This document shows, in pieces, positions 1 to 64,000 of a stretch of 64,000 bases of DNA. This stretch comes from Dysgonomonas mossii DSM 22836 (lineage in GTDB: Bacteria > Bacteroidota > Bacteroidia > Bacteroidales > Dysgonomonadaceae): contig NZ_GL892008.1 of NCBI RefSeq assembly GCF_000213575.1, positions 191,584 through 255,583 of the forward strand, written 5' to 3'. A program made the position numbers and the translations under genes. How positions within the stretch are numbered: position 1 is the first letter of the stretch; each line of letters begins with the position of its first letter. The notes under the pieces were generated by a model. The model searched no databases and was not told the origin of the DNA. It was given only the letters and a program-made list of their open reading frames with translations.

Positions 1-1340
1 AGAACTTCTGTCGTCCCCACTTTGTTGTTGTAATAATCAGCGATAGCCACCGGATTCCAAAAGTAGTTTGTTAGCCCTACATCTTGTGCCGATCCATATT
101 TGGTTGGCGATGCAATGCTATTGTTCGGATCATAAGCCGGATATATAGAAGGGGATGTATACGCATTACCAAAAGCACTGTTATTAGCAAGCTTTTGATC
201 ACTGTTTACAACAATAAAGCTACCTCCTACTTTCAACCAGTTGGTGATACCTATATCTACTTTAGAACGGATATTTAATCTCTCATAACCATTGTCGCTA
301 TCCAATATACCTTTCTGATTCAAGTAGCTGATACCGATTGAATACGTTGTTTTTTCTCCACCTCCGTTAACATTTATAGCATGGCTATGCATTGGTGCTA
401 CTCTCAATATTTCGTCATACCAATCGGTATTTACAGCAGGAATACCATTAGCACCACCAAACTTAGCGATAGACTGATCGATAGTATTTGTATTACCGAT
501 TTCTTTCATCACAGTGGCATATTGCTGAGAGTTAGCCATCTTTACCAGGTTAGACGCCTTTTGCAAACCAAAGTAACCATCGTAAGTAACCTGAGGTTTT
601 CTGTCTGTCAAGCCTTTTTTAGTTGTCACAATGATAACTCCATTCGCAGCACGTACTCCATAAATAGCAGCAGAAGAAGCGTCTTTGAGCACGCTCATAT
701 TTTCGATATCACTGTTATTCAAGAAGTCGATATTATCGAAGAACATACCATCTACAACATACAAAGGGCCGGTTTTAGAATCATCATAGTTTCCGACACC
801 ACGGATACGCACTTTAGGCGAACTACCCGGTTGACCGGTGTTAATCACCTGTAGTCCGGGAACTTTACCCTGCATTGCTTGCATCGGCGATGCTGTAAGA
901 TGCCTGTTGACATCATCCCCTTTGATAGTCGCAATAGGAGATGTCAAATCTTTCGCTTTTGCACTACCATAACCTATAACCACTGTTTCGGCAAGCATCC
1001 GACTGTCGTTTTTCATAACGATATCGATACTTGCTTGTGAGCCAACGGTTACTTCTTGTGTTTGCATTCCCACATACGTAAATACTAAAACATTGCCTGT
1101 AGCTGCAGCAAGGGTATATCTACCATCAATATCGGTAATGGTACCATTACTTGTTCCCTTTATTTGTACAGTAACGCCAATCAGCGGTTCATTGGCTTCG
1201 TCCTTTATAATTCCTGAAATAGTTTTCGTTTGAGCATAAATATTTCCTGTGGTTGATAGGAAACAAAACAGGAATAATAAATACCGCAAAATCAGTGAAT
1301 TCAGATTCCCTGAAATAAAGTCTTTTTTGGATTTTTTCAT
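1..1340 (-). CDS. SusC/RagA-type TonB-dependent receptor, 5' part (runs off left edge)
   Basis: This reading frame is open from an ATG at 1340 to the window edge, so only about 446 N-terminal residues are present. The start gives a lysine-rich MKKSKKDF leader and a signal peptide ending near IYAQ. A carboxypeptidase-D-like beta-sandwich follows (ISGIIKDEANEPLIGVTVQI, with GTITDIDG), then a TonB-dependent plug domain containing VVIGYGSAKAKDLTSPIA, RIRGVGNYDD and the SusC signature SSAAIYGVRAANGVIIVTTK. There is no STN domain, so it should not signal through an ECF/FecR pair. SusC proteins are outer-membrane barrels that import oligosaccharides with a SusD lid. The partner SusD is presumably beyond the left edge. 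The large regulator just upstream is the likely controller. The family is certain; the substrate cannot be inferred. Confidence 0.95.
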   Translation of the reverse strand, partial: MKKSKKDFISGNLNSLILRYLLFLFCFLSTTGNIYAQTKTISGIIKDEANEPLIGVTVQIKGTSNGTITDIDGRYTLAAATGNVLVFTYVGMQTQEVTVGSQASIDIVMKNDSRMLAETVVIGYGSAKAKDLTSPIATIKGDDVNRHLTASPMQAMQGKVPGLQVINTGQPGSSPKVRIRGVGNYDDSKTGPLYVVDGMFFDNIDFLNNSDIENMSVLKDASSAAIYGVRAANGVIIVTTKKGLTDRKPQVTYDGYFGLQKASNLVKMANSQQYATVMKEIGNTNTIDQSIAKFGGANGIPAVNTDWYDEILRVAPMHSHAINVNGGGEKTTYSIGISYLNQKGILDSDNGYERLNIRSKVDIGITNWLKVGGSFIVVNSDQKLANNSAFGNAYTSPSIYPAYDPNNSIASPTKYGSAQDVGLTNYFWNPVAIADYYNNKVGTTEV

Positions 1341-1462
1341 AGTTCAAATTACTTTAATTAACTGTTAACCAATTAATCTAAATAATAAGGCAGGAGTAAT
1401 GTTTACAATAGCCAACCGGCTATAGAGTGAGGTGACTCTTTCCATGATATTTAGATTTATGT

Positions 1463-1495
1463 CAAATTTAGAGCACACAGACAAGATCATGCAAA
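1463..1495 (-). promoter_or_regulatory. Bacteroidota-type promoter for the left-edge susC
   Basis: On the minus strand there is TTTG (1495-1492), 21 bases, then TAAATTTG (1470-1463). This matches the TTTG / TAnnTTTG consensus of the primary Bacteroidota sigma factor. Transcription would begin near 1456, giving a leader of about 115 bases before the susC start at 1340. Confidence 0.6.
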
Positions 1496-1603
1496 AGGAA
1501 GGTTCACATCAAATACGCACACACTCTATTTAACATACATTAACAATGCACATTTTCCACTCTCACAAATTTAAAAATCTGTATTATAGAATATTAATTA
1601 AAA

Positions 1604-4435
1604 TTAATCGAGATTTAAAATAAAATCATTTAGATTCTGTGTAGACCTGAGGTTAAGTTTCTTCCTTAATCTATAACGATTGTTTTCGACCGATCTCGTC
1701 GACAAATTCATAAGAGAGGCAATGTCTTTTGTCTCGAGATTTAGCTTCAAACATGCGCAAAGCTTAAGATCGTTGGGGGTGAGTTCGGGATAAAGAATTT
1801 TCAATTTCTTGAAGAAATTGGTATGCTTTTGTTCAAACTTTATCAATAAAACTTTCCAGTCGTTATCATTCTCCAGATTATTGTTTAAGATAGGCAATAC
1901 CTTCTGATACAAAAGCTTCAAGGTCTTATTATCGCTTGAAAGACAGAACTCATCAATCACGTCTTTTATAGATAGTATAATCTCATTTTTCTGAATGGTA
2001 AATGATGTCTGATCAAAGATTTCTGCATCTTTTTTCTCTATTTCGCTTTGCAATTCCTGATTTATGGTTTGCAATCTTTCGGCTTCTCTCTGTCTTATTT
2101 TTTGCAGGTGTTTATTCTTATATCTCCTTAGGATGATAACCCATACGATATATGCAACAAACATAATAAGTAATATATAGATGAGGTAAGCCCACAAAGA
2201 TAAATACCAAGGAGATAATACAACAAACTGAGATGTCGTAATCTCGGATGTATAACCAATATTGTCTGTAGTACGAAGCATGAATGTATATTTTCCGGCA
2301 GATAAACGGTCATAAGTGACTTTATCTATCTTCTGAGGTTTCGACCATTCGTTATCTATTCCTACCAGCTTGTACTGGAATAAGAGATTCCGGCTTAATA
2401 CCTGATCGGATATAAAGCTAAATGTAACTGAGTTATATCCGTAAGGAACTTCAGCCAATGTTGCCGGATCTCGAAAATCGTACTTTCCTTTCGTTGACTT
2501 TATCTCTAGGGTTTCCAGATATGGCCTGTCCTGAACCGACTTATATTTCTTTGCGGGAATTCTGTCATTATAGAGCAAGAAGCCATTATCTAAACAAATG
2601 AAGTTTATTGAATCATTCAAAATCGAAATATTCTCGTATCCTTCTACTAACGACAGTTTGTGTAAACCTACGTTATATCTTTCCTCTATTTTGGCTTCAC
2701 TCCCATCGTAACTGAATTTGAAAAGGCTTTTATCCGTTATAGCCCAAAATGAATTATCTTTGATATGAATAATTTTCTTTATTTTATTAATAGACTTAAA
2801 GCAGTTGTTCAGCTTCTCATTTGGCTTGATTGTATTATCAATTTCGTCATACGTCAGAAAATTATTATCACCAAACAAGATTATACGCCCTCCTACTTTA
2901 AACATCGATAATTTGTGAGGAAGATTTTCTTGCGTATTGTCTCCATAATAACTCCAGCTCTTTACACCCATCACATCCTCATTGAATAGATATCTGTAAG
3001 TCCCTTTGTATGGATGCTGAACCCATATATTTCCCAGATGATCGAGTTCGCTCTTGAAGACAGGTCCTCGGCTCTCGTCTATATCATATACCTTATTTGC
3101 TCCTTTGTGAACTATCTTTAGGTGATTGTAGGTCGATACAGCCAATATTTGAGCTTTATTTACCGTATATTCTTTTATATCATAGATGCCGGACATTATA
3201 AAGGGCAGGTAAGGATATGACTTATCATCCTCGATAATCATCGCACCACGATTGTGGCAACATATCAGCTTATTGTCTATAACACGCAAGCTCCATACTT
3301 GCCCCTGAGTTCCGTTTACCAATCTAAGGTTTTCTAAAGAGTTTACTGATCGCAGTTTGCCCTGAGGCATGTAAAACAAACCCTGATTAGTTCCTATATA
3401 AAGTTTATTTTTCCAATAAAAAGCGTCATATACAGCCCCTATATTTCCATTCGGATCAGTATAATAGCTCATATTGTCGAGATACTGTATGTATGCAATA
3501 CCTCTATCTAATCCCGCCCAGAAATTTCCGTTTTTATCTTCGCGCAACGATAGTACTGTATTGTTGTTAAGCTCTGTGGCTGTAGAAAAATGATTTAAGA
3601 TATTGCCGTTTTCGTCAACTTCATATATACCATTAAGAATAGAACCAAAAAAATATGTACCTCGTGAAGTGAGTAATCCACAATTAAGTTCATTTAGCTT
3701 CAACGCTGATGAGATAGGAGTATTCCAAGGGGAGATTTTCGCTCCATCGTAAATATAAAGTCCGTTAGTTGCAGTACAGATCAAATATTGATCTTTTTTG
3801 TAGGGTAAAATCGTTCTGACATCCTTTCCCTTAAAAAACTCTCCATCGTTTATTTTTGTAAGCTTATCGTCTATCAATCGGAACAATTCACCTTGCATTT
3901 CTTGTACCCAGAACTGCCCGCGTACCTTCAACAAAAAAAGAATATTCTTATTTATCTTTATTTGCTTAACAGTTTTATAATCATATATGAAAATGGAATT
4001 AAAAGATTGAAAGTACACCTTATTATCATTAAACCATATCTTCCAGAAATCATTTTCCTGCGTCGATTTCTGATCGACCAAAGATTTTAATGACGTATAT
4101 TTCAATTGCCCGGAAATGTCCCTTTTCCAAAGGCCAAACTCTTCATAACCGCCGGTAAATATTGTTTGATGATCGAGTACTGCCACACTCCTTACCACAG
4201 ACCTGTTGGCCATCTCAAAGAGCTTCCACTCTACTCCATTAAATTGCAGCAACCCGATATCATTTCCAAAATAGGTACACCCTCTTTCATCCTGATCTAT
4301 AGACCAGTTTTTGTTTGCTGCACCGTATGTGTTTCTATCAAAGTTTACAATATATGGATTATTTGCTTTTGCAAAAGAAGAAGATAAACAGAGTAATAGG
4401 ATACATAATAAATAACTAGCATAACTCTTTTTCAT
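1604..4435 (-). CDS. Membrane-tethered sensor/regulator: beta-propeller, Y_Y_Y domain and LuxR-type HTH
   Basis: The 943-residue protein starts with a signal peptide (LLCLSSSFAKA). About 640 residues of repeated short beta-strand units follow and look like two-component-regulator propeller blades, e.g. LREDKNGNFWAGLDRGIAYI. A Y_Y_Y domain lies at about 670-735 (FSFISDQVLSRNLLFQYKLV). One transmembrane helix sits at about 750-772, then a charged coiled coil, and a LuxR/GerE-like helix-turn-helix at the C-terminus (LTPNDLKLCACLKLNLETKD, then SVENNRYRLRKKL). No histidine kinase or receiver domain is present, so this is a one-component relative of Bacteroidota hybrid two-component systems. It is encoded upstream of, and in the same direction as, the left-edge susC, which makes local PUL control likely. 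The inducing glycan is unknown. Confidence 0.88.
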   Translation of the reverse strand: MKKSYASYLLCILLLCLSSSFAKANNPYIVNFDRNTYGAANKNWSIDQDERGCTYFGNDIGLLQFNGVEWKLFEMANRSVVRSVAVLDHQTIFTGGYEEFGLWKRDISGQLKYTSLKSLVDQKSTQENDFWKIWFNDNKVYFQSFNSIFIYDYKTVKQIKINKNILFLLKVRGQFWVQEMQGELFRLIDDKLTKINDGEFFKGKDVRTILPYKKDQYLICTATNGLYIYDGAKISPWNTPISSALKLNELNCGLLTSRGTYFFGSILNGIYEVDENGNILNHFSTATELNNNTVLSLREDKNGNFWAGLDRGIAYIQYLDNMSYYTDPNGNIGAVYDAFYWKNKLYIGTNQGLFYMPQGKLRSVNSLENLRLVNGTQGQVWSLRVIDNKLICCHNRGAMIIEDDKSYPYLPFIMSGIYDIKEYTVNKAQILAVSTYNHLKIVHKGANKVYDIDESRGPVFKSELDHLGNIWVQHPYKGTYRYLFNEDVMGVKSWSYYGDNTQENLPHKLSMFKVGGRIILFGDNNFLTYDEIDNTIKPNEKLNNCFKSINKIKKIIHIKDNSFWAITDKSLFKFSYDGSEAKIEERYNVGLHKLSLVEGYENISILNDSINFICLDNGFLLYNDRIPAKKYKSVQDRPYLETLEIKSTKGKYDFRDPATLAEVPYGYNSVTFSFISDQVLSRNLLFQYKLVGIDNEWSKPQKIDKVTYDRLSAGKYTFMLRTTDNIGYTSEITTSQFVVLSPWYLSLWAYLIYILLIMFVAYIVWVIILRRYKNKHLQKIRQREAERLQTINQELQSEIEKKDAEIFDQTSFTIQKNEIILSIKDVIDEFCLSSDNKTLKLLYQKVLPILNNNLENDNDWKVLLIKFEQKHTNFFKKLKILYPELTPNDLKLCACLKLNLETKDIASLMNLSTRSVENNRYRLRKKLNLRSTQNLNDFILNLD

Positions 4436-4487
4436 GTGATATCTTGTGTTACATATTTGTCTATATTACTACTTCTACGAACTTGTA

Positions 4488-4495
4488 CAAAAATA
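4488..4495 (-). promoter_or_regulatory. Possible -7 element for the propeller/LuxR regulator
   Basis: On the minus strand 4495-4488 reads TATTTTTG, a TAnnTTTG match. The start would be near 4480, about 45 bases before the regulator's ATG. No good TTTG partner is seen at the expected distance, so support is weak. The rest of the 4436-4774 gap holds no recognisable gene or RNA. Confidence 0.35.
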
Positions 4496-4774
4496 GTAAC
4501 ATAATTTCAAATAAATAAGATGATATGCAACCTAAACTTTTGGGATACAGAATTTACTGTAGTTAAAAGCCTTTTATGAGGTAAACAGTAGAGATTGTAC
4601 TCATTTTTCAATTACTCACTTCTCAAGGCTTATCGTGAAGTTGTAACTATATTGTTTATCTGTAAATCAATACTTCATTAATGGACTTATCCTCCACGAA
4701 AACACCCAAATAGTTTGAATTCTTTTTCAATAACAAAAAATATAATATCTTAGAACCTGATTAATAAGATATAG

Positions 4775-5332
4775 ATGAATATAGATAAAATAACGGAAGA
4801 TAGGCTTTTTCAGAACAATACAAAAGAAGAAATAACTCGCTGGTGCCCGCAATTGCAGTTTTTCCATTACATGCGTTCGCGTGGAGGGCACAATTGTGAA
4901 GGTGATTCCTTCTGTGTTTACTTCAAATATGGGAGTAGAGAAGACTTAATAGTTAAGCTTTCGAAGATAGGAGTAGCTTTAAAAACATTACCGGAAGGCG
5001 CAATTGCCTTTGATCCATTAGAATCGTATTCTATCGATGATCTGGACAAACTTAGAATCGTAATACCACACTTCTGCGATTTAGAACAGCCTCAATACGC
5101 AGAAATATACGGATACAAAGTTCATGTATGGGTAATGAACAACCGTTTTGAAATCTCGGTATCAGCAAATAAAGACGGACAAACATATAAAGTTTCAGAA
5201 GAAGACTTCGAGGTATGTCTTGCTCTTGAAGTAGAGTTTGATAAGCTGGGTTGGAAATCAATTTTAGACGAAGATATTAAAAATCAAACTCATTGCATAT
5301 CGAAAGAGAAACACCCTGAATTATTCCAATAA
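4775..5332 (+). CDS. Hypothetical protein, 185 aa
   Basis: I do not recognise this family. The product is soluble, with no signal peptide or membrane helix. It is rich in acidic and aromatic residues and alternates predicted beta strands and helices. Visible patches are an aromatic N-terminal stretch (RWCPQLQFFHYMRSRGGHNC) and a later VHVWVMNNRFEISVS strand pair. It is a single-gene unit: the gene on its left is divergent, and it converges on the GH92 gene, sharing a long hairpin terminator with it. No upstream TAnnTTTG element was found. The frame is intact, has an ordinary ATG and Bacteroidota-like codon use, and does not lie over another long frame, so it is likely real. Function is not assigned. 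Confidence 0.7.
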   Translation: MNIDKITEDRLFQNNTKEEITRWCPQLQFFHYMRSRGGHNCEGDSFCVYFKYGSREDLIVKLSKIGVALKTLPEGAIAFDPLESYSIDDLDKLRIVIPHFCDLEQPQYAEIYGYKVHVWVMNNRFEISVSANKDGQTYKVSEEDFEVCLALEVEFDKLGWKSILDEDIKNQTHCISKEKHPELFQ

Positions 5333-5367
5333 ACTACTGATATTTAAAATAATAACTTAATTGTTTA

Positions 5368-5431
5368 AGACTAGAAGAACGTAAGACTAAAAATCGAATG
5401 TGATATATGTAGTCTTAGGTTCTTCTAGTCT
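5368..5431. terminator. Long bidirectional hairpin between convergent genes
   Basis: Arms 5368-5388 and 5411-5431 pair over 21 bases with a single mismatch and enclose a 22-base loop. The right flank is T-rich (tattttag) and the left flank is A/T-rich. It lies between the convergent hypothetical gene and the GH92 gene, so it probably terminates both. Confidence 0.75.
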
Positions 5432-5450
5432 ATTTTAGTTAACTTAAAAG

Positions 5451-7712
5451 TTATTCAAACCATACAGCAGGTTTTGAACCCATTTCTAATACCAGTTTTC
5501 CTCCGCTTGATATATCCGAAAAATGAATATATGGTAGTTTATATGGCTTTCCATTAAGTTTGAGAGACTGGATGTATTTATTTTCAGAAGAGTTGTTATG
5601 CGCAATAATGCTAAACGTTTTATCCTTTCCGACATTTAATATAGCCTCATCAACTATTGGTGATCCAAAATAATAACGACCACCGGCAGGCTCGACCTGA
5701 TAAAATCCGAGAGCCGATAAGATATACCATGCAGACATCTGGCCGACATCTTCATTTCCGGACAATCCATCCGGTTGACTATGATAAAGTTCGGCAAGCA
5801 CTCGTCTTACTAAATCTGCGGTCTTCCAGGGTTGCCCTGTCATTGTATATATATAAAGCACATGATGACTAGGTTCATTCCCATGAGCATATTGTCCTAT
5901 AAGGCCTGTAATATCAGGGGAGGCCCCTTCTCCCATGTCACCTTCGACTATAAATAACGAGTCGAGTTTTTGATGAAAATTCTCTCGTGAGCCAAACAGT
6001 GAACTAAGGCCTTCTATGTCGTGAGGCACCAACCATGTATATTGCCATGCGTTACCTTCGGTATAATCATCTTCCCTGTGTGTAGAATGAATGGGATTGA
6101 ATGAGGCACGTCGTTTCCCATCAGAAGACAATCCTCGTAAAAAATGACTTTGTGTATCAAAATAATACCGATAAGCCTTACTTCTATTGTTGAAATACTG
6201 ATAATCTACTTTCTTGTCATTCTTTTGCGCCACCTGAGCCAATGCCCAGTCTGCCAGTGCATATTCGAGACAAGTTGCAACAGATTCATTATATTTATCA
6301 AAGGGGATATAGCTATACTTTTTATATAAGTCCATTCCTCGCTCATCTTTCATATTCGACACCTTCATTGCGTCGTATGCCAGATCGTAATCAAACCCTG
6401 TAAAACCCTTTAACATAGCATCTGCTACAACGGGAATCGCCGGGTTACCAACCATACAGTTTGTTTCGCACCCCATCAGGTGCCATACAGGAAGCTTACC
6501 TTGTTGCTGATATATAGTAAGCATGGTATTTATTATATCAGGCACTTTTTCGGGATGAATTATTGTCATCAATGGATGTGCTGCACGGTATGTATCCCAC
6601 AACGAGAAGGTAGTATAATTAGTAAACCCGTCATTTGTGTGAGAGCGGCCATCAGCACCTCTATAATCTCCATTCACATCATTGAAGACCGATGGGGCAA
6701 TCATTGTATGATAAAGCCCTGTATAAAATATCTTTTTTACATTTTCGTCTTCAGTTTTTATTTTTATCTTCGACAATTCCTTATTCCAAATATTTTGTGC
6801 ATTCTGTTTTATTTGATCGAAATCCCATTCAGGAAGCTCAGCCTTCATGTTCAGCATTGCGTTCTCGATGCTAACAGGTGACAAAGCCACTTTTACATAA
6901 ATAGCCTCTGAACTTATGTTTCCATAAAAAGCCTCTCCATATACTTGCGTAGAGGTAAACGATTTGCCTTCTTTAGGTACATTCTTATCATATATTTGGA
7001 ACTTATTGAAAGGGCGAGAAAATTCGACAACAAAATATATCCGCTGATCGTCCGCCCAGCCTTTCGAATAGCGGTATCCGGCAATAGTATTATTATTTAA
7101 TACTGTTAGGTTTCCCTCTACCGGAGTATCCCAGCATGTGCCGTTTTCCAAGTCTATAACAATACGAGCATCATTTGCATTTCCTTCAAAAGTATATTTA
7201 TGGAATCCAACCCTCTGGGTTGCAGTCAGTTCTACCTTAACGCTATAACGATCGAGGAATGTGGAATAATAACCGGGAGCAAAGCGTTCATTAGCATGGC
7301 TAAAGTAAGACCACATTCCCGTATCATAGCTATCGTGCGTACCTCGATTATGGTTTACAGCACCTGTTGTAGGCATCAGTACAATATCACTCAGGTCTCC
7401 TATACCCGTTCCACTCAGATGCAAATGACTGAATCCTATAACCGTTGTATCGGATATATGATAACCTGATGTCCAATCCCATGTTTGAGGAATACTCGTC
7501 GGCCCCAGTTGTACCAATCCGAAAGGGACATTTGCCCCCATAAAAACATGGCCGTGCCCACCAGTTCCAATACGCTGATCAACATATTGTGTAAAATCGT
7601 TTTCTTCAACATGCTGATCCTTGTTTTTACAGGAAGAGGTAAGCACAGCCAAACCAAACAATATATAGCTTAATACCACAAGTTTATTTATTTGAATATG
7701 AATTTTTCTCAT
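5451..7712 (-). CDS. GH92 exo-alpha-mannosidase
   Basis: This is a 753-residue GH92 glycosidase, a calcium-dependent inverting alpha-mannosidase family that trims alpha-1,2/1,3-mannose from N-glycans and mannans. The N-terminus has a lipoprotein-like signal (VLTSSC) and the family opening YVDQRIGTGGHGH at about 43-55. The beta-sandwich domain has GYHISDTTVIGFSHLHLSGTG. The (alpha/alpha)6 catalytic domain carries GNEPSHH near 610 and GNEDVGQMSAW near 651, where the family's acid and base residues are found. Length is normal. It is the last gene of the high-mannose-type PUL, but a strong hairpin separates it from the gene before, so it may be expressed at a different level. Linkage preference cannot be read from sequence. 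Confidence 0.95.
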   Translation of the reverse strand: MRKIHIQINKLVVLSYILFGLAVLTSSCKNKDQHVEENDFTQYVDQRIGTGGHGHVFMGANVPFGLVQLGPTSIPQTWDWTSGYHISDTTVIGFSHLHLSGTGIGDLSDIVLMPTTGAVNHNRGTHDSYDTGMWSYFSHANERFAPGYYSTFLDRYSVKVELTATQRVGFHKYTFEGNANDARIVIDLENGTCWDTPVEGNLTVLNNNTIAGYRYSKGWADDQRIYFVVEFSRPFNKFQIYDKNVPKEGKSFTSTQVYGEAFYGNISSEAIYVKVALSPVSIENAMLNMKAELPEWDFDQIKQNAQNIWNKELSKIKIKTEDENVKKIFYTGLYHTMIAPSVFNDVNGDYRGADGRSHTNDGFTNYTTFSLWDTYRAAHPLMTIIHPEKVPDIINTMLTIYQQQGKLPVWHLMGCETNCMVGNPAIPVVADAMLKGFTGFDYDLAYDAMKVSNMKDERGMDLYKKYSYIPFDKYNESVATCLEYALADWALAQVAQKNDKKVDYQYFNNRSKAYRYYFDTQSHFLRGLSSDGKRRASFNPIHSTHREDDYTEGNAWQYTWLVPHDIEGLSSLFGSRENFHQKLDSLFIVEGDMGEGASPDITGLIGQYAHGNEPSHHVLYIYTMTGQPWKTADLVRRVLAELYHSQPDGLSGNEDVGQMSAWYILSALGFYQVEPAGGRYYFGSPIVDEAILNVGKDKTFSIIAHNNSSENKYIQSLKLNGKPYKLPYIHFSDISSGGKLVLEMGSKPAVWFE

Positions 7713-7895
7713 CTCTCGATTTAATTTTTTATCTCAAATTAAGTTATCTATTCGATCACAAATAGACTCCGAATGGTTTTATGTTAATTAATAGTAATCT
7801 TCTATTTAATTCAATTATCAATCTTACTTATATCTTCTAACAATGCCCCTCAGCCCATAGTGGTGCATAGAAGTTTAGTTCGAAGTGCAAAATAA

Positions 7896-7936
7896 AGCCG
7901 CACAGACAAAGGTTATCCGCCTTTGCCTGTGCGGCT
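7896..7936 (-). terminator. Hairpin terminator between the Ig-like lipoprotein and GH92 genes
   Basis: Arms 7896-7912 and 7920-7936 pair over 17 bases with one mismatch or wobble, around a 7-base loop. On the minus strand the stem is followed by TTATTTT. It would terminate, or attenuate, PUL transcription before the GH92 gene. No clear TAnnTTTG promoter was found between it and the GH92 start. Confidence 0.7.
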
Positions 7937-7968
7937 GTCAGTTATTTATAATACTTTAAGATTGCCTT

Positions 7969-8961
7969 TTATATAGGTGAACAAAAGTATCCTGTATATA
8001 ATTTCTCTTGTTCGTCATTTATGTATGAAAATACGCCCCAGATATTGACTCCATCATTTTTGATAATCTTCATCGTGACAGGAGTAAGAACAGAACCATC
8101 TCTATAATAGTAATAGTCAAACACAGCATCCTCTTTGGTTCCAACATCCTTATTCCCTTTGAATTCCAATTTATACCAATAATAGGAATAGTAGTCCCAA
8201 CCATACCGTTGCTTACCTTCTCCGGTTACTTCATTTAGATATGTATAGTATGAAGAGTCAGTTTTCGATCCATTATAGAAATAACGTCGAGTACCGTCAA
8301 GCATAATAGTTTCTAATTCTGCATTCGTAAAAGGATCCATAGATGCTTTTACCGTAACTGCAATCTCTTCTGATAATCCGGTACAGTCCTTTACTGTAAC
8401 GATAGCTGTAAATTCGGCTTTCTTAGAAATAGCAGTCATACTAATAATTCCTTCTTCATTCACACTAACCCCTACTGCAGAGTTATTTGATGTAGCTTCG
8501 TATCCACCATTACCCAATACTACACTCGCTGTAAGAGTTCCAGAGTTACCTAATACGGTAACCAAGTCGAATGTTTTATGACTCAACTCAAGCTTATCTG
8601 TGGTGTATACACTAACGGGTACTTTACGATAGCGGTTATACTTATCAGAAACTATCAATGAGGTTTGTCCATTAGCAACTCCTTCTACTTTCAACACTCC
8701 ATCTACAGTTTCAGCTTTAGCGATATTTGCATTCAAGATAAATGCGTCGTATTCCCCTCCACCTTCTTTTACATCCACAGTCACTTTATTTTCAGCACCT
8801 ACTTTTACTCTAATGGATTCCTGTCCAAGTATAAAATTCGGAACTTCAGTTTCGGTTCCCGGATCTGTGATTTCATTGTCGTCATCGCTACATCCTGTAA
8901 ACACTATGGGCAAGAATATAGCGACTACCAAAATCTGTATTATTTTATTTATGGTTTTCAT
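7969..8961 (-). CDS. Surface lipoprotein with Ig-like (BIG2-like) repeats
   Basis: This 330-residue lipoprotein has a signal peptide and lipobox (IVFTGCSDDDNE) followed by acidic residues, which in Bacteroidota often direct export to the cell surface. At least two tandem Ig-like units cover about 45-210: one around IRVKVGAENKVTVDVKEGGG, and one around LTASVVLGNGGYEATSNNSA ending in TVTVKDCTGLSEEIAVTV-like strands. The C-terminal 120 residues are aromatic and tyrosine-rich (YGWDYYSYYWYKLEF) and are not recognised. No catalytic motif is visible. It sits between GH18 and GH92 in the PUL, so an accessory glycan- or protein-binding role is inferred. It may be equivalent to an uncharacterised gene at the same place in the B. 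thetaiotaomicron high-mannose locus. Confidence 0.8.
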   Translation of the reverse strand: MKTINKIIQILVVAIFLPIVFTGCSDDDNEITDPGTETEVPNFILGQESIRVKVGAENKVTVDVKEGGGEYDAFILNANIAKAETVDGVLKVEGVANGQTSLIVSDKYNRYRKVPVSVYTTDKLELSHKTFDLVTVLGNSGTLTASVVLGNGGYEATSNNSAVGVSVNEEGIISMTAISKKAEFTAIVTVKDCTGLSEEIAVTVKASMDPFTNAELETIMLDGTRRYFYNGSKTDSSYYTYLNEVTGEGKQRYGWDYYSYYWYKLEFKGNKDVGTKEDAVFDYYYYRDGSVLTPVTMKIIKNDGVNIWGVFSYINDEQEKLYTGYFCSPI

Positions 8962-8996
8962 AATTCATTTTACATTTAAATGATTAGTACGCATTC

Positions 8997-10418
8997 CTAT
9001 CTCCAGTCTTTCGAATACTTAATACCATCAAATACCAACTCGTCGTTATAGAATGCTCTTGCCATTCTTTGCATTGCAGTTAGCTGTGATGATTTGAAGT
9101 TGGAACGGTTAGGATCCATCGCAAAGATCATATGTGACAAATATCCGTTGTCGCGCATTTTTTTCAGGTTATTCTCACTTGCTATACGCCCTTGAGCAAA
9201 TTCTTGAGAATACAGCCCCATATTCGCTTTTGGCATTCCAGGAAAGTAAGAGGATAAATCAGAAGACCCACCATAATCATGTAATGCATAATCAACAAAT
9301 TCCCCTGAATTCATACCATCAATAGAAGGCAAACCGTATGTTGTACTGTAGCAATAGGCAACTACCCATCGTTCCGGTTGTATCTTTTTCACCTCGTAGC
9401 ACAATCTTGCTGCCGGCTCCTTGCCGGGATATACAAAGCCGGGAGTTATGTTACTATATTCGTATTTTGAATATTCATCATCTACAAAAATCCCATCCAA
9501 TTGGTAAGCATCACACATTGCTTTTACTTCTTTGGCAAACTCCTGTGCTGTTTCTTTACTCATATTAGCCACTCCTGATCGGTCGTGATTTCCCAAAAGC
9601 CCCAATATAATCTTTATACCTCTATCTTGTAATGGTTTCAGATATTTCTCCCGATTATCAAGAATGGCTTTTACATTTTCGTTATTGAAAATATATACCC
9701 GTCCGGTTTCTTCGTTATAGTTGATGTTAGCAGAAAAAAGAATTAAAGCATCTACTAAGGGTTTACCGCTACCGGCCAAAGTAAAGCTAAGATTATTCAA
9801 AGGATTGGTGTCGTTGATTTCCATACAGCTGAATACTTTAACACCTGGAGCTCCATCAACGTATTTTGTACAGTCAGGAAGCCCTGTCAGATCTTTTATG
9901 AATATCATCCGGGTTTGATCGGCTTCAGCCAGTTTAAAGTCTCCTGAAGTTACTTTCATACGCAATGGAATAACATAGCTTTTCTTGGGAGAAAGATCCC
10001 CTTCAGATGTGTATGATACTTTCATATCAGCCGATTGCTCGGAACCTTTATTCAATTTGATTATTCCTCCATCTGCGAATGTCACTTTTGCCTGCGGAAA
10101 TGCGTCGTAGGCAGTACCGTAAGTATTATTATATTCGGCAAGTACGGTTTCATCATAACTTACTGTCACTGTTCCTTCTGAAGCAAGTTTTGCTGTCGTC
10201 TTTAGTTGTAGGTACATATCACCTGCATCGCGGAATTCTACATTCGAGAACATTCGCTTCCCCTTGCTGTCACTAATGTAGCCCATTACAGAACCATCTC
10301 CCGTAGAATATTTGTTTTCGTCCAAAGTTCCTACATTAATATCCTCGGAGCAGGCTGTAAGCATAATACCTGCTATTATAAAGGCTGCAATCCTATATTT
10401 AGATTTTAAATATTTCAT
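8997..10418 (-). CDS. GH18 endo-beta-N-acetylglucosaminidase lipoprotein (DUF1735 + GH18)
   Basis: The 473-residue lipoprotein (lipobox ITACS-like, IMLTACSEDINV) has an N-terminal DUF1735/BT_3987-like beta domain up to about 185, then a GH18 TIM barrel. The barrel carries KIILGLLGNHD and the active-site strand DGIFVDDEY at about 306-314. In GH18 the last E of DGxxxDxE is the acid and the D two residues before it assists substrate-assisted catalysis; both are present. The first internal D is replaced by F, as in many endo-F/H-like enzymes. Related surface enzymes such as BT_3987 cut the core chitobiose of high-mannose N-glycans and free the glycan from protein. Its neighbours fit that role. 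It would act outside the cell before SusCD import. Confidence 0.92.
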   Translation of the reverse strand: MKYLKSKYRIAAFIIAGIMLTACSEDINVGTLDENKYSTGDGSVMGYISDSKGKRMFSNVEFRDAGDMYLQLKTTAKLASEGTVTVSYDETVLAEYNNTYGTAYDAFPQAKVTFADGGIIKLNKGSEQSADMKVSYTSEGDLSPKKSYVIPLRMKVTSGDFKLAEADQTRMIFIKDLTGLPDCTKYVDGAPGVKVFSCMEINDTNPLNNLSFTLAGSGKPLVDALILFSANINYNEETGRVYIFNNENVKAILDNREKYLKPLQDRGIKIILGLLGNHDRSGVANMSKETAQEFAKEVKAMCDAYQLDGIFVDDEYSKYEYSNITPGFVYPGKEPAARLCYEVKKIQPERWVVAYCYSTTYGLPSIDGMNSGEFVDYALHDYGGSSDLSSYFPGMPKANMGLYSQEFAQGRIASENNLKKMRDNGYLSHMIFAMDPNRSNFKSSQLTAMQRMARAFYNDELVFDGIKYSKDWR

Positions 10419-10447
10419 AGTTTCTTTTCTTAAAAGTTATAAGACTG

Positions 10448-11599
10448 TTATTTGGGTAACGAGACAGGTATCCATGTAATTGTTTTGTTTGCAACTATAG
10501 TATTACCATTACCTGTGTGGTCGGCTATTACCTGTCCACTTCCTTCGTTAAACTTCCAGTATGCTGCCAATCCCGGACTTTTAGGTGCTACTACATAAAA
10601 ATGATCTTTCCCTTGGATCTCTTCTGCTGTGAGCACACGGTTCCAAACACGACATTCGGATATAGTGCCTTCGATATAACGATTGTCATCGTATGATTTG
10701 CCTACATAGAAGCTGGAAGTAGCCCAGTTGACACTGTTACGATAATTTGTTGTTTTAGTATCTCCTTTTTTAACGCCATTGATGTAAACATTCACAGCAC
10801 CGTCGGCAGAGTTGTAAGTTGCAGCAAGATGCACCCATGCGTTAGTCGGTATCTGCCAGGCTGCATCTGTGAGATTTCCATTGGAAGTAGCTAGCTGAAG
10901 TTGATTGTCAGGAACACCGGCATCACCAATACGAAATAGGAAGTTACCTTCGATACCCATTACTGTACTAATAAGCTTGCCGAATTTATTTACATACAAC
11001 AATGCTTCTATGGATACCTCTTTCATATCATTCAACGTAGAAGTTCCCGGATTCTGTAGCGAAAGATAGTTTTCCGTAATATCAGCTACTGTATTAATCA
11101 GGGCAGCACCTTTAATTACAAAGTAAGTATTACGAGCACTTCTTAGAAATTCAATATTTGAATTAGCCACGGTTATAGGCAATACGTAAACTAGATCGCG
11201 ATCTAAGCCGGAAAGATTTTTGAAATTTATTTCCACATCATTACCTTTCACTGTGCCGGCTGCAATTGTAGATACAGCATCCGTAAGTTCATAATATTCA
11301 TTGGGAAGAATAATAGCATTGCCTTCATATGTCATATTATATTGGCTTACTAAAGATGCATCGACTTTATAGGTCACGATAATATCAGACGCTTCGGGTT
11401 TGGCAACAGATGTCTGAATAGTTCTACTTTCTGTTTCATTAGTTCCCATCAATAGTATAGAGCCGACTTTCTCTGAAGTAGTGAAAGCTTTATTGTCATA
11501 ATTTTCCGCATCGTCTCCGCAGGATGTCAATGTTCCAACAGCCAAGAACGTTACAAAAAATGAAAGTATTAAATTATTGAATTTGTTTTTCATAATCAT
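10448..11599 (-). CDS. DUF1735 + LamG-like surface lipoprotein (probable glycan-binding protein)
   Basis: This 383-residue lipoprotein (lipobox VGTLTSCGDD) has an N-terminal DUF1735-type domain (about 40-170) and a C-terminal concanavalin-like LamG/laminin-G_3 domain (about 175-380). The latter contains VSIEALLYVNKFGKLISTVM, WVHLAATYNSADGAVNVYIN and GTISECRVWNRVLTAEEI. LamG_3 folds bind carbohydrate, and no hydrolase motif is seen. The position directly before the GH18 gene corresponds, as I recall, to BT_3986 in the B. thetaiotaomicron high-mannose N-glycan locus, a presumed surface glycan-binding protein. The start chosen, MIMKNKFN, could equally be the second Met. Confidence 0.88.
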   Translation of the reverse strand: MIMKNKFNNLILSFFVTFLAVGTLTSCGDDAENYDNKAFTTSEKVGSILLMGTNETESRTIQTSVAKPEASDIIVTYKVDASLVSQYNMTYEGNAIILPNEYYELTDAVSTIAAGTVKGNDVEINFKNLSGLDRDLVYVLPITVANSNIEFLRSARNTYFVIKGAALINTVADITENYLSLQNPGTSTLNDMKEVSIEALLYVNKFGKLISTVMGIEGNFLFRIGDAGVPDNQLQLATSNGNLTDAAWQIPTNAWVHLAATYNSADGAVNVYINGVKKGDTKTTNYRNSVNWATSSFYVGKSYDDNRYIEGTISECRVWNRVLTAEEIQGKDHFYVVAPKSPGLAAYWKFNEGSGQVIADHTGNGNTIVANKTITWIPVSLPK

Positions 11600-11607
11600 T
11601 TCTTCTT

Positions 11608-12645
11608 TTATTTGACGGATGGATTAACACTCGAAATAATTTTTCTTAGATAGTAATAATCCTTTACAGTAGTATGATAATCGGTAGAAGCATTGTAAAC
11701 TCCCACGGCATTTACTTTTATTTCGCCATGTACAACGGGAGCCCAATCGGCAAGACCTTCCATCGTCACTGTACCGTTGGCGAAATATCCAATACTCTTG
11801 TTGGGATCATTCAGGTTAATAGCCATTACCACCATTCCGAAACGATCTTTCGGAATATTATCTATGTTGGCAAGGAGTAAAGTATAAGTTAATTCATCCT
11901 TCGCTTTTGCTGTTTTTCCTGAAATAAGAATAGATAAACAATCATCAAGCAACGAGGTATCTATGAGATTTTGAGGCTTTCCCTCGTATGTTATTATTTT
12001 CTCCGGATTGCGTTTCTTCCAATCTCTCATAATATTAATGAAAGCTGTTTCATTTTCGATATATTGATTCAACTCATTGGGACGCATATGGAGTCGTGAT
12101 TTCCCGGCATAACCGATACAAATACCGTCGTAGTTGTACTTTTGTACTAGACTAAGTGAATACTCCAAAGAGTCGGTCAAAAAGTCCAGAAAATCCAATG
12201 CAACAGGTTCATCTTCGGTGGCCATCTCAAGTTTGGCATTAAATGCGGCTTTGATTGCCTCAAAGTCTATTGTGTAAATAACCTTCGTTGCCTTCTCGCT
12301 ACGCACTTTGCTTATATCTTCCAACTCCCAATCAGCAAGCTTGTCCGGATGTATCAGTCCTATTATGTCTACGCTGTCGGGAAGATCGGTGATGTGATGC
12401 GCTCTAGAGAAAGGATTTTTTTCGCTATTGTCAACCCATGCATATACCAAAACGTGATTTGATTTTTTATATTCGTGCAAGTTTTCCAGATATTTAGCAT
12501 AAAGCTCCGGATTATCTTTTGATATATCCGCCTTGTCGAGATCAATGGTTTCTACCTCTTTCCAATCATCGCAAGACACCATCAGTATGACTGCCAGCAA
12601 GCAAAAGAGCGTTAGAGAAATATTATTTTTATTATATTTTTTCAT
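11608..12645 (-). CDS. Catalytically degenerate GH18-like surface lipoprotein
   Basis: This 345-residue lipoprotein (lipobox LMVSCDDW) has a GH18-like TIM barrel of the putative chitinase_18 group. The strand equivalent to the active site reads YNYDGICIGYAG at about 168-179. The first D and G of DGxDxDxE are kept, but the positions of the assisting D and the catalytic E are G and A. It should therefore bind rather than cut. The gene follows susD, with LamG and active GH18 genes after it, matching the inactive GH18-like protein (BT_3985, from memory) in the B. thetaiotaomicron locus. A role as surface glycan-binding protein presenting N-glycan to GH18 and SusCD is inferred. Confidence 0.87.
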   Translation of the reverse strand: MKKYNKNNISLTLFCLLAVILMVSCDDWKEVETIDLDKADISKDNPELYAKYLENLHEYKKSNHVLVYAWVDNSEKNPFSRAHHITDLPDSVDIIGLIHPDKLADWELEDISKVRSEKATKVIYTIDFEAIKAAFNAKLEMATEDEPVALDFLDFLTDSLEYSLSLVQKYNYDGICIGYAGKSRLHMRPNELNQYIENETAFINIMRDWKKRNPEKIITYEGKPQNLIDTSLLDDCLSILISGKTAKAKDELTYTLLLANIDNIPKDRFGMVVMAINLNDPNKSIGYFANGTVTMEGLADWAPVVHGEIKVNAVGVYNASTDYHTTVKDYYYLRKIISSVNPSVK

Positions 12646-12667
12646 AGTTATTCTTCATTAAAACGGA

Positions 12668-14296
12668 TTATTTACCAGGTTTGCAATCCCACCAAACACG
12701 TGTAGCCATTGAATCTCCTTTTTTGTTGCTCGATTCCTTGATCAGTAAATTCACTGCTACTGCTACGTTTTCCCCGTTCTCACGATATTCATTGGTCGGA
12801 TAAGTCAGACGAGCTATCCCCTCAGTATCATTGACGACTCCTCCGCTCAGGTTGGCTGCCATCGGCATTAACTTAGGATATCCGGTACGGCGGTATTCGG
12901 ACCAAGCTTCCATACAATTAGGAAATATAGCGATCCACTTTTGAGTAATTATTTGCTCTAATTTTGTCTCAAAATCGAAAGACTCATTCCATGCAACAGT
13001 CACATCAGATACAATAGATCCCGAATAATCATAGATTTGCCCGGATTTTCTGGCTAGCGGATCCTTATAGGCTGTTACTTTTCCGGTAGCATTGGCAATA
13101 TAAGCATCAACTCCTGTTGCATTTCGTTCAGCAAATGACATGCGGATACCTTCCTCGTAAAGGGCTTGAGCAGTACCTCCCATGTTCCATCCGCGAAGAG
13201 CACCTTCTGCCCGTAAGAATGTAGCTTCAGAAGCCGGAAAAACGAGAATATCATCTTCAGTGGTTACATTCATGCAAGAATAACCATGAGACCAAGAGTT
13301 AAATTCTCCCTGCCTGATTCCACGGCGTAAGCCAACATAATCTTCCGCATCAGTATAACCTCCGTTAGAAGTGGCCGCAAAGGTTGATTTGTTATAATAT
13401 ATCGGACGGCGAGGGTCGTTAAACCCATTCATATAACAGACCAAATCGGCTGAAATACGAGCATCAGACCAGTTAGGCATGAAGCGTTCCCATGGGTTAT
13501 GATCTGCTACTTTACGGAAAGCTCCGTCAGTAGATGCTGTCATTACACCCATTTGAGAATTTACAGCTTCTTCCGCTTTTGTTTTTGCCAACGTTTCATC
13601 GGCATATACTATACGCATAGCCATACGAAGTTTAAGTGAATTCGCAAACTTTGCCCACGAGGCAATATTACCGCTAAAGATGCGATCTGCTCCCGCATTG
13701 AATTTTTGGGTGGATAGTTTAGTGAGAACTTCGATGATATTATCCAGATCTTCAAACATTCTCATATATACGTCTTTTTGCGAATCGTAAGGAGACTTAA
13801 TCGCATTATCAACACCCACTTTTGTGTAAGGTATCGGTCCGTAAGTGTCAGTTACACGAAGCATGACAGCAATACGATACAGTTCAGCCAGTGAAAGAAA
13901 AAGTTCATCTTTGCTCTGGTTTACCAATTGGAAGTAATCCGGATAAAACTTTTCATAGAAGTCGCCAAAAGGAACTCTTGACCAGTTTTCGGATGGATTA
14001 TAAGTAGCAAAACGCCCCGACCAACCGGTTCCTAGGTTAGAGTCAGCTATATATCCAGAAAACCCACCCGGCATTAAACAATCTACATACTGAGAGAAAT
14101 TTTCGTTTTCGGGCATCATCACATCCTGCATATTTAACACAAGGGCTCTGACTAAATACCCATCTGCCATCATATCATCAGCATCCGGTTCGTAAGGATT
14201 TTTATTGTAATCTTCGAAGTTCGATGTACAAGCGGCCACTCCAAAAAGAATTGCGCCGATCGCGATAAACTTTGCTATAGTTTTATGTAATTCCAT
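12668..14296 (-). CDS. SusD-like outer-membrane lipoprotein
   Basis: The 542-residue lipoprotein (signal with LFGVAACTSN) resembles the SusD-like families that are mainly helical with TPR-like repeats. Typical features are FEDYNKNPYEPD near the mature N-terminus, ELYRIAVMLRVTDTYGPIPY, ANSLKLRMAMRIVYAD and the C-terminal QKWIAIFPNCMEAWSEYRRT. SusD proteins form the extracellular lid of SusC and bind glycan. Its start lies 12 bases after the susC stop, so the two are surely co-transcribed. The predicted substrate is high-mannose N-glycan, from the company of GH18 and GH92. Confidence 0.93.
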   Translation of the reverse strand: MELHKTIAKFIAIGAILFGVAACTSNFEDYNKNPYEPDADDMMADGYLVRALVLNMQDVMMPENENFSQYVDCLMPGGFSGYIADSNLGTGWSGRFATYNPSENWSRVPFGDFYEKFYPDYFQLVNQSKDELFLSLAELYRIAVMLRVTDTYGPIPYTKVGVDNAIKSPYDSQKDVYMRMFEDLDNIIEVLTKLSTQKFNAGADRIFSGNIASWAKFANSLKLRMAMRIVYADETLAKTKAEEAVNSQMGVMTASTDGAFRKVADHNPWERFMPNWSDARISADLVCYMNGFNDPRRPIYYNKSTFAATSNGGYTDAEDYVGLRRGIRQGEFNSWSHGYSCMNVTTEDDILVFPASEATFLRAEGALRGWNMGGTAQALYEEGIRMSFAERNATGVDAYIANATGKVTAYKDPLARKSGQIYDYSGSIVSDVTVAWNESFDFETKLEQIITQKWIAIFPNCMEAWSEYRRTGYPKLMPMAANLSGGVVNDTEGIARLTYPTNEYRENGENVAVAVNLLIKESSNKKGDSMATRVWWDCKPGK

Positions 14297-14308
14297 ACTA
14301 TCTGAGTT

Positions 14309-17300
14309 TTAGAATTTAAGTTTTACATTGAAGCCTATGCTGCGCAAGCTTGGCATCATAAAATAGTCAACACCTTGATAGTAATTACCTGTAGTGGCAA
14401 CAGCCTCAGGGTCGAAAGGAGCCTTGCAGTAAAACATAAAGAGGTTACGTCCTACCAGTGAAAGAGTGACGTCTGCAATATTATTAATCTTTGATCGAGG
14501 GATCGTATAGCTAAAAGAAGCTTCCTGTAAACGTATATTTGTTGCACTATAAGTATAGAACAAAGGGATACCACTGTCGGCTCCAATTGCTGTATACCAT
14601 TGCTGTGCATCGAGCATATCGTTGCCGTTGATAACGACGCCCCCGTTGTCGCGGGCATTTCCTGTTGCTTCAGATACGCCATAAGAGTCGAGAACAGCCT
14701 GTGTTGCTGAATAAACGACGCCGCCAAAGCGTGCTGAAACAAGGAAGCTTAATTCGTAATTCCCAAACAGGAAGTCATTCCTCCATGCCATGTTTGATTT
14801 TGGAAATACTGACCCCAGATAGATACCCTCAGTCAAATCGTTGACCTTTACAGCTCCACTTGCATCTACATAAATATTATTGTTTGAATCGCGCAGCAAG
14901 TCGGCCATAGAATATAAGTCTCCTAACGAGCCTCCTTTCTTTAAAATGAATCGGGCTTTTGATAAACCGCCTACATTCATCTCTTCTTTTGTGATTTTTT
15001 CTCCGGTCAACGGATGTATGTATCCATCTATCAGATTATTAATCTTGTTTTTGTTGGCACTAAAAGTATAGTTAGAACTCCACGTAAATTTATTCCATGT
15101 GTTTTTGTAGCCAAGAGATAGTTCTATACCATGATTGCTCACATCGCCTGTTTGCGCATAAAATGTGCTATAACCACCTGTAGGAGATAAATTAGCATTC
15201 ATCGTCTGGTTATAGGTTTTTGTATTATAGTATGAAACATCCAGGTTGAAATTCTTAAAGAAGTACGTGGTAAGACCTATTTCCCATGAGTTAGTCCGTT
15301 CCGGTTTCAGGTTATACAACGGGTAAGCTGACTGCGAAGTAAAGCCTCCTTTAGAGTCATCCCACGAGAAAGTAGGACTAGCTAGAAAACGACTAAACGG
15401 AAGACCTACAGATGCCCACGAACTGCGTAATTTCAGAAAGGATATATCTTGAGGCAAGGTTAAAAGTTCAGAAAAAATAACTGAGCCTCCTATAGACGGA
15501 TAAAAAAACGATTTCGTTGCAGAACGAGGACCGGCAAGTTGCGAAGGCCAATCGTTACGCCCTGTGAGCGTCAGGTAATAGGAATTTTTATAGCCCACTT
15601 CGGCTGAAGCAAAAACGGATTGGGTTTGTTCACGGTAGCCATTTTCCCTCCTTTTAGTTGTCGCTTTATCCAATTGGGCGATAGTGAAATAATTAGCAAG
15701 CCCATCTGCGGGTATAGGTCCCGAAACAGAGAGAGCATCAGACCGATTATCTGAGTAAGAAGCTCCAATGTTGGACGTTAATGACCAGTCTTCGCCAAAG
15801 TATTTATTAATATTCATCAGAATATCTGCATATGTTTGCTTGTCTCCCGTATTGGCTACTCCGTAGTAACCGTTTTGTGAGCCTTCGGCAATAACAGGTT
15901 CGGTACTGGCATAGTATTTCTGTTTATAAGTATTCGTAGAGTTATCTACTCGAACTCTTCCTGAAACATTCAGCCAGCTTAGAATATCGTAAGACAATGC
16001 GGTGCTGAGCATGTAGCGGTCTTTATCGTTTTCGCGTAAATTGCGGTAATTGATCCAATATGGGTTTTGTAAACGAAACGACCCTCCGCCTTGTGGCCAG
16101 TACTGAGTGTATAAGTTACGTGTAGGATCGAAACGTTCGAACATCTTATATTCTTCCCAGTCATTTCCTCGCGGGAACAAATAAGCAGACGCGATCGGAT
16201 TGGCATATACTCCCTGATTCACCATATTATGGTCTTTTTGTATAACATACTGCAGACCTACATCAAGTTTCATTTTATCATCTAAGAAAGATGTTGTATT
16301 ACGGAAGGTGAAATTGTAACGGTTGTATTTATTATTAGGTACTATCCCCCGTGAATTTAAAGCAGCAACAGACAGGTAAGTTTGATTTTTCTGAGATCCG
16401 GTCGACAGCGTAACTGTTTCGGTTCCGATAAGGCCTGTTTGGAAATAATCATCTTTTGGGTTGTATCCGTAATAATTGCCGGCATTAAGACGCGAACCCC
16501 AACTAGCCTCTGTCCCAGATGTTCCGTACCTATCCTGGAACTTATGCATGACAAAAGGATTCAGCATCTCAGTGTTACTTGAAACAGTAACTGTAGTACG
16601 TCCTACATGTCCTTTTTTTGTTGTAATAAGAATAGCTCCATTTGAAGCGTTGCTACCGTAAAGAGCGGCTGCGGCGGCACCTGACAGAACAGACATCGAT
16701 TCAATGTCTTCGGGATTGATATCGGCGATAGCTTCACTAGATCCTTGCGATTGAAATTCTTCGCTTCCTCCTGTCGCACTGAGATTGTACATCGGAATAC
16801 CATCTATTACATAAAGAGCGTTACTCGATTGCTCAATTCCTCTAGAACCTCGCATCACGACTTTACTGGCTCCACCAATCCCCGAAGAGGATGCATTGAT
16901 ATTCAAACCTGCAACTTTACCAGTCAGAGAGTTGATAAAATTGGAACTTTTCACACTGAGAGCAGACTCGGCATCTATCTGTGTTACGTTGTAACTCAAT
17001 GCCTTTTCGGAACGTTTGATGCCCAAGGCTGTGACGACTACAGCATCCAAAACATTATCCTTTTCCTTGAGTGTAATGCTAAACTGTGTTTTATTCCCGA
17101 CCGGTATTATACTAGATTCATAACCTACACAAGAAACTTGCAGAGATGTATTCTTAGAGATTGAAGCCTTTAAGGAGAAAGCTCCATCTATGTCTGTCAA
17201 AGTTCCATTTGTGGTACCTTCTATTGCGACAGAGGCTCCGATAACGATTTCTCCATTCTGGTCATATACAATCCCCGACAGTGTTTCAACTTTACTGACA

Positions 17301-17632
17301 GAGTCAACTTGCTTAAAAAGAAGAATATTAGAATTACTTATTTTATAAGTAATGTCCGTTCCTTTTACCATTTGTGCCAACACGTCACTGAGAGGTTTGT
17401 TTTGTGCGTTAACACTTACATTTTGCTTAATATTTACTTCTTTATCTGATATAAAGAGGTACTTGGTTTGTTTTTCGATTTCATTCATTACACTTTCCAT
17501 CGAGACATTTTGCATATTTATAGTCACACGGATACTTTGTGCAAGAATAGGTTGATTATTGATCAGAAAAAAACAAATGGCTAACATCGTGGTAAAGAAC
17601 CATTTTTTTTGCTGAATACTTTTTTTATCCAT
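14309..17632 (-). CDS. SusC-type TonB-dependent transducer with STN domain
   Basis: This 1107-residue outer-membrane receptor has a signal peptide ending near PILAQS, then an STN (secretin/TonB short N-terminal) signalling domain at about 40-105 with NMQNVSMESVMNEIEKQTKY. A carboxypeptidase-D-like domain follows (LSGIVYDQNGEIVIGASVAI, GTLTDIDG), then the plug (about 205-335; DGIPMYNL, AAAALYGSNASNGAILITTK) and the barrel. STN domains contact FecR proteins in the periplasm, and the FecR and ECF sigma genes directly upstream are the expected partners. Binding of the glycan should release the sigma factor and amplify the PUL. The barrel pairs with the SusD encoded next. The leader is overlapped by a probable antisense RNA. 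Confidence 0.95.
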   Translation of the reverse strand: MDKKSIQQKKWFFTTMLAICFFLINNQPILAQSIRVTINMQNVSMESVMNEIEKQTKYLFISDKEVNIKQNVSVNAQNKPLSDVLAQMVKGTDITYKISNSNILLFKQVDSVSKVETLSGIVYDQNGEIVIGASVAIEGTTNGTLTDIDGAFSLKASISKNTSLQVSCVGYESSIIPVGNKTQFSITLKEKDNVLDAVVVTALGIKRSEKALSYNVTQIDAESALSVKSSNFINSLTGKVAGLNINASSSGIGGASKVVMRGSRGIEQSSNALYVIDGIPMYNLSATGGSEEFQSQGSSEAIADINPEDIESMSVLSGAAAAALYGSNASNGAILITTKKGHVGRTTVTVSSNTEMLNPFVMHKFQDRYGTSGTEASWGSRLNAGNYYGYNPKDDYFQTGLIGTETVTLSTGSQKNQTYLSVAALNSRGIVPNNKYNRYNFTFRNTTSFLDDKMKLDVGLQYVIQKDHNMVNQGVYANPIASAYLFPRGNDWEEYKMFERFDPTRNLYTQYWPQGGGSFRLQNPYWINYRNLRENDKDRYMLSTALSYDILSWLNVSGRVRVDNSTNTYKQKYYASTEPVIAEGSQNGYYGVANTGDKQTYADILMNINKYFGEDWSLTSNIGASYSDNRSDALSVSGPIPADGLANYFTIAQLDKATTKRRENGYREQTQSVFASAEVGYKNSYYLTLTGRNDWPSQLAGPRSATKSFFYPSIGGSVIFSELLTLPQDISFLKLRSSWASVGLPFSRFLASPTFSWDDSKGGFTSQSAYPLYNLKPERTNSWEIGLTTYFFKNFNLDVSYYNTKTYNQTMNANLSPTGGYSTFYAQTGDVSNHGIELSLGYKNTWNKFTWSSNYTFSANKNKINNLIDGYIHPLTGEKITKEEMNVGGLSKARFILKKGGSLGDLYSMADLLRDSNNNIYVDASGAVKVNDLTEGIYLGSVFPKSNMAWRNDFLFGNYELSFLVSARFGGVVYSATQAVLDSYGVSEATGNARDNGGVVINGNDMLDAQQWYTAIGADSGIPLFYTYSATNIRLQEASFSYTIPRSKINNIADVTLSLVGRNLFMFYCKAPFDPEAVATTGNYYQGVDYFMMPSLRSIGFNVKLKF

Positions 17633-17639
17633 AACTTTG
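17608..17639 (+). promoter_or_regulatory. Antisense-strand promoter at the susC start codon
   Basis: On the plus strand, opposite to susC, TTTG (17608-17611) is followed after exactly 20 bases by TAACTTTG (17632-17639). This is a textbook Bacteroidota promoter. Its -7 element begins on the first base of the susC ATG. It would drive the antisense RNA annotated at 17646. Confidence 0.6.
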
Positions 17640-17645
17640 TGAAAT

Positions 17646-17728
17646 AAGAATCATTAGTAGTTAGAACTTTAAAGTTAATTAACTGCGATTTACGGCCTGT
17701 CAATGTTACAGCATTGGCAGGTTTTATT
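17646..17728 (+). ncRNA. Probable cis-antisense small RNA over the susC leader (DonS-like arrangement)
   Basis: A promoter (17608-17639) predicts a start near 17646. About 50 bases later comes an intrinsic terminator: arms 17696-17705 and 17712-17721, a 6-base loop, then TTTTATT. One pair in the stem is a G-U wobble only when read on the plus strand; on the minus strand it becomes a C-A mismatch, which argues that the terminator serves plus-strand RNA. The product, about 80 nt, would be fully complementary to the susC 5' leader. DonS, a cis-encoded antisense RNA that represses an ECF/anti-sigma N-glycan PUL in Bacteroides fragilis, has the same layout. The equivalence is inferred from position, not sequence. 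Confidence 0.55.
17696..17727 (+). terminator. Intrinsic terminator of the antisense RNA
   Basis: A 10-bp stem (17696-17705 with 17712-17721), 6-base loop and TTTTATT tail are present on the plus strand. The U-G pair at 17700/17717 stays paired only in plus-strand RNA. No plus-strand protein gene ends nearby. Confidence 0.65.
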
Positions 17729-17792
17729 ATGTAAATGGCAGGAGAGTGATTGTTTACTTTTTTTTATTTCATAGGCATATTTAAGGTTTTAT

Positions 17793-18746
17793 TTATAAAA
17801 TTGTTATTACTCCTGTCTCCGGATCTTTTTTATAAGTAAATTCTGATGATAATTGCAATATTTTCAAAGCATGATCGATTCCATCAGAAACACGTATTTT
17901 TCCTCGATTATAACTAATGGTAGGGATATTTTTACTTCGTATTTCTATTTGAACATTAAAAATTTGCTCAAACTTGGCCATAAGCTCTACGAAAGATATA
18001 TCATGGATGCTTATAATTCCTTCAGTCCAAAGATACTCATCGTGATTTTCTATATTTTTCAGATGTAAATGCCCGTCTTTAAGTGTAACTACTTCATTGA
18101 CTTTCATTATGATGGGATTCTCTTGGATCAGTTTATTTGTTAATTTTATTGACCCAGACATTAATGCCACCGAAAAGCTTTTTAATGATTCATCTGCATT
18201 GATATTAAATTTTGTACCAAGCACCTCAATGTTACAAGCGTATGTTTCTACTATAAAGGGGTGTTTTTCATCATGTTTAACATTAAACATTGCTTCACCG
18301 GATAATTTTACAAGCCGTTGATTTCCTGAAAAGACAGAAGGGTATTCCAACTTTGCACTCGAATTAAGCCAAACTTCTGTCCCATCACCCAATGTAATTT
18401 GTACTCGTTGCCCTTCGGGAACATCTATCATTGTTTTTTGGTTAGACAGATTGTCTATTTTATTTGAAATGTAATTATATCCTATTCCTGCTGCAAGAAT
18501 TATTGCTATAGAAGCAGCTACTGATATTTTTGCAAGTCTTGTAAATAGTGAAACCCGAGGTGAAGTTTTGTCTGAAGTCATTTTTTCTAAATCAGGTGCG
18601 CACAAAGCCATACCCTCCATTATCAATTGCATGGAATCTAACTCTTTGCGATGTTCGGGGTCCGATTCGAGCCAATCAACCAAAAGCCTTTCTTCCTCCG
18701 GTGTTGTTTCACATTTTAAAAACTTTATAAGTAATTCTTTTTCCAT
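17793..18746 (-). CDS. FecR-family anti-sigma factor
   Basis: This 317-residue protein has a short cytoplasmic N-terminal anti-sigma region (about 1-70; LLVDWLESDPEHRKELD) and one transmembrane helix at about 75-93 (VAASIAIILAAGIGYNYI). A periplasmic FecR domain follows, with VPEGQRVQITLGDGTEVWLN, KLSGEAMFNVKHDEKHPFIV and VLGTKFNIN. The C-terminal STN-contacting region includes the FEQIFNVQIEIRSKNIP segment. It would hold the ECF sigma encoded upstream and receive the signal from the STN-SusC encoded downstream. The gap to susC contains the susC leader and the antisense RNA. Length and order are typical. Confidence 0.94.
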   Translation of the reverse strand: MEKELLIKFLKCETTPEEERLLVDWLESDPEHRKELDSMQLIMEGMALCAPDLEKMTSDKTSPRVSLFTRLAKISVAASIAIILAAGIGYNYISNKIDNLSNQKTMIDVPEGQRVQITLGDGTEVWLNSSAKLEYPSVFSGNQRLVKLSGEAMFNVKHDEKHPFIVETYACNIEVLGTKFNINADESLKSFSVALMSGSIKLTNKLIQENPIIMKVNEVVTLKDGHLHLKNIENHDEYLWTEGIISIHDISFVELMAKFEQIFNVQIEIRSKNIPTISYNRGKIRVSDGIDHALKILQLSSEFTYKKDPETGVITIL

Positions 18747-18752
18747 ACTATA

Positions 18753-18844
18753 ATAAAGACACTTAATAGCTGACTGTTTGCAATAATGTATATATAATTT
18801 TTATTTTTTAAAGAGATCTTCTCCTCTCTACTATATAAAGACAC
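18753..18844 (-). repeat. Two copies of a GTGTCTTTAT element between sigma and anti-sigma genes
   Basis: On the minus strand GTGTCTTTAT occurs at 18762-18753, just before the fecR start, and at 18844-18835. A third copy lies upstream of the sigma gene at 19590-19581. The second and third copies extend to an 18-base identity (18832-18849 and 19578-19595) plus a similar flank. They may be sigma-factor recognition or leader elements. Confidence 0.5.
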
Positions 18845-18899
18845 ATGAGCAATAACTATTTGCAATCGAAAAATGAGATTTTTATATTTTACAAAGATT

Positions 18900-19493
18900 T
18901 TATAGGAGAAACTTCCAAATAGCCAATGTGATAAGTAATGGAAGGTAATCCTTTAGAGACAACCGAAGTATCTGGGTTGCTTTTCTAATTTCAAAGTTTA
19001 CCTGATTAAAAGATAAGCCAAATTTTTCTCCTATTTCTTTATAAGTCATATTTTCAAAACGATTAGCTAAAAATATTTTGCGTGTTTTTGAAGGCATATT
19101 AGCCAATTCTCGTTTTATAATAGTACTAATTTCCTCCGCATAAAGACCCTTTGGGTCGTTTGTCTCAATAGTTGCTATACGTGATGATATGACACGTAAA
19201 GCTGTAGAATGAATATCTTCTTGTACCTTTAGATGTATACTTTGATCTCGTAACCAATTTAAACACCGATGTTTGATAGAAATCAAGATGTATGAAGGTA
19301 TATTCTGAACTATTTCCGTTTTATTTCTATTTTCCCAAAAAGATATGAAGCTATCCATAACTAAATCTTCTGCAACCATAGCATCTCGGACATAGGAGCG
19401 AGCAACCATCACAAATTGTGGCTTATACTGTTCAAATAACTTTCCAAATTCAGCAGATGTTATTTGTGTAAATACATTCTGAGACATCCTCAA
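18900..19493 (-). CDS. ECF RNA polymerase sigma factor (Bacteroidota PUL type)
   Basis: The 197-residue protein has sigma-70 region 2 at about 15-85 (EQYKPQFVMVARSYVRDAMV and AEDLVMDSFISFWENR) and region 4 at about 125-180 (ANMPSKTRKIFLANRFENMT, then YKEIGEKFGLSFNQVNFEIR). The C-terminus ends in a hydrophobic tail (LPLLITLAIWKFLL), common in PUL-linked Bacteroidota sigma factors and possibly membrane-associating. It heads the sigma/FecR/SusCD locus. The start could be M1 or M3. A housekeeping-type promoter lies about 110 bases upstream. Confidence 0.93.
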   Translation of the reverse strand: MRMSQNVFTQITSAEFGKLFEQYKPQFVMVARSYVRDAMVAEDLVMDSFISFWENRNKTEIVQNIPSYILISIKHRCLNWLRDQSIHLKVQEDIHSTALRVISSRIATIETNDPKGLYAEEISTIIKRELANMPSKTRKIFLANRFENMTYKEIGEKFGLSFNQVNFEIRKATQILRLSLKDYLPLLITLAIWKFLL

Positions 19494-19612
19494 TCAAATT
19501 TATAGTCTTATTACGATTACTTTAGTTGATCAGAATCAGACTTTTGTGTTTTTCTTAATTAGATTATATGTTACTTATATATAAAGACACATGAGTCAAT
19601 ATTATTTGTAAT

Positions 19613-19644
19613 CAAATATAAATTATATATTTTTCTATAGCAAA
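19613..19644 (-). promoter_or_regulatory. Promoter of the ECF sigma gene
   Basis: On the minus strand TTTG (19644-19641), a 20-base spacer and TATATTTG (19620-19613) form a full housekeeping-type promoter. Transcription should begin near 19605, leaving a leader of about 110 bases before the sigma gene. The leader contains one GTGTCTTTAT element. Confidence 0.65.
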
Positions 19645-19988
19645 CTTACGGCTCGTTTAAATTCGGTCTAGGTTATATGGATTCGTTGTTTTTCTCCAAT
19701 ACTTCGTTAAATTCTTTATATGAGTTTGTATAAATATCTACTGAGACTCTTATCACACAATCAATTTATAGCAGATGATATTTGGAGAATTAGGAATTTT
19801 TGCTAGTCTATAAATTTATATAAATCCGTCAATGTATTTTAGAATCGAATATCAAGAGGGTATCTCTTAATTTATGACTTGCCCTTATAAGTTACAGATA
19901 CAACATAAATGTTTTAAAACATTTTTTAGCTCTTAAAAACTTCATAACAATTTATTATATTGCAACTTATCATACATAAGACAAATAA

Positions 19989-20002
19989 TGTGTGCGCACA
20001 CA
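19989..20002. promoter_or_regulatory. Operator palindrome 1 upstream of uxaC
   Basis: TGTGTGCGCACACA is a perfect 14-bp palindrome with a CG centre, as in LacI-family operators. It ends one base before the likely -33 region of the uxaC promoter. An identical copy lies 56 bp downstream, centre to centre. The regulator gene is not in this window. Confidence 0.7.
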
Positions 20003-20003
20003 G

Positions 20004-20034
20004 ATTGTTTAATTACCATTAATCGCTATATTTG
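20004..20034 (+). promoter_or_regulatory. Promoter of the hexuronate operon
   Basis: ATTG (20004-20007), 19 bases, and TATATTTG (20027-20034) fit the Bacteroidota promoter consensus. The start should be near 20041, about 75 bases before uxaC. It lies between two identical palindromes, so repression by a DNA-looping or dual-site regulator is plausible. The rest of the 19660-19980 gap is AT-rich with no gene seen. Confidence 0.65.
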
Positions 20035-20044
20035 CAATAGTTTG

Positions 20045-20058
20045 TGTGTGCGCACACA
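20045..20058. promoter_or_regulatory. Operator palindrome 2 just after the uxaC transcription start
   Basis: This is a second perfect TGTGTGCGCACACA palindrome, identical to the one at 19989; both are also followed by G. It lies just downstream of the predicted transcription start, a classical repressor position. Confidence 0.7.
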
Positions 20059-20115
20059 GTACATAAAGCAAGTTAACAGACGAATCTGATTGAAGAAAAT
20101 AAAACCATAGAGCTC

Positions 20116-21522
20116 ATGAAACACTTTCTAGATGACAATTTCGTATTGCAAAATGAAACAGCTCAACAGTTATATCACGAGCATGCTAAATCCTTGCCTA
20201 TCATAGACTACCATTGTCACCTCGATCCTAAAATGATTGCAGAAAATTATCAGTTCGATAATTTGGGGGAAATCTGGTTAAGTGGAGATCATTACAAATG
20301 GCGTGCAATGCGCACCAACGGCATTAACGAAAGGTTTTGTACAGGAAAGGATATCAGCGATTGGGAAAAATTTGAGAAATGGGCAGAAACAGTACCCTAC
20401 ACCATGCGTAACCCGCTATATCACTGGACGCATCTGGAATTAAAGACTGCCTTTGGGGTTACCAAGTTATTAAAACCTGAGACAGCAAAAGAGATATATG
20501 ATGAATGCACAGCGAAACTTCGCACACCCGAATTCTCGGCTCGGGGATTGATGAAGCATTACAACGTTGAGGCTGTGTGCACCACAGATGATCCTATAGA
20601 TTCATTGGAATATCACATAGCCTTAAAAAATGAAGGCTTCTCTATAAAAGTACTCCCTACTTGGCGTCCCGATAAAGTAATGGCGATAGAAGTACCTCAT
20701 GTATTTCGCACGTATGTAGAGAAGCTATCCGAAGTTTCAGGTGTATCAATCAGTAACTTTACCGACCTGATTACTGCTCTTCGTAAACGTCACGACTTCT
20801 TTGCCAATGTCGGCTGCAAGCTCTCTGATCATGGTATGGAAGAATTTTATGCCGAAGACTATACTCAGACGGAAATAGAGGCTATTTTCAACAAAGTATA
20901 TGGAGGCAAAGAGCTATCACGTGAAGAGATCATCAAATTCAAATCTGCCATACTCGTAGAAGGGGCAATCATGGATTGGGAAAAAGGCTGGACTCAACAG
21001 TTTCATTACGGTGTCATCCGAAACAATAATACCCGCCTATTTAAACAAGCAGGAGCAGATACAGGCTTCGACTCCATCGGCGATTTTACAGTAGCTAAAG
21101 CATTGTCGAAGTTTCTTGACAGACTCGACGTTGACAACAAATTAACTAAAACAATCATATATAACCTGAATCCACGCGATAATGATATGATTGCAACCAT
21201 GATTGGCAACTTTCAGGATGGCTCTGTTGCAGGAAAGATACAGTTCGGATCGGGCTGGTGGTTCCTCGACCAAAAAGCGGGGATGGAAGCTCAAATAAAT
21301 TCTCTATCAAATCTTGGACTACTGAGCCGCTTTGTAGGCATGTTAACTGATTCACGAAGCTTTTTGTCATACCCTCGTCACGAATATTTTCGTCGTATAC
21401 TATGCAACCTCATAGGGACAGATGTTGAACAAGGATTACTCCCCTATTCCGAATTGCCGTTTCTGGGCAAATTGGTTGAGAACGTATCGTATTATAATGC
21501 TAAAAACTTCTTTAAGTTCTAA
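20116..21522 (+). CDS. uxaC: Glucuronate (uronate) isomerase
   Basis: This 468-residue cytoplasmic enzyme converts D-glucuronate to D-fructuronate and D-galacturonate to D-tagaturonate (EC 5.3.1.12). The amidohydrolase-like metal site DYHCHLD is at about 30-36. Other family stretches are LGEIWLSGDHYKWRAMRTNG, TTDDPIDSLEYH, VLPTWRPDK, FGSGWWFLDQK and GMLTDSRSFLSYPRHEYFRR. Length is standard. It is the first gene of a five-gene operon with DUF4861, kdgK, kdgA and a hexuronate transporter, behind a promoter flanked by twin palindromes. Identification is firm. Confidence 0.97.
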   Translation: MKHFLDDNFVLQNETAQQLYHEHAKSLPIIDYHCHLDPKMIAENYQFDNLGEIWLSGDHYKWRAMRTNGINERFCTGKDISDWEKFEKWAETVPYTMRNPLYHWTHLELKTAFGVTKLLKPETAKEIYDECTAKLRTPEFSARGLMKHYNVEAVCTTDDPIDSLEYHIALKNEGFSIKVLPTWRPDKVMAIEVPHVFRTYVEKLSEVSGVSISNFTDLITALRKRHDFFANVGCKLSDHGMEEFYAEDYTQTEIEAIFNKVYGGKELSREEIIKFKSAILVEGAIMDWEKGWTQQFHYGVIRNNNTRLFKQAGADTGFDSIGDFTVAKALSKFLDRLDVDNKLTKTIIYNLNPRDNDMIATMIGNFQDGSVAGKIQFGSGWWFLDQKAGMEAQINSLSNLGLLSRFVGMLTDSRSFLSYPRHEYFRRILCNLIGTDVEQGLLPYSELPFLGKLVENVSYYNAKNFFKF

Positions 21523-21631
21523 AGATCAATCTTAAAATATAAAATCGGACTGGTGGCGATATGGGCACTTTCTCTACTGACAAGTTATATTAAACCTTAA
21601 GCAGAATTGTAAACTCAAAAAATCAATAGAA

Positions 21632-22786
21632 ATGAAGAAATTATATTTCATAATATTATCTACGATATTCTTATTAGCTTGTTCCGAAAAGGATGTTATA
21701 ATCACGATCGAAAACCCGACAGATTTTGATCGGATGACAGAACTGGTAGAAATACCAATCGATAGCATTAAGAATAGGATTGTGGTATCAGATAGTCTAG
21801 TTTATGTCATTAAAACGACCGAAGGTGAAATTATACCTTCGCAAGTTACATACGATCGTAAGATTATTTTTCAACCACAACTAAGAGCAAACGAGTCAAA
21901 GTCTTTTATGATAGAAACGGGAGAGGTTCAGCACTTTACACCAAAAACATTCGGACGGCTTCTTTCGGGACATAAAGATGGCTTCGTTTGGGAAAACGAC
22001 CGTGTGGCGTTCCGTATGTATGGTCCTGCCGGTATGGAAACGAATAGTCCCGGGAACGGTATAAATATCTGGTACAAACGCACAAATAATCTTATCATAG
22101 ACAAATGGTATAAAGAGGATGCTTCGGGAACAATATCCTATCAAGAAGATCCGAGCGAAGGACTCAATGATTATAAGACAGGTTACAGCCTTGGAGCAGG
22201 TGCTATGTCTCCTTATGTAGACAGCAAACTTTGGTTGAACGAAAATTTTGTATCAGAAGAACTGCTTGATAATGGTCCATTGCGCACAACATTCAAGTTG
22301 ACTTACAATAATCTGAATATAAACGGACAATCTGTAGCCGAAAGCAGAACAATCTCGTTAGATGCAGGCTCTCAATTATCAAAAGTTATTCAGGCATATA
22401 CCATAAAAGAAACAATGCCTGTAGCTGCCGGCTTTGTTAAACGAGAGAAAGGAGATTCAATTGTCAGTTCTTTAGACAAGAACTATATTATTTACGCCGA
22501 ACCAACAACTCCCAAAACGTCCGGCGTATATCTAGGACTTGTTTTTCTTCAAGGTATGACAGAAAACAAAATAGATACCTATGAGATTATTAATCCTGTA
22601 ACAAATAGAAAAGAAAAACACTCCCATGTTCTAGGCATTACAGCCCAACAACCCAACATTCCGGTAACATATTATACTGGTTACGGTTGGTCTGAATTTG
22701 GGTTCCCTACATTGAGTGATTTCGAAAGATATATCCAAACCTTTTCGGAAGGGTTAAAACAGCCATTGATAATTAAATATAACTAA
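21632..22786 (+). CDS. DUF4861-family lipoprotein
   Basis: The 384-residue protein has a signal peptide and lipobox (IFLLACSEKD), so it is exported and lipid-anchored. The middle and C-terminal parts match DUF4861 as I know it: VWENDRVAFRMYGPAG, DKWYKEDASGTISYQEDPSE, YSLGAGAMSPYVDSKLW, and the C-terminal TYYTGYGWSEFGFPTLSDFE. The biochemical function of the family is not established to my knowledge. Its place between uxaC and kdgK suggests work on a uronic-acid-containing substrate before uptake, for example as an extracytoplasmic hydrolase, lyase or epimerase, but that is inference. The spacing to both neighbours (109 and 28 bases) fits one operon. Confidence 0.85.
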   Translation: MKKLYFIILSTIFLLACSEKDVIITIENPTDFDRMTELVEIPIDSIKNRIVVSDSLVYVIKTTEGEIIPSQVTYDRKIIFQPQLRANESKSFMIETGEVQHFTPKTFGRLLSGHKDGFVWENDRVAFRMYGPAGMETNSPGNGINIWYKRTNNLIIDKWYKEDASGTISYQEDPSEGLNDYKTGYSLGAGAMSPYVDSKLWLNENFVSEELLDNGPLRTTFKLTYNNLNINGQSVAESRTISLDAGSQLSKVIQAYTIKETMPVAAGFVKREKGDSIVSSLDKNYIIYAEPTTPKTSGVYLGLVFLQGMTENKIDTYEIINPVTNRKEKHSHVLGITAQQPNIPVTYYTGYGWSEFGFPTLSDFERYIQTFSEGLKQPLIIKYN

Positions 22787-22814
22787 ACGCTAGAATATTA
22801 TTAGAATCAAGACA

Positions 22815-23852
22815 ATGAAAAAAGTAGTAACATTCGGGGAAATCATGCTACGCCTTAGTGCTCCCGGATATCAAAGATTTATACAGTCTACAAGCCTGAA
22901 TGCTACATTTGGAGGCGGAGAGGCCAACGTAGCCGTATCACTATCCAACTATGGTATCCCTACCGACTATGTAACCCGCTTGCCCGAGAATGATATAGCA
23001 GAATGGTGCATCTCTGATCTGAGAAAGTACAATGTAGGTGTTCAGAATATTATACGAGGTGGTGACCGTGTCGGCATTTATTATTTGGAGACAGGTGCAG
23101 TAGCCCGTGCTTCGAAAGTTATCTACGACAGGGCAAATTCTGCGATGGCAGACATAAAACCCGGAATGGTAGACTGGGAAGAAGTATTTAAAGATACCCA
23201 ATGGTTTCACTGGACAGGCATTACCCCGGCTCTATCGCAAGGGGCAGCAGATGCATGCTTGGAAGCCATCAAAATAGCAAACAAAAAAGGAATTACTGTT
23301 TCTACAGACCTCAACTACAGAAAAAATCTCTGGAAATATGGCAAGTCAGCCTCTGATATTATGCCGACCTTGGTTGAAGGTTGTGATATCATTTTAGGCA
23401 ATGAGGAAGATGCCGAAAAAGTTTTCGGTATCAAGCCCGAAGGTTTTGACGTAGCACATACAGGTGGAGATGTGGATGCCGCAGAATTTGAGTCGGTATG
23501 TACTCAATTGAAGAAACGCTTCCCCCGTGCTAAGAAAGTGATTATCACATTGCGTGGGTCGATTAATGCAAATCATAATACATGGGGAGGTTGCTTATAT
23601 TCCGATAAGCTTTATCAATCCAAAAGGTATGACATCACACACATCGTTGATCGTGTGGGCGGAGGAGACTCTTTTATGGGTGGGCTTATCTACGGACTCA
23701 TCACCTACCCTGCTGACGATCAGAAAGCACTTGACTTCGCTGTGGCGGCATCATGTCTGAAACATACAATATATGCCGATTATAACCTTGTAACGGTAGC
23801 CGAAGTAGAGAACCTGATGAAAGGGGACGGCTCGGGGCGTGTTTCAAGATAA
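22815..23852 (+). CDS. kdgK: 2-dehydro-3-deoxygluconokinase (PfkB family)
   Basis: This 345-residue sugar kinase phosphorylates 2-keto-3-deoxygluconate to KDPG. PfkB features are the N-terminal VTFGEIMLRLSAPGYQRFIQ and GGGEANVAVSLSNYGIPTDY, the central STDLNYRKNLW, and the C-terminal anion-hole/catalytic motif DRVGGGDSFMGGL at about 279-291, whose D is the catalytic base. The operon partner kdgA uses its product. Length and motifs fit KdgK better than fructokinase, and the context supports this. Confidence 0.94.
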   Translation: MKKVVTFGEIMLRLSAPGYQRFIQSTSLNATFGGGEANVAVSLSNYGIPTDYVTRLPENDIAEWCISDLRKYNVGVQNIIRGGDRVGIYYLETGAVARASKVIYDRANSAMADIKPGMVDWEEVFKDTQWFHWTGITPALSQGAADACLEAIKIANKKGITVSTDLNYRKNLWKYGKSASDIMPTLVEGCDIILGNEEDAEKVFGIKPEGFDVAHTGGDVDAAEFESVCTQLKKRFPRAKKVIITLRGSINANHNTWGGCLYSDKLYQSKRYDITHIVDRVGGGDSFMGGLIYGLITYPADDQKALDFAVAASCLKHTIYADYNLVTVAEVENLMKGDGSGRVSR

Positions 23853-23881
23853 AAATGGGAAAAATAGTAAATAACTAAAAT

Positions 23882-23963
23882 ATGAACAGCAAGCGGGTAT
23901 GATAACTCGATCCATTGTTTTTATTGATATATATGTAAAACATACCTACTTGCTTGTTCATGC
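23882..23963 (+). repeat. Long imperfect inverted repeat between kdgK and kdgA
   Basis: The left arm at 23882-23901 is the near-complement of 23941-23961, with one extra base and one or two mismatches over about 20 bp, around a 39-base loop. TTTTT follows shortly after (23964-23968). It could be an intra-operon attenuator, an RNA-stability hairpin or a small mobile-element remnant. Confidence 0.55.
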
Positions 23964-24007
23964 TTTTTGATATAATACCTTTTAATTCTAAAATAAGACG
24001 ACTGTAG

Positions 24008-24682
24008 ATGGCACGATTTTCAAGAATAAAAACCTGTCAGGTAATGGCAGAGACAGGAATGGTTCCTGTTTTTTATCATAGCGACCTCGAAACCTCCAAA
24101 CAGGTACTCAAAGCTTGTTATGAAGGAGGTGTAAGGGTATTTGAATTCACCAATCGAGGTGATTTCGCTCATGAAATATTCGGAGACCTGAATAAGTGGG
24201 CAGCCAAAGAATGCCCCGAAATGATACTGGGTATCGGATCGGTTGTCGATGCCGGTACAGCTTCTTTGTTTTTACAGCTTGGAGCCAACTTTGTAGTAGG
24301 GCCACTATTAAACCCTGACATCTTCAAAGTGTGCAACCGTAGGCAAGTAGCATATATTCCCGGTTGCGGATCGGTATCCGAAGTTGGTTATGCACAAGAG
24401 TTAGGAGCAGAAGTAGTAAAGATATTTCCGGCAGGCGATGTGGGAGGTCCTTCATTTGTAAAGAATCTAAAAGCACCAATGCCTTGGTCGAATATTATGG
24501 TGACAGGCGGAGTAGAACCATCTGAAGAGAATCTGACGAAATGGTTTAAAGCCGGTGTTACTTGCGTAGGCATGGGATCAAACTTGTTCCCGAAGGAGAT
24601 TATCGCAGCAAAAGATTGGGGTAGAATAACGCAGATATGCAAGATGGCTCTTGAGATAATAGCTAAAGCAAAAACAATATAA
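24008..24682 (+). CDS. kdgA: KDPG aldolase (2-dehydro-3-deoxy-phosphogluconate aldolase)
   Basis: The 224-residue class I aldolase splits KDPG into pyruvate and glyceraldehyde-3-phosphate. The Schiff-base lysine is in [20 protein letters not shown], about residue 138. Other family elements are the N-terminal [31 protein letters not shown] with the substrate-contacting E and R, and [20 protein letters not shown] with a phosphate-binding G-rich strand. It completes the KDG branch with kdgK. The long hairpin upstream may alter its expression relative to kdgK. Confidence 0.95.
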
Positions 24683-24691
24683 AAATACCTT

Positions 24692-26128
24692 ATGAATACC
24701 GGAAAAACAAAAATGACAAATTACAGGTGGACTATCTGCCTGATGCTTTTCTTTGCTACTACGATCAATTATCTCGACAGGCAAGTACTATCCCTTACTT
24801 GGGACGAATTTATAAAGCCTGAATTTCATTGGGATGAAAACCACTATGGAACAATCACTTCCATGTTTTCTTTTATATATGCAGTCTGTATGCTATTTGC
24901 AGGTCGTTTCATCGACTGGATGGGCAGCAAGAAAGGCTTCCTCTGGTCTATCGGAGTATGGTCGGTAGGTGCATGCCTTCATGCTGTCTGCGGACTGGTT
25001 ACCGAAGCACATGTCGGGCTACATAGTGCAGCAGAATTGGCTGCCGCTACAGGCGATGTTGCTGTAGTAATAGCTACCTTCAGCATGTATTGCTTCTTAC
25101 TAGCCCGTTGCATATTAGCCTTGGGCGAGGCGGGTAACTTCCCGGCAGCAATCAAGGTAACAGCTGAATACTTCCCGAAGAAAGACCGAGCTTATGCAAC
25201 CAGCATCTTTAATGCCGGAGCGTCTATTGGCGCATTAGTAGCTCCACTAAGTATCCCTTTGCTGGCAAAGTGTTGGGGATGGGAAATGGCTTTTATCGTA
25301 ATTGGAGCATTAGGCTTTATTTGGATGGGCTTTTGGATATTTATATATGACTCACCGGCAAAGAGCAAGCATGTAAATGAGGCTGAACTGACATACATAG
25401 AACAAGACCGAAATGAAGAAGGCATTATAGATACCGGTAAAGCGGAGGATGAAAAGAAGATACCTTTTTGGAAATGCTTCTCATATAAACAGACATGGGC
25501 TTTTGCCGCAGGCAAGTTCATGACTGACGGGGTATGGTGGTTCTTCCTCTTCTGGACACCTTCATATCTGAATACACAGTTTGGAATAAAGACCTCCGAA
25601 GGATTGGGTATTGCATTGATATTTACGCTATATGCAATCACCATGCTTTCTGTTTTGGGAGGAAAATTACCAACCATCATCATGAACAGGACAGGAATGA
25701 ATCCATACGCCGCACGCATGAGAGCGATGCTTATCTTTGCTTTCTTCCCGCTGGTTGTATTGTTTGCACAACCGCTGGGTACTATTTCGCCTTGGCTACC
25801 AGTCATAACCATTGGTATAGGCTGTGCAGCACATCAATCATGGTCGGCTAATATTTTCTCTACCATAGGAGACATGTTCCCGAAAGGAGCTATTGCATCC
25901 ATCACAGGGATAGGAGGTATGGCCGGAGGAATAAGCTCTATGATCTTGCAAAAGTCTGCCGGAAAGCTCTTCGTTTACTCAGACGAAGTACAGCTTACAT
26001 TTATGGGATTTGAAGGAAAACCGGCAGGATACTTTATTATATTCTGTATATGCGCTTTTGCCTATCTTATAGGTTGGGTTATAATGAAGAGCTTAGTTCC
26101 TCATTACAAACCGATAACCGATTTATAA
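24692..26128 (+). CDS. exuT: Major facilitator superfamily hexuronate transporter (ExuT-like)
   Basis: This 478-residue inner-membrane protein has 12 predicted helices and belongs to the anion:cation symporter branch of the MFS. Signatures are INYLDRQVLSLTWDE after helix 1, AGRFIDWMGSKKG in loop 2-3, and GEAGNFPAAIKVTAEYFPKK in helices 4-5, which strongly resembles E. coli ExuT and related galactonate/glucarate transporters. It should import glucuronate or galacturonate by proton symport. It lies 9 bases after kdgA, is the last gene of the operon, and is followed by a hairpin terminator. The start could instead be the Met at residue 8. Confidence 0.9.
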   Translation: MNTGKTKMTNYRWTICLMLFFATTINYLDRQVLSLTWDEFIKPEFHWDENHYGTITSMFSFIYAVCMLFAGRFIDWMGSKKGFLWSIGVWSVGACLHAVCGLVTEAHVGLHSAAELAAATGDVAVVIATFSMYCFLLARCILALGEAGNFPAAIKVTAEYFPKKDRAYATSIFNAGASIGALVAPLSIPLLAKCWGWEMAFIVIGALGFIWMGFWIFIYDSPAKSKHVNEAELTYIEQDRNEEGIIDTGKAEDEKKIPFWKCFSYKQTWAFAAGKFMTDGVWWFFLFWTPSYLNTQFGIKTSEGLGIALIFTLYAITMLSVLGGKLPTIIMNRTGMNPYAARMRAMLIFAFFPLVVLFAQPLGTISPWLPVITIGIGCAAHQSWSANIFSTIGDMFPKGAIASITGIGGMAGGISSMILQKSAGKLFVYSDEVQLTFMGFEGKPAGYFIIFCICAFAYLIGWVIMKSLVPHYKPITDL

Positions 26129-26186
26129 GGTTTTAATTTTGTAAACACTAGGTCGATTAATAAAATGAGGCTATTCTAAAAAGAGG

Positions 26187-26224
26187 AAGAGGCTGTCCCC
26201 CAGAAAAGAAGGACAGCCTCTTTA
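26187..26224. terminator. Terminator after the hexuronate operon (palindromic repeat copy 1)
   Basis: Arms 26188-26198 and 26211-26221 pair perfectly and are followed by TTTAGTTTTG. The unit closely resembles, in inverted orientation, the hairpin at 49435-49470. It may also stop minus-strand transcription of the tRNA gene. Confidence 0.75.
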
Positions 26225-26230
26225 GTTTTG

Positions 26231-26301
26231 TTGTCTCACTAGGATTCGAACCTAGACAGGCAGATCCAGAAACTGCAGTGCTACCATTACACCATGAGAC
26301 A
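26231..26301 (-). tRNA. tRNA-Gln, anticodon CTG
   Basis: Read on the minus strand, this 71-nt unit folds into a complete cloverleaf. The acceptor TGTCTCA pairs with TGAGACA over 7 bp. The D arm contains AATGGTAG. The anticodon loop TTCTGGA gives CTG, which reads CAG (Gln). The T loop is GTTCGAATC, with discriminator A. CCA is not encoded. The 31/39 pair is a T-T mismatch. It follows tyrS on the same strand and has its own possible -7 element. Confidence 0.93.
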
Positions 26302-26302
26302 A

Positions 26303-26330
26303 TATTACTTTTGCGAGTACAAAAGTAATA
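26303..26330 (-). promoter_or_regulatory. Inverted repeat between tyrS and tRNA-Gln containing a -7 element
   Basis: Arms 26303-26313 and 26320-26330 are perfect 11-bp complements with a 6-base loop. The right arm contains, on the minus strand, TACTTTTG (26327-26320), a TAnnTTTG match placed to start transcription about 12 bases before the tRNA. The repeat could be a tyrS terminator, a tRNA processing hairpin, or both. Confidence 0.45.
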
Positions 26331-26336
26331 ATTATT

Positions 26337-27629
26337 TTATTTTGCGATCAACAGGAAGTAATTTTTCTTCCCTTTTTGTGCTATTATATATTTTTCGGCT
26401 ATAAGAGACGAAGCGTCAATAGCATCGTCAAAGTTTTCCAGCTTCTCTTTATTGATCATTACACCTCCCGCTTGCACAGTCTTGCGCATTTCTCCCTTCG
26501 AAGGAAAAACAGCAGCTTTCTCTGTCAACAGATCAACAGCCTTGATTCCTGCCGCAAGCTCATCTTTCGAGATATCGAACGTTGGAACGCCTTCAAACAC
26601 CTGAAGGAAAGTTTCCTCGTCCAGCTTCTTCAAAGCATCAGCAGTAGCATTTCCAAATAGGATATTTGAAGCTTCCACAGCCTGATTATAATCTTCTTCA
26701 GAGTGAACCATTATGGTTATTTCTTTAGCAAGACGCTTTTGCAATGCTCTGAGATGAGGTGCTGCTTTTTGCTCAACAACCAAGCCTTCTATTTCTTCTT
26801 TGTCGAGTGCTGTAAATATCTTGATATATTTCTCTGCGTCTTCATCGCTTACGTTCAACCAGAACTGGTAAAACTTATAAGGAGATGTATATCTTCTGTC
26901 GAGCCATACATTACCAGATTCTGTTTTACCGAATTTAGTACCGTCGGCTTTAGTTATCAGAGGACAAACAAGGGCAAAAGCCTCTCCTCCCGCTTTACGG
27001 CGAATAAGCTCTGTCCCTGTGGTGATATTTCCCCACTGATCGGAACCTCCCATCTGAATACGACATCCTAATGTCTGATATAAGTGAAGAAAATCGTAAC
27101 CTTGCATCAATTGGTATGAGAACTCAGTAAAAGACATTCCTTCCGAAGACTCTCCGTTAAGACGTTTCTTAACAGAATCTTTAGACATCATATAGTTCAC
27201 TGTGATATGCTTTCCTATGTCGCGGATAAAGTTAAGGAAAGAGAAATCTTTCATCCAGTCATAGTTATTTACCAATAAGGCTGCATTGGGTTTGTCAGAC
27301 TCGAAATCGAGAAATTTAGCAAGTTGCTTTTTCAACGATTCCTGATTATGGCGGAGAGTTGCTTCGTCCAATAGGTTACGTTCGGCTGACTTCATAGAAG
27401 GGTCACCTATCATACCTGTTGCTCCTCCGATGAGAGCTATCGGGCGATGTCCTGCACGTTGAAAATGCTTCAAAATCATTACGCCCACCAAGTGTCCGAT
27501 GTGCAATGAGTCGGCTGTAGGATCGATACCCACATAGCCCGAAGTTAATTCTTTTTGCAGTTGCTCTTCCGTACCCGGCATGATTTCATGGATCATACCT
27601 CTCCATCTTAATTCTTCAACAAAATTCAT
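26337..27629 (-). CDS. tyrS: Tyrosyl-tRNA synthetase
   Basis: The 430-residue class I aminoacyl-tRNA synthetase charges tRNA-Tyr. The HIGH motif appears as [10 protein letters not shown] at about 38-47. The tyrosine-site stretch is [20 protein letters not shown], followed by [15 protein letters not shown], and the KMSKS loop is KFGKTESGN near 231. A C-terminal S4-like RNA-binding domain is present ([20 protein letters not shown]). Length and order are those of the eubacterial TyrRS. The tRNA next to it is tRNA-Gln rather than tRNA-Tyr, so adjacency is not functional pairing. A promoter lies about 50 bases upstream. Confidence 0.98.
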
Positions 27630-27677
27630 CGAATCAGTTTTATTAATGTACTATGTAACTAAATTTTAGTTAGTGTG

Positions 27678-27685
27678 CAAAAATA
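27678..27685 (-). promoter_or_regulatory. -7 element for tyrS
   Basis: The minus strand reads TATTTTTG, a TAnnTTTG match, with a predicted start near 27670, about 40 bases before the tyrS ATG. No clear TTTG partner is seen. Confidence 0.45.
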
Positions 27686-27790
27686 CGACCTTATTCCGAA
27701 TAGAAAAAAAGTTATTACAAATAATTTAGTATCCATTCTTTACTTCTTTTTACTTAATAATCATATTTCTAAGATCAGTGAGGAATAAAA

Positions 27791-27889
27791 GGTGACAATT
27801 ACCAAAAACAACATTGCGCTATATAACAACACTTTACCCCTCAAAAGGTGACAAAAGTGACACTTTTCACCTCATTTTTTTCTGTCACC
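27791..27889. repeat. Cluster of GTGACA repeats with a hairpin and T-tract
   Basis: GGTGACA occurs at 27791-27797 and 27847-27853, GTGACA at 27857-27862, and the inverse TGTCACC at 27883-27889. Positions 27846-27872 form a bulged hairpin followed by a T-run on the plus strand. No plus-strand gene ends here. This occupies most of the 27690-27960 gap, in which no coding frame is seen. Confidence 0.45.
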
Positions 27890-27952
27890 TTCTTATTGAA
27901 CCTCTGTCCTTATATAGATAATTTTTTAGGGTACTTGATAATAATGAACTCC

Positions 27953-27990
27953 AACAAAAAAAGAAGGCTCACAAATAATTTGTGAACCCC
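27953..27990 (-). terminator. Intrinsic terminator of the GH42-like/DUF4965 operon
   Basis: On the minus strand a 10-bp stem (27988-27979 with 27975-27966, including one G-U pair) is followed by a T-rich run complementary to 27953-27964. It lies about 28 bases after the stop of the DUF4965 gene. Confidence 0.75.
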
Positions 27991-28015
27991 CTTCCATGAA
28001 ATGGTTGCCTAAAAC

Positions 28016-30511
28016 CTATTTACTTCCTTTTAGTTTTTCTTCCAGCATTTTGATATAATAGCCTCCGACTACCGAACGGGCTTTAAATCCTCTGTAGTTT
28101 GGCTTATCTGTAAATACCCAATCCGACATCGGTATTCTGTCTACTGTCTCGTTCATAAACAAATGCAGCGGATCTATAAACTTCTCGAATGTCGCTTTAT
28201 CATCAGCAAGCGTAGCAGTCCATATTATCCAGTCTGTCTTGGTATATGTTTCACGATTGTCGAGAGGCAGTCCGTATCTGTTTTGCTTACCTAAATAATA
28301 AGCAATTTCTTTCTGAGCCACTTCGTCAGGGAATATATTCATCTTTAGAAGCTTATTCCATACCAGATTATATTTCTGACTCCATGTTCCCGGTTTGTCG
28401 AATGTAAGGCGATAATGATCTCCATCATCAGCCATCTTCATCCACTCTTGTGCCATTTCTCTGGCCTTAGCCGTGTACTTCTCGGCAACATCTTTCTTTC
28501 CGAGCATATCTGCAAGCTTGCCATACGAAGCAACACCCATAATAGCCTTCACCGACAAATTCACATTGTGAGCAAAGTGACCGGCAAAGTCGTCTGTACA
28601 CAACTGATTCTCCGGATCGAGACCGTATTCCACAAGGTAATCCGTCCATGTAGTCAGTACATCCCAATGTTTTTCTGCATATTTGGCATTGCCTTCCATG
28701 GCTGCAATAGCAGCTGTAAGAGCGAGCATATTACCTCCTTCTTCTATCGGCATGTCACCCCCGTAGGTTTGTCCGTTAGCCAATGGATAAGTACCAACAT
28801 CATGAGCAGGGAACGGTTTTGTCCATTTACCACTTTCGCTATAATAGAATATATGATTTAATAAACCTTTAGCCAGCTCAGGATTGTAATACAAGAACAA
28901 CGGTGCTGACGGATATGTTACATCCACTGTACCAATAGAGCCATTACTGTTGTTTTCTTTCGACAAGAATAGTAAATCCCCATTCGGCGCTTTCACCAAT
29001 TTGTGAGCTGTAATGGCTTGACGATATGCCAAAGCACAAAGTTCTGCATATTTCTTTCCTCCCGCCAGAGTTGCTTTATCCATTAGCTCTTTATCAAATG
29101 TATAGCATTTTTCTATCAGCTTGTCATATTCTTTATTTGCCGCATGAAATTGTCCTGCGATAGTCTGGTTGCCGTCCTGATTCCAATATGGACGAAGGTT
29201 ATCTCCAAAATATTGTATCGAATAAATATCATCATAACCAACCATTACTTTTCCTGAAAAGCTTTCGACAGAGCCGAGATTATGCGTCAAAGACATTTTC
29301 GACTTTTCATTTTCTCCTGAGGTTGCCTGCCCGTCTTGAACGTTGTTGACGAAATTAGTTCTCAAAGTATTGCTCTCTCCAATATTAACCGATACATTAT
29401 TTTTTTCGGCTACGAGATAGAAATACCCCCAATCGATGCGCAGATCATCGCCTTTTTTAGCAAGTATGTTCTGCTCCTTGCTTCCCGATTTAAGGAATAA
29501 CAAACCGTTATCTTCAAAGCTCTGGCTTACCGATTCCTGATAAGGTTGGTCAAGAGCCCAGCGTGGAGAAGCTTCGAAGTATATTTGTACATCATGAGCC
29601 TTTCCGTCATTAGCCACAACCTGATAGGTAATGTAATTTACAGGACGAGTCAGTAGCTTCAAATCATCCATAAACAGGGGTGCAGAGAAGGTCAATTTCA
29701 GATCAACCTCACCACAAGCAAATGTGTAATGCGTTTGTGTAGCTTGCACATCCACAGATTTTTGCACAGCCGTTTTTTCGAGAGCTGTATGCATCTCTTT
29801 CTGTACCAGCAAACCAAAATCCAACAGTCCGTTACCCACAGGGTTCTTACAATGAGCGGCTATCAGATTATCACCTTTCTTTAGTGCATTCACAACATCT
29901 GCCGACAATTTAATCATTGCATTTTTGTTGCATGTCGAACCTGTATTATGTACTTCAATACCATTGATGTAGAAAACGGCATCATCATCGTTCGAAAACT
30001 CCAAATAGATTTGTTTTCCTTGTACATCCTCATCTAAAACGATATGTCTTCTGACCCAGATATTTTCTGTTGTCCAATCTGTTTTAGCTGTAGGCTCATT
30101 TATTTTTGTACCGAATGCGCCTTTGTCTTTTTTCCAAGACGAATCGTTGAAATTATTATCTTTCCAGTTAGCTGCCGGCTGGGTAGTCGTGTAGCTTCCA
30201 TACCATTCGCCTTGCTCCGATGTTGGAACAAGCGGGTTTAACTCTACATCTTCAGTACCCATAAAACGATAGGCAACGCCATCCACCTTTATAGCTCCTA
30301 TAAGCGGAAAGTCTTTTCCTGTCCAGTGCTTTACAGCTCCATCGTACAGATTGTCTGTCATAGACCACGCACTGGTGTATGGGTCTATTGTGACCAAAGG
30401 ATACGCAGGGGCTCTTAATTCATTTTTAACCACTTCATAATCTTTCACACCACTGCTTTTACAGGCGAGTAAGCCAAACAGCGGAAGAAGATATAACACA
30501 ATGCTCTTCAT
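28016..30511 (-). CDS. Glutaminase-A-like lipoprotein (DUF4964/DUF5127/DUF4965/DUF1793) with inserted carbohydrate-binding-like domain
   Basis: I place the start at the ATG at 30511, which gives a lipoprotein signal (LLPLFGLLACKSSG); the open frame extends 37 codons further upstream without a signal. The 831-residue product has DUF4964 (LRAPAYPLVTIDPYTSAWS), then an inserted GH2-N-like jelly roll at about 110-250 (NWKDNNFNDSSWKKDKGAFG, LEFSNDDDAVFYINGIEVHN). DUF5127 and the (alpha/alpha)6-like DUF4965/DUF1793 region follow (EEGGNMLALTAAIAAMEGNA, TDDFAGHFAHNVNLSVKAIM). Fungal relatives are called glutaminase A, but the Bacteroidota proteins sit in glycan loci and their substrate is not established. 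It is co-transcribed with the GH42-like gene. Confidence 0.85.
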   Translation of the reverse strand: MKSIVLYLLPLFGLLACKSSGVKDYEVVKNELRAPAYPLVTIDPYTSAWSMTDNLYDGAVKHWTGKDFPLIGAIKVDGVAYRFMGTEDVELNPLVPTSEQGEWYGSYTTTQPAANWKDNNFNDSSWKKDKGAFGTKINEPTAKTDWTTENIWVRRHIVLDEDVQGKQIYLEFSNDDDAVFYINGIEVHNTGSTCNKNAMIKLSADVVNALKKGDNLIAAHCKNPVGNGLLDFGLLVQKEMHTALEKTAVQKSVDVQATQTHYTFACGEVDLKLTFSAPLFMDDLKLLTRPVNYITYQVVANDGKAHDVQIYFEASPRWALDQPYQESVSQSFEDNGLLFLKSGSKEQNILAKKGDDLRIDWGYFYLVAEKNNVSVNIGESNTLRTNFVNNVQDGQATSGENEKSKMSLTHNLGSVESFSGKVMVGYDDIYSIQYFGDNLRPYWNQDGNQTIAGQFHAANKEYDKLIEKCYTFDKELMDKATLAGGKKYAELCALAYRQAITAHKLVKAPNGDLLFLSKENNSNGSIGTVDVTYPSAPLFLYYNPELAKGLLNHIFYYSESGKWTKPFPAHDVGTYPLANGQTYGGDMPIEEGGNMLALTAAIAAMEGNAKYAEKHWDVLTTWTDYLVEYGLDPENQLCTDDFAGHFAHNVNLSVKAIMGVASYGKLADMLGKKDVAEKYTAKAREMAQEWMKMADDGDHYRLTFDKPGTWSQKYNLVWNKLLKMNIFPDEVAQKEIAYYLGKQNRYGLPLDNRETYTKTDWIIWTATLADDKATFEKFIDPLHLFMNETVDRIPMSDWVFTDKPNYRGFKARSVVGGYYIKMLEEKLKGSK

Positions 30512-30539
30512 GCGATTTTCTTTTTGTTTTGTATATAAT

Positions 30540-32714
30540 TTACCATTTAATATTAACTGATACTCCCTCCGGATTATTCTCAAATTCCAATAAATAAGTC
30601 TTGGTCTGCTGATCCCATGCATTAGCCAAGAATTCTTCTTTGCCGTTTACCGATACGCTCACAGGTTTTCGGGGTAGTAAAACACGAGATGCGTTCGTGG
30701 TATTTATAGGACTTTTTGCAATAAACGAATACGAGCCCTTACCTACCTTTTCTTCGTATACACGGCATGCAGTGGCAAGCACCTGCGGACGTTGTTTGTT
30801 TGCCACTCTGTCGATATTCAGCAAGAGCGCTTGTTCTCCCGGATTTACGGTCTTAGATTGGTATACAGGTAGCTTGGGGTCAAATAAGTCAATGAAATTC
30901 CCTTTTATTATATAAGGCTCATTGCTCACACTTTCGTCGAGCACAGCAACCAGATCATACGCTCCTCTTTGGAGATAGAAATTGTTTTTAAAGATCAGCT
31001 TCCCTGCATTTGCTTTTTGCTCGTACATTCTTTTCACTACATCGAGCAATTGCTTATCGTTATCGGCTTTTAGAACAAAGTCTTTTGGATCGGTTCTGAT
31101 AATATAAACAGTTCCTTTTCCATAGCTGTATTCTCCTTCTTTGGGAGATGAAGATATATTCATCTGCTCGAATAGATGGTTAGACGGAGCAGTATATTTA
31201 TTGCCCCCTGTATTCCACCATTCCTGTACAGTCTGAAACGGATCGCTATCGAGCCCGCTATAAACCAACACACCTCCGGCTTTCACCCACTGAGCGATAT
31301 ATGTATGAGCTTCGGGAGACAAAGGCTTCATATTCGAATAAGACATAAGCAATACCTTCGTATCGGCTAATGCTTCTTTATAACCTAAGTTTTCTATATG
31401 AGCTGTTTTCACAGGTACTCCTCGTTTAAGGAAAGGCAACGCCTGTCCGTAGAAATTTGCCAACTGAGGATCTTCATATCCTGCGTGTGTAGGAAATCGC
31501 TGAAACATCAGTGAGTTTGCCATCAGCACGCTTATACCCCGCGAGCCAGTCACCTTATTATCAGACAGAGGCATGCTGTTCAGCGAGTTTACCATTATTT
31601 GCATTTGTGTAGAATAGTGTCTTGGTATTTTTTCCTTTTTGTCACTATTCGCACTTGTTCTGTAAAGCCCTTCATAAATACGTTCGGGCCAAGGCATTAT
31701 TTCATAATTTGCTATATTGGGGTATAGCAATTGAGCCGTAAAGGTTGCCTGATAGTTCTTTTTGTAATCTGCCCAGTCTCTCGGCCAGTCTTCGATCGGA
31801 TCGGTGAGGAAGAACATCTTTCTGCCTGTGGGTGCAGTCATCGACTCCATAGACCCATATTCGAGAAACGCTGTTTCGAAGACTCTCTCTTTTACTTTTC
31901 CATCAAAGTAGTTTGGTTCTCTTGACGTACCCGTCCATACTTGGGCTATATATCCGTCTACACAATCAAGAGACGCCAAACTTGCTTCAGGGCTAACTAT
32001 CATCCATTGCGAATAATTAACCAGTGAGTGTGTGGGCACATAACACTTCACATCAATTCCCCGACTCTTACCATATTCTTTAGCGTATGTAAACACTTCT
32101 TTGAGTGCATTGTAATACAATTGATATTTTAGTTTATTGGCTAAATATGTATTTTCGGGAGACTCGTGTTGTGGTCTCCAGTCAAAACCATAATAGCTTT
32201 TCCATTCTCGTTTGAAGGCTTCACTATAGCCTGCACGAGCCCAAAATTCGGGTTCTTCCATAAATACGGCGTCGATGCCTGCATCGATCACCCGCTTTAC
32301 ATGTCTTTCCTTTATATATTTCAGGTAGTTCTGTGTAGGAACGATATAAGGAACCATATGTCCATGCCATATCGTATCTCCATTTTGTTGCACCTGACCT
32401 TCGTCAAGATGCATTTTGCCATCCCATTGTCCTGTAAAGTAGTCTTGGTATTCGCCCCAAGCTATGCCTGTCATGAAGTGAGCAATATAACCTCTGTCGC
32501 GCCACGATTGCACACGTTCTTCAAACGGTATTCTTTTCGATTTATCAGAAGGGTTTCCACCTACTCCATATACCATCACCGCATCGGCTCGGGTATCTAT
32601 TGTTGGTCTCCACTCTCGTGAAGTCTGGAATGTGGTTTTAACATTGTCTTTGGTTTGAGCCCCCAGCTGAAGGCCAAGCCCCAAAAGGCATAAGATTAAT
32701 ACATTCTTTTTCAT
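30540..32714 (-). CDS. Secreted GH42-like putative glycoside hydrolase
   Basis: This 724-residue protein has a signal peptide (LGLGLQLGAQ). The N-terminal half looks like a clan-A TIM barrel, with DAVFMEEPEFWARAGYSEAF at about 148-167 offering a candidate acid/base Glu and resembling GH42 barrels. Segments VKCYVPTHSLVNYSQWMIVS and YIAQVWTGTSREPNYFDGKV follow. A flavodoxin-like region as in the GH42 trimerisation domain comes next (about 410-520; FYGQALPFLKRGVPVKTAHI, MSYSNMKPLSPEAHTYIAQW), and beta-sandwich C-terminal modules end it. I do not recognise a defined CAZy family; GH42 relatives or GH164 are possibilities. It has no lipobox, so it is likely periplasmic. It is the first gene of a two-gene operon. 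Confidence 0.65.
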   Translation of the reverse strand: MKKNVLILCLLGLGLQLGAQTKDNVKTTFQTSREWRPTIDTRADAVMVYGVGGNPSDKSKRIPFEERVQSWRDRGYIAHFMTGIAWGEYQDYFTGQWDGKMHLDEGQVQQNGDTIWHGHMVPYIVPTQNYLKYIKERHVKRVIDAGIDAVFMEEPEFWARAGYSEAFKREWKSYYGFDWRPQHESPENTYLANKLKYQLYYNALKEVFTYAKEYGKSRGIDVKCYVPTHSLVNYSQWMIVSPEASLASLDCVDGYIAQVWTGTSREPNYFDGKVKERVFETAFLEYGSMESMTAPTGRKMFFLTDPIEDWPRDWADYKKNYQATFTAQLLYPNIANYEIMPWPERIYEGLYRTSANSDKKEKIPRHYSTQMQIMVNSLNSMPLSDNKVTGSRGISVLMANSLMFQRFPTHAGYEDPQLANFYGQALPFLKRGVPVKTAHIENLGYKEALADTKVLLMSYSNMKPLSPEAHTYIAQWVKAGGVLVYSGLDSDPFQTVQEWWNTGGNKYTAPSNHLFEQMNISSSPKEGEYSYGKGTVYIIRTDPKDFVLKADNDKQLLDVVKRMYEQKANAGKLIFKNNFYLQRGAYDLVAVLDESVSNEPYIIKGNFIDLFDPKLPVYQSKTVNPGEQALLLNIDRVANKQRPQVLATACRVYEEKVGKGSYSFIAKSPINTTNASRVLLPRKPVSVSVNGKEEFLANAWDQQTKTYLLEFENNPEGVSVNIKW

Positions 32715-32853
32715 AATAAGGTAATAGCCAAGTTAATTTAATTTGTTTAAGATCAGTATCAAGTTACATAGAAGATAACTTTTTGCATAGAGAGCAAAGG
32801 CTTGTCAAAGGGCATTTTCTTTATATATTACAAACCTCATTAGTATACATCTG

Positions 32854-32861
32854 CAAATATA
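32854..32861 (-). promoter_or_regulatory. -7 element for the GH42-like operon
   Basis: The minus strand reads TATATTTG at 32861-32854, an exact TAnnTTTG match. The start would be near 32846 with a leader of about 130 bases. The -33 partner is not clear. Confidence 0.45.
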
Positions 32862-32886
32862 ACCTGATTTAGGATAATAAATAAAA

Positions 32887-32946
32887 ATTTAAGGTTTAAA
32901 GCCTAACCGGCAGGTCAATTACTTTAAACCTTAAATCTAATTTACT
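32887..32946 (-). terminator. Intrinsic terminator after the DUF3823 gene
   Basis: Fifteen-base arms 32887-32901 and 32932-32946 are perfect complements around a 30-base loop. On the minus strand the stem is followed by TTTTTAT. It lies about 10 bases after the DUF3823 stop codon and separates the SusCD operon from the GH42-like pair. Confidence 0.8.
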
Positions 32947-32955
32947 TTCTCTACA

Positions 32956-33774
32956 TTATGGAATCATCACCTCCATTGGCTCATTATAATTCCATCTACG
33001 TGTTCCACTTCCTTTCGGTGTATCGTAATTGATACGTGCAGCAGCACGAATAAATACAGTTCTTCCGGAAGGAATAGGCTTTTTGGGATTAGATTCGATC
33101 GTAATCGTTTGACCAAACAAAGAGTTGAAAGCTGAACCTGTATATTCTATTTGGTTCGACCATCTCTCGTCACGGGCACGGTATCCTACTGTTGACGAAT
33201 AGCTAACGAACAACTGAATATCAGTCATATTCAAAAAGCTATTATTATAACTTCCCATCGGTTCTATTTTTGCACGGAAGTCTTCTTCAGACACAGCGCG
33301 CGTAACCTTTACCTTGGCTTTAATTATACCATTTGTAACAGTAGGCTCTTCTACCCATTCTACTTTGAGAAAAGGTTGAACTTCAAACTTAACCTTAGTT
33401 TTGCCCTTTATATCCATTATTTTGGTATCGTCTGCCAAAAGAATGCCATCGGCTTCGCGGATGAGAGGAATAAAAGGTCCATCGATACGGATATTATAAT
33501 TTCCTTTAAACAATTTTGTATTTCTAAACGATCCGTCAGGCATACAATAAAAATAAGGATTATGTAAAACATTATCGCCCCAACTAAGTTCTGTTAAACT
33601 CACACGGATACCTTCGCTACCTTGATCGGTAAGCACACGCTCGCCGGTAGCCACGTCTACTACTTCTCCTTCCAGTGTTTCGGCCGGCTCATCGTAATTG
33701 TCCATCTTGAACAAATCGCAGGAACTGAAAGATAGCAGTACGCATATTAAAGAATAAAATACTATTTTTTTCAT
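32956..33774 (-). CDS. DUF3823-family lipoprotein (probable surface glycan-binding protein)
   Basis: The chosen start at 33774 gives a lipoprotein signal (LLSFSSCDLFKMDNYDEPAE); an in-frame ATG eight codons earlier overlaps the susD stop and is the alternative. The 272-residue mature frame has a carboxypeptidase-regulatory-like first domain (LEGEVVDVATGERVLTDQGS, GNYNIRIDGPFIPL) and a second beta domain (VKFEVQPFLKVEWVEEPTVT). This is the usual make-up of DUF3823 proteins, which follow susD in many loci and are presumed glycan binders. It is translationally coupled to susD and ends the transcription unit. Confidence 0.88.
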   Translation of the reverse strand: MKKIVFYSLICVLLSFSSCDLFKMDNYDEPAETLEGEVVDVATGERVLTDQGSEGIRVSLTELSWGDNVLHNPYFYCMPDGSFRNTKLFKGNYNIRIDGPFIPLIREADGILLADDTKIMDIKGKTKVKFEVQPFLKVEWVEEPTVTNGIIKAKVKVTRAVSEEDFRAKIEPMGSYNNSFLNMTDIQLFVSYSSTVGYRARDERWSNQIEYTGSAFNSLFGQTITIESNPKKPIPSGRTVFIRAAARINYDTPKGSGTRRWNYNEPMEVMIP

Positions 33775-33797
33775 ATTCTGTGTTTTATTATTGCTCA

Positions 33798-35852
33798 TTA
33801 TCTATTTGGCTGTTGATCAATCACTAAGCTCTTAGCAACTTCTCCATTAGGGATTTCGAAATAATAATCGATCGGATTATACTCGAATGTTCTCAAACCT
33901 ACCATTTGGAAATGGGCATCGAAGAAATATTTACCTGTTTGAGTAGAAAGGAACGGATACAATCCACGGAAACGATAACGAGAGTTATTGCTGTAAGCAT
34001 CCTTATTCCGTGTTTCACCCCAAAAGCCATCACGTCCATCGTAATGTTGTACACGCCAGCGTCTCAAGTCCCATTTAGTCTTATGCTCAAAAGCAAGTTC
34101 TTTACGTCTCTCTTTGCGCACAGTATTGCGTCCTTCTACAGATGAAGTAAGGTTAGAAGTAAGCTTGGTTGCTCCTGCGCGTTCGCGAATCTCGTTTACT
34201 GCATCTGTTGCTACTTTCAACAAGTCTGATCCGTCAGGAGACGGCTCTCCTGCCAATGACAATTCTACAGCAGCCTCTGCGGCATTGAGCAATACATCAG
34301 CATAACGCATCAGGATAAATGGTTGCTCCGATTTTCCTTCTGCTGCCACAAAAGCAGGGTCAGGATTTAGCCATTTACGTCCATAAAGCCCTGCCATTGC
34401 AGATTCTCCCTGATCGTAGAACGGACCATTTGCTCCGGAAGCTGTTATTGTTTGCCCATTGAATTCTACCTTTTCAGGATTTTCTGATTTTGGACTCAGA
34501 TACAATGTCTTAGGTTTCTGTGTATAAACATCCAAATGCTGGTAATACGTTTCGGCATTAGCATACGAATAATCCTTGAACAAAGGCTTAACCGGTGTTG
34601 AGCCTGTGTATACTCCCGCACGAATTTCAATTTCCTTGCCTTTAAACATATCTCCGGGGAATATTACATAAGCACGCAATCTTGGCTCTGCATTTTTGAA
34701 AAAGTCCATTGGCTTATCATACAATATATAGTCACCGTTCGTATTCGATGTTCCTGTTGTTACTTTAACTGTTCCATCAGCATAGCGAGCAAATCCGTCA
34801 AACAACTCAAGGAAGTCAAGAGTAGGACATGTTCCCGACGACAACGGTGCACGGAATATGAATGGCGCACTATATGCATCATACCCGTGAGTTAGAGTTG
34901 GGTACACATATTTTCTCACATAAATATTCTCAAGGCTCGAAAGGTCACTAAACATATCCACCATATTCTGGTATTGTGCTTCTCGATCTGTAGCCGACCA
35001 TTTTTTCTTATAGAGAGAATACCCTCCGGTCTGCATTACTTCACGTGCGGCTTTATATGCTTCTTTGAAATATCTCTTGGATGCACTTTGCCATGTATCT
35101 TCACCAAAACCAATTACACGAACACCGGTCTTCTGACCAAAGCCGGTAAGACGTCCTGTTACAGTTTCGTTGTATTTAGCAACACTTCCTGCATATAACA
35201 TTGCTTCCGATTTGAAAGACAGAGCTACATATTTGTTAGCGTAACCGGACTTTGGACTGGTTGGGCTCAACAATGAAGCTGCTTGATCGAAGTCGGCAAG
35301 AATCTGATCCCATGTTTCTTCTTCGCTGGCACGTGGTACTTCTAGCGCCTCTTTCTCATTGGGATACTGCATAACCTTTGTTACCAATGGAATTCCACCA
35401 AAACGACGAGCCATAGCATAAAATACAAAGGCACGCACAAAGTATCCTTCTCCTAAATAATGATTGTATGTCTGTTCCTGAAACGAATCTTTATATTTAG
35501 GTAGTGTCTCGAGCAAATAGTTGGCTTTGCGCAACAATGAGAATGCATTTCCCCAATAGGCTGTGCGTTCGCCTGTGAAAGTCTTACATATACCGTCACG
35601 ATTAAGGGCTTCTCCTGTTCCTTCTATACCCATCGATCCGAGCCATGAGTTGAATTCTACACCCCATTCGCCCATATATTTGAAATCCTCGAAAGGCATA
35701 TTGCTGTACATAGTCGCCATGTAAATATCCATACCCGACTCATTGGTAAGAAGGTCTTCATCGGTAATCAGATTTTTTGGCGGAATATCTAGATCGTTGC
35801 AAGCAGCAAAGAATAACATGCTTAGCAAAGACAGTATTAATATTTTTTTCAT
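33798..35852 (-). CDS. SusD/RagB-type outer-membrane lipoprotein
   Basis: The product has about 684 residues; a start at 35861 adds three. It has a lipoprotein signal (LSMLFFAACNDLDIPPKNLI). Typical SusD/RagB stretches are LRKANYLLETLPKYKDSFQE, GEGYFVRAFVFYAMARRFGG, IPLVTKVMQYP and the C-terminal RYADVLLNAAEAAVELS with ERRKELAFEHKTKWDLRRW. It is long for the family. It should form the glycan-binding lid of the SusC encoded 29 bases upstream. GH76 in the same operon suggests alpha-1,6-mannan as the ligand. Confidence 0.95.
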   Translation of the reverse strand: MKKILILSLLSMLFFAACNDLDIPPKNLITDEDLLTNESGMDIYMATMYSNMPFEDFKYMGEWGVEFNSWLGSMGIEGTGEALNRDGICKTFTGERTAYWGNAFSLLRKANYLLETLPKYKDSFQEQTYNHYLGEGYFVRAFVFYAMARRFGGIPLVTKVMQYPNEKEALEVPRASEEETWDQILADFDQAASLLSPTSPKSGYANKYVALSFKSEAMLYAGSVAKYNETVTGRLTGFGQKTGVRVIGFGEDTWQSASKRYFKEAYKAAREVMQTGGYSLYKKKWSATDREAQYQNMVDMFSDLSSLENIYVRKYVYPTLTHGYDAYSAPFIFRAPLSSGTCPTLDFLELFDGFARYADGTVKVTTGTSNTNGDYILYDKPMDFFKNAEPRLRAYVIFPGDMFKGKEIEIRAGVYTGSTPVKPLFKDYSYANAETYYQHLDVYTQKPKTLYLSPKSENPEKVEFNGQTITASGANGPFYDQGESAMAGLYGRKWLNPDPAFVAAEGKSEQPFILMRYADVLLNAAEAAVELSLAGEPSPDGSDLLKVATDAVNEIRERAGATKLTSNLTSSVEGRNTVRKERRKELAFEHKTKWDLRRWRVQHYDGRDGFWGETRNKDAYSNNSRYRFRGLYPFLSTQTGKYFFDAHFQMVGLRTFEYNPIDYYFEIPNGEVAKSLVIDQQPNR

Positions 35853-35890
35853 ATCTATCAAATTTATTATTTCGTTACTAATACAAGTTT

Positions 35891-38800
35891 TTAGAACGTA
35901 AGAGACATACCAACGGTGTACGTTTTATTGAGTGGATACAAACGTCCCAATTCATCATCCGGGTGCTCAGGGTCAACAAATTTCACTCCTGTTATAGTAA
36001 ATAGGTTGTAAGCATTGGCAAACATGCGCAATCTCATAGACGACAATGCCTTTATCTTAGGCAATGTATACCCTAGTTCGATACTCTTTAGACGCAGATA
36101 AGCTGTGCTTACACGGTTGAACTCAGAATCTGGGTCAGGATAATGTCCTGTATAGCCATAGTAACCCGATACCCATTGTGTTGCCGGATCGTAAGGATCT
36201 GCAAACGGATCTACCGGATGCCAACGATCAAGGAACTGAGTAAGTGTACCACCACCATTGCTACCCCATATAGCATACAATGGTTCTTGGTATTTCATAG
36301 AACCAAGTGCTGATCCTTGCAACAATATATTCAGGTCGAAATTCTTGTATTCGAAATCAAAGTTGAAACTGTAATTCAACCAGGGTGTTTGGTCATACGC
36401 ATAAGGGTGTTTATCCAAATCACTTATTTCACCATCGCCATTCCAGTCTACATATTTATAGTCGCCCGGTAAAAGTCCACGATCTTTATAGATCGGATAA
36501 GACCAGATATCTTTCCAGTTCTGATAACGTCCGGCAGAAGTATAGCCGAACTGTACTCCCTGATAACGATTAGTCAAGTTGTCGCTACGCCATCTGTCGT
36601 ACGAGTTTGCCCAAGGTCCTTTTTCGGAAGCGATCATGTGTTTTTGACGGGTAATTGTACCAATCGCTTTTACACGATATGAAAAATCATTTATCTTGTT
36701 ACGGTGTGATAGTTCAAGATCTATACCGAAATGACGGTCACTGTCCAGATTTTCATTTGGAGCCTCAGCACCTACTACGGTAGGCAGATCTCCTTTGCGA
36801 CGGGCAAACATACCTTCGCGACGACGATCAAAATAATCGGCGGCAAAACCAAACAATCCGTTCCATCCTTCAAAGTCTACCCCAACATCGAATGTGCGAG
36901 ACTCGTACCAAGAAATGCCTACATTAGGAAGCGGCTTGGTAGATGCGGCAGAAATATATTTATCTCCGATGATGAATCCCGGTGCATATTGATTGTAATA
37001 TCCCGAAGCTGAGTTAGAGTTTGTAGCAGGATAGTTATATCCATTTGCCCACTCATAATTCCAATTACTAGACAAGTCATCTCCTAACACCCCGTAGCTA
37101 GCACGCAGTTTCAACTGATTTATAAATGATAAGGCAGAAACTGATTTGAAGAAAGGCTCTTCAGATATACGCCATCCTGCCGATACAGAAGGGAAGAATC
37201 CCCATTGGTGTCCTTTTGCAAATTTAGAAGATCCATCGTAACGAAATTGGGCTTCGAGAATATAGCGGCTGCCATAAGCATAATTTATCCTACCTATCAT
37301 TGCGGCATTGGCTTCCTCATAAAGGTCATTGTTGCCAATATTCATACCGCCCAACTGATTTTCGTCCACACCCGCAAATAGGTAATCTGTAGAAAATGCA
37401 AGCTCACGCTGTGCATAGAAATTATCACCGGTACGCTTTTGTGTTTCCATACCAACTACTCCACCAAAAGTGTGCTCACCGAAAGTACGGTTGTAGTTCA
37501 ACAATAGCTGGCTTAGAATCTGTTGCTTATTGTATGATTCGCGACGAAGACGGCTTGGTGAACTGGCATTGAATAATGCCTGATCATAAGAACCAGTAAC
37601 CTCATTGTATGCATATTGATAGTATTCTTTACGATATGCCTTATTGTTATCCATACGGTAATTGAAACTCACTAATGCTTTTGCCGATAGGCCTTTCAAT
37701 ACGGGAGCAACAACACCTAAATCGTAATTAAGGGATGCCGAAGATTGAAAATATTTTTGTTGATATTTTCTATATCCCGATATATCGGAAGTCATTTGTG
37801 CTACGGCATTCTCCTGCATTTCCAACCCTTGATAATTTAGCATTGTGTTTTCAGGGTCAGCATACGCCGGATTCAAAACACCTTGTCTCCAATAGGTACG
37901 AATGATATTTACAGCACTTGTATATGGATTGTTACGCTCATCGGCAACACCACTTAAATTAACATCAAAAGTTAACCCGTCCAGAATCTTAGTAGTAACG
38001 TTAGCACGAAGATTATATTTATTATAATTAAGGTCGCCCGACTTAAAGAACCCTTCCTGATAGAAGTACCCCATGCCTACATAGAACTGAGTTTTGTCGT
38101 TACCGCCGGTGATGCTTAAATCATGTTGTGTTTGAGGTGCATAATTAGAGAACAATAGGTCTGTCCAATTCGTTGTGCGGCGAGTTCCGTTGCGAAAAGC
38201 TTCAAAATCTTCCTCTTTATAGATGATACTTCCCCCATTGATATTGTTCATCGACCTTTCGTTGTACAATGTCATAGTCTGGTAAGGGTCGGCAAGAACC
38301 GGCATACCCGATGGCTTTTGGAAAGTATATGTACCGTTATAAGAAACTGATGTTTTTCCGTCCTTCGATCCTTTCTTGGTGGTTACCAATACAACTCCAT
38401 TTGCCGAACGAACCCCATATATAGCTGCCGAAGCATCTTTCAGAACAGAGATATCGTCAATATCATTTGCATTCAAGCGTTGAAATTCTTCTGTAGTACT
38501 CGGAATACCATCAATAACGACCAATGGTGCACCTAGTCCGCGAATGTCAAAGTTGTTATTGAATGTACCCGGCTCAGCACTTTTTTGCCATACACGCACC
38601 CCGGCAATTTTACCGGTAAGCATATTCTGAGGGTTTTCGTTCTTGGTTTTCAGCATCTCGTTCCCTTTGATGCCGGCAACAGCTCCGGTTAAAGTAACCT
38701 TCTTCTGTACGCCATAACCAACAACTACAACATCATCTAGTGTAGTTTCGTCAACGGTCATTGCTACATTGATCAGGCTACGTCCGTTCACCTTCTCTTC

Positions 38801-39070
38801 TTTGGTTCCATATCCCAAGAATTTAAAGACCAACGTAGCATTTGCAGGAGCATCGATAGTATATTTACCATCTATATCTGTGATTGTACCAACAGTCGTA
38901 TTCTTAATTGCTACACTCGCTCCGGTTACAGGCTCATTGTTTTCGTCTGTAACTATACCCGATATGGTCTTGTTTTGAGCCCATAGCGAAGGCGCAAAGA
39001 CAAGAAAGAGCATCATTAAAATGCAGGAACACAAAAATTGCATCCTTCTGGCATGATGTGTTTTTATCAT
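35891..39070 (-). CDS. SusC/RagA-type TonB-dependent receptor
   Basis: This 1059-residue receptor has a signal peptide ending FAPSLWAQ, a carboxypeptidase-D-like domain (ISGIVTDENNEPVTGASVAI, GTITDIDGKYTI), a plug with VVVVGYGVQKKVTLTGAV, RVWQKSAEPGTFNNNFDIRG and SAAIYGVRSANGVVLVTTKK, and a beta barrel ending in a terminal aromatic (TVGMSLTF). It lacks an STN domain, so this locus is not ECF/FecR-controlled; the Kelch/SARP regulator encoded divergently upstream is the likely controller. It forms the import complex with the SusD that follows. The gene before it encodes GH76. Confidence 0.96.
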   Translation of the reverse strand: MIKTHHARRMQFLCSCILMMLFLVFAPSLWAQNKTISGIVTDENNEPVTGASVAIKNTTVGTITDIDGKYTIDAPANATLVFKFLGYGTKEEKVNGRSLINVAMTVDETTLDDVVVVGYGVQKKVTLTGAVAGIKGNEMLKTKNENPQNMLTGKIAGVRVWQKSAEPGTFNNNFDIRGLGAPLVVIDGIPSTTEEFQRLNANDIDDISVLKDASAAIYGVRSANGVVLVTTKKGSKDGKTSVSYNGTYTFQKPSGMPVLADPYQTMTLYNERSMNNINGGSIIYKEEDFEAFRNGTRRTTNWTDLLFSNYAPQTQHDLSITGGNDKTQFYVGMGYFYQEGFFKSGDLNYNKYNLRANVTTKILDGLTFDVNLSGVADERNNPYTSAVNIIRTYWRQGVLNPAYADPENTMLNYQGLEMQENAVAQMTSDISGYRKYQQKYFQSSASLNYDLGVVAPVLKGLSAKALVSFNYRMDNNKAYRKEYYQYAYNEVTGSYDQALFNASSPSRLRRESYNKQQILSQLLLNYNRTFGEHTFGGVVGMETQKRTGDNFYAQRELAFSTDYLFAGVDENQLGGMNIGNNDLYEEANAAMIGRINYAYGSRYILEAQFRYDGSSKFAKGHQWGFFPSVSAGWRISEEPFFKSVSALSFINQLKLRASYGVLGDDLSSNWNYEWANGYNYPATNSNSASGYYNQYAPGFIIGDKYISAASTKPLPNVGISWYESRTFDVGVDFEGWNGLFGFAADYFDRRREGMFARRKGDLPTVVGAEAPNENLDSDRHFGIDLELSHRNKINDFSYRVKAIGTITRQKHMIASEKGPWANSYDRWRSDNLTNRYQGVQFGYTSAGRYQNWKDIWSYPIYKDRGLLPGDYKYVDWNGDGEISDLDKHPYAYDQTPWLNYSFNFDFEYKNFDLNILLQGSALGSMKYQEPLYAIWGSNGGGTLTQFLDRWHPVDPFADPYDPATQWVSGYYGYTGHYPDPDSEFNRVSTAYLRLKSIELGYTLPKIKALSSMRLRMFANAYNLFTITGVKFVDPEHPDDELGRLYPLNKTYTVGMSLTF

Positions 39071-39091
39071 AACAATATAAATTTAAGTTAG

Positions 39092-40558
39092 TTAATTTTT
39101 CTCCAATTCGTATCGTGCTAAGGTTGCGTATTCGGCAGCAAAAGCGAATGTAAACATCCCTTCCAGTCTGTTATTTACATTTTCGCGGCTCCAGCCAACC
39201 AGCAGATTTGCAGGAAGTAATCCTCTATAGAAGAAGTTATCGTATCCGTAATCCAAATTCTTCTGGAAGGTATCGATATATTGCGATGCGTTTTTGTAAG
39301 ATGAGTATGCATCTACATATCCACGCATCAGTACGCCATTAAACCAGTTGTTGAAACCAATCAGGTCGTAGGTATAGTATCCCGGAACATTAAGACCAAG
39401 TTTTGCAAAATATTTGAAACTTGCATCCGATAGTTTTTTTCCATCTTCCAGATATACATTTTCCCCTGTTGCACGATACAGATCGGCTGCGCCTGAAATC
39501 ATCGAACCGCAATTGTACGAATAAGGAGTACCTGTACGATCGCGCAGATTGGTGTGCTTGCGATATTTTACACCATTCACGGTTTCGTATGCCACATCAC
39601 AGTTAGGGTCGCAACCACCCATCATATCATGGTATACACCATCTTCACGCAAGAGGTTTGTTTTTTGCCAGTCATAAACTGCTTTAGCAAATTTCAGATA
39701 GTATTCGCTCTTTTTCACAGTTGCCGATTTGCGGCTATTATCTGTAGCAATATACTTATAGGTAATTTCATCATTCTTACCTTTATAGAGCTCTGACAGC
39801 CAAACTAACGGGCTAACTACAGGACCATTACTACACGAGTGTTTTGTTACATAGCCCGGCCCCCAAGGAATACCGCCATATTCTTTACCATTGCTGTCGA
39901 GAACACAGTCCCAACCATCGAGCACGTATTCTGTTAGATACTCCGCTTCTGTGAGATAAGTATTATTTCCGGTAAGCTTATAAGCCTCCAACAATTCACG
40001 TATCAGCCACTGCTGATCGTCATATACATTGTGTATCCCTTCTACCAGTGCAGTTCCTTTGGCATTACCTCTATCTACGCCGTACACAGACCAGTCTTTA
40101 GTCTGCGTATATGAAGTAAGACTAAATGTTCCTTTATAATACGCGGCATTGGTATACAGCTTGTTCAACAATTCGGTATAGCGGTTGAAATTCTTATCAT
40201 AAAGTTCGGCTTTGCCTTTCTCCTTGTGAGCTTTCAACCCGTGTAATATTGCGTTCACAGCCTCGATAGAGCTGGTGTACATCCATACACTTCCCTTTTC
40301 GTCAGAGCCGTCTCTATTCGCATTGGATTTAGTATAAGGATTATAAAATCTCGACATTGCCATTCCTTCGCCTTTGAAATGATAAAGCATGGCACTATCT
40401 ACCATTTGCATAGCACGAAGGATGTTCTGCTCGGCAAGGTTATCGGAAGTAATAATTCCCGGTTTTTTGCCTCCTCCATTGTCTATCTCGGAATTATCGC
40501 TGCATGCAACGGTTATTACCAACAAAGAACAAAGAATAGTTGTTACTATTTTTTTCAT
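39092..40558 (-). CDS. GH76 endo-alpha-1,6-mannanase-like lipoprotein
   Basis: The 488-residue lipoprotein (ITVACSDNSE) matches GH76, an (alpha/alpha)6 family whose bacterial members cut alpha-1,6-mannan backbones. The catalytic Asp pair is in VYDDQQWLIREL at about 178-189. Other conserved parts are SVWMYTSSIEAVNAILHGLK, LTEAEYLTEYVLDGWDCVLD, GGIPWGPGY, NGPVVSPLVWLSELY and TPYSYNCGSMISGAADLYRA. An N-terminal lipid anchor suggests a surface enzyme making large fragments for SusCD import. It is 21 bases before susC and downstream of the binding lipoprotein gene, all in one unit. Confidence 0.93.
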   Translation of the reverse strand: MKKIVTTILCSLLVITVACSDNSEIDNGGGKKPGIITSDNLAEQNILRAMQMVDSAMLYHFKGEGMAMSRFYNPYTKSNANRDGSDEKGSVWMYTSSIEAVNAILHGLKAHKEKGKAELYDKNFNRYTELLNKLYTNAAYYKGTFSLTSYTQTKDWSVYGVDRGNAKGTALVEGIHNVYDDQQWLIRELLEAYKLTGNNTYLTEAEYLTEYVLDGWDCVLDSNGKEYGGIPWGPGYVTKHSCSNGPVVSPLVWLSELYKGKNDEITYKYIATDNSRKSATVKKSEYYLKFAKAVYDWQKTNLLREDGVYHDMMGGCDPNCDVAYETVNGVKYRKHTNLRDRTGTPYSYNCGSMISGAADLYRATGENVYLEDGKKLSDASFKYFAKLGLNVPGYYTYDLIGFNNWFNGVLMRGYVDAYSSYKNASQYIDTFQKNLDYGYDNFFYRGLLPANLLVGWSRENVNNRLEGMFTFAFAAEYATLARYELEKN

Positions 40559-40658
40559 TTTTTCTATTTTTCTTGTATCTCAGTGTACTCTCTGCATAGA
40601 CAATCTTTTTTACCATACTGTCGTATGCAGAGGATTCACTAAGACCACAACATTTTTA

Positions 40659-42476
40659 TTAATTTAGATTGATACTATAGAATACCAGCTTGCTTTCGTC
40701 ACCGTTGCTTTCGCCTTTGTACACGCCGAATGCCAATACGACATTGCTGCCGTTGAACTGTGACAGATCGTACACAAATGAAGCATAGGCTTCAGGATCA
40801 CCGGCTCCACCCGCACCGTGCTTGAATTTCCAACAGCCGTCTGCGGCAGCGGAAGCTTCTTGAGCGGTATTCGATTTTGGAGCGACATGCACGATTGTTC
40901 CGTCTTCTTTGATTGCAGTCAGCTTAAAGAATGTATAGTTACTTCCAAAGTTACGAGTCTTCAAAGTCAACTGGTTACTACCTGTTGCTATAGCAAACTT
41001 AGAATAAAAGTATGCTTCGGGCTCTTTGGTATTAACAGCAGTGCCTGAGCCTCTGGTCTTAATCAAGTAACCTTCGGACGGGAATACTTCCGGGTCTTTG
41101 TGAAGAGGGACAAATGACCATTCGTGTCCTATATGAGAAACATTGCGCCATGCTCGGTATGCAGCCGGATATCCGGTTGCCATGTTTACATCTCTTCCCG
41201 CACTGATAGGACTTATACCGGTAAACGACTTCTTGTTATGTGGCATTGTTGACCTTACCATCTCGTGAGTCAGCTTCCAACCATCTATTACTTCTGTTCC
41301 GGGTATCCAATCCCAGTTAGTTACATTTTCTTGGGCAAAAGCAATACGACGAAGGACTAATTGTTTCCAATAATCTCCGGTTTGTTGACGATAGATACCA
41401 ATAGCCACAATCACTTCTTTACCAACATACGCACTCAGGTCGAAATGATAGTCTGCATAGTTTCCTGACCCGTGTGTTTTTGTATCGCCTACTTTTACAG
41501 CTACGGGATCAGCAGCCGAAAGGTCTATTACCTGTACTCCGAAATATGCAGGCGCAGCGGGATCAGCATTATGCGTACGAAGTCTCACAGAAAGAATTTT
41601 ATTATCTTCTGTTATTTTTTTGCTACCGTATGTAAATGAATCAAAAACGTCTAAATCGGCAGGATTCTTTTGATCTGCACCATCGTTTCTAATGCGTAAC
41701 GTAGTTCCTTCCCATTGCTCTTCCCAGTTGCCCCAGAAGGTAAGGGAACACATATAGTCACATGCCCAATCCCAATGAGGATACGCATCGGCATTACCAC
41801 CACCACGGTATTCATTGTAATACCATTTATCGGCAGTTACCAAATCTTCTGCGGTTAAACCTCGTAGCAGTTCAACGCCACCCATTCTTAGATCTATTGT
41901 TGCAACACCATCAACGAAATCACTTTTGGTTATTGTTTTGGTTATTGTTACATAGTTTGCTTTAGTAAACGTTACGGTGTAGTCGTTTGCCACTAAATTT
42001 TTAATTTCAAACTTACCATCACTTCCCGATGTAGCACTTTCATCAGCACTTACACTTACTGTTACGCCGGCAAGAGGAGCTCCTCCGTTTTTAGCATCAG
42101 TAATGGTACCGACAACTTTTGCCGAGGCATTTACCATTTTTACACTTGTAGTTGCTACTTTGTTTGCATCGAATTTACCGGCAGTAATAGTTACACCAAT
42201 TGTTTGAAATCCATCCTTTGAGAATTTTACCGAATGGGAATCAATAGATACGTTCTGGGCAGTATATTTGCCATCACTTCCTGTAGTCACTGTTTCCTCT
42301 ACACCCGATATGGTAACAGTAACACCACTAATAGGAGCATCCATCTCATCTAATACAATCCCCGTAACAGTGCCGTAATCGACACGTTCCGATTCATCAT
42401 CACTACATGAGGCTGCTACAGATACTATGCCGCCAAGCATAGCTACGAACAGAAATGTTCGCAAAATTTTCTTCAT
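40659..42476 (-). CDS. Modular surface lipoprotein: two regulatory-like beta domains plus two jelly-roll-like modules
   Basis: Starting at the ATG at 42476 the product has 605 residues with a lipobox (VSVAASCSDDESE). Two carboxypeptidase-regulatory-like domains follow: GTVTGIVLDEMDAPISGVTV ending near 100, then VVGTITDAKNGGAPLAGVTV to about 205. Two large aromatic beta-sandwich-like modules come next. Each ends with a similar pattern: FDLSAYVGKEVIVAIGIYRQ, then KQLVLRRIAF; and YDLSQFNGSNVVLAFGVYKG, then SKLVFYSINL. The modules thus appear duplicated. No hydrolase motif is seen. It is the first gene of the GH76/SusCD operon, so a mannan-binding role outside the cell is inferred. I do not recognise a named family for the modules. 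Confidence 0.8.
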   Translation of the reverse strand: MKKILRTFLFVAMLGGIVSVAASCSDDESERVDYGTVTGIVLDEMDAPISGVTVTISGVEETVTTGSDGKYTAQNVSIDSHSVKFSKDGFQTIGVTITAGKFDANKVATTSVKMVNASAKVVGTITDAKNGGAPLAGVTVSVSADESATSGSDGKFEIKNLVANDYTVTFTKANYVTITKTITKSDFVDGVATIDLRMGGVELLRGLTAEDLVTADKWYYNEYRGGGNADAYPHWDWACDYMCSLTFWGNWEEQWEGTTLRIRNDGADQKNPADLDVFDSFTYGSKKITEDNKILSVRLRTHNADPAAPAYFGVQVIDLSAADPVAVKVGDTKTHGSGNYADYHFDLSAYVGKEVIVAIGIYRQQTGDYWKQLVLRRIAFAQENVTNWDWIPGTEVIDGWKLTHEMVRSTMPHNKKSFTGISPISAGRDVNMATGYPAAYRAWRNVSHIGHEWSFVPLHKDPEVFPSEGYLIKTRGSGTAVNTKEPEAYFYSKFAIATGSNQLTLKTRNFGSNYTFFKLTAIKEDGTIVHVAPKSNTAQEASAAADGCWKFKHGAGGAGDPEAYASFVYDLSQFNGSNVVLAFGVYKGESNGDESKLVFYSINLN

Positions 42477-42915
42477 TAAAATCATGTTATAAAAGTTAAG
42501 AGTTAACATTAATTAGAAACATCAATGTACATAGGCTGATTTTTGGTTGGTTGATTAATAGATTTTGGTTATTTAATTATTTTTCTTTTATGATACAGCT
42601 CGACATATTTATTGCCTGCTATCATTTTTACCAAAGATTGGCGCTCAAAGGTTAATTATTGGGTTAAATTTGGGTTATTAAGTAAAAAAAACATTAATCT
42701 TGTTCTTTTTACCTTATTATGTGGACATTATAAGAAACTATGAAAAACCAGTTAAAACGGTATTAAAAGGGAATCTCTTTCTATTAAAAAGATTTTAATA
42801 TCTTTATATCTTGATAAGACACCTCTGCCCATCTCCATTTATCACAAAACAGAGTATTGCAATAGAGGTCACCCGGAAACAATCTTATTAACTTGAAAAT
42901 TGTACTTTCTATTCC

Positions 42916-45411
42916 ATGAAACTGTATCTATATATATTTTTCATACTTAGTTGTTTTTATTCACAAACAGCCTTATCTCAAGGTCTAAAATTTTGTGGAG
43001 GGGAGCAAGCTATAGATAAGAGAACTTCTTACGATGTTTTCAAAAATTCATCCGTTGCATTTTCCAACTATTTCAATATCGATTTTAAGATAGCCCTTTA
43101 TCCTGCAAAAGAAATTGGATACATTCTTCGTATAAAAAATGAGAAATCCGATAAAATCTATAATTTATTTTATGACGGACAAGGCAGTAGTTTTGTATTC
43201 AAGTTCAACGAAGAAGGACGAAGCAGCTTGATCACTGCCGAACTAAATAAAGAAGAACAGCTTGATAAGCATTGGCTCAGAATGATAATATCATTTGACC
43301 TAAAGAGTGATTCGATAAGATTAACGGTAAACGACAGGGTATTTAGAGCTGTAGCCTCAGGGCTTCCTGAAAAATACTATCCGGTTATTCTCTTTGGTAA
43401 AAGCGATCACATTATCGACACTCCTTCTTTTGCGATCAAGGAGCTTTCGGTGGGGAATAATGAGAAATATACATTCCCATTAAGAGAGAATGAGGGAAGT
43501 ATTGTCCACGATTCGAAAGGGAAGGCATTGGGAGAAGTATTAAATCCACAATGGCTGATAAATGATGCTTATCACTGGAGCTTTAAGACTTCATTCAAAT
43601 CCGAAACTGTAGCCGGAGCCAACTACAACGTAAGAAAGAAAGAAATATATTATTTCAACAGGGATGCTATCTCTATATATAATGTAAGATCGGGTGAAAC
43701 AAGGACAAAAGTATTTGATGAAAAATGTCCGGTAAACCTTGCTTTGGGTACAAACTTTATCGATACGAAAAACAATAGACTATATGCGTACGAGGTGTAT
43801 CACAATATAACGGATGAACAACCCATGATTGCCAGTCTAGATCTGGACACATATCAATGGACAACGGAAAGTACTGAGCGACTGCCCAAACAACTACATC
43901 ATCACGGAGCTTACTACGATCCTTCCACAGATAAATATACCATCTTTGGTGGATTCGGCAATATGTACTACAGTAAGAACTTTTACTGTTTCGACCTAAA
44001 CGAGAGAAAATGGTCGACACTGGACGGGTTTAGCGGAGATACAATACTTCCTCGTTACTTTTCGTCGGTAGGATATCTGAAGAAAACAAATTCCATATAT
44101 GTATTCGGAGGTATGGGCAACGAATCGGGCGAACAGGTGGTAGGACGAAAATATTTCTATGATCTGCATAAAGTTGATTTAAATACAAAACATATTACAA
44201 AGCTCTGGGAAATTCCATGGGATAAAAACAATGTAGTACCTGTACGGGGAATGGTTATCCTTGATGATTCTTGTTTTTACACATTGTGCTATCCTGAGCA
44301 TTTTTCGAAATCATTTTTACAATTGTACCGCTTCTCACTGAAAGACGGCAGCTATGAAATATTAGGAGACTCGATTCCGATATATTCGGATAAGATTACA
44401 ACAAACGCTAATCTATATTACGACCATCAGCTAAACAATCTGTATGCAATTGTACAGGAGTTTGCCGATGATGTATCTTCCGATCTTAAGGTTTATTCGT
44501 TGGCATTCCCTCCCATTACAGCGGGAGATCTTACAAATTATCCGAAAGAAGAATCAGGTATTATTGTTTTAATAATTATCGGCCTAACTAGTATATGTAT
44601 CTCTATTATAGGGTATCTTCTATATAAGAAGTTTGTTCAGAAAAATAAGAACAGCAGAAACACCAGCCAAACATTAAGAATACAGAATAACGATAAAGAA
44701 AGAATTGATAAGCCTAATTCCATTTATCTATTCGGTGAGTTTACTGTGCGCGATAGAAACAATAAAGATATTACCTATATGTTCAGTACAAAGCTAAGGC
44801 AAATGTTCTTTCTTGTTCTGCAATATAGTATCGAAGACGGTATCACCTCCCAACGACTTAGCAATCTCATATGGCCCGACAAACCCGAAGATAAAGTAAA
44901 GAATTCAAGAGGAGTTACTATCAATCACTTAAGGAAAGCACTAGGAGAATTGGATGGAATTGAATTTGTATATGACAAAGGCTATTTTAAAATAGTATTA
45001 ACCGACGAATGTTATTGCGACTTTGTAAGATGCATTCAAATCATATCTACGGGTATAGAAGAAAACAGAGAAGAATTAATAGAGATACTAACACGTGGTA
45101 AGTTCCTAAGATCTTCAGATCAGGCTCTTTTTGATACATTCAAGATAGACATGGAACATAAACTGGAACCTGTATTATTAATAGAAATCGAAAAAAGCTT
45201 TACCACAGAAGCTTATCAGACAACTATAAATCTAACAGAGGCATTGTTCAATATAGACCCGTTGAACGACGAGGCCTTAGTTTTCCAGACCAAAGCTTTA
45301 CAAAGATTAAAGCTAAATGAAGAGGCTCGCATCCGCTATCAGACATTTGTGGTAGAATATAAGAAAACAATGGGTAGTGACTATCCTCATCCTTATAAGG
45401 ATTTGATTTAA
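42916..45411 (+). CDS. Membrane one-component regulator: LamG/Kelch-like sensor with SARP-like wHTH + BTAD output
   Basis: This 831-residue protein has a signal peptide (SCFYSQTALSQ), a concanavalin/LamG-like region (about 25-190), and a Kelch-like propeller at about 215-530 with YYDPSTDKYTIFGGFGNMYY and SVGYLKKTNSIYVFGGMGNE. One transmembrane helix lies at about 549-571 (IIVLIIIGLTSICISIIGYL). The cytoplasmic part carries an OmpR/SARP-type winged helix at about 600-695 (YLFGEFTVRDRNNKDITYMF, LSNLIWPDKPEDKVKNSRGV, TINHLRKALGEL) and a helical BTAD/TPR-like domain to the end. It has no kinase or receiver. It is divergent from the GH76/SusCD operon, which it probably controls. The 42477-42915 gap shows no clear TAnnTTTG promoter for either side. 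Confidence 0.85.
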   Translation: MKLYLYIFFILSCFYSQTALSQGLKFCGGEQAIDKRTSYDVFKNSSVAFSNYFNIDFKIALYPAKEIGYILRIKNEKSDKIYNLFYDGQGSSFVFKFNEEGRSSLITAELNKEEQLDKHWLRMIISFDLKSDSIRLTVNDRVFRAVASGLPEKYYPVILFGKSDHIIDTPSFAIKELSVGNNEKYTFPLRENEGSIVHDSKGKALGEVLNPQWLINDAYHWSFKTSFKSETVAGANYNVRKKEIYYFNRDAISIYNVRSGETRTKVFDEKCPVNLALGTNFIDTKNNRLYAYEVYHNITDEQPMIASLDLDTYQWTTESTERLPKQLHHHGAYYDPSTDKYTIFGGFGNMYYSKNFYCFDLNERKWSTLDGFSGDTILPRYFSSVGYLKKTNSIYVFGGMGNESGEQVVGRKYFYDLHKVDLNTKHITKLWEIPWDKNNVVPVRGMVILDDSCFYTLCYPEHFSKSFLQLYRFSLKDGSYEILGDSIPIYSDKITTNANLYYDHQLNNLYAIVQEFADDVSSDLKVYSLAFPPITAGDLTNYPKEESGIIVLIIIGLTSICISIIGYLLYKKFVQKNKNSRNTSQTLRIQNNDKERIDKPNSIYLFGEFTVRDRNNKDITYMFSTKLRQMFFLVLQYSIEDGITSQRLSNLIWPDKPEDKVKNSRGVTINHLRKALGELDGIEFVYDKGYFKIVLTDECYCDFVRCIQIISTGIEENREELIEILTRGKFLRSSDQALFDTFKIDMEHKLEPVLLIEIEKSFTTEAYQTTINLTEALFNIDPLNDEALVFQTKALQRLKLNEEARIRYQTFVVEYKKTMGSDYPHPYKDLI

Positions 45412-45458
45412 GATACTCAATCTCTATTCTGTTCAAAAAATCAATCAAGTATATAAAT

Positions 45459-45490
45459 AGAAAAAGATCCCCAAATGAGGATCTTTTTCT
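45459..45490. terminator. Bidirectional terminator between the Kelch/SARP regulator and murF
   Basis: Arms 45459-45470 and 45479-45490 are perfect 12-bp complements with an 8-base loop. The arms are rich in A on the left and T on the right (AGAAAAAGATCC / GGATCTTTTTCT), so either strand can use it. It lies between convergent genes. Confidence 0.85.
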
Positions 45491-45510
45491 ATTTTCAACT
45501 TATTATCTTT

Positions 45511-46800
45511 TTATAGCATGTCAATGCATTTCTCAAGTTGTACTCCCCTCGAGCCTTTGAGCAATATATAACTATCTTCAACCGGATCTTTTTTGAGATA
45601 TTCTTTCAGGTCATCAAGATTTTTAAATCTCGGATACTTTGTTTTTACCCTGCTGAAATTATCTCCGATAAACATAACCCTTTCAAAATTATGATCGCTT
45701 ATATAATCTGCAATCTTCTGATGCTCCATATCTGTATCAGGCCCCAACTCCTTCATATCTCCAAGGATAAGAACCTTATGATTTACATCCATATGGTCAA
45801 AATTTTCGAGAGCGGCATGCATACTTGTCGGATTGGCATTGTATGCATCTATTATAAGCATGTTTTTCTCTGTTTTCTTTAGTTGCGAACGGTTATTAGT
45901 CGGCACATACTCCTCTATGGCTTTACATATCAAAGAAGCTTTTACTCCGAGATACTTACCAATGGTTATTGCAGCCAATGCATTAGAGAGATTGTACTCT
46001 CCTATCATATTTGTTTGTACCTTATTGCGTTTACTGCCAAATTTCCATTCCAATGCAAGGAAAGGACTGATAGATGTTACTTTTCCTGAAATAAATAAAT
46101 CGTCCTCCAGTCCGTAATATATTGACGTTATCCCTTCCGACATTTCGCGTAAGAGCAAATTGCTGTAGTCTATAAATATCTTCCCATCTTTGGTGCTGCG
46201 GATAAATTCATACAACTCCCCTTTCGCCTTCACTACATTTTCGAACGAACCAAACCCCTCGATATGTGCATGTCCCAGATTCGTAATCAGCCCATAGTTT
46301 GGTAAAGCCATCTCGGCAAGAAAGCGGATTTCACCTACATGGCTCGCTCCCATTTCCACAATCACAATCTCGTGTTCTTTTTTTATCCTCAGCAAGGTTA
46401 GCGGGACTCCGATATGATTATTCAGGTTTCCCTGAGTCGCCAGCACATTATACTCCTGAGACAAAACAGAATAAATCAACTCTTTTGTCGTTGTTTTCCC
46501 GTTTGTTCCGGTGATAGCGATAATTGGCTTTTTTATAAATTGTTTGCGGTGATGGCGGGCTAATTCTTGTAGTGTTTCCAGACTGTCTTTTACTAATATT
46601 ATATTCGGTCTGGTTGCGTATCTTTCTTCATCAACAACAGCATAGGCACAGCCCTGATCGATTGCTTTTTCAGCGTATTCATTTCCGTTAAAATTTGCAC
46701 CTTTTAATGCAAAAAATATTGAATCTTTAGGACTATTACGTGTATCAGTTGAAATTTCCGGGTATTTCTTATATATATTATATAGATCTGATATCTCCAT
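45511..46800 (-). CDS. murF: UDP-N-acetylmuramoyl-tripeptide--D-alanyl-D-alanine ligase
   Basis: The 429-residue Mur ligase adds D-Ala-D-Ala to UDP-MurNAc-tripeptide in the cytoplasm, completing the peptidoglycan precursor. The ATP loop is ITGTNGKTTTKELI at about 95-108. Other MurF marks are STDTRNSPKDSIFFALKGAN near the N-terminus, VIVEMGASHVGEIRFLAEMA, NLGHAHIEGFGS, NNRSQLKKTEKNMLIIDAYN and VLILGDMKELG. It stands alone here, outside the usual dcw cluster. Length is normal for Bacteroidota. Identification is firm. Confidence 0.97.
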   Translation of the reverse strand: MEISDLYNIYKKYPEISTDTRNSPKDSIFFALKGANFNGNEYAEKAIDQGCAYAVVDEERYATRPNIILVKDSLETLQELARHHRKQFIKKPIIAITGTNGKTTTKELIYSVLSQEYNVLATQGNLNNHIGVPLTLLRIKKEHEIVIVEMGASHVGEIRFLAEMALPNYGLITNLGHAHIEGFGSFENVVKAKGELYEFIRSTKDGKIFIDYSNLLLREMSEGITSIYYGLEDDLFISGKVTSISPFLALEWKFGSKRNKVQTNMIGEYNLSNALAAITIGKYLGVKASLICKAIEEYVPTNNRSQLKKTEKNMLIIDAYNANPTSMHAALENFDHMDVNHKVLILGDMKELGPDTDMEHQKIADYISDHNFERVMFIGDNFSRVKTKYPRFKNLDDLKEYLKKDPVEDSYILLKGSRGVQLEKCIDML

Positions 46801-46967
46801 AGCGTTTATACAAATTTATTGTTTCCTTTCAAACGTTTATTAATGTATTACTTTTTAGATTTGTAAAGTTCCACAAGATTTGCTTAAAGCACTACGAATA
46901 TACGTTAATAATTTCTATCAAACATTCTTCTTAACGTTTTTTACTTTATCAAATATCTCAGCAAAAT

Positions 46968-46994
46968 ATACCATAAACATGGTATCAAAATACC
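46968..46994. promoter_or_regulatory. Overlapping inverted repeats upstream of cysK (operator candidate)
   Basis: ATACCAT-AAAC-ATGGTAT (46968-46985) overlaps GGTAT-CAAA-ATACC (46981-46994), so a GGTAT half-site recurs three times in alternating orientation with four-base spacers. It lies 36-60 bases upstream of the cysK -7 element, a likely place for a sulfur-responsive regulator. Confidence 0.5.
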
Positions 46995-47029
46995 TTACTT
47001 TAGCGATTTTATATGTACCTCAAAGTATG

Positions 47030-47037
47030 TACCTTTG
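47030..47037 (+). promoter_or_regulatory. -7 element for cysK
   Basis: TACCTTTG matches TAnnTTTG and lies 31 bases before the cysK ATG, with transcription expected to start near 47044. No TTTG partner is evident at -33, which may mean that an activator is needed. Confidence 0.55.
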
Positions 47038-47068
47038 TATCAATAATTAAACAAACAAATCAACGGTT

Positions 47069-48016
47069 ATGGGAAAAATTGCAAAAAAATTAACTGATCT
47101 TATCGGAAACACTCCGCTATTGGAGCTATCAAATTATAATAAGAAACATGGAGTAGATGCTCATGTAATTGCTAAATTAGAATACTTCAATCCGGCATCG
47201 AGCGTCAAAGACCGTATTGCCAATGCGATGATAGAAGAAGCAGAGGCATCGGGACTACTTCACCCCGACAGCGAACTGATAGAACCAACCAGTGGAAACA
47301 CAGGGATAGGGCTTGCTTTCGTAGCTGCGGCAAAAGGCTATAAGCTTACATTAACAATGCCTGAAACCATGAGTATAGAGCGTAGAAATCTACTTAAAGC
47401 ACTTGGTGCAAATATTGTTCTTACTCCGGGCCCCGATGGCATGAAAGGTGCGATAGCAAAAGCCGAAGAACTACAAAGACAAAACCCGAAGGGAGTTCTT
47501 CTTCAACAATTTGCGAATCCTGCAAACCCTGCAATACATAAAAAAACGACTGCTGAGGAAATCTGGCGTGACACCGATGGTAAAGTCGACATCTTTGTAG
47601 CAGGAGTCGGTACAGGCGGAACTGTAAGCGGTGTAGGCGAAGTTTTGAAAAAACACAACCCAAATGTGCAAATAGTGGCTGTAGAGCCAACAGACTCACC
47701 TGTATTATCAGGAGGCAAACCCGGCCCGCATAAAATACAAGGTATAGGAGCAGGCTTTGTGCCAAAAACATACAATAACTCTGTTGTAGATGAAATAATT
47801 CAGGTAAGCAATGACGATGCCATCCGCACAAGCCGTGAACTGGCTCGCGAAGAAGGTCTATTGGTAGGTATATCTTCGGGCGCAGCAGCGTATGCCGCTA
47901 CATTGTTAGCAAAAAATCCTGAAAACAAAGGAAAGAATATCGTTGTAATCCTTCCCGATACAGGAGAGCGTTATTTGTCTACAGTATTGTATGCTTTCGA
48001 AGAATACCCACTTTAA
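47069..48016 (+). CDS. cysK: Cysteine synthase A (O-acetylserine sulfhydrylase)
   Basis: This 315-residue PLP enzyme makes L-cysteine from O-acetylserine and sulfide. The PLP lysine is in [18 protein letters not shown], about residue 45. The substrate loop is [13 protein letters not shown], the phosphate-binding loop is [20 protein letters not shown], and the C-terminal segment is [12 protein letters not shown]. Start and length are standard. The downstream neighbour metY also uses sulfide, so the two form a sulfur-assimilation pair with a strong hairpin between them. CysK is favoured over CysM by length and by [20 protein letters not shown]. Confidence 0.96.
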
Positions 48017-48057
48017 TCAACATAATACGATCTTAAAGGTTATCTTTATTTAGTTAT

Positions 48058-48085
48058 GAGTAATTGATTGTACAATCAATTACTC
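48058..48085 (+). terminator. Perfect 28-bp palindrome between cysK and metY
   Basis: Positions 48058-48071 are exactly complementary to 48072-48085, with GTAC at the centre. RNA would form a 12-bp stem with a GUAC loop, followed by TCATTTTAT. It may be a cysK terminator or attenuator. As DNA it could also be a regulator site for metY, whose ATG is 23 bases downstream. Confidence 0.55.
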
Positions 48086-48096
48086 TCATTTTATAA

Positions 48097-49404
<1,308 letters not shown>

Positions 49405-49434
49405 AATAAAGCCGTGATTATTTTTTTATAACAA

Positions 49435-49470
49435 AAGAGGCTGTCTCTCATTTCTGGGGGGCAGCCTCTT
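49435..49470. terminator. Bidirectional terminator between metY and GH97 (palindromic repeat copy 2)
   Basis: Arms AAGAGGCTG (49435-49443) and CAGCCTCTT (49462-49470) pair exactly, with T/A-rich flanks on both sides. It separates convergent genes. Its reverse complement is very similar to the terminator at 26187-26224. Confidence 0.8.
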
Positions 49471-49496
49471 ATCTTATAATAGAAGAATAATTATTT

Positions 49497-51494
49497 TTAT
49501 TTCTTTGTTATTTTCACAACATAACCTCCACCCGGAGCCATTGATATTGGAAGCTTCCGATCGGCGGGAATATCTATTATTTCTTTTTTGTAGTCTTTAG
49601 CAACACGATCGGCATTTACTCCGTCTTTAAACACTTCCCCTTTGAAGTTACCTTCGCCCAAGAACGACAAATCAAGCTCCATTGTACGGGCATCCCAGTT
49701 TGTCAATGCTCCCACATACCATGCATCTCCCTTTTGACGGGCAATGGCTACATATTTTGCAATTTCTCCATTCAGCGCAACTGTATTGTCCCAAACGGTA
49801 GGCACAGCAGCGATAAACTCAGTACACTCCTGTTCTGCCATATAGTTTGACGGACTGTCACAAAGCATATTCAAGGGAGATTCGAAAATAACATATTCAG
49901 CAAGCTGACGGCAACGTGTACCTTGGCTCATGGCTTCGTTATTCACACTTCTGTAATTCCCCTTTGTAGCATTGCGCATCGCACCTTGCGTGTAATCCAT
50001 AGGTCCTGCTACTTGGCGAATAAACGGAATAGTAACATCGTAGGTAACCTGATCGAGGTTTTCAGCCCATTTCATTTGCTCCAATCCATTTACGCCCTCG
50101 AAGTTAATCACATTCGGATATGTTCGTTGCAAACCAGTAGGCTTGTAAGTACCGTGATAGTCTAACATCATCTTATATTTAGCAGCCGTTTCTGCACCAC
50201 GACGGTGAAAATCAACAACAACCTGATCGTCCCTATCCATAAAGTCTACTTTAAAACCTTTGATTCCCATCTCGCTATAATGCTTGCAAACGGCTTCCAT
50301 ATCACGATCGAAAGCATGAAATCCTGCCCAAAGGATAAGACCTACATTCTTCGATTTAGCATAAGCGACAAGTTCGGGCAAATTAATTTCGGGAACAACC
50401 TGAAACAGATCGGCTTTCAAATTCACAGCCCATCCCTCATCCAGAATTACATATTCTATACCATATTTAGATGCGAAGTCTATATAATATTTATACGTCT
50501 GATTGTTCACGCCTGTCTTGAAATCTACATTATAAAGATTCCAATCGTTCCACCAGTCCCATGCTACCTTGCCCGGTTTTACCCAAGAGTAGTCACCCTG
50601 AGACGGTGTTGCCAGCTTGTACACCATATCACTATCTGCCAGGTCTGAATCTTTTTCGGAAACGATTACCACACGCCAAGGGAAATTGGTAGCACCATCA
50701 AATTTTGCAAGGAAATTCTCACGAGATTTTACAACCATTTGCAGATTGTTGTGCCCTCCTTGTTCTACATCTTTCGGATACGGAGCAAAAATCCCTTTCA
50801 GAATATTGGCTTTATCTCCCGGATATAAGAACATTCCCGGATAGTTAAGAAGGTCAGCTTCTACAATGCAAACCTTTTTACTTTTTACTCCCTCTACTAC
50901 CAAAGGGCTTATAGCTAGTCTTTTCTTATTCCACTCAGACAAAAGATTATGAACATACGGTTGTTCGAACGAATTGAAGAATTGTTCGTCGAAAGTAGCC
51001 GATTCTTGTTTATTAGTATAGTTGATAAAAGCTTTGCTGTCTGCAGGGAAATTAAACTCAACCTGTTCGCCTTGTACTGCAAAAGGCTTCTTAGAGGCAG
51101 ACACAAAACGGTAAGCAATACCATCGTCGTATGCTCTAAAGAGAATACTGTGATCTTTAAATTTGAGCGTAAGCTCATTATAATTATCTTTTATCTGCTT
51201 ACGTTTATATACCTGAGCACTAATTGTCTGATTTACGGTCTTTGTAGATGATCCCGACAACTTCGCGTCTTTTCCATAAAAAGTACCGTCACTGAGTGAC
51301 ATGGAAATCGTAGACTTGTCGAGCATAAGATCGCCGTTATGCAAAACAGAATAATCGACTGTTTTACCTACATTAATTACAGCTTCCAGTTTACCATTCG
51401 GAGACTTAAGATTAAATAATTTCTGGGCTGATACTGTCATTGAAAACAGAGCCGTGCAGAATACGGCTAAAATAATCAAGTAATTTTTTTTCAT
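49497..51494 (-). CDS. GH97 alpha-glycosidase (retaining, alpha-galactosidase-like signature)
   Basis: The 665-residue exported protein (signal FSMTVSAQ) has the GH97 order: an N-terminal beta-sandwich (SPNGKLEAVINVGKTVDYSV, FRAYDDGIAYRFV), a TIM barrel, and a C-terminal beta domain. The barrel has YVILDEGW, KGFKVDFMDRDDQVVVDFH at about 413-431 and NFEGVNGLEQMKW near 463-475. The D of KVDFMD matches the nucleophile position of retaining GH97 alpha-galactosidases such as BtGal97b, whereas inverting SusB-type alpha-glucosidases lack it. An alpha-galactosidase-like activity in the periplasm is therefore favoured. It lies 144 bases after the GH109-like gene. Confidence 0.9.
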   Translation of the reverse strand: MKKNYLIILAVFCTALFSMTVSAQKLFNLKSPNGKLEAVINVGKTVDYSVLHNGDLMLDKSTISMSLSDGTFYGKDAKLSGSSTKTVNQTISAQVYKRKQIKDNYNELTLKFKDHSILFRAYDDGIAYRFVSASKKPFAVQGEQVEFNFPADSKAFINYTNKQESATFDEQFFNSFEQPYVHNLLSEWNKKRLAISPLVVEGVKSKKVCIVEADLLNYPGMFLYPGDKANILKGIFAPYPKDVEQGGHNNLQMVVKSRENFLAKFDGATNFPWRVVIVSEKDSDLADSDMVYKLATPSQGDYSWVKPGKVAWDWWNDWNLYNVDFKTGVNNQTYKYYIDFASKYGIEYVILDEGWAVNLKADLFQVVPEINLPELVAYAKSKNVGLILWAGFHAFDRDMEAVCKHYSEMGIKGFKVDFMDRDDQVVVDFHRRGAETAAKYKMMLDYHGTYKPTGLQRTYPNVINFEGVNGLEQMKWAENLDQVTYDVTIPFIRQVAGPMDYTQGAMRNATKGNYRSVNNEAMSQGTRCRQLAEYVIFESPLNMLCDSPSNYMAEQECTEFIAAVPTVWDNTVALNGEIAKYVAIARQKGDAWYVGALTNWDARTMELDLSFLGEGNFKGEVFKDGVNADRVAKDYKKEIIDIPADRKLPISMAPGGGYVVKITKK

Positions 51495-51638
51495 AAGTAT
51501 ATTTAAGTTTAGAATATAGAGAGATTACTCCCTTTTACTAAAATAATTCTTTTTCAAGTTTACCCCTACCCTTTTCGACTAAAGTGAACACCGACAACTC
51601 CTTTTCCTTTATCCTTTTATAAAGGTCTACGAAGGGGA

Positions 51639-53027
51639 TTACTGAGCAAATTTCAATCCTTTTATTTTATTCCACCCTCCACGAGTGAAGTCGGGAATCT
51701 CTACAGGAGCTGAATTATTGTCGAGCGAGATTTCCGTTAGTGGTATCAGGCTGCACCATTCGGCAAGGTCATATACATCCATATCTAGCGGAAGCCCCCT
51801 TTGAAGACAGTATATCAGACGATAGTCCATGATGAAGTCCATTCCTCCGTGTCCTCCGACTTTCTTAGCCTGATCTTCTATATCTTTTGCTATAGGATGT
51901 TTGTATTTCTCCATCAATGCCACTTGCACATCTTCGGGCACGAAGCTGTGAGCCGTCAGGTTTTCATGATTCTTGGTCAATGCGGGGTCAAGCTCTTCAC
52001 TGTCTAAAGCATATCCTTCTATCGGGTATTTGTTCGCAAAACCTTTTGTCCCGGTAAGCTGATACATGCGGTTGTATGGACGAGGTGATGTTACATTATG
52101 TTCTATCAATATAGATTTCCCATTCTCTGTTCCAATCATAGTGGTGGTATGATCTCCATTGCGAAAATCTTTTACTTCTTCATTTCTTTTCTTTTTCAAA
52201 AATTCAGGATTGCCTATCGCCTTCGTATCCATCGCAACCAAATAGTTCAGTTTGTCGCCACGGTGTATATTCATCGCCTGACATACAGGTCCAAGTCCGT
52301 GCGTAGGATATACATCGCCACGATGCTTTTTATTAAAGTCCATGCGCCAGTCGTTCCAGTACTCATCCCAATATGGTTGTAATCCATGAATATAAGCACC
52401 TTCGCCATGAATTACTTCCCCTAACAATCCTTGCTGTACCATATTCAGGGTTGTGAGTTCGAAGAAATCATATACGCAATTTTCTAACTGCATACAATGT
52501 TTTCTGGTTTGCTCGGAGGTGTTGATCAATCCCCATATTTCATCCATTGTTACAGCAGCGGGAACTTCAATTGCCACATGCTTGCCGTCTTTCATCGCCT
52601 GAATACCTATTTTTGCATGCGACAACCAGTCTGTTGCCACATAAACAAGATCTACATTGGGAAGGGCTGTGACCTTACGCCACACAGAGGTATCTCCATA
52701 AAACTCAAGAGCCCTAGGAAGACCTTTTTCTTCAAGCATTTTATTTACTTTCTCTGTGTTTTTTTGCTCTACATCGCATAATGCGACAACCTCCACCCCC
52801 GGAATATAAGTCATGCGGTTCACAGCTCCGGGGCCTCGCATCCCTAAGCCGATAAATGCTACACGCACCACAGGTAAGCGTTCGGTTCTCAACTCGAGTA
52901 CATCTGTTTGTCCTGCCGGACGCTCTTTTACAGGAGTTTTCAATACGAGAGATTGTCCTTTAGATTGCTGAGCTCCACAGTTAAACGATAACAAACATGA
53001 AGAAAATAAAATAATGAATTTTTTCAT
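51639..53027 (-). CDS. GH109-like NAD-dependent glycosidase (Gfo/Idh/MocA fold)
   Basis: This 462-residue exported protein has a signal with cysteine (LSFNCGAQQ) and a Rossmann domain with VRVAFIGLGMRGPGAVNRMT at about 54-73. GH109-type segments are VYVATDWLSHAKIGIQAMKD, GKHVAIEVPAAVTMDEIWGL, QLENCVYDFFELTTLNMVQQ, GDVYPTHGLGPVCQAMNIHR and WNDWRMDFNKKHRGD. GH109 enzymes use bound NAD to cleave alpha-N-acetylgalactosamine by oxidation, elimination and re-reduction. A simple oxidoreductase of the same fold is the alternative, but the YPTHGLGP and ENCVYD motifs favour GH109. It probably forms one unit with GH97, both suited to mucin or glycoprotein alpha-galactosides. Confidence 0.86.
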   Translation of the reverse strand: MKKFIILFSSCLLSFNCGAQQSKGQSLVLKTPVKERPAGQTDVLELRTERLPVVRVAFIGLGMRGPGAVNRMTYIPGVEVVALCDVEQKNTEKVNKMLEEKGLPRALEFYGDTSVWRKVTALPNVDLVYVATDWLSHAKIGIQAMKDGKHVAIEVPAAVTMDEIWGLINTSEQTRKHCMQLENCVYDFFELTTLNMVQQGLLGEVIHGEGAYIHGLQPYWDEYWNDWRMDFNKKHRGDVYPTHGLGPVCQAMNIHRGDKLNYLVAMDTKAIGNPEFLKKKRNEEVKDFRNGDHTTTMIGTENGKSILIEHNVTSPRPYNRMYQLTGTKGFANKYPIEGYALDSEELDPALTKNHENLTAHSFVPEDVQVALMEKYKHPIAKDIEDQAKKVGGHGGMDFIMDYRLIYCLQRGLPLDMDVYDLAEWCSLIPLTEISLDNNSAPVEIPDFTRGGWNKIKGLKFAQ

Positions 53028-53181
53028 GGTGAATATTTTATGTTTAAAATATTTTACTTCAAGGTCTATATTTAAAGATTAAAGATTAACCTTCTATTTT
53101 CTGAATATAAGGAAGGTATAAAGATAAGGGAAATCTTACATATTATTTTCTTAATTAACATTTAAGCCTAAAAATATATCC

Positions 53182-53189
53182 TACATTTG
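53182..53189 (+). promoter_or_regulatory. -7 element of the second ECF sigma gene
   Basis: TACATTTG matches TAnnTTTG. Transcription would begin near 53196, about 23 bases before the ATG at 53219. The -33 region (near 53160) reads TTTA, one base off consensus. Confidence 0.5.
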
Positions 53190-53218
53190 CAGGATGTTTG
53201 TTATATATCAGTTTTCGA

Positions 53219-53797
53219 ATGGAGAGGGAAAACACATATGATAGATTGTTTGATCTGATAAAAGAAGATGATCACAATGCCTTCGACAGGCTATATAATC
53301 TTTTTTATGCACCATTATGCGTATTTGCAAACAGATACATATCGGATCAAGACTCTGTTAGAGATTGCATACACGATGTGTTTTTAAAGATGTGGAGAGA
53401 CCGAAAAAATATATTCATCAATACCTCTGTGCGTTCCTACCTCCTTACAGCAACACGAAATCACTGCCTCAATTTGATAGAAAAGCAAAAAACACAAATG
53501 ACTTACGAGCAGTATATATTGAATACGTACGACCCCTACACTTCTGACGATTTATATTCTGTTGAAGAATTGGAAAGTTTGATTGAAAAAGCAATAGATG
53601 AACTCCCCGAAAAGTACAGGGAAGTATTCAGAATGAGCCGATTTGAACATCTTACTTATAGAGAAATAGCCGAAAGAAAAAACATTTCGATAAAAACAGT
53701 AGAATCATACATGCATAAGTCACTGATTATATTATCGGTATCATTGAAAGATTTCCTACCATACGTTCTTCTTTTCCTTTTTTTCAAAAAAAATTAA
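53219..53797 (+). CDS. ECF RNA polymerase sigma factor (Bacteroidota PUL type)
   Basis: The ATG at 53219 (MERENTYDRLFDLI) is preferred over a TTG seven codons earlier. The 192-residue protein has sigma region 2 (AFDRLYNLFYAPLCVFANRY, SVRDCIHDVFLKMWRDRKNI) and region 4 (ELPEKYREVFRMSRFEHLTY, REIAERKNISIKTVESYMHK). A hydrophobic tail ends it (DFLPYVLLFLFFKKN), like the first locus. It heads a plus-strand ECF/FecR/STN-SusC/SusD unit. Its targets are presumably the downstream susCD operon. Confidence 0.93.
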   Translation: MERENTYDRLFDLIKEDDHNAFDRLYNLFYAPLCVFANRYISDQDSVRDCIHDVFLKMWRDRKNIFINTSVRSYLLTATRNHCLNLIEKQKTQMTYEQYILNTYDPYTSDDLYSVEELESLIEKAIDELPEKYREVFRMSRFEHLTYREIAERKNISIKTVESYMHKSLIILSVSLKDFLPYVLLFLFFKKN

Positions 53798-53802
53798 TTT
53801 TT

Positions 53803-53820
53803 TCATAGGGTGACCTATGA
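53803..53820 (+). promoter_or_regulatory. Inverted repeat between sigma and anti-sigma genes
   Basis: TCATAGG-GTGA-CCTATGA is a perfect 7-bp inverted repeat with a 4-base spacer, right after the sigma stop codon. It is followed by TGTCTTATAGATAG (53827-53840), reminiscent of the GTGTCTTTAT element of the first locus. Its role is unknown; a sigma or RNA-level control site is possible. Confidence 0.45.
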
Positions 53821-53858
53821 GTTATCTGTCTTATAGATAGAAGCCACTAAATTCTATT

Positions 53859-54842
53859 ATGGATAAAGAAAAATTTGAAAAGCTAATATTCAAGTTTCAC
53901 AACAAAGAACTAAGCTCTGAAGAAAAAGTAGAGTTTGAGTACTTTTTGTCGTCTTCTGACGAAGCACGTAAGATATTCCATCAATGGAATCTCGTGTATA
54001 AGGCTTCGGAAGCACTGTCTATAAATAAAGAGATCCCTCAAATACCGTTCTCTTTGGCAGAGAAGAAAACAATAAACTGGCGTCGCTGGTTAGCCAATTC
54101 GGCTGCAATCATCACAATTCCTTTGATATTGGGCTTCACATACCTGCTGATAGATAAATACAAGACAGGCCCTGTGGTCTATAACGAAGTAGCTGCAACA
54201 AATGCCAAAGTAGTAAATATCTCTCTCCCCGACGGGTCGAAAGTATCTCTATACGCAGGGTCGACACTAAAATATCCTGATCGGTTTTCTGATGAAGAGC
54301 GGCTTGTTATTTTAGATGGTGAAGGAACTTTTGAGGTGAAATCAAACCCGAAGAACCCTTTCTATGTAGAAACAACAGACGGAACAAGGGTAAAAGCATA
54401 CGGAACTAAATTCTCGGTCAGAGATTATGATGCAGATAATACAATACAGGTCTATCTGGAACGGGGCATTGTAGATTTTAATTCTCCAAGGCTGAATCAC
54501 CCGATAACAATGAAACCTGATACCCGATTGGTATTTAACAAAACAGATAGAAAATATACAATATCTAACAGCACACCGAACGAGTATGACGCTTACGAAC
54601 AGGGGGTTTTATTATTCAATAATAAGCCGCTCGAGGAAGTCGTACAAAAGCTGAATAGGGTTTATGGGGTAGATATTGTGATACAAGATGAAAGCCTGAA
54701 AGAATATCGCTTTACGGCGACGATCAAAGATGAATCAATATATCAGATAATGAACATGCTATCATTGAGTACACCTCAATTGGAATGGAAAAGACAAGGA
54801 CAAAAAATAATATTAACTCAGAAACTTAAATCTAAAATTTAA
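53859..54842 (+). CDS. FecR-family anti-sigma factor
   Basis: The 327-residue protein has an N-terminal cytoplasmic sigma-binding region (EEKVEFEYFLSSSDEARKIF), one transmembrane helix at about 83-101 (NSAAIITIPLILGFTYLLI), and a periplasmic FecR domain with VNISLPDGSKVSLYAGSTLK, GEGTFEVKSNPKNPFYVETT and VKAYGTKFSVRDYD. A C-terminal STN-contacting domain follows (PLEEVVQKLNRVYGVDIVIQ). It holds the preceding sigma factor until the STN-SusC encoded next signals. The 221-base gap to susC is AT-rich; no antisense promoter or terminator comparable to the first locus was found in it. Confidence 0.94.
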   Translation: MDKEKFEKLIFKFHNKELSSEEKVEFEYFLSSSDEARKIFHQWNLVYKASEALSINKEIPQIPFSLAEKKTINWRRWLANSAAIITIPLILGFTYLLIDKYKTGPVVYNEVAATNAKVVNISLPDGSKVSLYAGSTLKYPDRFSDEERLVILDGEGTFEVKSNPKNPFYVETTDGTRVKAYGTKFSVRDYDADNTIQVYLERGIVDFNSPRLNHPITMKPDTRLVFNKTDRKYTISNSTPNEYDAYEQGVLLFNNKPLEEVVQKLNRVYGVDIVIQDESLKEYRFTATIKDESIYQIMNMLSLSTPQLEWKRQGQKIILTQKLKSKI

Positions 54843-55063
54843 AACCTAAAATCGAACCAGTATGAACAAAATGTGTTATTCCTTTTAATTAAAACTTAAT
54901 ATCGTCGAAGTGATTCCTTAAGAATAAGGATATTCATTTGTATGATGTTTTTTAAAACAAGAAAATTTATGAAAAGACATTACCACTTACTTCTAAGGGG
55001 GCTGGATTTTTTTGCTCCATCTGAACCCGTATTTTTCAACATTAATCTTAAAAAAAATATACC

Positions 55064-58000
55064 ATGACATTAATAAAATTTATTTTAGGAGGGAAAAGCA
55101 AATATCTCTTATTTTTAGGGCTATTTTTAATGTCCTTCACCGTCCAATCGAAACGGATAGACAGCATCTCTATCAATAGAACAGGGGCTATCCGCTCTGT
55201 ACTAAAAGAAATAGAAAAAGCGTCTTCTTACCATTTTATGTACAACGACAAGCTTATCAATACAGATAAGATTGTATCGATAAATGTAAAAGACAGACCG
55301 GTAAATGAAATACTAAATTCTCTATTCGAGGATTCGAACATCACTTATACCATAGTAGATGATCAGATTATATTATCTGTTGCCGGAACAAACGAAGTAA
55401 AAGATAGTAAACAAACAGGCCGTGAAATTTCGGGAGTCATCAAAGATGAAAAAGGCTTCACGCTTCCGGGGGTTAGTATCGCCGTTAAAGGCACAACAAC
55501 AGGAACAATCACCGACCTTGACGGAAAATATTCTATAAATGTTCCCAGCGGAGCAGTTCTGGCATTTAACTATGTTGGCTTTGTTCCTCAAGAAGTAAAA
55601 ATAGGAAATCAAAGCACCTTAGACATCATTCTTAAAGAAGATACTCAAACTTTGGACGAAGTTGTTGTTGTGGGATATACAACACAGAAAAAAGCCGACC
55701 TGACAGGAGCGGTATCATCCGTAAAAATGTCGAGCCTGAACGATATGTCAGTAAGCGGTATCAATAGTGCGCTGCAAGGTCGTATGTCGGGTGTTACCGT
55801 ACTGCAAAGTAGTGGAGCTCCGGGATCGGGAACTTCTATCCGTATCCGTGGGATGGGTACATTTGGTAACAACGAACCACTTTATGTAATCGACGGTATG
55901 CCGGCTGATAATATGAACGATATCAATCCGGGCGACATAGAGCGTATCGACGTATTGAAAGATGCTGCATCTGCGGCTATCTACGGTTCACGTGCAGCAA
56001 ACGGAGTTGTTATTATTCAGACTAAAAAGGGAGGTAAATCTGATAAAGTGAATATTGCATTCAATACTCATCATGGAGTATCGATGGCCCAACGAAAAAT
56101 AGATGTTCTGAATGCAGCACAACGTAATACGATCCATTTGGAAGCATACGACAATGCTATAAAATATGACGGATACGACAAAACGGCTCCGAATTATTAC
56201 ACATCTGATTTTGCAAAAGTGAGCAGAACAAACTGGCAGGATGAGATTTTCTCAAATGCTGCTTATCAGGCTAATTATGATTTGTCGCTCTCAGGAGGTT
56301 CCGATAAATTCAAGTATAATATCATGGGAGCCCATCTTAAACAAGACGGACTTCTAAAGAATTCAAATTTCAATCGTACAACACTGCGTATCAATACAGA
56401 ACTGGAAGTTTTCAAAAATTTCAAGGTTGGAGAAAACTTGATGATCACACACTCTAAGCAAATGCTGGTTCCGGAAATGGGAGCAAATGGAGCTATTGCT
56501 TCTGCACTTCAATTCGACCCATCTGTTTCTGTATACGAAAACAAAGCCAAAGGTATCTATAGCGGAAGTGGAGAATTAGGTGCCGACCTCAGAAACCCGG
56601 TAGCTGTATTAGACAGATCGGACCGTGCACGTACTCGCGACCGCATATTTGGAAATGTATATGCTGAGTACAAATTCTTAAATGATTTTACAATCAAAAC
56701 AGATTTAGGCTATGATTGGTCTGATTGGGGTGATAAATGGTTTGTAACCAGAGTACCTGAAGCCGGACGTGCGTCGAATACAAACGAACTTACCGAAAGA
56801 GGGTGGAAAGATACAAAGTGGATCACAACCACTACATTGAAGTATGACAAAGTGATAGGACTTAACAAGCTTATGCTCTTGGGAGGTACTTCTTACGAAG
56901 CATTCAACTCTGAATATACAAATGCTCGCGGTACAGGTTTTATCTCCGAAGATAAATCGCAACGTTATCTTTCTGCTGCAACCAATATAGCATGGATGCA
57001 AGGTGGCCGTGAAGAATGGGCTATGAATTCTTATTTCGCGCGAATCGACTATTCATTTGGCGACAGATACCTATTATCAGCAAACTTCCGTACCGATGGT
57101 TCTTCTAAATTTGCAAAAGGAAACCGTTGGGGATACTTCCCTTCTGTTTCGGGAGGATGGCGTATTTCAGAAGAGTCTTTCTTTGAAACCCTGAAAGAAA
57201 AGGCAATCCAAAACTTAAAGCTGAGAGCATCGTGGGGTAAATTAGGAAATCAGGATATGGGAAGCAATTACCCTACCAAAGTGCTTATTGCCAACACAAC
57301 AGATAATGATGGATACAACACTGTTTTTGGCAGCACAGAAACTGCAGGCTTTGGACGATATGAGGCTACATTAGCAAATCCTGACCTGAAATGGGAAGTA
57401 ACCACTCAAACAGACTTAGGTTTAGATATCAGCTTCCTCAACAAGTTTGATTTCGGATTCGACTATTTCATCAAAAAATCGTCAGATGTATTGTTAGAGA
57501 TACCTGTACCTTCATTAGCCGGTGTAGACGGAGGTATGATGGTAAATGCTGCCGAAGTGCGTAACCGTGGTTTTGATATGAACTTATCATACAATACTAA
57601 AGTTAAGGACTTTAATATAAGCGCATACGGCAATTTCAGCAAGGTGAAAAATGAAGTTCTTTCAATGGGTACAGGTAACAGAAACATGTTTACAAGTTCT
57701 TACCGTGGCACTAACATCACAAGAACCAGAGTGGGCGAACCGATAGCACACTTCTATGGCTATAAAAATGGAGGTGTATTCAAATCTCAGGAAGAAATAG
57801 ATACTTACGTAAATGAAAAAGGAGAAAAAATACAACCTGCCGCAAAAGTTGGAGACCTTAAGTTCCTCGATTTGGATGGTAATGGAAAAATAGACTCTAA
57901 CGACCAAACAAATATTGGTAGCGGATTCCCTGATTTCACTTATGGATTTGGAGCCGACCTTGAGTATAAAGGTTTCGATCTTAGCTTCTTCTTCCAAGGT

Positions 58001-58450
58001 GTTGCCGGATACGATATATTCAACGCCATCAAATATGAAGGTATGTTCGTTGATCCTCGTTACAATCAGTTTGCAGCTATCCTAGACCGTTATCACCCAA
58101 CAAACAACCCCGGAGGCAATGGCCCACGTGTTACAATCAAGGATACCAACAACAACCGCAGGATGTCTGATTACTATGTTGACAAAGGTGATTATCTGAG
58201 ACTGAAAACACTTACCTTTGGTTATACTTTCAACAGAAACACAATCAAAAAATTAGGATTGCAAAAACTAAGAGTTTACGCTACCGTACAGAACTTGCTT
58301 ACATTCACCAGCTACAAAGGCTTCGACCCTGAACTAGGTGAAACTTATGCAAATGAATTGGATAGCTACGGAGTTACCGAAATAGGTGTGGACAGAGGAC
58401 AATTCCCTCAGCCTAGAACTTTCATTATGGGTGTAAATATTAACTTTTAA
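55064..58450 (+). CDS. SusC-type TonB-dependent transducer with STN domain
   Basis: The 1128-residue receptor has a signal peptide (LFLMSFTVQSK), an STN domain at about 35-100 (AIRSVLKEIEKASSYHFMYN, VNVKDRPVNEI-like strands), and a carboxypeptidase-D-like domain (ISGVIKDEKGFTLPGVSIAV, GTITDLDGKYSI). The plug has VVVGYTTQKKADLTGAVSSV, IRIRGMGTFGNNEPLYVIDG and SAAIYGSRAANGVVIIQTKK, followed by a beta barrel. STN plus upstream FecR and sigma genes make a trans-envelope switch. The SusD gene begins 12 bases later. The substrate is inferred as a mannose-containing glycan from the following GH92 gene. Confidence 0.96.
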   Translation: MTLIKFILGGKSKYLLFLGLFLMSFTVQSKRIDSISINRTGAIRSVLKEIEKASSYHFMYNDKLINTDKIVSINVKDRPVNEILNSLFEDSNITYTIVDDQIILSVAGTNEVKDSKQTGREISGVIKDEKGFTLPGVSIAVKGTTTGTITDLDGKYSINVPSGAVLAFNYVGFVPQEVKIGNQSTLDIILKEDTQTLDEVVVVGYTTQKKADLTGAVSSVKMSSLNDMSVSGINSALQGRMSGVTVLQSSGAPGSGTSIRIRGMGTFGNNEPLYVIDGMPADNMNDINPGDIERIDVLKDAASAAIYGSRAANGVVIIQTKKGGKSDKVNIAFNTHHGVSMAQRKIDVLNAAQRNTIHLEAYDNAIKYDGYDKTAPNYYTSDFAKVSRTNWQDEIFSNAAYQANYDLSLSGGSDKFKYNIMGAHLKQDGLLKNSNFNRTTLRINTELEVFKNFKVGENLMITHSKQMLVPEMGANGAIASALQFDPSVSVYENKAKGIYSGSGELGADLRNPVAVLDRSDRARTRDRIFGNVYAEYKFLNDFTIKTDLGYDWSDWGDKWFVTRVPEAGRASNTNELTERGWKDTKWITTTTLKYDKVIGLNKLMLLGGTSYEAFNSEYTNARGTGFISEDKSQRYLSAATNIAWMQGGREEWAMNSYFARIDYSFGDRYLLSANFRTDGSSKFAKGNRWGYFPSVSGGWRISEESFFETLKEKAIQNLKLRASWGKLGNQDMGSNYPTKVLIANTTDNDGYNTVFGSTETAGFGRYEATLANPDLKWEVTTQTDLGLDISFLNKFDFGFDYFIKKSSDVLLEIPVPSLAGVDGGMMVNAAEVRNRGFDMNLSYNTKVKDFNISAYGNFSKVKNEVLSMGTGNRNMFTSSYRGTNITRTRVGEPIAHFYGYKNGGVFKSQEEIDTYVNEKGEKIQPAAKVGDLKFLDLDGNGKIDSNDQTNIGSGFPDFTYGFGADLEYKGFDLSFFFQGVAGYDIFNAIKYEGMFVDPRYNQFAAILDRYHPTNNPGGNGPRVTIKDTNNNRRMSDYYVDKGDYLRLKTLTFGYTFNRNTIKKLGLQKLRVYATVQNLLTFTSYKGFDPELGETYANELDSYGVTEIGVDRGQFPQPRTFIMGVNINF

Positions 58451-58462
58451 ATCGAATAAAAC

Positions 58463-59998
58463 ATGAAACTATATAAATTATTACTATTCATCCCATTCAT
58501 TTTTATCACATCGTGTGATTTAGATAGGGAACCTTACGGGCTTTCAAACTTTTGGAATACAGAAGCCGATGCTCAATTAGGGTTAGATGCTGCCTATGCC
58601 CCTTTTTATGAAGAAGAAGGTTTCGGGCGGGGACACTGGTGGGTAGGTGCTGCCAGCGACGATATGGTAATCAATCGTAGCAAAGGCGACGATGAAGCCC
58701 TCACCGAATTCAGAACAACAACAAATGCATCAAGCGGACAGTTTTCGAACTGGAAAATAATGTATAAAGTTATCAGACGATCGAATGACGTAATGAAATA
58801 TGCGCCTAACATTGAAATGCCTGACAAAAACAAAGATATCATTCTTGGTGAAGCTAATTTCCTTTGTGCTTTTGCTTATTTCCATTTAGCAAAAAGATAT
58901 GGAGGATTGCCATTCTATGATTATAATAAACCTCAGGAAATAAACAAGCCGCGGGAAACAAAAACCGAGACATATACACGCATCGAAGGTTATTTGAAAA
59001 CAGCCATTTCTCATTTCGAGAAACAAAGTCTTTGGACTAGAGACAAAGGTGCTGAAGGTCGTCCACAGCTAGGTGCTGCTTACGGGCTTCTTGCAAAAGT
59101 ATATGCACATTGGGGTAAATATAACGAAGCTAAAGCTGCCGCAGAAAAAGTAATCAACTCGGGCAAGTATTCTTTAGACAAGACAAATAATAACGGTTAT
59201 GCGCACTTGTTCTCTCCGGCAGGAGAAAAGCATGAAGAAGTACTTTTCAATCTTACGAACAAGCCGGTGAGAAACCAAGGAACAGTAACATCTGTCATCC
59301 TTCTTTCGGGAACTCTTTCGGGTGGTACTGGCTGGTATTACTTTGCTCCTACCAAAAGCTTGTTTGATGCATTCGAGAAACCAAACTTGACTTCAACCGG
59401 AGACCTTCGCCGTCTGGTAACGCTTAAAGGTGCGGGTGATGATGTTTTCTTCTTAGGTAAACAAACAACGCTTACCAGTGCTCTTATTAAGGACATGAGT
59501 ACAGGATATATGGGTACAAAATATTCTGCTGCATATAATGATCTTACAGGCTGGAACTGGGAAACCGGTGCAGATGTGCCTCTATTACGCTATGCTGATG
59601 TATTACTTATCCATGCAGAAGCTGAAATATTCTTAGCCGGAGGAGGTCCGAACGATCGTACTAAAGGTGTGGCTGCAGCGGCTGCCTCATTCAACGAAGT
59701 TAGAGTAAGAGCTTTTGGCGGAGACAATTCAAAGGCGATATCGGCTCCTACATTCAATGATTTGGTTAAAGAACGCCGTTGTGAGTTAGCTTATGAAGAC
59801 GAACGTCATTACGACCTTGTTCGTTGGGGACTGGCAAAGGAAGTATATGCTGCTGCAACAACGGCAAGCGATCCAAGAGGTCCTAGAACGTTTGATCCAG
59901 CTAAAGATGCACACTTCCCTATTCCGCAACGTGAGATAGAAAACACTGATTATTTATTGGTTAATAACCCGAATGATGGATATTCGAACTTTAAATAA
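58463..59998 (+). CDS. SusD/RagB-type outer-membrane lipoprotein
   Basis: The 511-residue lipoprotein (FIFITSCDLDREPYGLSNFW) has the SusD/RagB layout: IRRSNDVMKYAPNIEM, GEANFLCAFAYFHLAKRYGG, LPFYDYNKPQEINKPRETKT, GLLAKVYAHWGKYNEAKAAA, LLRYADVLLIHAEAEIF, and the C-terminal ERRCELAYEDERHYDLVRWG. It is co-transcribed with susC and should cap its barrel. A hairpin after the stop codon may lower read-through into the GH92 gene. Confidence 0.95.
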   Translation: MKLYKLLLFIPFIFITSCDLDREPYGLSNFWNTEADAQLGLDAAYAPFYEEEGFGRGHWWVGAASDDMVINRSKGDDEALTEFRTTTNASSGQFSNWKIMYKVIRRSNDVMKYAPNIEMPDKNKDIILGEANFLCAFAYFHLAKRYGGLPFYDYNKPQEINKPRETKTETYTRIEGYLKTAISHFEKQSLWTRDKGAEGRPQLGAAYGLLAKVYAHWGKYNEAKAAAEKVINSGKYSLDKTNNNGYAHLFSPAGEKHEEVLFNLTNKPVRNQGTVTSVILLSGTLSGGTGWYYFAPTKSLFDAFEKPNLTSTGDLRRLVTLKGAGDDVFFLGKQTTLTSALIKDMSTGYMGTKYSAAYNDLTGWNWETGADVPLLRYADVLLIHAEAEIFLAGGGPNDRTKGVAAAAASFNEVRVRAFGGDNSKAISAPTFNDLVKERRCELAYEDERHYDLVRWGLAKEVYAAATTASDPRGPRTFDPAKDAHFPIPQREIENTDYLLVNNPNDGYSNFK

Positions 59999-60024
59999 AA
60001 CAGAAATTTGATATTGTCATAGAG

Positions 60025-60069
60025 AAGGAACTGTCGCAGAAGTAGAAAATACATTTTGGATAGTTCCTT
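60025..60069 (+). terminator. Hairpin between susD and GH92
   Basis: Arms 60025-60035 and 60059-60069 pair over 11 bp with one wobble, around a 23-base loop. Only CTT follows, so it is a weak terminator or attenuator that may set the ratio of SusCD to enzyme. Confidence 0.5.
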
Positions 60070-60113
60070 CTTAATGATAAATTGAGGCAACCGTAATTAA
60101 TATATAAAGCTTA

Positions 60114-63041
60114 ATGAAGAAAATACTCGTATCAACCTTTATTATTGGATTTTTAATTAGCTGTACAAATCTACCTAAAAACCCTATCGACTATGTAGAC
60201 CCATTTATCGGAACAGGTTTTCATGGACACACATATCCCGGAGCTACCACTCCGTATGGAGCAATACAATTGAGCCCCGACACCCGTACTGGAGACTGGG
60301 ATGCATGTTCGGGCTATCATTATAGCGATTCTTCTATTTTAGGATTTTCGCACACTCATCTTAGTGGAACAGGCTGTGCCGATTTGGGCGACGTGCTTTT
60401 CCATCCTACCACCAAAGACATAAAACCGGTATCGAAAGGTTATATTTTCGAGCCTCTTGCCTTTTCGCATCAAGACGAAAAAGCCTCACCCGGATATTAT
60501 TCGGTTGATTTCAAAGAAGAAGGAATTAAAGCTGAACTAACAGCTACAACATATACAGGTGTACACCGATACACCTTCGAGAAAGATAAAAACCAAGCCA
60601 TAATTATAGACATGGCACATGTGTTGGCCGAAGAAGTTATCGACTCGCTCGTTATCAGGCAATCGGCAAACAATGAAGTGTCGGGAATGAGAAGAACTCA
60701 GGGATGGGTAATCAATCAGTATGTGTTCTTCGTTGCTCAGTTTTCTAAAGACATTCAGTCTTTCGACTTAGTTAACGATGGTGTCATTCTGGACAAGGAA
60801 GCCAAACCTAAAACGAATAATCAACAAGCCGTCCTCAAATTTGGATCTTCGGATGGTACACCGATTATAGCCAAGGTTGCTTTCTCGGTTGTAAGTGAAG
60901 AAAATGCACGAAAAAACCTGAGTCACGATGTCGAAGATTTCGACTTTGATGTAGTACACAATCAAGCCCGTAACCTTTGGACTGAAGCGTTATCGGAAAT
61001 CGTTGTAGAAGGCGGAAGCGAAAATGATTTGAAAAACTTCTATACCGCCATATATCACTCAAAAGTAGTACCCAATATAATGAGTGACGTAAACGGACAG
61101 TTTCGCCGCCATGATATGAAGGTTGGGATATTGCCCGAGGGAGAAAAATATTACTCAACATTTTCTATTTGGGATACGTTCCGTGCGTGGAACCCTCTCA
61201 TTACACTAACAGATACTACACTCGTAAATAATATTATCAACTCTTACCTCGATATGTATGATGCCTCGGGTGAACTTCCTATCTGGCCGCTATCTGCAGG
61301 AGAAACAAACACTATGATCGGCTACCACTCGGTATCGGTAATAGCCGATGCCTACATGAAAGGAATACGAGGTTTTGATATTGCTAAGGCTTATGAAGCC
61401 ATGAAAATTTCGTCCGACAAAAACAAAAAAGGTTCTGACTATTATATCAAATACGGATTTATACCTTCAAACATAAAACGAGAGTCAGTGTCATGTCTCC
61501 TCGAATATGCATACGACGATTGGTGTATTGCGCAAATGGCAAAAGAGTTAGGGAAAGAGGATGATTACAAAGTATATACCGAAAGAGCACTATCATACAT
61601 CAATGTATTTGACGGACATACCAAATTCTTTAGAGGTAAACGTATGGACGGAAATTGGGACAGCCCTTTCAATCCTTTTGAACCCGGACGTGCGTATACA
61701 GAAGCTACTGCATGGCAGTACCGTTTCTTTGTTCCGCATGACGTAAATGGTCTTATACAGCTCTTCGGGGGGAAAGATGAATTCACGTCTCAGCTGGATA
61801 GCCTCTTTGTTGTGAAGTCGAAAGTTGACGGACACATGTCGGATATCACAGGACTTATAGGGCAATATGCGCACGGCAACGAGCCGAGCCATCATATGGC
61901 ATACCTCTATAATTATGTTGGTCAGCCTTGGAAAACTCAGGCTATGACCCGCCGCATACTATCCGAGATGTATCAGCCGACTCCTGAGGGAATCAGTGGT
62001 AACGAAGATTGCGGGCAGATGTCTGCTTGGTATATCCTTAGCAGTATGGGTATTTACCCTGTATGCCCGGGGTCGAATGAATTTTCGTTGACAACTCCGC
62101 TGTTTGAAAAAGCAACAATAAAATTAGCGAACGGAAAAACATTGACTATCAAGGCTAATCACCCTGAAAAGAATATGTATATCAACAAAGTTTCTCTCAA
62201 CGGAAAAGAGATAGCTGCTAATTATGTCACCTACCAAGAACTAATGCAAGGAGGGATACTCGATTTCAACTTATCATCTACTCCAAACAAGTCCAGAGGC
62301 ATAGCAGAATCTGATTATCCGCATTCGATGACTACAGGAAAGATTGTTTCGATACCATATACAACAAAGGATCTGGATCTCTTCATTGACAATACAACTG
62401 TTGATTTGCATTCGGCGACAAAAGATGTGAAAGTCTATTACACCCTCGACGGGAAAGAGCCAACCGAAGAATCGGCTCTCTATTCCGAGCCAATAGCAAT
62501 AACTGCAACTACAACGATCAAAGCCCGTGCGTACAAAGATGGATTTATCCCGAGCCGCATATTTACGATTCAAGCCACAAAGGCTGTATTCAAGAACCCT
62601 GTATCAGCTTTGGCCAAAGAGAATGGTACAAACTTTCATTATTACGAAGGATACTTCAGTGCTGTAGACCAGATACAGAAGCCACCTCTCGTAGAGAAAG
62701 GAATAATAGCCGAACCGTCAATAAACGGAGCAAAACAAGCTGATCATTTTGCATTTATATTCACAGGTATTATCTTTGTACCAGAAGATGGCGTCTACGA
62801 ATTCATGACTACCTCCGACGACGGCAGTGTCTTGTATATTGACAATATAAAGATAGTTGACAACGATGGTTCGCATGCAGCCATATCTGCCACCGGCCGA
62901 ATTGCCCTGAAAAAAGGCCACCACACATACAAGCTCCAATACTTTGAGGATTACGAAGGAGAGCACCTGAGTTGGGGTTGGAAAAAGCCAACATCCGAGA
63001 AGTTTGAGAATATACCGGCATCTAATTTATTCACAAAATAA
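60114..63041 (+). CDS. GH92 exo-alpha-mannosidase with chitobiase-C and PA14 modules
   Basis: The 975-residue lipoprotein (GFLISCTNLP) begins with the GH92 opening DYVDPFIGTGFHGHTYPGAT and GYHYSDSSILGFSHTHLSGT. The catalytic (alpha/alpha)6 part has GNEPSHH at about 588 and GNEDCGQMSAW near 628. After the usual GH92 end near 750 come a CHB_HEX_C_1-type beta domain (VKVYYTLDGKEPTEESALYS, TTIKARAYKDGF) and a PA14-type domain (GVYEFMTTSDDGSVLYIDNI, YFEDYEGEHLSWGWKKP) to the C-terminus. PA14 modules commonly bind glycans. The extra domains distinguish it from the GH92 at 5451. It follows susD on the same strand and precedes an EEP-fold lipoprotein. Confidence 0.94.
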   Translation: MKKILVSTFIIGFLISCTNLPKNPIDYVDPFIGTGFHGHTYPGATTPYGAIQLSPDTRTGDWDACSGYHYSDSSILGFSHTHLSGTGCADLGDVLFHPTTKDIKPVSKGYIFEPLAFSHQDEKASPGYYSVDFKEEGIKAELTATTYTGVHRYTFEKDKNQAIIIDMAHVLAEEVIDSLVIRQSANNEVSGMRRTQGWVINQYVFFVAQFSKDIQSFDLVNDGVILDKEAKPKTNNQQAVLKFGSSDGTPIIAKVAFSVVSEENARKNLSHDVEDFDFDVVHNQARNLWTEALSEIVVEGGSENDLKNFYTAIYHSKVVPNIMSDVNGQFRRHDMKVGILPEGEKYYSTFSIWDTFRAWNPLITLTDTTLVNNIINSYLDMYDASGELPIWPLSAGETNTMIGYHSVSVIADAYMKGIRGFDIAKAYEAMKISSDKNKKGSDYYIKYGFIPSNIKRESVSCLLEYAYDDWCIAQMAKELGKEDDYKVYTERALSYINVFDGHTKFFRGKRMDGNWDSPFNPFEPGRAYTEATAWQYRFFVPHDVNGLIQLFGGKDEFTSQLDSLFVVKSKVDGHMSDITGLIGQYAHGNEPSHHMAYLYNYVGQPWKTQAMTRRILSEMYQPTPEGISGNEDCGQMSAWYILSSMGIYPVCPGSNEFSLTTPLFEKATIKLANGKTLTIKANHPEKNMYINKVSLNGKEIAANYVTYQELMQGGILDFNLSSTPNKSRGIAESDYPHSMTTGKIVSIPYTTKDLDLFIDNTTVDLHSATKDVKVYYTLDGKEPTEESALYSEPIAITATTTIKARAYKDGFIPSRIFTIQATKAVFKNPVSALAKENGTNFHYYEGYFSAVDQIQKPPLVEKGIIAEPSINGAKQADHFAFIFTGIIFVPEDGVYEFMTTSDDGSVLYIDNIKIVDNDGSHAAISATGRIALKKGHHTYKLQYFEDYEGEHLSWGWKKPTSEKFENIPASNLFTK

Positions 63042-63054
63042 AAACCTTGATAAG

Positions 63055-63909
63055 ATGAAAAAGTTATTTTATTTTCTTGCTGTAATCGTATTATTGGCTT
63101 CATGCAATAGCAAGCCAATAGACCTCAATGTAATGAGCTTCAACATTCGTTACGATAATCCTGACGACAGCCTGAACAACTGGCAGTACAGAAAAGATGT
63201 TGCAGCAAAGACGATAAAGAGTCAGAATGCTGACATCGTTGGAACACAAGAGGTGCTTGTAAACCAACTGAATGACTTAAAATCTCGCCTGCCCGAATAT
63301 AACGCGATAGGAGTTGGCCGTGAAGACGGTATCGAAAAGGGAGAATACAGTGCTATATTATATAAGAAGGATAGATTCAAGGAAATAAAATCCGGTTACT
63401 TCTGGCTGAGTGAAACACCCGAAGTGGCAGGTTCTAAAGGTTGGGATGGAGCTTGCGAGCGCATTGCTACATGGGCTATACTGGAGGATATAAGCAGTAA
63501 AAAACAATTATTCTTTATCAATACACATCTCGATCATGTGGGTAAAATCGCGCGTCAGGAAGGTGTAACTTTATTGCTAAGCAGAGCAAACGCTCTTGCT
63601 AACGGTTTGCCGATCATTATGACAGGAGACTTTAATGCAACACCCGAATCGGATGTTATCAAGCATGTTACAGATGTGAATAGTCCTGAACATCTTATCC
63701 ATTCGAAAGATATTGCAGTAGAGAAAAGCGGTACAGACTGGACATTCCACGGATTTGGAAAAGTACCAATGGAAAGACGTGAGTTTATCGATTATGTTTT
63801 TGTAAGCAAGGGCATCAAGGTAGCTAAACACAGTGTGCTCCCTGAAAAATTGGACGATATATTCATTTCAGACCATTCTGTAGTAGTTGCTCAAATAGAA
63901 ATAAAATAA
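63055..63909 (+). CDS. Endonuclease/exonuclease/phosphatase-family lipoprotein
   Basis: I start at the ATG at 63055 because it gives a lipoprotein signal (VIVLLASCNSKP); the open frame begins 17 codons earlier inside the GH92 gene. The 284-residue protein has the DNase I-like fold: MSFNIRYDNPDDSLNNW, DIVGTQEVLVNQL with the metal-binding E, FFINTHLDHVG, MTGDFNATPESDV with the catalytic D and N, FIDYVFVSKG, and the final ISDHSVVVAQIEI with DH. Exported proteins of this fold occur in mannan/N-glycan loci of Bacteroides, where a phosphodiesterase or phosphatase role on phosphorylated glycans is conceivable but unproven. A weak hairpin follows at 63939-63969. Confidence 0.9.
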   Translation: MKKLFYFLAVIVLLASCNSKPIDLNVMSFNIRYDNPDDSLNNWQYRKDVAAKTIKSQNADIVGTQEVLVNQLNDLKSRLPEYNAIGVGREDGIEKGEYSAILYKKDRFKEIKSGYFWLSETPEVAGSKGWDGACERIATWAILEDISSKKQLFFINTHLDHVGKIARQEGVTLLLSRANALANGLPIIMTGDFNATPESDVIKHVTDVNSPEHLIHSKDIAVEKSGTDWTFHGFGKVPMERREFIDYVFVSKGIKVAKHSVLPEKLDDIFISDHSVVVAQIEIK

Positions 63910-64000
63910 TTATAGAATTTGTGCTATCCTGCGTGTAACGAAGTTTCTATATCAATAAAAGAAGCTTCGATCCGATCAGAATAACAATCAAAAAAAGGTT

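Follow-up and report, generated by a model that had tools for sequence, protein, structure and literature searches.

The window, by which we mean the whole 64,000 nt stretch of Dysgonomonas mossii DSM 22836 DNA analysed here, carries a PUL on its minus strand. Pfam searches placed genes for an ECF sigma factor and a FecR-type anti-sigma factor immediately upstream of its susC homologue, and the PUL is presumably under ECF sigma/FecR control. Its GH18 BT1044-like protein has what we take to be an N-glycan role. The nearest named contig is that of Dysgonomonas sp. UBA7710, in which FecR is 87% identical. On the plus strand, a candidate antisense RNA gene was located at the susC start codon. The features are listed below.

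8997-10418, minus strand: BT_3987-like_N surface protein (Pfam)
10448-11599, minus strand: laminin-G/BT_3987-like_N surface protein (Pfam)
11608-12645, minus strand: GH18 BT1044-like protein (Pfam GH18_BT1044-like, E 2.6e-73)
12668-14296, minus strand: susD homologue (Pfam SusD-like)
14309-17632, minus strand: susC homologue, a TonB-dependent receptor with STN domain (Pfam STN, Plug, CarbopepD_reg_2, barrel)
17608-17611, plus strand: −33-like box TTTG of the putative antisense promoter (direct reading)
17632-17639, plus strand: −7-like box TAACTTTG, overlapping the susC start codon from the opposite strand (direct reading)
17646-17728, plus strand: predicted antisense RNA of about 80-85 nt (ends placed from the boxes and the T tract)
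17648-17691, plus strand: first stem-loop (SL1) of the predicted antisense RNA (folding)
17694-17728, plus strand: second stem-loop (SL2) and U tract, a terminator-like hairpin (terminator scan, folding, covariation)
17769-17776, minus strand: GCCTATGA, candidate core of an ECF-type susC promoter (motif recurrence)
17793-18746, minus strand: FecR-type anti-sigma factor (Pfam FecR, FecR_C)
18900-19493, minus strand: ECF sigma factor (Pfam Sigma70_r2, r4_2)

On the plus strand, TTTG and TAACTTTG are separated by a spacer of 20 bases (promoter unit TTTG-N20-TAACTTTG, 17608-17639), and T17632 pairs with the first base of the susC start codon ATG (17632-17630, minus strand). An earlier note on this DNA had placed such a unit exactly at the susC start codon, and the overlap was read directly at these positions. 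The 10-bp stem, 6-base loop and TTTTATT that it had described were likewise found at 17696-17728, where positions 17696-17705 pair with 17712-17721, the loop TTACAG occupies 17706-17711 and the T tract follows at 17722-17728. The terminator scanner lengthened the hairpin to 13 pairs (17694-17723). One SL2 stem pair is U.G on the plus strand and C/A on the susC strand. The start of the antisense RNA was placed about 7 bases past the −7 box, and the predicted RNA stops about 14 bases before the start codon (about base −14). Because it ends short of the start codon, any block of translation would act by proximity only. By sequence the RNA has a promoter and a terminator of its own, and its predicted length of about 80-85 nt is within the 78-128 nt range of the DonS type.

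The putative 86-nt antisense RNA folded at −27.1 kcal/mol (z −5.3), and none of 200 shuffled sequences folded as well. The parts of the element were also compared with chance one by one. The promoter pattern had 310 matches in the 3.95-Mb genome of the strain itself versus 154 for the reversed pattern, and by itself it is weak evidence. Terminator scanning of 4 kb found 3 terminators versus 2.0 expected, so that the terminator by itself is also weak evidence. Single parts are thus near chance, but their combination and its presence in relatives are beyond it. A promoter scan with E. coli-type hexamers was uninformative, and an Rfam search of window positions 17400-18000 returned two chance-level matches (E 3.3 and 4.6), neither of them on the hairpin.

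Covariance model R3 was made from 21 leaders of other susC genes of the family; the leaders of the window locus and of its three close orthologues were left out. Run over the whole 64-kb window, R3 matched positions 17630-17732 on the plus strand (45.1 bits, E 2.3e-5), the runner-up having an E value of 0.39. The earlier note had seen no such element at the other ECF locus of the window (53219 onward), and this absence was borne out. R3 gave no match there at E≤10 with default filters, and neither reading nor R3 revealed an antisense unit in the second susC leader (54843-55063).

For the conservation analysis, the 100 N-terminal residues of SusC were used as the query against 101 genomes of the family, of which 94 had a match. 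Thirty loci, one per genome, were retrieved by protein similarity alone, a choice that favours relatives of the window SusC. Model R2 was trained on rows that include a few of these loci under other ids (L044, L046, L047). It found an antisense unit, placed at the start codon, in 29 of the 30, a result already reached by eye before the models were made; the sole exception with R2 was L026. Alignment A1 comprises 25 of the 30 leaders. L026 was dropped for lack of the element, and L020, L028, L032 and L035 were dropped as the same or nearly the same as another row. In the aligned leaders, 51-64 bases separate the hairpin from the start codon. CATA is present in 25/25 of them, and so is TTTG or TTTA (CATAnnTTTR on the start codon), in leaders selected by susC. 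The contexts found by the model had CATA in 86/86 and G at the last position in 80/86, both of which the model partly selects for.

The earlier note had proposed that related genomes be aligned for promoter and hairpin. Both boxes and the hairpin proved to be present at all four loci, that of the window and those of its three close orthologues, and the orthologues retain TTTG with an identical 20-base spacer. Across the family a conserved −33 box was looked for and not found, although the box is perfect in the window: of 86 distinct contexts, 5 had TTTG at a spacer of 18-20, a frequency matched or exceeded at some unrelated spacers. The genome of the strain itself contains 8 STN-type SusC matches but 2 elements at E≤0.1, the second of which (L045, G000:C5:33011-33111) likewise lies between fecR and susC. 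The distribution of the element is patchy.

Covariation was assessed in sequence alignments that were unfitted to structure. Read as antisense RNA, the 13 SL2 pairs in 25 leaders give 325 cells, comprising 258 Watson-Crick, 61 G.U, 3 A.C and 3 other combinations (98.2% of cells paired). Both sides had changed in 11 of the 13 pairs, and cells changed on both sides numbered 80 of 325, versus 24.4 in shuffles and 9-30 in slid controls. An SL1-equivalent stem of 8 pairs in the 21 other leaders (A5) had 92.0% of its cells paired, with 3/8 pairs changed on both sides. SL1 and SL2 together paired in 95.6% of cells in these 21 leaders, versus 36-46% when slid. The number of further pair types was no higher than in shuffles, the observed value being reached by 247/500 shuffles for A1 and 89/500 for A5; the other measures exceeded the shuffles. 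No SL1 common to all 25 leaders was predicted. The shared SL1 applies to 21 of them; the other four, the Dysgonomonas orthologues with the window included, have an SL1 of different sequence.

A pair that is G.U on the antisense strand is A.C on the sense strand, so an excess of G.U implies that it is the antisense copy that selection has kept. The earlier note had made this argument from the single U-G pair of the window, and it extends to the whole family (G.U 61 vs A.C 3). With the loop-closing pair of SL2 left out the counts were 38 vs 1, and for SL1 in the 21 leaders they were 37 vs 1. Judged from these substitutions, the hairpin is maintained as antisense RNA.

In the order-wide search with model R1, strict filters were used and at most 10 candidates per genome were scored, so that absence from this search means little. 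At E≤0.001 there were matches in at least 36 of 393 genomes and at least 22 families (own count). At E≤0.01, R1 matched 24 of 199 genomes in one family, 10 of 101 in a second family and 10 of 61 in one genus of the second family. R2, whose training rows include some of that second family, matched 114 of 149 genomes in another of its genera. The 99 loci retrieved from the own-genome, order, family and genus searches all match R1, and 93 are distinct; the hairpin-loop and GCCTATGA counts refer to these 93 rows. A susC-like frame starts exactly at the first codon of the model, on the other strand, in 91 of the 99 matches. The model holds no protein information, but its first three positions correspond to the start codon read on the opposite strand. 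No susC-like frame starts there in L058, L061, L062, L069, L088, L116, L121 and L123, of which L069 and L088 are near contig ends. Subtracting these eight and 5 duplicates from the 99 leaves the 86 contexts of the promoter-box count; the eight and the duplicates did stay in A3 and R2. L058, L116, L061, L062, L121 and L123 are possibly free-standing relatives of the antisense RNA, or else their starts are wrong. L058, L116, L061 and L121 come from a genus taken as Bacteroides.

On the sense strand of the window, GCCTATGA lies beyond the antisense 3′ end. Of 93 distinct contexts, 46 contained it within 120 bases with at most one mismatch, versus 3/93 when shuffled and 0-5 of 91-92 in offset controls, the motif having first been chosen by eye from some of the leaders counted. 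It may be the core of an ECF promoter. In B. fragilis it accompanies only 3/10 elements, and L222, a locus treated below, is without it. The antisense 3′ end is about 40 bases short of this likely promoter motif, and the RNA is therefore complementary to about two-thirds of the likely susC leader. If GCCTATGA is the promoter, the sense leader would begin about 35 bases past the antisense 3′ end. An inverted repeat, TCATAGG-GTGA-CCTATGA, occupies window positions 53803-53820 in the interval separating the second ECF sigma gene from its fecR. As its right half resembles GCCTATGA, a promoter ahead of fecR may drive the second ECF locus.

Fourteen loci with a BT1044-type GH18 were inspected besides the window, namely 12 retrieved loci and L222 and L223. 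The antisense unit was found by model in L229, L225 and L226 and by layout, with a weak score, in L222. R2 gave no match at the susC start in L223, L224, L227, L228, L230, L231, L232, L233, L234 and L235, where L233 has no susC in the stretch and the susC start of L232 is too near the contig end for its upstream region to be judged. A link of the antisense RNA to N-glycan PULs as such was rejected, the unit having been found in 4/14 of these other loci. In L222, L223, L224, L225, L226 and L229, susC is immediately preceded by a fecR match. The presence of the unit in four of these six loci, and in none of the remaining ones, indicates that it goes with FecR-type control, although not strictly. 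L224 and L223, BT1044-type PULs with fecR beside susC and no unit found, offer natural experiments on the contribution of the RNA.

DonS of Bacteroides fragilis was reportedly described originally by Cao et al. in 2016. According to the available portions of one report, it belongs to a group of 78-128 nt cis-antisense RNAs that lie opposite susC homologues and lower PUL expression, and B. thetaiotaomicron has ten further such RNAs, five of them confirmed by northern blotting (PMC7366714). A later B. thetaiotaomicron atlas, as far as its accessible text goes, gives 32 PUL antisense RNAs, with two more confirmed, and correlations with their susC that are negative or positive (PMC10994844). The mechanism of DonS is stated to be unknown in the accessible part of PMC11697453. 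We saw no consensus structure for the B. thetaiotaomicron RNAs in the available portions of PMC7366714 and PMC10994844. In the literature searched, outside which most subscription papers lay, no description of such RNAs in Dysgonomonas or of their consensus structure was recognised.

Genome G1046 was taken as B. fragilis NCTC 9343 because it carries a sequence equal to plasmid pBF9343 over 12 kb. R2 found ten elements in it at E≤0.1, all ten between fecR and susC, and R3 recovered all ten of these R2-picked units at E≤0.0094. Two B. fragilis loci, L222 and L223, have the gene order of the window PUL. L222 is probably the don locus, judged from its gene content. A CATAGATTTG box overlies its susC start codon, and its antisense unit, which comprises two stem-loops, scored weakly with R2 (14.9 bits, E 1.4) and was unlisted by R3 at E≤1. 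No antisense unit was found at L223. By R3, the window element is closer to the ten model-found B. fragilis elements than to the unit of L222, and DonS itself may be an outlying member.

The earlier note had proposed a functional analogue of DonS in another genus. An antisense RNA gene over the leader of an ECF/FecR-controlled susC in another genus is well supported by our results. Because a single covariance model covers both Dysgonomonas and B. fragilis, we regard it as a member of the DonS-type family rather than as an analogue. The window element shares with the DonS type its cis-antisense position over the start of a susC homologue, an ECF/FecR-type PUL and, here by sequence, a promoter and a terminator. 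The order sigma, fecR, susC, susD, GH18, LamG is common to the window PUL and the probable don locus L222. The element differs from DonS in belonging to another genus and family. By description, in the portions available, the B. thetaiotaomicron BTnc antisense RNAs share the DonS-like orientation opposite susC (PMC7366714, PMC10994844).

What was observed at the locus and in its relatives concerns anatomy, conservation, covariation, strand asymmetry and genomic context. The unit in 29/30 family loci, the covariation, the G.U bias, the match of a model made without the window, the recovery of all ten R2-picked B. fragilis units by that model and the exact susC starts in 91/99 matches support a DonS-type antisense gene. 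We put at roughly three in four the probability that the element is the gene for an RNA of about 80-85 nt of the DonS cis-antisense type, most likely pairing with the leader of the ECF-driven susC mRNA and reducing its translation or stability. Counted against this are the −33 box, which is not family-wide, the predicted end of the RNA before the start codon, the lack of an SL1 common to the 25 leaders, the patchiness and the positive correlations in B. thetaiotaomicron.

Transcription, pairing and repression are proposed here by analogy with the known RNAs. A housekeeping (sigma-ABfr-like) promoter, with its −7 box on the susC start codon, would fire away from susC, and the antisense RNA would be made while the ECF sigma factor is idle. 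The RNA would fold into two stem-loops, of which the second would serve as terminator, and would pair with early susC leaders, leading to less translation or stability. It would in this way set a threshold for the signal-activated sigma factor to overcome. When an inducing glycan frees the sigma factor, sense output would exceed the antisense pool, and sense polymerases crossing the antisense promoter may silence antisense transcription. CopA and RNA-OUT are two-stem-loop antisense RNAs of plasmids and transposons, constitutive, short, structured and complementary to the leader of the gene that they limit. The predicted RNA resembles them as a short structured RNA complementary to a leader; the genes are different ones and no homology is claimed.

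The antisense unit could also act mainly by transcription, through convergent firing and promoter occlusion, as a mutually exclusive switch in which the RNA matters little. The −7 box on the susC start codon in 25/25 aligned leaders fits such a switch, and so does GCCTATGA (46/93 contexts), which in the window faces the −7 box from about 130 bases away and would make the two promoters convergent. However, interference needs no more than a terminator, and two stem-loops with compensatory changes and a G.U bias were found; we consider this explanation unlikely. Much less probable still is that the hairpin is an element of the sense susC leader, a protein-binding site or attenuator, with the antisense promoter a coincidence. 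The hairpin does lie within the susC leader and its sense copy pairs in part, but the 61 to 3 ratio of G.U to A.C favours the antisense strand, only the antisense strand has a T tract after the hairpin in the window, and the −7 box is conserved together with the hairpin. The sense leader folds with z −1.4 (19 of 200 shuffles as good), compared with −5.3 for the antisense RNA. We give marginally less credence again to an antisense RNA that is transcribed but functionless, the noise of a low-GC genome. Some antisense RNAs may arise from random promoters, according to the available portions of PMC7366714, but the covariation and the exact placement in many genera argue against noise here.

For the DonS-type antisense RNA that we prefer, the folded shape kept in relatives suggests a real and widespread switch on glycan use. 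DonS-type PUL antisense RNAs are already known as a kind, and the order-wide structural family is the newer part. New features are a consensus with two stem-loops, the fusion of the predicted antisense −7 box with the start codon, and an occurrence well beyond Bacteroides. It is conceivable, and we advance it only tentatively, that ECF sigma factor, FecR, an ECF promoter often with GCCTATGA, a two-stem-loop antisense RNA and an STN-type susC form an order-wide co-inherited cassette from Dysgonomonas to Bacteroides, in which the −7 box in the start codon would make a sense/antisense toggle. PUL control is usually accounted for by a sigma factor and an anti-sigma factor. If antisense RNAs are a common third part in Bacteroidales, they need to be included in models of glycan ranking by gut bacteria. 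A consensus with an exact anchor at the susC start codon allows genome scanning and gives precise positions to mutate, making the mechanism of DonS-type repression directly testable.

The loop of the SL2 terminator is unusually conserved, reading UUGCAGC in 22 of 93 distinct rows (A3). The apical SL2 pair is inverted in some rows, with U.G in 64 and C/A in 16 of 93. That many PULs share a loop hints at cross-talk or at a partner in common.
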